Assembly: GCA_001788565.1 (NCBI GenBank)
Contig: MGCX01000010.1
Span: 1-36,518 of the forward strand
DNA: 36,518 bases
Direction of reading: 5' to 3'
Source: Candidatus Saccharibacteria bacterium RIFCSPHIGHO2_12_FULL_49_19
GTDB lineage: Bacteria > Patescibacteriota > Saccharimonadia > Saccharimonadales > UBA10212
The position numbers and the translations under genes are program-made. The notes beneath the pieces are model-generated. The model was given only the letters and a program-made list of their open reading frames with translations, was not told where the DNA came from and ran no database searches. This document shows, one piece after another, positions 1 through 36,518 of the stretch. The stretch's first letter is position 1. Each line of letters opens with the position of its first letter.

Positions 1-308
1 ACCAGTGGCTGTTCATACTGGCTGATCTGATAACCCTTGGGCAGATCCGGATAAAAGTAATGCTTGCGGTCAAACTTAGAAAACTTCTGAATATCGCCGT
101 TGAGTGCAAAGCCAGCCATAACTGCCAGTTCAACGGCCTTTTCATTCAGTACCGGTAAAGCTCCCGGCATCCCGACATCGATATGGCTAATTAGGGTGTT
201 GGGGGCAGCTTTCCGGGCATCATTACCGACGGCTGAAAAAAGCTTGGTCTTGGTTTTAAGCTGAACATGGGTCTCCACGCCAATCGAGGGTAAATATTTG
301 CTACTCAT
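1..308 (-). CDS. gatB: Aspartyl/glutamyl-tRNA amidotransferase subunit B, N-terminal part (truncated by window edge)
   Basis: Reverse-strand translation begins [102 protein letters not shown], the GatB N-terminal signature; downstream of gatC/gatA. Confidence 0.95.
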
Positions 309-319
309 CTTTTCCCTCG

Positions 320-360
320 ATTGACAATGTTCAATAGACAATATTCAATGGACAATGAAT
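320..360. repeat. Heptameric degenerate tandem repeat (ATTGNNN)n upstream of gatB
   Basis: Reverse strand reads ATTGTCC ATTGAAT ATTGTCT ATTGAAC ATTGTCA AT; the 14-bp unit ATTGTCYATTGAAY occurs about 2.6 times. Confidence 0.75.
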
Positions 361-451
361 AGTTAATGAAGCAATGATTCAATGGGTTGCTATTGCTGCA
401 TTGAGCATTAGTACATTCATTGAGCCTTGAGCATTGATAATTGAGCATTTC

Positions 452-865
452 TTATAGCGCTCCTAAATCACGCAGGCCGCACTTGAATCCGGCTAGAGCA
501 TTTTGGGCCTCACGTTTTTTTAAGCGTACGGTAGGTTCGTGCACCAGCCGGTTGCGCAGCTTGTGGGCGTACCACACGGCATCGTTATCTGATATCAGCC
601 GCTGGGCAGCTACCAAACGCTCTCCCATAGTTTTACCTCTAAAGCCATATTTTTTGAGAGCTTCGTCCAGCAGCTTGTCAGCGTCAATAATTGCCAGCAC
701 CATACCTTCTGGAGTTTTGACACCGGCAAGTATTTCCGCCCATCTTGCTCGGAAGTACTCTTGATTGAGCCTTTTGGGCAAACGACGACTTAAGGCGCCA
801 ACTGCCACCAACATAACGACAGCGAAGATGATGGCGGCAATTAGAAAAATAGTTGTGCTGTTCAC
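452..865 (-). CDS. Small membrane-anchored protein with HEPN-like RNxxxH motif, inserted between gatA and gatB
   Basis: 137 aa; hydrophobic N-terminus (TTIFLIAAIIFAVVMLVAVGAL), then helical region with AHKLRNRLVHEP; overlaps the gatA stop by 4 bp. Confidence 0.75.
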   Translation of the reverse strand: MNSTTIFLIAAIIFAVVMLVAVGALSRRLPKRLNQEYFRARWAEILAGVKTPEGMVLAIIDADKLLDEALKKYGFRGKTMGERLVAAQRLISDNDAVWYAHKLRNRLVHEPTVRLKKREAQNALAGFKCGLRDLGAL

Positions 866-2289
866 AACAGTTCCTCACATGCTTTGGTAATTTCAAGCAG
901 TTTACGGTCACCCTTCATCGGCCCGATAAGCTGGAGTCCGACGGGCAGCTCAGAGCTCAAACCAGCGGGTATGCTTATAGCTGGATTACCGCTCATATTG
1001 GCGGCGACCGTCATAATGTCCGACAAGTACATGCTCAAGGGGTCATTGACCTTTTCACCGATTTTAAAGGCTGTCGTCGGAGAAGTTGGGCCAACAAGAA
1101 CATCATACTTCTCAAAGGCATCGGCGAACTCGGAAATTATTTTAGTACGGACCGTCTGGGCTTTTTTGTAATAAGCGTCGTAGTAGCCACTGGAAAGTAC
1201 ATAAGTGCCAATCATTATGCGCCGCTTGGCTTCCGCTCCGAATCCTTTTTCTCGGCTTAGCTCGTAGCTGGAAAGCAGGTCTGTGGCCGACTGCTCGCTA
1301 TACCCATAGCGCTGACCATCATAGCGCGCCAAGTTACTGCTCACTTCTGCCGGGCAAACGATGTAGTAAACAGCTAACGCTAGGGGCAGACTGGGAAGGC
1401 TGACCTCAGAAATTTCGGCTCCGGCACTTTTAAGCTTATTTACCGCACCATCGATAACCTGCTTGACTCCGAGCTCCAGGCCTTCGGCCATATATTCACG
1501 TATGATTCCAATCTTGGCCGCATTCAGCTGATAGCTGCTGGTGGATAGCTGATAGCCCTTCGAATCTTTTTCTATAGTTGTTGAGTCTAGCTCGTCACGA
1601 CCGGCTATGATATCGAGTATGGCCGCTGTGTCGTCGAGATTCCTGGTTATCGGACCAATCACGTCAGTACTGGAAGCCATGGCAATCACCCCGCTGCGGC
1701 TCACTAAGCCATAGGTGGGCTTATAGCCAACTACTCCGCAAAAACCGGCTGGCTGGCGGATCGAACCACCGGTATCGGTACCTAGGGCAAATGGAACAAT
1801 ATCTAATGCTACAGCCGCGGCTGAGCCGCCGGAGCTGCCCCCCGGTACTCTGGTTTTGTCATGGGGGTTCTTAGTGACGAAAAAGTCACTGTTTTCAGTG
1901 CTGGAGCCATGCGCGAAAGCATCGAGGTTTGACTTGGCTATTAAGATTGCGCCCTCGGCCTCCAATCGCTCAATCGCCGTAGCCTGATAAGGAGCTTCAA
2001 ATGGTTTCAAGATATTACTGGATGCGGTGGTCTTGGCTCCATACGCTAAAAAGTTGTCTTTAGCAATAAACGGCACTCCAGCCAAACGGCCAGCTTCCCC
2101 ACCTTGGGCAACCAGCGCATCCGACTTCGAAGCTCTTTCTCTAGCCCTTTCAGCTGTTATCTCAATAACTGTTTGATACTCTTGCTTAGCTTCCAGATTC
2201 TTTAGGGCAGTCTCAACCAAGTCAGAAGCCTTTAGCTTCCCCGACTTCACTTGCTTGGCAATATCAGAAATAGCTGGCCAGTTGCTCAC
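862..2289 (-). CDS. gatA: Aspartyl/glutamyl-tRNA amidotransferase subunit A
   Basis: 475 aa; amidase signature GGSSGGSAAAVA...GTDTGGSIRQPAGFCGVVGYKPTYG. Confidence 0.97.
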   Translation of the reverse strand: MSNWPAISDIAKQVKSGKLKASDLVETALKNLEAKQEYQTVIEITAERARERASKSDALVAQGGEAGRLAGVPFIAKDNFLAYGAKTTASSNILKPFEAPYQATAIERLEAEGAILIAKSNLDAFAHGSSTENSDFFVTKNPHDKTRVPGGSSGGSAAAVALDIVPFALGTDTGGSIRQPAGFCGVVGYKPTYGLVSRSGVIAMASSTDVIGPITRNLDDTAAILDIIAGRDELDSTTIEKDSKGYQLSTSSYQLNAAKIGIIREYMAEGLELGVKQVIDGAVNKLKSAGAEISEVSLPSLPLALAVYYIVCPAEVSSNLARYDGQRYGYSEQSATDLLSSYELSREKGFGAEAKRRIMIGTYVLSSGYYDAYYKKAQTVRTKIISEFADAFEKYDVLVGPTSPTTAFKIGEKVNDPLSMYLSDIMTVAANMSGNPAISIPAGLSSELPVGLQLIGPMKGDRKLLEITKACEELL

Positions 2290-2297
2290 GGTATCTG

Positions 2298-2588
2298 TTA
2301 AATGACTCTTTTTACTTTGAACTGGTTGGCTTGAACAGCCGGAGCGTTTTTTAGAAGCTCCGCTGGCTTAGCCTGATACTCTTTTAGCTCGTCAGTACGG
2401 GTAATGTTCTTTAAACCGGTCACTTGATAGGTTGGTTCCAGCCCGCTGGTGTCAACTTTATCCAACTGTCTGACGTATTCCAAAATGACTGATAGCTCAT
2501 TTGGCAAACGACTGATTTCTTCTTCTGTTAGTTTTAATCGTGCGAGTTGAGCCAGCTTTAAAAGCTCCTCGCGGGATATAACGCTCAT
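2298..2588 (-). CDS. gatC: Aspartyl/glutamyl-tRNA amidotransferase subunit C
   Basis: 96 aa; GatC-like (ISREELLKLAQLARLKLTEEEISRLPNELSVILEYVRQLDKVDTSGLEPTYQVTGL); upstream of gatA. Confidence 0.95.
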   Translation of the reverse strand: MSVISREELLKLAQLARLKLTEEEISRLPNELSVILEYVRQLDKVDTSGLEPTYQVTGLKNITRTDELKEYQAKPAELLKNAPAVQANQFKVKRVI

Positions 2589-2596
2589 TACTGCCC

Positions 2597-2605
2597 AGTA
2601 TATCA
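2597..2605 (-). promoter_or_regulatory. Extended -10 (TGATATACT) for gatC, 8 nt before ATG; predicted leaderless promoter
   Basis: Minus strand reads TGA TATACT gggcagta ATG. Confidence 0.55.
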
Positions 2606-2652
2606 GATGAGCGCGGTTGGATTACACTCCTAACTAACACCTTGGTTGAACG

Positions 2653-3225
2653 CTAAAAGATTGTAGTATCGGGATACCTCTCGGCTAGATCAGCTATCGG
2701 CACGTTTTGCTCAACTATTGAAATACTGTGCGATACTACTAGCTTTTTTTGACCGGGGATATAAACACCAAGGCCAACTCCCCAATCATTTCTACCTGCC
2801 CTCATGGCGATGATTGATTGGTCTGTCGATTCTAGATAACCCAAGTCAGTCTCACCGCTCGGTAAGACCCCAACACGGCTTTGTCCTTTATACGTCATAG
2901 CAGCCGCCAATTGACCCTGAGTCTCTTTTTTAATATCAAGTAGGGCGGTTCGTCCTGAGCCGACTACTACAACCTCTTTCTTAAGTCTCGGCATGATCAT
3001 GGTCAGTGGTGAGGCCTCAGGGTCAGCCTCACCTACAGGTAGGTGAACAGGCCAATCTTCCTCATCGACGACCTCGCTGACACCTCTCCAGATCGTCTGA
3101 CGGTATTGTGGAGAGTTACAGCCGGCAAAAAGCCATATCATAGCCTGTGCTATAGCATTAGGTCTTTGGACTTTTTCACCAAGGTCCATGGCCCAGTTAG
3201 GCGTGTCCGGTTTTCGTCTCGTCAT
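2653..3225 (-). CDS. Hypothetical protein, 190 aa
   Basis: Uninterrupted ORF in a minus-strand series; no family recognised. Confidence 0.7.
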   Translation of the reverse strand: MTRRKPDTPNWAMDLGEKVQRPNAIAQAMIWLFAGCNSPQYRQTIWRGVSEVVDEEDWPVHLPVGEADPEASPLTMIMPRLKKEVVVVGSGRTALLDIKKETQGQLAAAMTYKGQSRVGVLPSGETDLGYLESTDQSIIAMRAGRNDWGVGLGVYIPGQKKLVVSHSISIVEQNVPIADLAERYPDTTIF

Positions 3226-3235
3226 TAAACCTACC

Positions 3236-5194
3236 TTACAACTTTTCTTTAATTTCAGATATTAAGTCACGGAGTTCGGCTGCTTTTTCAAACTCTAGGT
3301 TGGCGGCTGCCAAATCCATCTGTGAAGTCAAATCCTTAATCAGGAAACCATACTCGTCCTTTGGTATTTTCTTGAGGTTCAGCTTAGGTTTCTTCTCAGC
3401 TACAGTCCGGGGCAGCATCTCGCCCACCGCGCGTTTAATACTCTCTGGCTTGATATTATGTTGCTTATTATAGGATTGCTGAATACCACGTCGGCGCTTA
3501 GTTTCGGAGGTGGCCCGCTGCATACTGCCGGTTAGTCCATCGGCATACATGATTACATGGCCTTCAATGTGCCGGGAGGCCCGTCCGATTGTCTGAATCA
3601 GCGACTGTTCGGACCGTAGGAAACCTTCTTTATCGGCATCCAGTATCGCCACCAACGATACTTCGGGAAGGTCTAAGCCCTCACGCAAGAGATTGATGCC
3701 CACTAAAACATCGTAGACGCCTAGCCTCAAGTCGCGTAGCAGATCGGTGCGCTCCAGAGTATCAATTTCACTATGGATATAGGCTACTTTAATGTTTAGA
3801 TCCTTCAGATATTCGGCTAAGTCCTCGGCCATGCGTTTGGTCAAAGTGGTGACTAAAACACGGTGGCCCTTGTTGGTCGTGTCGCGGATTTCGGCGATCA
3901 AATCATCTATCTGACCTTTAACCGGTCGAACTTCTACCTTGGGATCGATTAGACCTGTCGGTCGGATAACCTGTTGGACTGGTTCAGGCGACCGGGTCAG
4001 CTCATATTCGGCCGGTGTAGCACTGACATAGACTACTTGGTTCACATGCCGCTCAAACTCTGAAAAAGTCAGCGGCCGGTTATCCAACGCACTTGGCAGC
4101 CGGAAGCCGTGTTCTACTAAGACTTCTTTGCGAGCTCGATCGCCATGGTACATTCCTCTAACTTGCGGAATGCTCATATGCGACTCGTCAATCAGCAACA
4201 GATAATCATCAGGGAAGTAATCCATGAGTGTAGCTGGTTGCTCACCGGCCTCGCGGTTGGTTAAATAGCGACTGTAGTTTTCAATCCCCTTCACAAAGCC
4301 GGTTTGTTCTAACATTTCCAGATCGAACTTAACTCTCTGCTCCAAGCGTTGAGCTTCCAGCAATTTGCCGTGTTTTTGAAAGAATGCCAGCCGCCCTTTG
4401 GTCTCTTCCCGGATCTTATCCAGAGCGTATAAGAGTTTCTGACGGGGCGTTACATAGTGGCTGCCGGGAAATATATTCAGTTTTCCGAGCAACTTTTCCA
4501 CTTCACCGGTTAAGGGGTTAATGCGAGTAATTTTCTCAATCTCCTCGCCAAAAAAATCGATTCGATAGGCACTTTCCTCACCGGCTGGAAAAATATCTAC
4601 CACATCACCACGAACCCGGAAATTCCCCCGCTCAAAAGCCATATCGTTACGCCGGTATTGAATATCGGTTAGCTGACGCAGTAGTTTGTCGCGAACCCGT
4701 TTTTCACCGGTCTTTAGTTTTATCGCCATATGCTCATAGTCATCCACTGAACCGATACCATATATACACGACACACTGGCTACAATAACTGCGTCGCGCC
4801 GGGACAGTAGACCGGCAGTAGCGGCGTGGCGCAGCCGGTCGATCTCTTCGTTGATGTCACTATCTTTTTCAATATAAGTATCAGTGCGCGGAAGATAGGC
4901 TTCCGGCTGATAATAATCAAAGTAGCTCACAAAATAATGGACGGCATTGTTCGGGAAAAATTGCCTAAATTCATTATAAAGTTGCGCCGCTAAGGTTTTG
5001 TTATGACTTAAGACTAAAGTTGGCTTCCCCGTGTTGGCAATCAAGTTAGCCATGGTGAAAGTCTTGCCGCTTCCGGTAACTCCCAACAGTACCTGATGCT
5101 TTTCACCACGAATCAGCCCGTCGGTCAGCTTGACTATAGCCGCCGGCTGGTCTCCTGTAGGTTTGTACTCACTAGATAGCTGAAACTTAGCCAT
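3236..5194 (-). CDS. uvrB: Excinuclease ABC subunit B
   Basis: About 652 aa; Walker [40 protein letters not shown]-terminal UVR motif. The ORF track starts at 5197 (MMAK...); the second ATG (5194) is preferred because it lies 6 nt after the TGCTAAAAT extended -10. Confidence 0.96.
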
Positions 5195-5226
5195 CATCTA
5201 ATTTTAGCAACCTGAGCCGATTTGTT

Positions 5227-5811
5227 CTAAGAGGAGTAGATGTCCCGGTAGGGCTGATGAATCTTATCAAGGAGGCTAGCCAGCTTAGCAATAAGTTCAT
5301 CTGGCTGTTCTTCAAAGATGACTAGCTCCGGATCGGCATTGGGTAAGAGCTCCAATATTTTTTCGATCTGAGCGCTAATTCCCCCGGCACTCTCTAGTAC
5401 ACCAATAGGTGTGTGAGTCTCTGCCGCAATCGTAAATTCGTGTAAAGTACCTAAACGTCCGCCTATAGTCACCACCGCATCGGCAGCGTTAATAAGCAAT
5501 GCATCTCGGCCGCCGTAGTGCAGACCGGTATATAAAACGGCATCATAATACTCCATCGGCAGATGGTACTTTAGGATGTGCTCAACCTTAGTTGCGGCCG
5601 GGCTTAAGCCCAGACTCATCTGCCCGCCGGCTTTTTTATAACCTATGGCGGCGTACTCCGGCAGCCCGGTGGTCGCTCCAGTAAGCAGGGTATACCCGGC
5701 TTTAGCTATCGACGCCCCCAGGGCTTGGGCAAGCTGGCGACCCTGCTGGACACTCTGGCCTCTGGCAGCTCCAGAGACACAAATCTGATACTTCCCACCC
5801 CTATGCTTCAT
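5227..5811 (-). CDS. LOG-family (lysine decarboxylase-like / TIGR00725-like) protein, putative nucleotide phosphoribohydrolase
   Basis: 194 aa; ICVSGAARG, LLTGATTGLPEYAAIGYKKAGG, TIGGRLGTLHEFTIAAE (cf. PGGxGTxxE). Confidence 0.8.
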   Translation of the reverse strand: MKHRGGKYQICVSGAARGQSVQQGRQLAQALGASIAKAGYTLLTGATTGLPEYAAIGYKKAGGQMSLGLSPAATKVEHILKYHLPMEYYDAVLYTGLHYGGRDALLINAADAVVTIGGRLGTLHEFTIAAETHTPIGVLESAGGISAQIEKILELLPNADPELVIFEEQPDELIAKLASLLDKIHQPYRDIYSS

Positions 5812-7094
5812 CGGCTAATACTCCACCTTGGTCCTAGTAAACTGCTTAGTCTGACTTCAGGACCGTAGCTTTTCGGGGAAGCGGGCCGCGGCTGGTCGCC
5901 AGACACTTGATCATACACCAGCTGATTAACCCCCTCGTAGTAGAGATACCGACTGATCAGCTCATCATTTAGAGCCTGCCTAGCAGATAGGCTGGAGCGC
6001 TCGGCAAACTCTGAGGACCTGGCGTGATCGGTTGCAATATCAATAATATTTAGCGAGACGGTCCCGTGGCGCCCATTACCATATATCAAATATTCGTTTT
6101 GGGCCCACCAAATCAGAGCCGGATGCAGCCCAGCCAGTACTTGTCGCTGTGAGATTTCAAAAGAAGCCTGAGAGCTAATAAGAATTGGCTCTAGCAGGTC
6201 TGCGCCAAGCTGTTTAGCCGGTTGGTGGCAAAGGTGTCTCCAGACGCTTCGCCAAGTAATTGCCTGGCCGGTAAGCGTCAGAATCCCCGGCATCCGTTGC
6301 GGCCACTGTGCAGCGGCTATTTTAGGAAATTTGGTTTGCATATGATAGGGGGTTAGGCTAGCCGACCAGCTGTGCAATTCATCAAGAGCCTGCAAAGTAA
6401 GTGAGATAACTCCTAAAGTTGTCATCCGCTTAGCTAGCTGGTTGGGCCAAATTACTGCCAAGCCAACTTCCGGACGCGCTGTTACTAATGGTCGCTTGAT
6501 ATTAACTCCCGTCCAGAACCTGTCATCAAGGACCACAGTTCGAGGGGCTATCAGTTCGATATCCTGACTTCTTAAGTTAGCAATGGATCGGCTAATCGTC
6601 TTTTGCCAGCGTGACGACTCCATTAGCCAGGCGGCGGCGAATAGTAGTTGAGGATTTTCTCGTTTGAGCATTGATGCGATGGAGCGGTAACTGAGGTGCT
6701 TTTGTAGATGCCGAGGCGGGTGATCTCGAAGCAGTTTTTTGATAGCTGGTGGTGTTAAGCTCCAGATTTGACCTTGATAGTTTACGGCCTCTAGAGCCCG
6801 GCCGATCCGCAGGTAGCGGCTTTCCAGATCATCGTGTTCCTGCTCACCAAGAGCGGTGGCGAATACCTCACTAACGGACTGATAAGCTATCCGCATGGCT
6901 CGGTAGAGTTCCTCGGGACTAGTGTCCGAAGGATCCAGGCCTAGATCGGCAATCCTTGAACAGCAGGCGGCCGTTACTTCAGACGTTAATCTGGTATCTT
7001 CACTCGGGTAACCACTCAGATCTTCTAGGTGATTTATGAATTTATTAAACGAGGTTTGAGGCCAGTCAAGAGCATCAGCTAAAAAGTTTGACAT
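5808..7094 (-). CDS. Hypothetical protein, 428 aa, in carbohydrate operon
   Basis: Long ORF; overlaps LOG gene by 4 bp and abuts the PfkB gene; no recognisable family motif. Confidence 0.85.
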   Translation of the reverse strand: MSNFLADALDWPQTSFNKFINHLEDLSGYPSEDTRLTSEVTAACCSRIADLGLDPSDTSPEELYRAMRIAYQSVSEVFATALGEQEHDDLESRYLRIGRALEAVNYQGQIWSLTPPAIKKLLRDHPPRHLQKHLSYRSIASMLKRENPQLLFAAAWLMESSRWQKTISRSIANLRSQDIELIAPRTVVLDDRFWTGVNIKRPLVTARPEVGLAVIWPNQLAKRMTTLGVISLTLQALDELHSWSASLTPYHMQTKFPKIAAAQWPQRMPGILTLTGQAITWRSVWRHLCHQPAKQLGADLLEPILISSQASFEISQRQVLAGLHPALIWWAQNEYLIYGNGRHGTVSLNIIDIATDHARSSEFAERSSLSARQALNDELISRYLYYEGVNQLVYDQVSGDQPRPASPKSYGPEVRLSSLLGPRWSISR

Positions 7095-8110
7095 CAGTGA
7101 CTACCGTTAAGCCTTTCCGGATGGTAACCCGGAGGCGCACTCCGTAAATAGTGGTCAATCTCTCGCTCATCTAGTAGTCCTGCCTGAGCGCCGACTTTCT
7201 GGACCACGCTCATCGCGTTAATTGGCGCCCAGAGCAAAGCGGTCTGGATATCAGCGCCCTTGGCCAGGGCGGCGACAAAAGTTGAGGTAAAGGCGTCACC
7301 GGCCCCGGTGCGTTCATAGGGCGGTTTGGGATCGGGGTAAATCGGCATCTTCCAGCGGGTGCTGCCATCAGAGGCATAAGCCCCGGCGTGACCGTCACTT
7401 ATTAACACAATTTTGGGGCCCAAGCTGTGCAGCTTATCGAACAGCTTAGGTAAGTTATCACGGTCAGTTTTAGTAATCTCAGCTGCCTCGTCACGGTTTA
7501 CTGCTAAAACCTCGGCTCTTTCGTAGATTTTCTGGAGACGTTTAGTCCCGGCATCTATCTGGAACGTTCCCGGCTGGAAAGCCAGCTTGACAGGAGAGTT
7601 ACCCTCCAGCCAAGCTGCTAGCTGATCGTGGTACTCAAGGGCATGCTCGGAAATCGAGCTGAAATAAATCCACCGTGGAATATCAATTACTCGAAAATGA
7701 GGCCAGTGGTAGTTGTACTGCTCGTGTTTGATCAAGATTGTTCGATCTTCCCTGTACCAGAGCACGTAATGATAGTTACTTTTTTTACCGGTGTTGATAT
7801 GCACAAAGCGGGTATCAACCTTCGCAGCTTGTAGGGTTGTCAGTATTTCTCTGCCCCAATTATCAGCTCCGACGTTGGCGACCAGTCCGGAGCGTAGTCC
7901 TAGTTTGGCAATGGCCACCGAGGCGTTACCGCAGTTACCAACTGCTGGCACTACTTCGGTATGATCAAACGGTACTTTAGCTCCATAAACCATGCTTAAC
8001 CGCGGCTCGTCGTCGGTTTTTTCCACCCTTGCCTGATCATCCAAAAGTTTTATAAAGGCATCGGTCACAACATCGCCAACACTCAGGACATCTAGAGGTT
8101 TTTCGGCCAT
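7094..8110 (-). CDS. PfkB/ribokinase-family carbohydrate kinase
   Basis: 338 aa; GNCGNASVAIAKLGLRSGLVANVGADNWGREI and C-terminal PfkB signature RTGAGDAFTSTFVAAL. Confidence 0.93.
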   Translation of the reverse strand: MAEKPLDVLSVGDVVTDAFIKLLDDQARVEKTDDEPRLSMVYGAKVPFDHTEVVPAVGNCGNASVAIAKLGLRSGLVANVGADNWGREILTTLQAAKVDTRFVHINTGKKSNYHYVLWYREDRTILIKHEQYNYHWPHFRVIDIPRWIYFSSISEHALEYHDQLAAWLEGNSPVKLAFQPGTFQIDAGTKRLQKIYERAEVLAVNRDEAAEITKTDRDNLPKLFDKLHSLGPKIVLISDGHAGAYASDGSTRWKMPIYPDPKPPYERTGAGDAFTSTFVAALAKGADIQTALLWAPINAMSVVQKVGAQAGLLDEREIDHYLRSAPPGYHPERLNGSH

Positions 8111-8152
8111 AATACTTATGGCTTATTCTAGCACAGTTTTAGGGGTCGGTTT

Positions 8153-9070
8153 TCAAGTGTCCGGTTGCGCCTTACCGGCTGAGCTAAAGATGTCGATTTT
8201 GCTTTCTACGACTTTTTGGACTTCGGCAATAACATCGCCCATTAGCTTGACCACGGCGTACTCGGTCTTATTTTCAGCCAATTCACGCTCCAGGGTCCGG
8301 CGATATGCCACTCGAATATCACTGTTGATATTGACCTTGCTGACACCGATTTTTACGGCCTGCTCAAAATAGTGCGGTGGGGTACCGCTGCCGCCATGCA
8401 GGGAGATGTTACAATCTATAGCCTCGCGGATTTTAGCTAGGAGTTCCAGATTAAGGATTTTTGGCACTGGATACAGCCCGTGCAAGTTGCCGACCTGAGC
8501 AGCAAAAGTATCAATGCCGGTTTGCTTCACGAAATCGGCGGCCTCTTCCGGTTTGGTCATGGTCTTTTTGACCTGCTCGTAATCGATAGTCTCAGTGTGT
8601 AAGTTGGAGCTTCCCAAAAAGTAGCGCTCTTCGGCTTCCACCAATGCTCCGGTCAACTTGGCCGCTTCGACAACTTCCTTGGTACCGGCAATGATTTCAT
8701 CGCGGGCGGCTTCATGTTTGGCTTGAGAAATATCTATATGGATGCACTCGTATCCGGCCTCAATACCGTCAATGGCTGCCTCCACTGTGGGACTGTGGTC
8801 CAGATTGATGTACATCTCCAGACCAAACTGAGCTTTATAGTTCTCCACCAGATCGCGGACGTTATCTAACCCAATAGCTTCAACCTCATTTTGGCTAACC
8901 TCGACGAGTACCGGCGCTTTCTTGGCATGAGCCGCTTTAGCGACCGCCAGCAGAGTTTCCTGGTTGTCTAAATTAAAAGCCCCGAGCGCAAAGTGCTCGG
9001 AGCGTGTCCGGGCAAAGGCCGCCCTGGCCAGCTCACAGTTTTTTCTAATTTGTCGGAGTGTCAGTGGCAT
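8153..9070 (-). CDS. fba: Class II fructose-bisphosphate aldolase
   Basis: 305 aa; INLDHSPTVEAAIDGI, AAQVGNLHGLY, ISLHGGSGTP, KVNINSDIR. Confidence 0.94.
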   Translation of the reverse strand: MPLTLRQIRKNCELARAAFARTRSEHFALGAFNLDNQETLLAVAKAAHAKKAPVLVEVSQNEVEAIGLDNVRDLVENYKAQFGLEMYINLDHSPTVEAAIDGIEAGYECIHIDISQAKHEAARDEIIAGTKEVVEAAKLTGALVEAEERYFLGSSNLHTETIDYEQVKKTMTKPEEAADFVKQTGIDTFAAQVGNLHGLYPVPKILNLELLAKIREAIDCNISLHGGSGTPPHYFEQAVKIGVSKVNINSDIRVAYRRTLERELAENKTEYAVVKLMGDVIAEVQKVVESKIDIFSSAGKAQPDT

Positions 9071-9077
9071 TAGCTGG

Positions 9078-10061
9078 TTATCCTGTCCTTTGGTGCCGGT
9101 GATTCATTAACAGGTGGTGGGCGGCCATGGCGATGTGGTTATGGGTCAGCCCAAAATGTTTAAGAAGTTCTTCGGGTTTGCCTGATTCGCCAAAGCGGTC
9201 ACGGACCCCCACCCGGACTAGTGGTGTCGGCAGCTGTTCAGATAAGAGCTCGGCGACTGCACCCCCTAATCCGCCGTTGATCTGGGCTTCCTCAGCTGTT
9301 ACTACCAGCCGGGTTCGTGCTGCGCTATCCAAAATCATATCCGAATCCAGCGGCTTGATTGTTGGCGCATGGATTACCTCGGCGCGTATGTAATCCTTGG
9401 CTAGCATCTGTGCCGCCGCCATAGCCTGGTAGGTCATTGTGCCGGTTGAGACAATGGTGACATCGCTGCCCGGCCGAAAAATAAATGCCTTACCGATAGC
9501 AAAAGGTGTGTTGTCAGTAGTAATCACCGGTGTTGCTTCGCGGGTCAAGCGGATATAGTTGGGTCGCTCATCAGTAGCCATGGCCAAGGTAGCCTTAGCG
9601 GCTTCAACCGAATCAGCCGGCGCCAGCACAACCATATTTGGTAAGGCCCGCATTAGCGCTATGTCCTCAAGCATCTGATGAGTAGCTCCGTCAGCACCGA
9701 CACTGATACCAGCATGGGAGCCGGCAATCTTCACCGGCTGATCATTTAGGCATATTGTGGTACGAATCTGCTCCCAGTTGCGACCCGGACTAAAGGCCGC
9801 GTAGGAGCTGACAAAAGGAATCTTACCCATCGCCGCCAGCCCTGAACCAACGGTCACCAGGTTCTGCTCAGCTACACCGACTTGGATGAAACGTTCCGGA
9901 AAGGCATCGGCGAAGAGATTCATCCTAGTTGATTCCGTTAAATCGGCACACAGTGCTACGACATTCTCATGACGTTTACCAGCTTCCAACAGCCCTTTGC
10001 CGAAACCCAGCCGGATATCCTCTTTATCTAACTCACCTCTGGCAAGATGCATCTCGGTCAC
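9078..10061 (-). CDS. Transketolase, C-terminal (pyrimidine-binding) subunit
   Basis: 327 aa; FIQVGVAEQNLVTVGSGLAAMGKIPFVSSYAAF, HAGISVGADGATHQMLEDIALMRALPNMVVLAP. Confidence 0.95.
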   Translation of the reverse strand: MTEMHLARGELDKEDIRLGFGKGLLEAGKRHENVVALCADLTESTRMNLFADAFPERFIQVGVAEQNLVTVGSGLAAMGKIPFVSSYAAFSPGRNWEQIRTTICLNDQPVKIAGSHAGISVGADGATHQMLEDIALMRALPNMVVLAPADSVEAAKATLAMATDERPNYIRLTREATPVITTDNTPFAIGKAFIFRPGSDVTIVSTGTMTYQAMAAAQMLAKDYIRAEVIHAPTIKPLDSDMILDSAARTRLVVTAEEAQINGGLGGAVAELLSEQLPTPLVRVGVRDRFGESGKPEELLKHFGLTHNHIAMAAHHLLMNHRHQRTG

Positions 10062-10924
10062 TGGTGTTCACTCCTTATTTTTCCGCCAAGCGTACGCAGC
10101 TCTTTCAAGGCTTTGACAGCTTGTTCATGGTTAGGTGGAGCGCCATGCCAATGGAAGTCATACTCCATAAAATCAACGCCCTTCCCCGGAATGGTATGGG
10201 CAACAATGGCCACCGGGCGCTCGACTATGGCCTTAGCCATGGCACAGGCATCGATTACGGCTTCAATGTCGTTGCCGTCAATTTCCAGTACGTGCCAGCC
10301 AAAGCTTTCCCATTTAGCACTTAGGTCTTCGAGAGGCATCACGATTTCCGTCGGACCTTCGATTTGAATGTTATTGCGATCGATAATAGCTACCAGATTA
10401 TTAAGCTTGTACTTAGAGGCCAGCATAGCCGCCTCCCAACTATTACCTTCATCCAGCTCACCGTCGCTCATTACTACATAAACCCAACGGTGCTGAGCTT
10501 TGTTCATTCGAAGTCCCAGCGCCATTCCGCAGGCTTGACTTAGGCCGCTGCCTAAGGGCCCGCTGGTTGTTTCCATGCCGGGCAAACGCAGCCGCTCCGG
10601 GTGACCTTGCAGGCGTGTGCCAAACTGACGTAGGCTGATAAGTTCTTTTTTATCGAAGTAGCCGGCGTGGGCCATCGTGGCGTAACGGACCGGCACACAG
10701 TGTCCACTGGACAAGACTAAAATATCCCGTTCATCCCAATCAGGATTACCGGGGTCATGCTTTAAGATCTTAAAATAAAGCGCTGTGAATATGTCGGCCA
10801 ACCCTAACGGTCCGGCAGAGTGCCCACTGCCGGCATGTTCCAGCATCTTGATTACATCCATTCGGATATCGTTGGCGATTTTTTCCAGCTCGGCAGTTTT
10901 CAACTGTCTCGGAACTTTACCCAT
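10058..10924 (-). CDS. Transketolase, N-terminal (TPP-binding) subunit
   Basis: 288 aa; HAGSGHSAGPLGLADIFTALYF, DGELDEGNSWEAAMLASKYKLNNLVAIIDRNNIQIEG; overlaps the C-terminal subunit by 4 bp. Confidence 0.95.
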   Translation of the reverse strand: MGKVPRQLKTAELEKIANDIRMDVIKMLEHAGSGHSAGPLGLADIFTALYFKILKHDPGNPDWDERDILVLSSGHCVPVRYATMAHAGYFDKKELISLRQFGTRLQGHPERLRLPGMETTSGPLGSGLSQACGMALGLRMNKAQHRWVYVVMSDGELDEGNSWEAAMLASKYKLNNLVAIIDRNNIQIEGPTEIVMPLEDLSAKWESFGWHVLEIDGNDIEAVIDACAMAKAIVERPVAIVAHTIPGKGVDFMEYDFHWHGAPPNHEQAVKALKELRTLGGKIRSEHQ

Positions 10925-10953
10925 TACGCTTAAGATTATACCCAGATTGGTCT

Positions 10954-11631
10954 TCAGTTGGTAGCCAGCGTGTCGGTTGCAGTTTTGGCGAGGTGCCGGA
11001 GATTGTGGATAGTTTGAGCCGGGTCATCAGAGTTTTGGATAAAGCCCCCCACGTTTAAAACATCTACCCCGCCTTTTACCAGGGTCTGGATGTTACGATC
11101 ATTAATACCTCCGTCCCAGCCGATTTCAAGACTAGCCTTAAGCTGCTTTAGATCCCGAACTTTATGAAGCAAGGTCAAGTCAGAGTGGCCACCATAACTG
11201 CCTAAGTTTCCCGAGAAAATCAAAACATGATCAATAAGCTCCAAAGCTGGTTGAATCTTTTCGGGTGGAGTAGCCGGCAGCAAGGCTACCCCCACTTTAA
11301 CATCCGCCTGACGACAGAAATTGACTACTTGATTAAAGGAGCCTTTAGCTTCGGCGTGTACGATGATCAAGTTCGCAGGGTGGGCCAGAACCGTTTTTAC
11401 AGCTGGTAGGGGGTCTTCAAACATCAGATGGAAATCGGCCCTTACACCTACCGGCCACCAGGCCTGTTCGGGCTTAACGGTCGGTGCCTGGGCAAATTTA
11501 CCATCAGTTAAGTCGATCTGAATACGATCGGCCAGGCCGCCGACTCGCTCCATTTCTTCTTGGTAAATGTGCTCATCGGCCGCTAATATCGCCGGGCAAA
11601 CAGCTGCCATTCTAGTCTTCTCCGCTATCAA
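10954..11631 (-). CDS. rpe: Ribulose-phosphate 3-epimerase
   Basis: 225 aa; CPAILAADEHIYQEEMERV, IQIDLTDGKFA, DFHLMFEDPL, EIGWDGGINDRNIQTLVKGGVDVLNVGGFI. Confidence 0.92.
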   Translation of the reverse strand: MIAEKTRMAAVCPAILAADEHIYQEEMERVGGLADRIQIDLTDGKFAQAPTVKPEQAWWPVGVRADFHLMFEDPLPAVKTVLAHPANLIIVHAEAKGSFNQVVNFCRQADVKVGVALLPATPPEKIQPALELIDHVLIFSGNLGSYGGHSDLTLLHKVRDLKQLKASLEIGWDGGINDRNIQTLVKGGVDVLNVGGFIQNSDDPAQTIHNLRHLAKTATDTLATN

Positions 11632-12109
11632 TCTTCTTAATCCGTCTCTGGTGTCTTTCTTCGTTTGAAAATGGTGTCTTTAGCCAAAGCTCAATTACCT
11701 GCTTCATTTCTTCCAGTGAAACGAAGCGAGCGGCTAAGCTAAGACCGTTGGAGTCATTATGCTGGCGGCTAAGTCGAACAATCTCATAAGGATCATGACT
11801 GACCCGTCCGCTGGCATCAACAACTTTCTTGGCGATTGAAGGACCGTAAAATACGGCGCAGCGCACCCCGCGCTGTCGGTTAGCGGCTATGGCCTCGCCT
11901 TGACCGCTGCCGCCCAGGATAATTATCCGCTCAACTTCCCCGCTAGCCAGTGCTGAGGCCGCTGGAATAACAAAATCAGGGTAGTCATCGTCCGGTTGAA
12001 AAATTGGTGGACCTAAATTCTGACACTCATGACCCACCTCTTCCAGCCAGGCCTGCAACACTCCAAGATGCTCATACCCGGCGTGATCACTGGCTAAGGC
12101 TATCTTCAT
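11612..12109 (-). CDS. rpiB: Ribose-5-phosphate isomerase B (RpiB/LacAB family)
   Basis: 165 aa; MKIALASDHAGYEHL, IIILGGSGQGEAIAANRQRGVRCAVFYG. Confidence 0.93.
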   Translation of the reverse strand: MKIALASDHAGYEHLGVLQAWLEEVGHECQNLGPPIFQPDDDYPDFVIPAASALASGEVERIIILGGSGQGEAIAANRQRGVRCAVFYGPSIAKKVVDASGRVSHDPYEIVRLSRQHNDSNGLSLAARFVSLEEMKQVIELWLKTPFSNEERHQRRIKKIDSGED

Positions 12110-12123
12110 TAATGACCCGTTAG

Positions 12124-13644
12124 CTAGAAGTGGCGGAACTTGGATTGGTCATGCTTTTTATTGTTATCATCAGACAGCTCTAGAGAATCCGGCTCCTTTT
12201 TATCATGATCTTCCTCTACGTAAGCGTGCTTCTTTTTGTGGCCTGGGTCATTCTCCCCTCTTTGAGGAGCTGCCAATAACTCCTCGCCGGAGTGGCCGGC
12301 TGTCAGAAGCGACTCTGCTTTTGATATATCCATCGGCTTATCGTCTTTAGGTGACGAACCGTCGATTATAGTGTAGGGCTTGGCGTCAGCCCCCACGCTT
12401 TCGGGTCGGGGCTCAGACTCTTTGGGCGTCGGAGCCGATTTTTCCTCATTGTCGACATCGGCGGCTAGGCCCGGCTGATCGTCGGCTCCGGGGGTATTGC
12501 CAGACTCTTTACCAGATTTATCGGTACTTGGCTTTTCCTTCTCAGAATCAGCAGTAGCCGCGCCTTCTAATCCTTTATGAGCACCTTTGGGACCGTTTTT
12601 GGTATCATTTTCGTCCTTCATTTCGTTCTGATCCGAAGCTAATAACTTTCCGACGTCCGCCGTCAGTTCTATCAAACGATTGGAATACCCCCATTCGTTG
12701 TCATACCAGCCCACGACCTTAACCAGGTCCCCACCGACTACCGCCGTCAATTTCAGATCGACAATCACCGAATGGCTGTTACCGATAAAATCACTGCTGA
12801 CCAGCTCCTCCTCGGTCACATCGACAATACCTTGATAATAGGGGTCAGCGGCAGCTTTTTTTAAGACTTCATTAACTTCTTCAACCGTGGTATTGCGTCT
12901 GATAAGAACCGAAAAGTCACTAAGCGACACCACAGGTGTTGGTACCCGAATGCTCATCCCGCCAAACACCCCCTCTAGGGTGGGCAATGCTTTGGCCGCA
13001 GCAACAGAAGCACCAGTAGTCGTTGGCACGATATTGGTGGCGGCGTTGCGGGCCTCTCGGATATCTTTAGCCGGACCATCCAGCAGTACCTGGCTGGCGG
13101 TGTAGCTATGAATGGTTGTCATCATAGCTTTCTTAATACCAAAATTAGCCTCCAAGATAGCCATGATTGGTGTTATAGAGTTGGTGGTACAGGAAGCGTT
13201 GCTAATCACTTCGCCGGCTTGTTCAACTTTATCTTCGTTAACACCTAGGACTATGGTTTCAGCGCCCTCGCCTTTGGCCGGAGCGCTGATGATGACCTTT
13301 TTTGCACCAGCCTCGATGTGGGCCTTAGCTTTGGCTGGGTCGGTAAATAGACCAGTTGACTCAATTACTATATCTACCCCTAGGTCACGCCACGGCAGTT
13401 TGGTGGGGTCTTTCTCGGATAGGACTTTAATTTTCTGGCCATTGACAATGATATTTTGCTCATCCCAGTCAACGTCGTGTTGGTAAGCCCCGTAGTTGCT
13501 GTCGTGTTTGAGCAGATGAGCCAGGGTCTTGGTATCAGTCAGGTCGTTAACGGCCACGATTTCCAAATCGGGCCGCTCAAAGGCCACCTTAAAGGCATTG
13601 CGGCCGATACGACCGAACCCATTTATGGCGATTTTGGTTTTCAT
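12124..13644 (-). CDS. gap: Type I glyceraldehyde-3-phosphate dehydrogenase with ~170-aa charged C-terminal extension
   Basis: 506 aa; KIAINGFGRIGRNAF, ISNASCTTNSITPIMAIL, WYDNEWGYSNRLIELT; then low-complexity acidic/Lys-rich tail to ...HDQSKFRHF. Confidence 0.95.
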   Translation of the reverse strand: MKTKIAINGFGRIGRNAFKVAFERPDLEIVAVNDLTDTKTLAHLLKHDSNYGAYQHDVDWDEQNIIVNGQKIKVLSEKDPTKLPWRDLGVDIVIESTGLFTDPAKAKAHIEAGAKKVIISAPAKGEGAETIVLGVNEDKVEQAGEVISNASCTTNSITPIMAILEANFGIKKAMMTTIHSYTASQVLLDGPAKDIREARNAATNIVPTTTGASVAAAKALPTLEGVFGGMSIRVPTPVVSLSDFSVLIRRNTTVEEVNEVLKKAAADPYYQGIVDVTEEELVSSDFIGNSHSVIVDLKLTAVVGGDLVKVVGWYDNEWGYSNRLIELTADVGKLLASDQNEMKDENDTKNGPKGAHKGLEGAATADSEKEKPSTDKSGKESGNTPGADDQPGLAADVDNEEKSAPTPKESEPRPESVGADAKPYTIIDGSSPKDDKPMDISKAESLLTAGHSGEELLAAPQRGENDPGHKKKHAYVEEDHDKKEPDSLELSDDNNKKHDQSKFRHF

Positions 13645-13674
13645 AGCCCACCTCGAGTCATAGTCTTTACCTAA

Positions 13675-13703
13675 ATTGTAAGGTTTTATGACCGCGCATT
13701 CAA
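13675..13703 (-). promoter_or_regulatory. Candidate sigma70-type promoter for the gap...uvrB-direction operon (TTGAAT-17 bp-TACAAT)
   Basis: Minus strand: TTGAAT (13703-13698), 17-nt spacer, TACAAT (13680-13675), then SD-like GAGGTGGG before ATG at 13644. Confidence 0.6.
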
Positions 13704-13711
13704 CAGTTAAG

Positions 13712-14266
13712 TTACAGTAACCTTCTCAAACGGTCTATCGACTCTTGTAAGCCGTGTCCCCCAGGAGCCTTGGTTTGGACAAGAGTGAACCATCTAGCCC
13801 CGTCTATACCTTGGTCTTGGACCTCGCCGAGTTCCTCGCTGGCGGCAACAAAACCATATCGAAAATCGTGATGCCAATGATGCGGTTCTTTCTTTTTAGT
13901 GCTTGGATGGACCGGCCCGGTGATGATATGGATTGGTATGCGCTCGTCATCCGCTATATTTACCCGCCGGGCCAGTTTCACACCAGTCTCTTCGAATGCC
14001 TCGCGCTGAGCTGTTAGCCAAGGTCCGGCTTCGTGGCCGTCCCAGTGACCTCCCGGCTGCTGCCAGTTTCTTGAGTGTAGGTGATAAATAAATAATATCT
14101 TCTTTAAGTCAGGTGACAGGATAACAGCATCACCGGCGATATGCCCCCTAAAGTTGCGCCGGCTAGACAGTTTCTCACCATTTCTAATCTGATCAATTAG
14201 CAGTTCCAGTTTTGCTCTATCTTGCGGAAAAATACTAAGATACTTATCAACAACTTCAGCTAGCAT
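13712..14266 (-). CDS. NUDIX hydrolase
   Basis: 184 aa; GGHWDGHEAGPWLTAQREAFEETGV matches a Nudix-box-like pattern (G...REAFEETG). Confidence 0.88.
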   Translation of the reverse strand: MLAEVVDKYLSIFPQDRAKLELLIDQIRNGEKLSSRRNFRGHIAGDAVILSPDLKKILFIYHLHSRNWQQPGGHWDGHEAGPWLTAQREAFEETGVKLARRVNIADDERIPIHIITGPVHPSTKKKEPHHWHHDFRYGFVAASEELGEVQDQGIDGARWFTLVQTKAPGGHGLQESIDRLRRLL

Positions 14267-15074
14267 TATCTTGGGCTTGCTTAGCTAACTCGGGAGCAAC
14301 CTCTTTGACCGCCTCGGACAAGAGCTTGTGAACTTCATCAAAGACGACCGGACTTGTGGCTAATAGATCTGTATTATGAAAATCATAGTGGTCACTACCA
14401 ATATTTGCCGCAGCCCCACCTGCTCCCTCTATCATTAAGGCTCGTGGGGCGTAGTCCCATTCTTTTCCCGGGCTTTTGTAGACCACCAGACCCTCTAGAC
14501 TTCCCTCCAGTATCTCAAGGAAGTCACGGTGCACAGTTATGCCAGCAACCCTCGGTCGAAGTTTCTGATACATTACATAGCCTGCTGGTAAGCGCATGTT
14601 TACACTAAATTCTAACCAAGACCGATGCAGGGGTCGGTCGCTCAGCTTGACTACTTTCCCATTTTTGGTGGTGGGCATACCTCTTTCGGCGATGAACAGA
14701 TCATCTGTAGTAAGCCGGTAAGCTAGTGCATAGACTGGCTGGTCATTGTCTATGAAAGTTAGTATGTTTCTTACCCCCGGTAAACCCCTCACCAAAGCTT
14801 CTGTACCATCTATAGGATCAATCAGCCAATAGCTTTTTGCGCTACCCTCCTTGCCATGTTCTTCTCCCCAAAAACCAACTTTCGAATCATATGCTGAAAG
14901 GACGTCTTTAAGCTTAAGTTCCAGCTCTTTATCTAGGTGCGTCACGATTGACTTATCACTCTTGGTCTCAAATTCTACCTTACCGTGATAGCGCAAAATT
15001 TCCGGCCTAACCTCTTGCAGTAGGTCCATGATAATCTTCTGCGCTCCCCTAAAATAATCAGAAGTAAAGGTCAT
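14256..15074 (-). CDS. Inositol monophosphatase-family phosphatase
   Basis: 272 aa; GEEHG, YWLIDPIDGTEALVRGLP, GKEWDYAPRALMIEGAGG. Confidence 0.9.
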   Translation of the reverse strand: MTFTSDYFRGAQKIIMDLLQEVRPEILRYHGKVEFETKSDKSIVTHLDKELELKLKDVLSAYDSKVGFWGEEHGKEGSAKSYWLIDPIDGTEALVRGLPGVRNILTFIDNDQPVYALAYRLTTDDLFIAERGMPTTKNGKVVKLSDRPLHRSWLEFSVNMRLPAGYVMYQKLRPRVAGITVHRDFLEILEGSLEGLVVYKSPGKEWDYAPRALMIEGAGGAAANIGSDHYDFHNTDLLATSPVVFDEVHKLLSEAVKEVAPELAKQAQDNAS

Positions 15075-15601
15075 TGCTGCTTAGCACGAGCAATCGAATC
15101 GGCAACGACTTTCTTGGCTTCCTCAGCACCACCCCAACCTTTGAATTCTACTTCCACACCCTGCCAGTTATTTTTCCAGTCCTTATAGTGCCTATAGAAG
15201 TGCTCGACTTGTTTTTTAAAATGCTCGAGACCGGACAAGTCCTCGGCCCAATCCATGGTGATGTCATCGGCCGGGACGCAAATCAATTTTTCATCACCAC
15301 CATCTTCATCAATCATATAAAGAACCCCGATTGGCCGAGCAGGAACAACCACACCGTGAACAACGCTCTCATGAATGAGCAAGAGTGCATCCAGTGGGTC
15401 GCCATCTTCGCATAAAGTGCCGGGAACATAGCCATAGTCTGCCGGGCATCCCATGGTGGTGGCATTTACTCTATCGAGGGTCAGCCGCCCGGTATTCTTA
15501 TCAAATTCGTACTTGTTCCGCCCACCACCTTTTTGGATCTCAATTATTAGATTAACTTTGTCGGGTGTGCCGGGCCCCACATCTTGGTATGCCACTTCCA
15601 T
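15071..15601 (-). CDS. ppa: Inorganic pyrophosphatase (family I)
   Basis: 176 aa; KYEFDKNTGRLTLDR, DYGYVPGTLCEDGDPLDALLL; SD AAGGAGAGG immediately upstream of ATG. Confidence 0.95.
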   Translation of the reverse strand: MEVAYQDVGPGTPDKVNLIIEIQKGGGRNKYEFDKNTGRLTLDRVNATTMGCPADYGYVPGTLCEDGDPLDALLLIHESVVHGVVVPARPIGVLYMIDEDGGDEKLICVPADDITMDWAEDLSGLEHFKKQVEHFYRHYKDWKNNWQGVEVEFKGWGGAEEAKKVVADSIARAKQQ

Positions 15602-15641
15602 CCTCTCCTTAACGCTTTGGTTTTATTGTACACTAACTTGG

Positions 15642-16331
15642 ATGATAATTATCGGTCACCGCGGTGCTAAGGGTTTGGCTCCGGAGAACACCTTGGCCGC
15701 TGTAAAAACGGCTCTTAACCTCGGAGTCGACGAGATTGAAATTGATGTCCGGGTAACTAAGGATAGCGTCGTAATTCTCAACCACGATCCGTTCATACCC
15801 GGGCATCTAGGCCAGGAATTCTGGATAACCCATCACACCTACTCTGAGTTAAAGGAACACAAGCCTGATCTTGCTACGCTCGATGAAGTCATTAAGCTGG
15901 TCCGGCGCAAAAAAACGCTATTAGTCGAGGTAAAGCCCGACGTCAACATCGAACCGATAGTCAAATTAGTTAGACAGTATCTAAACAAAGGCTGGAAATC
16001 CAGCGATTTCTTGCTTGGTTCCTTCAGTAAAGAGACTCTGCTGGATCTCAATAGCTCGCTGCCTCAAGTTCAAAAAGTGGTCAATGAGCGGTGGTCCGGT
16101 ATCCGAGCTGTCCGCAGAGCCCGAGCCATCGGGACTAAACGCTTGAGTATGAACCAGCAAGTTTTATGGTCCGGTTATATAAGAATGATGTCGCGCCGCG
16201 GATTTCAAATTTACGCTTACCCGCTTAACGACCCCGGCCGAGCGCGCAAATGGGCCGACAAGGGCTTATTCGGAACAATTACCGATTTCCCTGATCGTTT
16301 TACAAAAGGCCGTCACAAAATTTCAGAGTAG
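15642..16331 (+). CDS. Glycerophosphodiester phosphodiesterase family protein
   Basis: MIIIGHRGAKGLAPENTLAAVKTALNLGVDEIEIDVRVTKDSVVILNHD; start trimmed from the 15453 ORF because the extra N-terminus is antisense to the PPase gene. Confidence 0.92.
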   Translation: MIIIGHRGAKGLAPENTLAAVKTALNLGVDEIEIDVRVTKDSVVILNHDPFIPGHLGQEFWITHHTYSELKEHKPDLATLDEVIKLVRRKKTLLVEVKPDVNIEPIVKLVRQYLNKGWKSSDFLLGSFSKETLLDLNSSLPQVQKVVNERWSGIRAVRRARAIGTKRLSMNQQVLWSGYIRMMSRRGFQIYAYPLNDPGRARKWADKGLFGTITDFPDRFTKGRHKISE

Positions 16332-17323
16332 CTGCGCCGGTCGGTCTTCATTGATCGGCGGGGTAACTCCAGACGCTTTCGCGCCGGGATTTGATCCAAG
16401 TACTCACGGATGGTCAATGCCGCGGTAGCTCCCTCACCGACCGCACTGGCGATCTGCTCGGTAGCACCGGAACGGACATCTCCGGCGCAGAAGACTCCCA
16501 AAACGTTAGTACCAAGATCCGAATTAGTTTTCACAAAACCCCGCTCATCGAGTTCAACTCCACTGCCGTCCAAGAACTTAGTATTAGGACTTAAGCCCAC
16601 GAAAACAAATACTCCGTCGGTTGGGAACTCGACCTTTTGACCGGTTGTTTTATCAGTGCCGATGACCTTGGTAACTTTGCCGTTTTCACCAACTATTTCA
16701 TCCGTTGCGGTATTAAAGTGCACCGTTATTTTGTCAGTGTGTTTAGCTTTTAGTTCATCCTGTAGTACCTGGCTGGCCCGAAACTCCGGCCCGCGTACCA
16801 GCATGTCTATGTGGCTGGCAAATTTCGTTAAAAACATACCTTCCTGAACCGCGGAGTTGCCTCCACCGACCACCACCAGACGTTTGTCGCGGTAAAAGGC
16901 TCCGTCGCAAGTCGCGCAGTAGTGAACGCCTTTGGCGTAATACTCCATCTCTCCGGTAACACCGATTTTTTTATAGTCATTACCCGTGGCAATCAACACG
17001 GCCCGAGCTTCAATTTCACCGTCGTGAGTTTTTACCAACTTATTATCACCCTTGGAGCCAATTGATAATACTTCATCCAGTTCAATCTTGGCCCCAAAAC
17101 GCTCGGCTTGGGCGCGCATCGCTTCGCTCAACTCCATCCCCGACACTCCCTTGGCAAAACCCGGGTAGTTATCAATCCAATCAGTGACTGCGGCCAACCC
17201 TCCGATGGCGCCTTTTTCAATCAGCAGTGTGTCGATGTCTTCACGTGACGCATAAAGCGCCGCCGAAAGCGCCGCTGGTCCGGCCCCAACAACAACAAGG
17301 TCGCGGACCTTGCTATCTTCCAT
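16313..17323 (-). CDS. trxB: Thioredoxin reductase (TrxB-like FAD/NAD(P) oxidoreductase)
   Basis: VVVGAGPAALSAALYASRE, HYCATCDGAFYRDKRLVVVGGGNSAVQEG, GVFCAGDVRSGATEQIASAVGEGATAAL; ORF extends to 17344, MEDSKVRD start chosen. Confidence 0.95.
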   Translation of the reverse strand: MEDSKVRDLVVVGAGPAALSAALYASREDIDTLLIEKGAIGGLAAVTDWIDNYPGFAKGVSGMELSEAMRAQAERFGAKIELDEVLSIGSKGDNKLVKTHDGEIEARAVLIATGNDYKKIGVTGEMEYYAKGVHYCATCDGAFYRDKRLVVVGGGNSAVQEGMFLTKFASHIDMLVRGPEFRASQVLQDELKAKHTDKITVHFNTATDEIVGENGKVTKVIGTDKTTGQKVEFPTDGVFVFVGLSPNTKFLDGSGVELDERGFVKTNSDLGTNVLGVFCAGDVRSGATEQIASAVGEGATAALTIREYLDQIPARKRLELPRRSMKTDRRSYSEIL

Positions 17324-17372
17324 TTGAATTTTTCCAATCCACAATCAACTATCTATTTTACATATATTCACC

Positions 17373-17484
17373 CCTAGCACCTAGCAACTGTTATTTTTGG
17401 CACCTCGGAAGCACCAAATGTGTTAAAACTAAACATATTTGGTGACCCGCACGTGCCACGAAATAATGGTTGCTAGATGTTAGG
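17373..17484. repeat. 112-bp nested inverted repeat / cruciform between glutaredoxin-like gene and trxB
   Basis: Outer arms 17373-17403 and 17453-17484 (27 of 32 aligned columns match); inner arms CACCAAATGTGTT (17412-17424) and AACATATTTGGTG (17432-17444), 12/13 complementary; symmetric 8-nt internal loops. Confidence 0.85.
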
Positions 17485-17728
17485 CGATAGCGGGGGCTAA
17501 CTGGGAAAGGTTATACCCCACAACTACTTTTTTGGTGTCGTCTTGTTTAGTAATCACTGTAATAGGTACGGTCAGCGATCCGCTTAATGACAAGGCCTCG
17601 GCTTGTCGCTCGGGATGCTCCTCCAAGTTTACTATCTCGTAATTTAAACCCTTGCTGTCAAGATAGCGCTTGACCATCCCGCAATAAGAGCAAGTATTAG
17701 TAGTATAGATGGTGATGTTAGTAGCCAC
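17480..17728 (-). CDS. Glutaredoxin/NrdH-like redoxin
   Basis: 82 aa; YTTNTCSYCGMVKRYLDSKGLNYEIVNLEEHPE...GSLTVPITVI; GTG start with GAGGAGG SD. Confidence 0.9.
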   Translation of the reverse strand: MATNITIYTTNTCSYCGMVKRYLDSKGLNYEIVNLEEHPERQAEALSLSGSLTVPITVITKQDDTKKVVVGYNLSQLAPAIA

Positions 17729-17781
17729 TTATGCACCCTCCTCATAGTTTGTTTTTATGTTTGCTTTGGTGACTAATGCTC

Positions 17782-17811
17782 AGTCTAGCCTAGTGCCATA
17801 GGTAGTGTCAA
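17782..17811 (-). promoter_or_regulatory. Candidate promoter for redoxin/trxB unit (TTGACA-18 bp-TAGACT)
   Basis: Minus strand TTGACA at 17811-17806, 18-nt spacer, TAGACT at 17787-17782. Confidence 0.45.
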
Positions 17812-17859
17812 GACCGCTACATATTGTGTTTTTAACCCCAGAAATCCACAGCTCAATTA

Positions 17860-18444
17860 TTACTGGGTGTTTATCAAGGTTACGTCAAAGACCAGTGGAG
17901 TGTTAGGCGGTATAGAATATTTATCACATTTGGTGGGATCGGTTTCACTGACTTTTTCACAGGAGCCGACCGGCCCGTAAGCCATCTCGGCCGGGATCAT
18001 TAGGCGGCGAGTGCCACCGACTTTCATACCGGGAATACCCTTGGCCCAACCCTCAATAACTTGCCCTAAAGACAGCGTTATCGGTTCTCCGCCATCCAAA
18101 GAACTTTCAAATATTTCGCCGGTGGTGGCTAGGGCTCCAGTGTAATTAACGGTGATAGTCGATAGTGGATTAGCGGATGCTCCGTTACCTACTACCCCAT
18201 CAGCACACTGTAGTCTGGTCACCCTGTCAACAGGTGTGAAGTTCGGCAATTTTGTCCCTGCCAACCCGCTTCCGGCTACCTGAAGTTCCACGATCTTAGA
18301 ATCAGACGAACATTTGATGTTGGTAACGGTCTCATCCGGGGGATGGGTCGCTTGCCAAAAGCCCCATACTCCGACTCCTAAACCGGTAACCGCAAAAAGC
18401 ACTGCCAGTGACAACCAGCCGATACGCTTAAGGGTTTTGCTCAT
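17860..18444 (-). CDS. Membrane-anchored FKBP-type peptidyl-prolyl cis-trans isomerase
   Basis: 194 aa; N-terminal TM, then VNYTGALATTGEIFESSLDGGEPITLSLGQVIEGWAKGIPGMKVGGTRRLMIPAEMAYG...IPPNTPLVFDVTL. Confidence 0.93.
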   Translation of the reverse strand: MSKTLKRIGWLSLAVLFAVTGLGVGVWGFWQATHPPDETVTNIKCSSDSKIVELQVAGSGLAGTKLPNFTPVDRVTRLQCADGVVGNGASANPLSTITVNYTGALATTGEIFESSLDGGEPITLSLGQVIEGWAKGIPGMKVGGTRRLMIPAEMAYGPVGSCEKVSETDPTKCDKYSIPPNTPLVFDVTLINTQ

Positions 18445-18451
18445 AATCAGT

Positions 18452-21319
18452 TTACCTCCCTTGGCTAGTAGCCCGATTTTTTAATGTGAAGAAAACAATC
18501 ATCAAAATGGTTACCAGCAAAATAGCTGGTCCGATTAGCATGCTTGAGCCAGCCAGCGCCAATGTAGTAGAAAGACCGGTAATAACCAACAGCCACAGAC
18601 CAAAAATCCGGCGGCGGATTTTAAGACGGGCGTATTCAGCTCCCAAGTAGAAATAAGGAAAGACGGTAATCACCAACAGAGTTGAGGAAAGCAGCCCAAA
18701 GATGAGAGTAACCGTTAGCCCTTCCCAGAACGGGTCGGACAGATACAGCGGCACCATCGCCACGATAGCGGCGAAGCTTGTCGCCGCCAAAGGCCGGAAC
18801 CTTTCCTGTAATGATATGGCCACGGCATCAATCGCACTATGACCCTCCCGCTGAGCACGGTTAGCGTAATCAGTCAGCAAAATCGTGTTCTTGATACTTA
18901 AGCCTAGTAGCGCAAAGAACGCCAACATAGTAAAGAAGCTAAAGGCGTTGTCGGTGACCCACAGCCCACCAGTGATGCCAAACAAGCTGAATGGTACGGC
19001 CAAGAAGATAAGTGCCGGTTGGAGTAGGGATCTGAACTGAACTACCATAAGGATGTAAATCGCTATCAGCAGTATCGGGAAAGCTATGACCATGGTATTG
19101 AACGAGTTCTGGAAATCTTCTTCAGTCCCGATGTCGAACTTAATGACCCCCGGCTTTAGACCGAATTGTGCCAACTTATCACTGTCGTACTCTTTAGTGA
19201 CAGCATCTTCGCTCAGAGCGACCAGTGTCGATGTATCCTCACCGTCGAACTCGCCGGCCGAAACACTGATATATATCTTGCCGTCACGGCGGGTCAGAAA
19301 ATCCGGGCTAGAAACAGTGACTGATTTTAGATGAGCCTTGGAACCATCTAGGCGCTTTAGTTCCACGGTTTCCAAAAACTTGCGTAAATCCTCAGCTAGC
19401 GTAAAGCCAGTTGTCCGATCTTCGGTTTCCACACGCACCGTGAAGGCCGCAGTCGGCGGGCCGACATCTATTTGGCCAACCTTGACTCGGGCTCCTTCAA
19501 AACCCTGGAAAGACCGCTCCAGTTCATCAGCCAGTTGGGGAGCGGTAATGTCACGCTCTTTAAAAGATGTAAGGTCAATGTACAGACTGGCCATCTGCTG
19601 GGTGCCGGTATTGTAATAGCTTGCTCTTTTAAAGTTAGAGCTGATTTCTTCACCAATGATCTGATCGGCCCGGTCGGCTACGCTTTGGACCTCGCCAATA
19701 TCCATGCCGGAGTCAAATGTCAGCTGAGCCAGCATCTGGTCGCTGTCCTTAGTCGGGGCAAAAATATTGAACGGGATCTTCTGGAACATAAAAAGACCAG
19801 CTCCTATAAACACCAATCCGACAATTACCGCCGTCATCCCCAACCCGAACTGATGAACTCTGGAGTGTTTCATCCATAGTAATGGTCTAGCCAATGCTGT
19901 GGCAATGAAGCGCTCTAGGTGATGGGCCACTGATTCTTTCCTGTGACCCACTCCCATCTGACGTGGCCGTAGCAATAGATATTTAGCCAGCACCGGGATA
20001 AAGGTCAGAGCCACTATCAAGCTGACTAGCAGTGCCAGAATAACGGTCACCGGAATCGCTCTGATAAAGCCTCCCAGGATGCCGCCTACAAAAATTAATG
20101 GTGCAAAGCCAATAGTCGCGGTTAGAGTGGCAGCTACCATGACCCGGGCAATTTTTTTAGCGGCTTTCTCGATGGTTTGCCGGGCTCGCTGTGATCGCCG
20201 TCTCTCGGCGTCGATGGCTTCGACCATGATGATGGTGTCGTCAACGATCAGCGCCAAACACAGGATTAGTGAAAAGAGCGTAATAGTGTTAAGTGAGTAA
20301 CCAATGGCCAGCAGCACCGCCAGCGTGGCTAAGATCACCGTCACCATGGAGCTAACTGTAATAATGGATGCCCGGATAGCTATCAGAATGGCGCTGACCA
20401 CCAAAACTGCCAGCAGTCCTTCCAACAGGGAGCGCTGGAGACCATCGATCTGGTCACTGATTGCTGGCGCGTTGCTATAGCTGACCTGGGCTTCAAAATC
20501 TCCAAAGTCAGGTGAACTATTTAGTCTCTCTACTGCCGCTCGTACCTCTCTGTCCAGGGTCAGAACATCAAAGCCCTTTACACCTTGGATGCCAATCTCC
20601 ACCGACTCGTAAAATACACTCTGATCTTGGTCGCGGAATCCAAAGCGATCGAACGTCTTTTGACTGACTTCCTCATGACCATTATCCGGATTAGTGCCGC
20701 GGACATACGGGTCGATCAGTTCAGCCAAACCAATAGACGGTGTACTGGGACTATCTTTGATAAAGGCGGCGGCTTCCTTGCCTTTTTCGGCTAGCTCGGT
20801 GGTGCTAACGTTACCACTTGTTGCGTAAAAAGCCACTAGCATATCGTCGCCGCGCTCGTTGATTTCCGGGCTTAAAGACTTAAACTCAGCCAGGGCTTCC
20901 TTAGGTAGCACCTCGGCATCCATTACGGTTTTTTCTACTGCGGCATTACCGGACTCGGAGGTAGTTCCCTCCTCATACTGGATAACGATATTAAAAAAGT
21001 TAGCGCCGGATTGAGAGTCAACAAACTTAACCCCATCTAGCTTGGTCACTATTTCGCTGACAGGTTTGGCGACGTCCTGGTCCACCTTGGCGGCATCATC
21101 AACTAGATAGGCGCCGCTGATGAAGCTGTAGCCAATGCTTACATCCGGAAAGCCCTCGCGCTTTAAAAACGTCGTATAGCTGGCGATCCCCAGCGTAAGG
21201 ACAACCAGCCAAAGTGATAGCGTAAAGCGTGGGCGATCAAAGAAGAAGAGACTGATTCTAGCAAACAGCGGTAAGCGCTCACTACTGCCACGAGCTGATC
21301 TTTTTGATCTCCTCAACAA
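18452..21319 (-). CDS. RND-superfamily (AcrB-type) transporter permease
   Basis: 955 aa; multiple TM clusters, VDDTIIMVEAI, RRSQRARQTIEKAAKKIARVMVAATLTATIGFAPLIFVGGILGGFIRAIPVTVILAL, GLSIKNTILLTDYANRA; TTG start after GGGAGGG. Confidence 0.92.
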   Translation of the reverse strand: MLRRSKRSARGSSERLPLFARISLFFFDRPRFTLSLWLVVLTLGIASYTTFLKREGFPDVSIGYSFISGAYLVDDAAKVDQDVAKPVSEIVTKLDGVKFVDSQSGANFFNIVIQYEEGTTSESGNAAVEKTVMDAEVLPKEALAEFKSLSPEINERGDDMLVAFYATSGNVSTTELAEKGKEAAAFIKDSPSTPSIGLAELIDPYVRGTNPDNGHEEVSQKTFDRFGFRDQDQSVFYESVEIGIQGVKGFDVLTLDREVRAAVERLNSSPDFGDFEAQVSYSNAPAISDQIDGLQRSLLEGLLAVLVVSAILIAIRASIITVSSMVTVILATLAVLLAIGYSLNTITLFSLILCLALIVDDTIIMVEAIDAERRRSQRARQTIEKAAKKIARVMVAATLTATIGFAPLIFVGGILGGFIRAIPVTVILALLVSLIVALTFIPVLAKYLLLRPRQMGVGHRKESVAHHLERFIATALARPLLWMKHSRVHQFGLGMTAVIVGLVFIGAGLFMFQKIPFNIFAPTKDSDQMLAQLTFDSGMDIGEVQSVADRADQIIGEEISSNFKRASYYNTGTQQMASLYIDLTSFKERDITAPQLADELERSFQGFEGARVKVGQIDVGPPTAAFTVRVETEDRTTGFTLAEDLRKFLETVELKRLDGSKAHLKSVTVSSPDFLTRRDGKIYISVSAGEFDGEDTSTLVALSEDAVTKEYDSDKLAQFGLKPGVIKFDIGTEEDFQNSFNTMVIAFPILLIAIYILMVVQFRSLLQPALIFLAVPFSLFGITGGLWVTDNAFSFFTMLAFFALLGLSIKNTILLTDYANRAQREGHSAIDAVAISLQERFRPLAATSFAAIVAMVPLYLSDPFWEGLTVTLIFGLLSSTLLVITVFPYFYLGAEYARLKIRRRIFGLWLLVITGLSTTLALAGSSMLIGPAILLVTILMIVFFTLKNRATSQGR

Positions 21320-21385
21320 CGACCCTCCCGAGTTTACGGTTATCTACTTTACTTAAGGCCAGTTTAGCATAGCGGGCTTTTAGGG

Positions 21386-23857
21386 TTAGACCCGGGCCGC
21401 CTTCAAGCGATTTTTAGCTTCCTTAGACAGCTGGTCTATAAGCTCATTTACTTCTGCGGTAGTAAGGGTGCGACCAGGATGCCATAATCTAATCCGCCAA
21501 GTGGTTTGTTTGTAAGACTTGTCTTTGGGACGCTGGAAAATATCTAGTGGGAAAATGTCAAAGCCGTAGCCATGCTTGGCGGAAGCTTTATCGAGTTGCT
21601 TCTTTAAAAACTCGAGTAAAGCGGCATATGTCAATTTGGTAGTTGAGCGCAAACACAGATCTTGATCCAAGCTCGGAAAACGATTGATCGACTGATAGCT
21701 AGGTGGTGAAGATAGGTTCACTAGCTTGTTGCTATGTAGAGCGAATCCGGCGCAATATCTTGGTAATTTTAGAGCGGAACTGACAGATTGTTTAAACTCG
21801 CCAACACGTCCGATCTTCTGCCCGTTGACTGTTATCAACGCTGTTCTATCCGAGTCATAGTAGGTAGCGGTCTTAGAGGTTTTTTGACGATCAATCGGCT
21901 CATAAAATACGCCGCCGATACCCAGTTCATCAAGTAAATAGTCACAGATCTTTCTAGCCGCAAAGTAGGGTGCCCCCGGCTTGGCATCTTTTGATGCCAC
22001 AACCACTGCGATACGATCCAGTTCCTTCGGGAGGCCGTCACGGTCAGTGGCGCCCTTAAAGTGCTCCTTACCGATCTCGAATAAAGCGAACTCGCCGAAA
22101 CCAGCTCGAATATTGGGTTGAACTTTCTCAAGTAGGCTGGGAATGATGCTTAGGCGATAGTATTGGAGGTCGGGGCTTAGTGCGTTTCGAATGTGGTAGG
22201 CATTTTTGGGATCCTGCCCCACTTTCTTAAGCAAAGACTCGTGTACGAAACTATAGGTTAGCACTTCGTTGGCGCCAGCTGAGGATAGGGTTCGGCGGAC
22301 GCGCGATTTAAAGCTGATCGATGGATCTAACTTAGCCGGGGTCAAATCGCGCGGCGGCAGTTCTTGCGGCAAATGATCGTAGCCGTACAAGCGGCCTATT
22401 TCCTCGACGATATCTTCAGGGATCGCCAAATCGGTCCGCCAAAATGGCACGTTGCTGCTGAATTTAGATCCGGATGGCTTAGTTTCTACCTCGACGTTAT
22501 TGAGCAAAGCGGCCATCTGAGCCGAAGATAACTTTAGACCCAAGCGCAGGTTGACAAAATCACTGCTGGTATTAATACGTTGCAACTGGGGCAGCTTACT
22601 TTTATCGTCAATCAGCGGCGAAGCTAAATTCCCACCCGCCAGCCGTAGGATATCTTCAGCGGCCTTAGTGATAACTGCCGGGTTTTGCAGCGGGCTCTGA
22701 TTCTTAGTAAAGCGGGTGGCCGCATCAGTGAATAGACCATATTCCATAGCCGCATTGCGCACCGCGTTCATGTCGAAATTAGCACACTCCAGCACAATAT
22801 TCTTGGTATCGTCATCAACCTCGGTACCCGCTCCACCCATTACACCCCCTAAGCCGACAGCTTTCACGGCATCAGCGATAATGATTGTGCCCTTGTGTAA
22901 GCTAAGGTTTTTTCCGCCCAAGACCGTCAAGCCTTCTCCCTCCTTGGGATATCGAATGACCAAGCTCCCGCCCGCCAATTTGTCATAGTCGTAAGCGTGG
23001 AGCGGTTGGCCGGTTTCATACATCACGAAATTGGTAAGGTCAACCACGTTATTTACGGGGCGTATGCCGACACGCATCAGATAAGATTGTAGCCATACCG
23101 GACTTGGTCCAACACTAACGTTGGCAATGCTTAGCGCACAGAATCTTGGAACTAGCCGGGGCAAATCGTTTTTTACCTGCAAGTTCAGTTGGGCAGTTGT
23201 GGACTGTGCATCAATTAGCTTGGGGTTTAGGTACCATGACGGCGAATGAAATGCAGTGTTTTGAATCCCGGAAATTTCACGGGCGATACCCAACATTCCA
23301 AAAAGGTCTGGCCGGTGGGTAAACATCTTATTTTCGATATCAATGATATGATCATCCAGTTTGTAGGCTTTGGTAAACGAGGTGCCGGGTATAATATCTT
23401 CATCTATTGCCAGTAGCCCACTATGATCGCCGCCAAAGCCTAGTTCTTTTGGACTGGCCAGCATACCGTGGCTCACCACTCCGCGGATCTCTTTAGCCTC
23501 AATAACTAGCGGCTCTTTATCAAATGTTGACGGCACCGTCACGCCGGGTGGTATCCAAGCTGTCAGCATGCCAATCTCAACATTAGGGGCTCCGCAAACT
23601 ACCTGAGCATAGCCCTGGGTATCCCGAGAGACTTTTTTCACGACACCGCCGTCATCGATTTTACAGACTGTTAATTTATCGGAATTGGGATGCCTGTCAG
23701 AGGTTATCACCCGTGCTACAATAATCCCTTGGTAGCGCTTGCCAATATCAATCACTTCTTCGACGGCCCCCAGCTGAGCCCCAATTTTTTCAACCAGCTT
23801 ATCTATTGGTAGCTCAATATCCGTGAACTGCTTGACCCAGTTAACGCTAACCTTCAT
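21386..23857 (-). CDS. pheT: Phenylalanine-tRNA ligase beta subunit
   Basis: 823 aa; tRNA-binding N-terminal domain (VARVITSDRHPNSDKLTVCKIDDG), VNNVVDLTNFVMYETGQPLHAYD, C-terminal ferredoxin-like anticodon-binding domain. Confidence 0.97.
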   Translation of the reverse strand: MKVSVNWVKQFTDIELPIDKLVEKIGAQLGAVEEVIDIGKRYQGIIVARVITSDRHPNSDKLTVCKIDDGGVVKKVSRDTQGYAQVVCGAPNVEIGMLTAWIPPGVTVPSTFDKEPLVIEAKEIRGVVSHGMLASPKELGFGGDHSGLLAIDEDIIPGTSFTKAYKLDDHIIDIENKMFTHRPDLFGMLGIAREISGIQNTAFHSPSWYLNPKLIDAQSTTAQLNLQVKNDLPRLVPRFCALSIANVSVGPSPVWLQSYLMRVGIRPVNNVVDLTNFVMYETGQPLHAYDYDKLAGGSLVIRYPKEGEGLTVLGGKNLSLHKGTIIIADAVKAVGLGGVMGGAGTEVDDDTKNIVLECANFDMNAVRNAAMEYGLFTDAATRFTKNQSPLQNPAVITKAAEDILRLAGGNLASPLIDDKSKLPQLQRINTSSDFVNLRLGLKLSSAQMAALLNNVEVETKPSGSKFSSNVPFWRTDLAIPEDIVEEIGRLYGYDHLPQELPPRDLTPAKLDPSISFKSRVRRTLSSAGANEVLTYSFVHESLLKKVGQDPKNAYHIRNALSPDLQYYRLSIIPSLLEKVQPNIRAGFGEFALFEIGKEHFKGATDRDGLPKELDRIAVVVASKDAKPGAPYFAARKICDYLLDELGIGGVFYEPIDRQKTSKTATYYDSDRTALITVNGQKIGRVGEFKQSVSSALKLPRYCAGFALHSNKLVNLSSPPSYQSINRFPSLDQDLCLRSTTKLTYAALLEFLKKQLDKASAKHGYGFDIFPLDIFQRPKDKSYKQTTWRIRLWHPGRTLTTAEVNELIDQLSKEAKNRLKAARV

Positions 23858-24882
23858 CGAAATTGCCTCAAGAATTTTAGACTACCGCTGTGAAAGTGAC
23901 GAATATCCTCGATGCCGTACTTCATCATTACCAAGCGGTCGATCCCACCGCCCCAGGCGAAACCGGTGTATCTAGCCGGGTCAATCTTGGCTTCAGCAAG
24001 AACATTGGGATGTATCATCCCGCAGCCCAGTATTTCCATCCAGCCCGTAAACTTACAGACAGCACATCCCTTTTTACGGCAAAAGGGGCAGCTCATCGCA
24101 AACTCAAAGCTGGGCTCGGTAAACGGAAAGTAAAAGGGCTGGGTTTTGACCTCTAGGGCCTGCTCATAGAACTCTTCCAAAAAAGTTTTCAAGGTGGCTA
24201 TCAAGTGACCAGCATTGATTCCACGGTCCACATAAACCCCCTCCAGCTGATAGAAAGTGTGCTCGTGCGTAGCATCGACGTCTTCATTCCTAAAAACCCT
24301 TCCAGGGATAACGACCCGGATAGCCTTGCCGGCTTCCAACTCTTTCTTACCGGCTCGCAAGACCCGGTTTTGCATAGTTGAGGTATGGGCCGGAGCTAGA
24401 TACCCCTCATCAGTCACAAAAGAATCATAGTCATCGCGAGCCGGATGTCCTTCGGGGAAATTTAGGCTTTTAAACATATGGTAATCATCGTCGAGTTCGG
24501 GGGACTCAACGGCTGTGAAACCCATGCGGGAGTAGATATTTAGAACAGTCTGTAACTCTATGCTTATTGGGTGACGGCTGCCCGACTTAGCTGGTAGTAA
24601 AGCTGGCGGTGGTGAGTTAATGTCAAATGGCGCGGTGACATCAATAGGGTTTAGCTCAACCCTTGGTTCCCTAGCCGCCCCTACCCAGCCTTCGACCTCC
24701 GCTTTCAGTTGGTTAACGTCCTTACCAAAACTGGCCCGTTGATCGGGGGGTATGATTTTCAAGCGCTTGTAAAGAGCGGTTAGCTCCGGTGCTCGCCGGA
24801 TGGATGATTTATCATCGAGCTTGGCAAAGCGTGTTTTTAACTGCTTAGCGGCCCGTTGCACTTCCCCGTTTTTATAGGCCAT
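23854..24882 (-). CDS. pheS: Phenylalanine-tRNA ligase alpha subunit
   Basis: 342 aa; HPISIELQTVLNIYSRMGF, THEHTFYQLEGVYVD, WMEILGCGMIHPNVL, GFAWGGGIDRLVMMKYGIEDIR; overlaps pheT by 4 bp. Confidence 0.97.
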   Translation of the reverse strand: MAYKNGEVQRAAKQLKTRFAKLDDKSSIRRAPELTALYKRLKIIPPDQRASFGKDVNQLKAEVEGWVGAAREPRVELNPIDVTAPFDINSPPPALLPAKSGSRHPISIELQTVLNIYSRMGFTAVESPELDDDYHMFKSLNFPEGHPARDDYDSFVTDEGYLAPAHTSTMQNRVLRAGKKELEAGKAIRVVIPGRVFRNEDVDATHEHTFYQLEGVYVDRGINAGHLIATLKTFLEEFYEQALEVKTQPFYFPFTEPSFEFAMSCPFCRKKGCAVCKFTGWMEILGCGMIHPNVLAEAKIDPARYTGFAWGGGIDRLVMMKYGIEDIRHFHSGSLKFLRQFR

Positions 24883-24885
24883 AAC

Positions 24886-24903
24886 TTGCTATAAGTATAG
24901 CAA
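24886..24903. promoter_or_regulatory. Perfect inverted repeat TTGCTATA-AG-TATAGCAA immediately upstream of pheS
   Basis: 8-bp arms, 2-nt spacer, ends 3 nt from the pheS ATG; contains a TATACT -10-like hexamer on the minus strand. Confidence 0.6.
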
Positions 24904-24938
24904 CCCGACTCCGGCGCGGCTACATATCTGATCACTGA

Positions 24939-24944
24939 TATACT
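24939..24944 (+). promoter_or_regulatory. -10 box (TGA-TATACT) of predicted leaderless promoter for GH gene
   Basis: TGATATACT ttagggat ATG (24953): 8 nt from hexamer to start codon. Confidence 0.55.
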
Positions 24945-24952
24945 TTAGGGAT

Positions 24953-26281
24953 ATGACAGAGACAAACACACCGGATCTGTTGGAGATAGCCAAAAAAGTT
25001 CTCAAAAAGAATGACCGCGGCCAATGGACTGTTCCGGCCCCAGAGTTATACCCTCACCAGTGGTTATGGGATAGCTGTTTTATAGCCATTGGTCTACGTC
25101 ATCTTGATATCGAACGATCCCAAACTGAGCTGACTAGCTTACTACGCGGCCAATGGAGCAATGGTATGCTGCCAAATATCATCTTCTCTAAAGATGCCCA
25201 GTATCATGAGGACCGTGAGCTATGGAGCAGCCGAGTTAATCCTTATTCCCCGGCCGACATCGCAACAAGTGGTATAACTCAGCCGCCAATGCTGGCCGAG
25301 GCGACCGTTCGGGTCGGTGAGAAACTTAAAATGCCGGATCGGCGCAGTTGGTACCAGCAGATGTATCCGGCGCTTTTGGAATACCACCAATGGCTTTATC
25401 GGGAACGTGATCCGCACAAGGAAGGACTAATTATTCTAGTGCACCCTTACGAGTCCGGGCTCGATAATTCTCCACCCTGGATCTCCGAGCTTCGTAAGCA
25501 CAGTATGCCCAAATGGGTCAGACTATTCGAAAAACTGCATCTGGACTTTATCGTCAACTTTTTCCGCCGCGACACCCGTCATGTGCCGGCAGGCCAGCGC
25601 ATTAGTAATGTCGAAGCACTAGCCTACTGGGCGGCGCTACGCCGTCTACGGCGTAAAGCATATAACTGGGAGGCTATTTTGAGTCGTTCTTTGTTCGCGG
25701 TGGAAGACCTGGCCTTTAACGCGATACTTATCAGGGCCAATCAGCTATTAACCCAGATTGCTAAAACTATTGGTGAAGAGTTGCCAGCGGAACTAACTAA
25801 AGCTATGGCTCGTTCCGAGAAAGCACTGGAACAGCTTTGGGATGAGGACGCCGGGCAATACTACACCCGCAGTTTCATCAGCCACAAACTGGTTCAGGAT
25901 TCTACAGTGGCCTCTCTTTTACCCCTATATGCCGGCTGCGTCAGTCAGGAGCGGGCTAAGATGTTGCTGAACGCCCTGTATTCACCGAAAAAATTCGGAC
26001 TTCGCTGGCCGGTCCCCAGCGTGCCAAAGGACTCCCCGTATTTCAATGAATTAAAATATTGGCAGGGTCCAACCTGGATAAATATCAATTGGCTGATTAT
26101 TGACGGGTTGGAGCGTTACGGATTTACCGCCGAGGCTCAGATGCTTCGCGAGCGCACCTTAGAACTGCTCAGAAATAGTGGTATGAACGAATATTTCAGC
26201 CCGCTTTCCGGCTCACCCGCGGGCACCGAAAATTTTTCCTGGACCGCCGCTTTGGCGGTAGATCTCCTAAAAACCAGCTAG
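24953..26281 (+). CDS. GH63-like / trehalase-like (alpha/alpha)6 glycoside hydrolase
   Basis: 442 aa; LYPHQWLWDSCFIAIGLRHLD, GMLPNIIF, YWQGPTWININWLIIDGLERYGF, EYFSPLSGSPAGTENFSWTAALAVDLL. Confidence 0.82.
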   Translation: MTETNTPDLLEIAKKVLKKNDRGQWTVPAPELYPHQWLWDSCFIAIGLRHLDIERSQTELTSLLRGQWSNGMLPNIIFSKDAQYHEDRELWSSRVNPYSPADIATSGITQPPMLAEATVRVGEKLKMPDRRSWYQQMYPALLEYHQWLYRERDPHKEGLIILVHPYESGLDNSPPWISELRKHSMPKWVRLFEKLHLDFIVNFFRRDTRHVPAGQRISNVEALAYWAALRRLRRKAYNWEAILSRSLFAVEDLAFNAILIRANQLLTQIAKTIGEELPAELTKAMARSEKALEQLWDEDAGQYYTRSFISHKLVQDSTVASLLPLYAGCVSQERAKMLLNALYSPKKFGLRWPVPSVPKDSPYFNELKYWQGPTWININWLIIDGLERYGFTAEAQMLRERTLELLRNSGMNEYFSPLSGSPAGTENFSWTAALAVDLLKTS

Positions 26282-27339
26282 TCTTCAAGGTTGGGTTTGT
26301 CTAGCAACATCGGCTCGACGCCCGGTTTGGTGTCAGCGATTTTTACGATATCTTTGTCTATTTTACCGAGTTCCTTATACGTTGTGTTGTAGTGCCCAAC
26401 CGTGGTTCCCAGGGAGTTGCCTAACCTTATCATGTGATTATTATGAGCTATTAGATGCTTACTGAGCTGCTCGATGTTCTTTCTAATTTTCTCGGTATCT
26501 TTTTGAATCTCAATAGATCGCAAACCTTGAACAATAGTCTGGAGCATGGCTGATAGAGTACTGGGTCCAACGATAGTCACTTTCTTCTCCGCCGCGGCGT
26601 ACTGAATTAAGTCTCGACCGCTGACGCCGGCAGCACCTACCTTATTGGCTAACAGGTCATAGTAAATACCCTCCGATGGTATGAACATTAGCGCTTGATC
26701 AAGCGTGCCTTTACCCGGCTTGATATATTTGGCGGTTTCATCAATCCGTCGCTTCAAATCCTCTTTAAAAGCTCGCTCTAAGCCTGCCCGCTCTTCGGGT
26801 TTAGCTTCCACCAGCCGGTTGTAATTTTCCAAAGAGAATTTAGAGTCGATCGGGAGCAGTTTATCATCAAGCAAAATGACCGCATCAACGGTTACCCCTT
26901 CGCCCAGCTTGTACTGTAGCTTATAGCTGCCGGGCGGCAGGAGGTTTTTTAAAATCTGCTCCAGGTAGTATTCACCCAATACTCCGCGCTGCTTAGGATT
27001 TTGTAAAACATTTTGCAGACTTTTGAGCTCACCAGCGATATCGCCGACACTTTTGTTAGTGCGCTCTAGGTTGGTTAGTTGACGGGTAACCTCACGGACC
27101 ATTTTGGTGCTTTCCGAAAACTGTGCTGCCATTTGTTTATTGCTTTGCCCCAGCTGTTCGGTCAACTGCTTTTGCAAACTGTCTTTGAGCTTCTCTACCG
27201 ATTGATTCAGTTGGGCCATGTCGGCCTTAAGCAACATAGAAGCTTCGCCGCCGATAGATTTGGGACGCGTCAAAAACCACACCAGCGCCAAAAGTAGCGC
27301 CGTGCAAATAACTCCAAGAGCAATAACTGCCACCAGCAT
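26278..27339 (-). CDS. rmuC: DNA recombination protein RmuC homolog
   Basis: 353 aa; N-terminal TM, coiled coil, then QRGVLGEYYLEQILKNLLPPGSYKLQY...LPIDSKFSLENYNRL...MFIPSEGIYYDLL...VTIVGPSTLSAMLQTI. Confidence 0.94.
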   Translation of the reverse strand: MLVAVIALGVICTALLLALVWFLTRPKSIGGEASMLLKADMAQLNQSVEKLKDSLQKQLTEQLGQSNKQMAAQFSESTKMVREVTRQLTNLERTNKSVGDIAGELKSLQNVLQNPKQRGVLGEYYLEQILKNLLPPGSYKLQYKLGEGVTVDAVILLDDKLLPIDSKFSLENYNRLVEAKPEERAGLERAFKEDLKRRIDETAKYIKPGKGTLDQALMFIPSEGIYYDLLANKVGAAGVSGRDLIQYAAAEKKVTIVGPSTLSAMLQTIVQGLRSIEIQKDTEKIRKNIEQLSKHLIAHNNHMIRLGNSLGTTVGHYNTTYKELGKIDKDIVKIADTKPGVEPMLLDKPNLED

Positions 27340-27364
27340 GTTTATATTGTACCCCTAGGAGGCA

Positions 27365-28093
27365 CTAGTCAGCCAACCGGGTCACACCAAACATAAAGAT
27401 GGCACCCAGGATGGTAAGTACCAACGTCAGCCGGGTTGATTTCTTGCTGTGGGCCTGGGGTAGGATATCGCTGGCGGCGATGTAAAGAATAAAGCCGGCA
27501 AAGAAACCTAGATAAATAGCCAAGGTTGTTCCCGGAAGAGTGAACAGAAAACTAGATAACACACCGACTATTGGAGCAAGCCCAACCAGTGCCAAAAATT
27601 TAAGCGTCCTGGATCGATCATTTTTGTGCAGCAGCATTAGATTTACACTGTTGAATCCATCGGCAAAGCGATGGCCAACCACCGCGATAGCTACTGCGAT
27701 ACCAACGGCCTCACTGACCTGAAAAGCAATCCCAATACTTAGCCCGTCCAAAAAGCTATGCCCCACTAGAGCCAGCGAGCTGACCATGCCGACTTGAGGG
27801 TGCGTGTGGATCAAGTAGTCCCGTTCATGGGAATGATGTATTAAGATATATCGCTCAATGGTGTGAAATAACAAAAACCCAACTGCAAAAGCGATCATCG
27901 GCCAGATAATATCAAGCGCATTGGCTCCGCTGATCTCAAAAATTTCCGGGAGCAAATCAAAAGCCACTAGACCGAGAAGGGCCCCGGCTGTGAAACCTAG
28001 TGTCAAATTGAGCTGGCGCTTTTCACCTAGTGCCAACAATCCGCCACCCACGGCTGCTGCGGCCGAAATAATAGCTAGGAGTATGGCTAGCAT
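27365..28093 (-). CDS. ZIP-family metal transporter
   Basis: 242 aa; LVGHSFLDGLSIGIAFQVSEAVGIAVAIAVVGHRFADGFNSVNLML (ZIP TM4/TM5 His-rich helices). Confidence 0.92.
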   Translation of the reverse strand: MLAILLAIISAAAAVGGGLLALGEKRQLNLTLGFTAGALLGLVAFDLLPEIFEISGANALDIIWPMIAFAVGFLLFHTIERYILIHHSHERDYLIHTHPQVGMVSSLALVGHSFLDGLSIGIAFQVSEAVGIAVAIAVVGHRFADGFNSVNLMLLHKNDRSRTLKFLALVGLAPIVGVLSSFLFTLPGTTLAIYLGFFAGFILYIAASDILPQAHSKKSTRLTLVLTILGAIFMFGVTRLAD

Positions 28094-28100
28094 CTGTTAA

Positions 28101-28153
28101 ATCCTAGTAAATATTGGCAAGAATTGCAAATTTGTCGCAATTTCTGCTAAAAT
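28101..28153. promoter_or_regulatory. Divergent ZIP / Fur-family promoters sharing one palindromic -35 (TTGCAA)
   Basis: TTGCAA at 28124-28129 reads the same on both strands; plus: 18 nt to TAAAAT (28148-28153), GTG at 28160; minus: 17 nt to TAGGAT (28106-28101), ATG at 28093. Confidence 0.55.
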
Positions 28154-28159
28154 TGAGAC

Positions 28160-28576
28160 GTGCAGTACGAGACTTTAAAAGCAATACTCAAGAAGAACGG
28201 TTCATCACTTACCCATACCCGCCGTTATATTTTTGATCTTCTCTGGGGTCAGGGACCGCAAAGCATGGCCGTGCTGATATCCCGAGCCGGCGATAAAGTT
28301 GACCGGGCTACCATCTATCGAACGATCGAGCTATTTGAGCGGCTGGGTATAGTTACACGCATCAATGTTGGTTGGAAGTACCGGGTTGAGCTTTCTGACG
28401 TTTTCACTGACCATCATCATCACTTACACTGCACCAACTGCGGTAAAGTGATCGATCTGCCATCGAATCCAATGCTGGAAACCATGATTGATACTCTAAG
28501 CGCCAAAGCCGATTTTTCGCCCCGCGGTCACACCCTGGAAATCTTCGGGCTTTGCCCGGCCTGCAGTCGGGCCTAG
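28160..28576 (+). CDS. Fur-family metalloregulator
   Basis: 138 aa; TRRYIFDLLWGQGPQSMAVLI...DRATIYRTIELFERLGIVTRI, DHHHHLHCTNCGKVIDL, CPAC; GTG start. Confidence 0.93.
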   Translation: MQYETLKAILKKNGSSLTHTRRYIFDLLWGQGPQSMAVLISRAGDKVDRATIYRTIELFERLGIVTRINVGWKYRVELSDVFTDHHHHLHCTNCGKVIDLPSNPMLETMIDTLSAKADFSPRGHTLEIFGLCPACSRA

Positions 28577-30018
28577 CCCATACTCATCGCGTCTTTAGCG
28601 TCTACCTTTTTATTTTTAACTACCACCAAGACTACCACAAAAGCTAATAGGGCCAATCCCACTCCGACTTTCAAACCAGCCTGATAGCCGTCAACCTGCG
28701 CCGCCAGCTGTTGGGTTCCGGAGGCCACTTCAGTCCTAATGGTTGAGAAAGCCACCGCTGATAGAATCGCTAGGCCGATGGCTCCGCCAACCTGTTGGGA
28801 GGTATTAAGGACACCGGAAGCTAGTCCCGAGAAGTGCTTGGGCACGCCTGAGGTAGCCGCCAAGGTACCGGAAACGAAGGTCAAACCCATACCGCAAGCC
28901 GCAATGGCCAGCCCCGGAAAGACGTTATGCCAATAATCACCGCCGACTTCCATAGTTTGGTCAATAGTGAATAGCCCAATCGCCAGTACGAATGGTCCCA
29001 AGGCCAGCGGCGGTTTGTAGCCAATTTTTGCAACTAAGTTAGCTACGATACCGGAAATCACCGCGATTATGAAGGTAACCGGCAAAAAGCTGAGCCCGGT
29101 CTTTACCGGCGAATACCCCAATACTGTTTGTATATATAGGGTTAGAAAGAAGAACATCGAGAACATCGTGCAGGCGATTACCAAAAAGGCGGCATTTCCA
29201 CCCGAGACATTGCGGTTTTTAAAGAGACTTAGTGACATCAATGGTTGCTTGACCCGGCCTTCGTTCCAGACAAAAAAAGCTACCAACAACAGGCCAGTGA
29301 CGATAAATCCCCAGACTGTCGCTGAGTCCCAGCCCGAAACCGGAGCTCTGGATACTCCGTAGACAAAGGACATCAGACCGGTCGTGGCCAGCACCGCACC
29401 GGGGAGATCGAGCTTGAGTTTCTTATGCTCTTCACCAATGTGTTTAGGCAGCAAATAATAACCAATGCCCAATACAGCAATACCGACTGGAACGTTAACA
29501 AAGAAGTTCCAGCGCCAGTCAAGATACTGAGTCAATATCCCACCCAGCAGCACACCGGCTGCCGCTCCCCCGGAAGCAACCGCCGCCCAGACACCCATGG
29601 CAGCGTTTCGTTCTTTGCCTTCCTTGAACTCGGCTAGAACGATTGATAGCGCAGCTGGTGACATGAAGGCCGCGGCCAACCCCTGGAAAGCCCGGGCAAT
29701 GATTAGCTGAGTATCAGTGGCCGCCAGACCGCAAAGTAGACTCATCAGAGTAAACAAAGCCACCCCGGCCAAGAAGATGTTACGACGGCCATAAAGATCC
29801 GAGGCTCGTCCGCCCAGTAGTAAGAAACCCCCGAAAGTCAAAGTATAAGCAGTTATCACCCACTGCAGATCATTGCCGGCAAAATGAAGATCTCTGGCGA
29901 TCGAAGGAAGCGCCACGTTGACGATAGCGATGTCGAGTACCACCATAAACTGGGCTACGGCTAGAAGCGCCAAAATTGCCCACTTATTTTCTGAATGTTT
30001 AGCTATCGCTTTAACCAC
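28573..30018 (-). CDS. MFS drug exporter, DHA2 (14-TM, EmrB-like) family
   Basis: FMVVLDIAIVNVALPSIARDLHFAGNDLQWVITAYTLTFGGFLLLGGRASDLYGRRNIF; GTG start at 30018 chosen over ORF-track 30117 because GGAAGGAG lies just upstream and the longer frame would cover the promoter. Confidence 0.92.
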   Translation of the reverse strand: MVKAIAKHSENKWAILALLAVAQFMVVLDIAIVNVALPSIARDLHFAGNDLQWVITAYTLTFGGFLLLGGRASDLYGRRNIFLAGVALFTLMSLLCGLAATDTQLIIARAFQGLAAAFMSPAALSIVLAEFKEGKERNAAMGVWAAVASGGAAAGVLLGGILTQYLDWRWNFFVNVPVGIAVLGIGYYLLPKHIGEEHKKLKLDLPGAVLATTGLMSFVYGVSRAPVSGWDSATVWGFIVTGLLLVAFFVWNEGRVKQPLMSLSLFKNRNVSGGNAAFLVIACTMFSMFFFLTLYIQTVLGYSPVKTGLSFLPVTFIIAVISGIVANLVAKIGYKPPLALGPFVLAIGLFTIDQTMEVGGDYWHNVFPGLAIAACGMGLTFVSGTLAATSGVPKHFSGLASGVLNTSQQVGGAIGLAILSAVAFSTIRTEVASGTQQLAAQVDGYQAGLKVGVGLALLAFVVVLVVVKNKKVDAKDAMSMG

Positions 30019-30051
30019 AAGCGTCTCCTTCCCCGAAATTACATGGGCCCG

Positions 30052-30093
30052 ATTATACACAAGTTGCCCCCTGGGGCAAAACCCAACTATACT
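30052..30093. promoter_or_regulatory. Divergent MFS / NDH-2 promoter region with central operator-like palindrome TTGCCCC-CT-GGGGCAA
   Basis: Palindrome 30064-30079 (7-bp arms). Plus: TTGCCC 30064-30069, 18 nt, TATACT 30088-30093, ATG 30102. Minus: TTGCCC 30079-30074, 16 nt, TATAAT 30057-30052. Confidence 0.7.
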
Positions 30094-30101
30094 ATTAGCT
30101 G

Positions 30102-31325
30102 ATGGATCCTTTAACAAAAACCACTATTGACACTCTAGATAATCCGGGGAAACAAAAAGTCTTGGTACTGGGTGGCGGTTTTGGGGGAATTAAAGCAGCT
30201 CTAGAGCTAGCTGGGCGTTCCAAATTTGAGGTTACACTGATCTCCGATCAAACTAATTTCCGTTACTATCCGATGCTTTATCGTACTGCCACCGGCGGCA
30301 GTCGGGCAGCTTCTCAAATTCCGCTTCGGGAAATCTTTGGCGACAAAGAGATAAAGCTGGTTCACGACAGCGCCAAGACATTGGACCGAGCTAAAAAACA
30401 AGTAAAAGGAGCTTCCGATAAATCATATACTTACGATGTGCTGATCGTGGCGCTCGGCTCGGTAACCAATTACTTTGGAATTAAGGGACTTCGTGAACAC
30501 GCCTTTGGTATCAAGTCTAACGAGGAAGCTCAAGAGCTTCGCGACCACCTCCATAAGCAGTTGCTTGACGAGAATAAGCCTGATCTCAACTATGTGGTAA
30601 TCGGCGGCGGAGCAACCGGAGTTGAGCTGGCCGGAGTCTTGCCGGGCTACCTCAAGTACATCATGAAGCGGCACAACCTACCGAAAAGACCCTGCAATGT
30701 TGACATCGTGGAGGCTGAAAAACGCCTGATGCCTCGGATGGGCGAGAAGTACTCGGCTCGGATAGCCAAACGGCTGCAAAAGCTGGGTGTCAAACTTTAT
30801 CTCGGCCAAAAGGTCTTAGCCGAGACTGCCAGCGAGCTTAAGCTAAGTGGGCGCATCCTGGAAAGCGAAACTGTTGTTTGGACTGCCGGCGTAATCACCA
30901 ATCCATTCATCGCCGCCAATGGTTTTACACTCAGCGAACATGGTAAAGCAACTGTCGATGAGTATCTCCGTGCCGGGGAAGATATCTTTGTCATAGGCGA
31001 TAACGCCGACAGCCAATATTCCGGCATGGCTCAAACGGCCCTATATGACGGAATCTACGTAGCCGGCTATTTAAAGAAACGGGCCGCCGGTAAAGAACCA
31101 AAAGCTTATGAGCCCAAACGACCGATTTACGTAACACCTGTCGGGCCGCAATGGGCGGCCGTTTCCTGGGGAAAAAGAGAGTTCTTTGGCTTTATCGGTT
31201 GGCTGATGCGACGCCTCGCGGATCTTCGGGCCTATCATGATTATCAGCCCTGGTGGAAGGCTTCTAAACATTGGATGGCCTTTACCGAGGGTGAGGAGAG
31301 CTGTCCGATCTGCAGCAAGAAGTAG
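30102..31325 (+). CDS. Type II NADH dehydrogenase-like FAD/NAD(P) oxidoreductase
   Basis: 407 aa; KVLVLGGGFGGIKAALELAGRS, YVVIGGGATGVELAGVLPGYL, DIFVIGDNADS; C-terminal CPIC motif. Confidence 0.93.
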   Translation: MDPLTKTTIDTLDNPGKQKVLVLGGGFGGIKAALELAGRSKFEVTLISDQTNFRYYPMLYRTATGGSRAASQIPLREIFGDKEIKLVHDSAKTLDRAKKQVKGASDKSYTYDVLIVALGSVTNYFGIKGLREHAFGIKSNEEAQELRDHLHKQLLDENKPDLNYVVIGGGATGVELAGVLPGYLKYIMKRHNLPKRPCNVDIVEAEKRLMPRMGEKYSARIAKRLQKLGVKLYLGQKVLAETASELKLSGRILESETVVWTAGVITNPFIAANGFTLSEHGKATVDEYLRAGEDIFVIGDNADSQYSGMAQTALYDGIYVAGYLKKRAAGKEPKAYEPKRPIYVTPVGPQWAAVSWGKREFFGFIGWLMRRLADLRAYHDYQPWWKASKHWMAFTEGEESCPICSKK

Positions 31326-31333
31326 AGAAGAGC

Positions 31334-33160
31334 TTACCAGCCTCCACCACCGCCTCCTCCGCCGCCGCCTCCGGCGCCTCCGCCGGAGAAGCCGCCGCCG
31401 CCGGAGCTGCTGGGCGAAGTGAAGGTTTGTGATGACGCTGATGAAAAACTATTCAGTGATGAGCCTATATAAGCAGCGTTAAAGGCGGTGACGTGCCCAT
31501 CGTACCAACCCGGCGAGGATGAATAGATCCCCTCAAACTGTTTTCCCCACTGCTTTTCTAAACCAAACAACATGGCATAAGGCAGCAAGCTTTCAAACAA
31601 CTTGACTCTCATTTTGGGACTATTCGGATCATAGGAACCATTTTTAATTTTTTCGGCGCCTTCCGGACTTTGACCAAATTTTAATCTGTCGGCTTCAGCT
31701 AGCTTAATATAGTCTTTTAAGCCCAGCAGGGCATCATGAGCCTCTACTCCGGCAGCAGATCGAGCCGGCATAAAGTAAGAGAAGATTAGCATTACCAAAC
31801 CCGCTAAAAGAAGACCGATGCCCAGTGGGGCAATAAACGGCACGAACAGGCCGGCGAAACCGATGCCCAAAACCCCAGCCCCCCAATACACATAGCCGCG
31901 CTTCACTTTTTTGGGATCTTTAATAAAAAAACCTTGCTTGTGCATGCCGGCCGATAATTCATCTTCCAAGTCCTTCATCGCCTCAAAAACTGTGCGGCGC
32001 AGACTCGATGATTTTTTAATGTCGCTGATCTTAACCTTGGCTCCCGGCTCGGCAGCCGAGAAGATAGTTTCAACAACCTTTTTTTGCTCCTTGGAAAGAC
32101 CGTCTGGCGCCTTGACCAGCTCCAGCTCATAATCGGTCTTGCCAAACAGACCCTTTTTAGGAATCTCGTGGATGTTGATATAACGAGCGATGGCCAGCTC
32201 TACTACGGCGGCGCTAAAGGCTTGATTGCGAAGCTTCTGAGATAGCAAAAAATCGCTAGTAAGGGTGTTGAAGTTCTTGGGCGGCTCATACTCGGCAATG
32301 ATGACACCGCGGCCCTTCGGGTCATCGCCAAATTTACGCCATCGTTTAAACATGAACCAAGAGGCTGACAACGGAGGTATAGCCACTGCGATAGCTGAAG
32401 CAATGAAGACGGCCTTCTTAAGGAATGCCTCACGGGCAATTTCCGGACCCGGAACAAAGGTCCCCGGCTCAAAGGCCAGTACGAACGTCAAGGTTTCATA
32501 AGCCTGCAGTGGATCCAAAGCATTCACTGCTACCACAGTCTCGGAACCATCCTTCAACTTCTCAATAGTACAGCGATCCTCGCCAGTTTGAGAAAATACT
32601 CCTGCGTAACATCTCATTCCATCTTTAAGGGTTGATTCCAATGCCGATTGAACGTGAATGCGAGCGGTGACACTAGAAAATACTTGCTGCCACTGATCGC
32701 CGTTGACATCCCAATAAAATTCGTCATGGGTTGGGAAGTTACGTACCACATTTCGTAAGCTATACCTGATGACATAGGTTTGCTGGCCATGCGCATACAC
32801 ACCTGGGTCGCCTATTTTAAGTACCAAATTATCATTTTGCTCATAGGTAGTGTACTGGTGGGCTAAACCACTTTCGTTTTTGATGCTTTCAATTGTCATA
32901 GAGACAGTGTGATCGTTATAAGTCTGAGGTATGGCCCGTAAGATTCCGTGATTCTGATCGATATCGGGAAATTCGGCGGTAATTTTTTCTATAACATTGA
33001 GAATAGAGGTCTTCTGCTCATCACGGGATAAGAAATAGTCAGCCTCAAAACTTCTGATCTTAAAATCATTGACGCCCTGCGCTGACAGCTGGGCTGGAAT
33101 CGCGCTCAAAATGACTAGTGCGAGCAAGCTAAAAACGATAAACTGCCTCAGCCATCTCAT
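31334..33160 (-). CDS. DUF2207-family membrane protein with Gly-rich C-terminus
   Basis: Start at MRWLRQFIVF (signal-like), DFKIRSFEADYFLSRDEQKTSILNVIEKITAEFPDIDQNHGILRAIP, FKRWRKFGDDPKGRGVIIAEYEPP, C-terminal GGGGFSGGGAGGGGGGGGGGGW. Confidence 0.9.
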   Translation of the reverse strand: MRWLRQFIVFSLLALVILSAIPAQLSAQGVNDFKIRSFEADYFLSRDEQKTSILNVIEKITAEFPDIDQNHGILRAIPQTYNDHTVSMTIESIKNESGLAHQYTTYEQNDNLVLKIGDPGVYAHGQQTYVIRYSLRNVVRNFPTHDEFYWDVNGDQWQQVFSSVTARIHVQSALESTLKDGMRCYAGVFSQTGEDRCTIEKLKDGSETVVAVNALDPLQAYETLTFVLAFEPGTFVPGPEIAREAFLKKAVFIASAIAVAIPPLSASWFMFKRWRKFGDDPKGRGVIIAEYEPPKNFNTLTSDFLLSQKLRNQAFSAAVVELAIARYINIHEIPKKGLFGKTDYELELVKAPDGLSKEQKKVVETIFSAAEPGAKVKISDIKKSSSLRRTVFEAMKDLEDELSAGMHKQGFFIKDPKKVKRGYVYWGAGVLGIGFAGLFVPFIAPLGIGLLLAGLVMLIFSYFMPARSAAGVEAHDALLGLKDYIKLAEADRLKFGQSPEGAEKIKNGSYDPNSPKMRVKLFESLLPYAMLFGLEKQWGKQFEGIYSSSPGWYDGHVTAFNAAYIGSSLNSFSSASSQTFTSPSSSGGGGFSGGGAGGGGGGGGGGGW

Positions 33161-33200
33161 CTTCTTAACTTTATCATGGCTCCCCCAGGCAAGTGATAAA

Positions 33201-33659
33201 ATGAAAGATATGCTAAAGCTTGTCATCGCTGGCTTGATTATCTTAGTTCTTGGCGTCGGAGCAGCGTTTCTTATCACAAATATCGATTTCTCCGTACCAA
33301 CCACTTCAGACAAAACGGCTCAATCATCAGCCAGTGGCCAGCCTTCTCAAACACCCAGCCAATACGTTGACTACTATGACGGGGTTATTACCGCTACCGC
33401 CGGTCAAAAAGTCCTTTTCTTCTATGCCCCCTGGTGCCCGCAGTGCCGAGCCCTAGAGACTAGCATCAAAGCCGGCACTATTCCTTCTGGTGTGACCATT
33501 ATCAAGACTGATTATGATAGTATGCAGGGCTTGCGGCAGAAATACGGGGTTACTATTCAGACCACGTTGGTGAAGGTCAACGACGATGGCGACTTGGTAG
33601 AAAAATATGTCGCCTATGATGAACCGACCCTTCAATCAGTGATTGATAATCTCCTCTAG
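33201..33659 (+). CDS. Membrane-anchored thioredoxin-like protein
   Basis: N-terminal TM from MKDMLKLVIAGLIILVLG; FFYAPWCPQCRALETSI CxxC motif. Start trimmed from the 33069 ORF (remainder is antisense to the DUF2207 gene). Confidence 0.9.
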   Translation: MKDMLKLVIAGLIILVLGVGAAFLITNIDFSVPTTSDKTAQSSASGQPSQTPSQYVDYYDGVITATAGQKVLFFYAPWCPQCRALETSIKAGTIPSGVTIIKTDYDSMQGLRQKYGVTIQTTLVKVNDDGDLVEKYVAYDEPTLQSVIDNLL

Positions 33660-33664
33660 GCGCC

Positions 33665-34402
33665 ATGCCGCTGATAATCATTTCTTTTCTGGCGGGAATG
33701 TTCACCATTTTAGCCCCTTGCATCCTGCCGCTTCTGCCGGTGGTGGTTGGCGGCACTGTTGCCCGAACAGGGGTCAATCCTAAAAGATCATGGCGCCGTC
33801 CATTAACCATTACCGCTGCTCTGGCTGCATCAATTATTATTTTCAGTTTGCTGCTCAAAGCCTCGACGGTTTTTTTAGGCATCCCGATACTAGTCTGGCA
33901 AGCCGTGGCCGGGATCATCATCATCCTATTTGGCATTAGTATGCTGTGGGCCACCGGGTGGGATCGACTGGCAACCAAGCTAGGACTAGCCGGCGCCGCC
34001 AATCACATAAACTCGCTAGCTCTTGCTAAGTCTGGTAGCGGTGGAGACGTCTTAATGGGCGCTTCGCTGGGTCCGGTTTTCAATAGCTGCAGTCCGACCT
34101 ACGCCATCATCATTGCCGCCATCTTGCCGGCTTCTTTCATCGAAGGCTTTATCTATCTAGCGGCCTATGCAATTGGTCTGTCGTTAATGCTGCTGCTAAT
34201 TGCCTATTTTGGCCAAGGTCTGGTCCGCAAACTGGGCTGGGCCACCGACCCTTCGGGCTGGTTCAGAAAAGCCATCGGTGCGATTTTTATTCTAGTTGGT
34301 GTGGCACTAGTCTTAGGCATTGATAAAGAAGTGCAGACTTACATCTTGGAAAATGGCTGGTATGACCCTATTTACAACCTCGAACAAAAATTCATGCTCT
34401 AA
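33665..34402 (+). CDS. CcdA/DsbD-like thiol:disulfide transmembrane transporter
   Basis: 245 aa; FLAGMFTILAPCILPLLPVVVGG, ASLGPVFNSCSPTYAIIIAAILP; follows the thioredoxin-like gene. Confidence 0.92.
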   Translation: MPLIIISFLAGMFTILAPCILPLLPVVVGGTVARTGVNPKRSWRRPLTITAALAASIIIFSLLLKASTVFLGIPILVWQAVAGIIIILFGISMLWATGWDRLATKLGLAGAANHINSLALAKSGSGGDVLMGASLGPVFNSCSPTYAIIIAAILPASFIEGFIYLAAYAIGLSLMLLLIAYFGQGLVRKLGWATDPSGWFRKAIGAIFILVGVALVLGIDKEVQTYILENGWYDPIYNLEQKFML

Positions 34403-34587
34403 CTGTGCATTGCAAACGCCCCGACCTGCTCGTCGGCGCAGCCGCCAACTCCGCTGGTGTTTAAGCGCACTACTTCGTCAAATCCTCAGCTACTCGTTCA
34501 CAGTATCAAAGTAATACTGCTCACTCCGTTGCTCGGTTTTTCCTCGTATTGCATCTGCCTGCATTGCCCAGTCTTTGAAAAGCAAAA

Positions 34588-34609
34588 AAGAGGCTTTTGA
34601 GGGCCTCTT
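34588..34609. terminator. Hairpin AAGAGGC-(8 nt)-GCCTCTT, likely bidirectional terminator between convergent genes
   Basis: 7-bp arms preceded by an A tract and followed by CTTTG. Confidence 0.6.
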
Positions 34610-34616
34610 CTTTGTC

Positions 34617-34645
34617 GTAACAATGTCACCGAAGTGGATTGTTAC
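34617..34645. repeat. Hairpin GTAACAAT-g-TCAC-CGAA-GTGG-ATTGTTAC
   Basis: Perfect 8-bp outer arms (34617-34624 / 34638-34645) plus inner 4-bp stem with CGAA loop in convergent intergenic space. Confidence 0.75.
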
Positions 34646-34734
34646 TGACCACCTCACGATGGCTACTCTCATTTTATTCCCCACGGGAATCGATTGTCAA
34701 ATGTTTATGCTTGGGGTAGATGTTGTAATTTTTT

Positions 34735-35361
34735 CTATACGATGTCAGCGTTGGACAGGAAGATGGTACTGATATCACCGTCAGCATTGAAGCTGAACGA
34801 GACGATATAGTTGTTGGCTGATTTACAGACAAGGGCGCCATCCGGGAAGTACTGTTTGTAATCCCCGGCTTGGTATTGATCTATGGTGGCTGCCTCTAAA
34901 TCACAGTTCCACGGATCGGTGCCGGCATTAATGTAGGCTAAATCAGCAATAGCCTGGGCTGGAGTCCTTTCGCCAAGACCTTCCGAGGCAGCGATAATGA
35001 CAATGACCTTACTGGCCATTAGCTGTTCCAGAGCAGCGTAATTACCTGACTTGACGGCGGCTTCGATGTTATCTAGATCTTCTTGAGTCGGCTTAGTGCT
35101 TGTCTCCTCGGCCGTAGCTTTTTCAAGATCACTTTTGAGCTTGGTGTTGCTAGCCTTTAGGGTGGTGATCTCAGCATTTAGCTTGTCTTGTTCCTTTTGA
35201 GCTTGACTGTCAGCGTAATACCAGCCGGCGGCAGCGGCTCCAACAATTAGCAATATTACTAATAACCACTTCAACATTTCTTTGCCTTTGCCAGATTTTT
35301 GTTTGGGCGGCAGGTGTTGTGGTATATCTGCCATTGGTTGGTGTGGTTGATCAGGTCCCAT
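34735..35361 (-). CDS. Hypothetical protein with TM, coiled coil and C-terminal globular domain
   Basis: MGPDQPHQPMAD... start after GGGGGAA SD; WLLVILLIVGAAAAGWYYADSQAQKEQDKLNAEITTLKASNTKLKSDLEKA. Confidence 0.82.
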   Translation of the reverse strand: MGPDQPHQPMADIPQHLPPKQKSGKGKEMLKWLLVILLIVGAAAAGWYYADSQAQKEQDKLNAEITTLKASNTKLKSDLEKATAEETSTKPTQEDLDNIEAAVKSGNYAALEQLMASKVIVIIAASEGLGERTPAQAIADLAYINAGTDPWNCDLEAATIDQYQAGDYKQYFPDGALVCKSANNYIVSFSFNADGDISTIFLSNADIV

Positions 35362-35411
35362 TTGTTCCCCCTTATGTTTAATCAAATTGTAGCATAAATT
35401 AGCCGGTGCTC

Positions 35412-36431
35412 TTAGCTGACAGCCAATAGCTTGTTGTGGCGCCGCGAGGCCTCAAAAGCCGTAGCGATTATCAAAATGCCAATTACCCCGGCTACCGCTT
35501 CGGGGATGTCAAATTTTATACCGGCCAGCAGTAACGTAGCCAGTGCCAAAATGGCATAGTGCGCACCGTGCACCAAGTAGCGGTATTCGCGCAACGTTCC
35601 TTCCCTTAGCAGCTGCAAGGTCATCGATCGTACGAACACCGCTCCGATGGCCAAGCCGGCGATTATCAGCACAATATCCTTGGTAATAGCAAAAGCGGCT
35701 ATTACCGAGTCAAAGCTAAACGAGGCATCTAAAAGTTCCAGATACAAGAATTGACTAAGGCCGTGTCGGTGGGTTCGGTGATCGCTTTTACTTTCCCGGC
35801 CTATTAATAATTGGGAAATTAGCTTTACGGCTAAAAACGTTGCCCCACCCAGTGCCCCAGCTAGAGCCAACTTCACATCGCCGGGAGCCAAAACGGTATA
35901 GATTATTGATACCGCGAACAAAGCTCCGACGACAGAAACCCACCACGGCTGGTTAAATTCACCGAGCGGAGCCTCCAGCCCGTTTAACCAGCGGACGGAG
36001 CGTTTCTCACCAAAAAAGCGCAGTCCCACCATCAACAAGAAGACTCCGCCGAAAGCGGCGATTACCGGATAGGCTTCTTCCAACTCGATAGCGTACTGCT
36101 CGGGATTATGCAGAGCTAAGTCCCAAACGTACGATAGTGACTCATCAATAGTAGTGGAAACCAATACCAAGGGCAGTATGGCCCGGACTAAGAAGACCGC
36201 CACTAAGATGCCGACCGTCAGAAAGACGATTCGCCAGAGTCGGCGCATGGTAGACAGCACTTGACTGTTAATCACGGCGTTCTCGAAGCTAAAGATAATC
36301 TCAATCAATGCCAGGGCCGTTACCGGCAGCAAGGCGTACCAGCCGCTAAAGGCGATGGAGCCGATGACTATGGCTACCGTAGCGGCAATGGCAAAATTAA
36401 ATGGCCCAAAGCCCTTGAATTTTTTGATCAT
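35412..36431 (-). CDS. DUF475 / TerC-like integral membrane protein
   Basis: FSFENAVINSQVLSTM, GGVFLLMVGLRFF, LYLELLDASFSFDSVIAAFAITKDIVLIIAGLAIGAVFVRSMT; start at MIKKFKGFG chosen, ORF extends to 36455. Confidence 0.9.
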   Translation of the reverse strand: MIKKFKGFGPFNFAIAATVAIVIGSIAFSGWYALLPVTALALIEIIFSFENAVINSQVLSTMRRLWRIVFLTVGILVAVFLVRAILPLVLVSTTIDESLSYVWDLALHNPEQYAIELEEAYPVIAAFGGVFLLMVGLRFFGEKRSVRWLNGLEAPLGEFNQPWWVSVVGALFAVSIIYTVLAPGDVKLALAGALGGATFLAVKLISQLLIGRESKSDHRTHRHGLSQFLYLELLDASFSFDSVIAAFAITKDIVLIIAGLAIGAVFVRSMTLQLLREGTLREYRYLVHGAHYAILALATLLLAGIKFDIPEAVAGVIGILIIATAFEASRRHNKLLAVS

Positions 36432-36518
36432 TAAACTAATGCTAGCAGATATCAAGAAAACGGAGCCGCATTACGTGACCCCGTCTCCTGTAAAGAGTGT
36501 ATATCTTAAGCGCTACGG

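Follow-up and report, generated by a model that had tools for sequence, protein, structure and literature searches.

A hairpin between a redoxin gene and trxB in a Saccharibacteria genome is probably one copy of a miniature mobile palindrome with private paired arms

Introduction

What is a 112-nt nested inverted repeat doing between a redoxin gene and trxB in a member of the Saccharibacteria? These organisms have very small genomes, and little is known, to our knowledge, about the mobile non-coding DNA that they carry. The repeat lies near the middle of a 36,518-nt stretch of DNA, referred to here as the window, and a first-pass annotation had offered three readings of it: a MITE-like palindromic element, a structured RNA of the plus strand or an attenuator controlling trxB. 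We examined the folding of the hairpin, its copies in other genomes, the covariation of its helices and the junctions at which it is found. The account that we favour, with a probability of about two in three, is that the hairpin belongs to a family of non-autonomous, miniature mobile palindromes of Saccharibacteria, which we designate family A.

Results

The hairpin is stable on both strands and lacks the marks of a terminator

The nested inverted repeat at 17373-17484 contains every part that had been described, namely the outer arms, the 8-nt internal loops, the 13-bp inner stem and the 7-nt loop. These parts and the two flanking genes are as follows.

17373-17403, plus strand: outer 5′ arm, private to this copy; its last five letters, GGCAC (17399-17403), are part of the conserved core
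17399-17457, plus strand: conserved 59-nt core, with a second copy in the genome that is 90% identical; covariance-model match of 89.8 bits
17404-17411, plus strand: 5′ side of the internal loop, 8 nt, CTCGGAAG; TCGGAAG nearly invariant in alignments
17412-17444, plus strand: inner stem-loop of 13 bp with a 7-nt loop; stem 17412-17424 / 17432-17444
17445-17452, plus strand: 3′ side of the internal loop, 8 nt, ACCCGCAC; ACCCG-A nearly invariant
17453-17484, plus strand: outer 3′ arm, private to this copy; GTGCC (17453-17457) is part of the core
17480-17728, minus strand: small glutaredoxin-like (redoxin) gene (Pfam Glutaredoxin, 2e-16), with its stop codon inside the right arm of the element
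16313-17323, minus strand: trxB, thioredoxin reductase-like (Pfam Pyr_redox_2, 1.2e-47), the next gene downstream of the redoxin gene

The redoxin stop codon occupies 17480-17482 and so falls within the right arm, as had been noted. The hairpin is real and its stability is far above chance: the plus strand folds at -60.5 kcal/mol (shuffle mean -26.3, z -9.5) and the minus strand at -57.1 kcal/mol (shuffle mean -30.1, z -7.4), with none of 200 shuffles as stable in either case.

A long and stable hairpin located between the redoxin gene and trxB could be taken for an intrinsic terminator of the former or an attenuator of the latter, but the T-run expected after the stem is missing on both strands, and a terminator scan is empty at this position. 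Moreover, the motif strand of the element is antisense to trxB, the redoxin-trxB junction of relatives is devoid of a family A element, and one relative (G040) has two copies of the element within its rplJ-rplL spacer. Attenuation of trxB is unlikely because there is no terminator-like site and because the junction in relatives does without the element; taken as a whole, a role as terminator or attenuator is highly improbable, and the earlier suggestion of an attenuator finds no support. Once transcribed, the redoxin message would nevertheless gain a long 3′ hairpin just past its stop codon, whichever strand is considered. The redoxin-trxB spacers of two relatives (loci L005 and L017) hold a different hairpin, which starts at the redoxin stop codon, has its own loop motif and shares ACYTGCGCGYTTCRTTCA / CTCAYTMCARTGCTCRGY around a variable stem.

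Family A has few copies in scattered carrier genomes

By BLASTN of the hairpin, the 687-kb host genome (G000) proved to hold the core once more, at C43:22223-22281; this copy is 59 nt long, 90% identical and directly preceded by the stop codon of what we take to be a peptidyl-tRNA hydrolase-like gene, named by eye from its sequence. The core is also present in the relatives G040, G011 and G023. A covariance model (R1) built from five copies found carriers among 80 near relatives only in these four genomes, and in 380 genomes sampled from the phylum, where filters were stricter and fewer candidates were scored, it returned nothing besides the host genome. An order-wide sample of 393 genomes added five further carriers (G469, G484, G493, G597 and G627). 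In total, nine carrier genomes (9 of the 393 sampled in the order) hold about 20 copies, of which 16 are strong, at one to four per genome; the carriers belong to different families of the order, and most of their relatives are without the element. The hairpin is thus not single-copy. A pattern search of genome contigs gave ten matches, of which nine lack the family A fold and are attributed to chance, the tenth being a copy already known. The core had no matches in phage and plasmid sequences, and the single pattern match in IMG/VR was rejected as a member of the family, since it does not fold like the hairpin.

The core covaries and its internal loops are conserved

On the motif strand, which is the plus strand in the window, the order of parts is outer arm, GGCAC, [CA]TCGGAAG, inner stem-loop, ACCCGNA[AC], GTGCC and outer arm, and the letters conserved among copies in the internal loops are TCGGAAG and ACCCG-A. 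Standard pairs make up 93.5% of cells in an alignment of 16 copies, and 18 of 27 modelled pairs show two-sided change (71 cells), counts that lean towards structure because the alignment was fitted to the covariance model. None of 500 shuffles reached any of five measures of covariation, and pairing fell to 27-56% in a control in which partners were slid against each other. Two-sided changes between copies affect 8 of the 13 modelled pairs of the inner stem, the second pair of which is a G-U wobble in 13 of 16 copies. The compensatory changes are therefore strong, and they support the structure proposed for the plus strand.

The preference for that strand is a separate matter. The first-pass annotation had remarked that most arm mismatches would be G-U wobbles in a plus-strand RNA, and across the family G-U does exceed A-C on this strand (26 versus 6). 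Half of the G-U cells, however, come from the one conserved wobble, and without this column the excess is 13 versus 6, which is not significant; the preference for the plus strand thus depends mainly on a single conserved wobble.

Strong covariation, conserved internal loops, the conserved wobble and a location directly past stop codons are also what might be expected of a functional structured RNA or 3′-UTR element, such as a protein-bound processing or stabilising hairpin, that is inherited vertically, frequently lost and not mobile. The contexts of the copies, described next, sit poorly with such an element.

Copies adjoin unrelated genes and are missing from syntenic junctions

Nearly all copies begin at most about 60 nt past the stop codon of the upstream gene, after genes that are unrelated to one another. 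With respect to that upstream gene, the orientation of the motif strand is antisense in about ten copies; in about seven it is sense. Relatives offer junctions without the element. In relatives, rplJ and rplL are about 20-40 nt apart; in G040 the spacer measures about 300 nt and contains two inverted copies. The G493 genome was rebuilt for comparison of its junctions with those of its congener G469: four insertions in G469 correspond to syntenic junctions in G493 without the element, one insertion in G493 is missing from G469, and at these empty sites the hairpin and both arms are absent. We conclude that the copies are insertions, because syntenic junctions in relatives lack both hairpin and arms. 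At the rpe-tkt junction the element is present in G011 and its core is absent from G002 and from the window genome, the spacers being short in the window genome and others. For G627, the spacers of its congener G050 are too different for an empty site to be read. As the compared genomes are 20-30% divergent, the ends of insertions are not base-exact, and with ends defined to this degree no target-site duplication was found in six young copies.

As judged from these comparisons, the empty sites, the position after stop codons and the mixed orientation speak for an inserted element rather than for a cis-regulatory signal. An immobile structured RNA would have to accommodate not only the mixed orientation and the unrelated host genes but also a patchy distribution (9 of 393 genomes) and empty sites inside one genus, and we consider it unlikely. 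It is possible, as an alternative to mobility, that the elements are very old and have been lost many times.

The rpe-tkt junction seems, from its sequence in different genomes, to tolerate insertions. In G015 (locus L108) about 700 bp that are absent in other relatives lie between rpe and tkt, with TACGATCGTA palindromes close to both ends.

The outer arms are private to each copy yet paired

The outer arms differ in every copy, even where the cores are about 90% identical within one genome. When each 5′ arm was compared with all 3′ arms, its own 3′ arm was the best partner in 19 of 19 copies, with scores of 24-52 for own pairs against a mean of 12.5 (sd 5.3, maximum 32) for 342 cross-pairings, a test that is largely independent of the model-fitted alignment. 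In young copies the arms can be perfectly paired over 20-30 bp, and in some, such as copy L136 of G484, over more than 25 bp. Two copies in G627 that are 2.3 kb apart (L138 and L142) hardly differ in the core and the adjoining parts of the arms; further out they diverge abruptly, and beyond this point each of them stays paired.

Several sources of the arms were considered. Viruses were rejected, as two arms had no match in IMG/VR. An origin elsewhere in the host genome was also rejected, since the arms of the window copy and of the C43 copy have only partial, chance-level matches there. Derivation from the target was rejected at the G469 sites, where neither arm is present in the empty site. 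At the rpe-tkt junction of G002 lies a sequence that resembles the left arm without its partner and ends in GGCAC; it keeps the idea of target-derived arms alive and, judged by its sequence, may be what is left of an element or else the target as it was before insertion. As to whether the core sits nested at the centre of palindromes from other families of the genome, the arms of the window copy resemble TAGGT-type repeats only loosely.

A special case of mobility would have the arms arise as an inverted duplication, through fold-back copying (self-primed or by template switching) of flanking sequence. Arms that are unrelated between copies and yet perfect over 20-30 bp in L136, the L138/L142 pair and the left-arm-like sequence in G002 are consistent with this, but both arms are missing from the G469/G493 empty sites, a search of the G484 genome allowing three mismatches found no third copy of the L136 arm, nor was there one in IMG/VR, and the L138/L142 pattern could also result from gene conversion limited to the core. 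Most carriers, furthermore, have no reverse transcriptase: this enzyme was discarded as a partner of the element, being found in only two of nine carriers and present also in non-carriers. Fold-back copying of flanking sequence is possible, then, and on balance improbable.

A RAYT transposase is a poor candidate for the mobilising factor

The host genome has one RAYT-like Y1 transposase gene (C34:8931-9545), and the two inverted copies in G040 are reminiscent of REP doublets, so that family A might be of the REP/REPIN kind, with a Y1 (RAYT) transposase as its mobiliser. The gene is flanked on both sides, however (C34:8907-8931 and 9572-9596), by a different 23-bp hairpin, TTTCAGAGGAACGTCCTCTGAAA, which is unrelated to family A, and the carriers speak against the idea as well: Y1_Tnp was not found in G023 and G040, nor was a protein similar to the host RAYT found in G493. 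Mobilisation by RAYT is accordingly very unlikely. The flanks examined, whose annotation was not exhaustive, yielded no recognisable transposase next to the copies.

Other hairpins in the genome and its relatives

The window genome has several other palindromic spacer families, and family A may be one of several hairpin families in the order. A low-complexity, CAATG-rich hairpin of 130 nt at 315-455 of the window is one member of a family with about ten copies genome-wide. A nine-copy family (C4:33395, C8:7343, C11:7017, C12:2950, C14:7042, C21:4062, C22:2176, C25:763 and C44:9143) has the core CCTGAGC..AGTCTGTAATCAGATT..GGAGCTTCAAG, mostly within GCCCCG/GGGG arms; its stems apparently covary and its architecture is that of family A, with a different loop motif. 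The short palindrome AAATACTTGACTAGTCAAGTATTT occurs at about 20 sites (for example C26:17381 and C35:5049), often a few bases past stop codons and sometimes inside predicted reading frames. A further hairpin family, AAAAAGTGTGCGCTCTAC / GGCGCTAGCAACCCACTTTTT, is found at C23:7949, C28:12925 and C11:13773, with a half copy at C43:22143, just left of the second family A copy. Beside the G469 copy, a second hairpin (L139:1649-1740) has similar outer letters, ACTAAGGCACCTC / AGTGCCGAGGG, and a different inner part; from its sequence it perhaps forms a subfamily together with the G627 copies. Finally, positions 1-95 of the window match the beginning of contig C26, read as its reverse complement, without a single difference; the two contig ends were probably broken at a repeat.

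Discussion

The reading of the hairpin as a copy of a mobile palindrome draws on the second copy in the genome, the patchy distribution, the covariation, the conserved G-U wobble, the copy-specific pairing of the arms, the empty sites and the variety of gene contexts and orientations; the low copy number and the failure to find a target-site duplication or to recognise a flanking transposase count against it. Family A is apparently undescribed, judging from Rfam, where the window had no match at the gathering threshold and only sub-threshold matches, mostly to miRNA-like hairpins, and from a limited literature search for Saccharibacteria palindromic repeats or ncRNA, in which nothing relevant was found.

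Among known systems, integron attC sites have variable sequence and a conserved folded structure whose unpaired bases are recognised on one strand. Family A likewise joins a conserved fold to variable sequence, but its copies are single and dispersed, with no cassette array and no conserved GTTRRRY/RYYYAAC core sites; GTTAGG-like ends occur in a few copies only, where they overlap gene ends. The element is short, non-coding and polymorphic in its insertion, as a MITE would be, and the further copies and empty sites bear out this part of the first annotation, which combines here with the plus-strand structure that the covariation supports. It cannot be classed as a classical MITE, since no terminal inverted repeats are common to the copies, whose arms are private; nor was a target duplication found in six young copies, where the ends of insertions are inexact.

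REP/REPIN elements are small, non-autonomous palindromic spacer repeats with predicted folds in ssDNA or mRNA and compensatory changes in their hairpins (PMC3116915). Family A shares the small size, non-autonomy, spacer location and compensatory changes, but differs in that no link to a RAYT was found, there are one to four copies per genome, and sequence conservation lies in the centre, flanked by private outer arms. Its copies do not flank the resident Y1/RAYT gene. REP elements are also grouped into GTAG and CGTC super-families by a conserved terminal tetranucleotide tag (PMC3733652), and the ends of the family A hairpins have no conserved letters. ERIC/IRU and Correia/NEMIS repeats, of 107-155 bp, lie near genes, are transcribed with their neighbours and can alter mRNA stability (PMC2229807). 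Family A is also a short repeat adjoining genes, but its copies have only the 59-nt core in common, whereas those repeats share sequence over their full length. With neither RAYT association nor common terminal repeats, family A fits neither the REPIN nor the ERIC-type definition. It is best read as REP/ERIC-like in its behaviour, with private paired arms in each copy.

Because the internal loops are conserved and the helices covary, we infer that a folded single strand, DNA or RNA and here the plus strand, may be recognised by a trans-acting factor through the internal loops. The location just after stop codons would reflect either a preference of insertion for such sites or tolerance of insertions only there. 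If mRNA stability or processing were affected, this would, by analogy with ERIC and NEMIS, be a by-product; these are precedents for inserts that change mRNA stability or RNase III cleavage (PMC2229807). Very tentatively, family A could represent a class of mobile hairpin in which the core is propagated and the arms are made anew at each insertion, by fold-back synthesis or by insertion into the centres of palindromes. We know of no described bacterial miniature element that uses such a route.

The clear covariation, the insertion polymorphism and the conserved core with private paired arms point to a mobilising factor. The core provides a defined substrate with which to seek this factor and to look for effects on operon mRNAs, for example at the rplJ-rplL spacer. 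For Saccharibacteria in general, a striking intergenic hairpin should be checked for empty sites before it is called regulatory.
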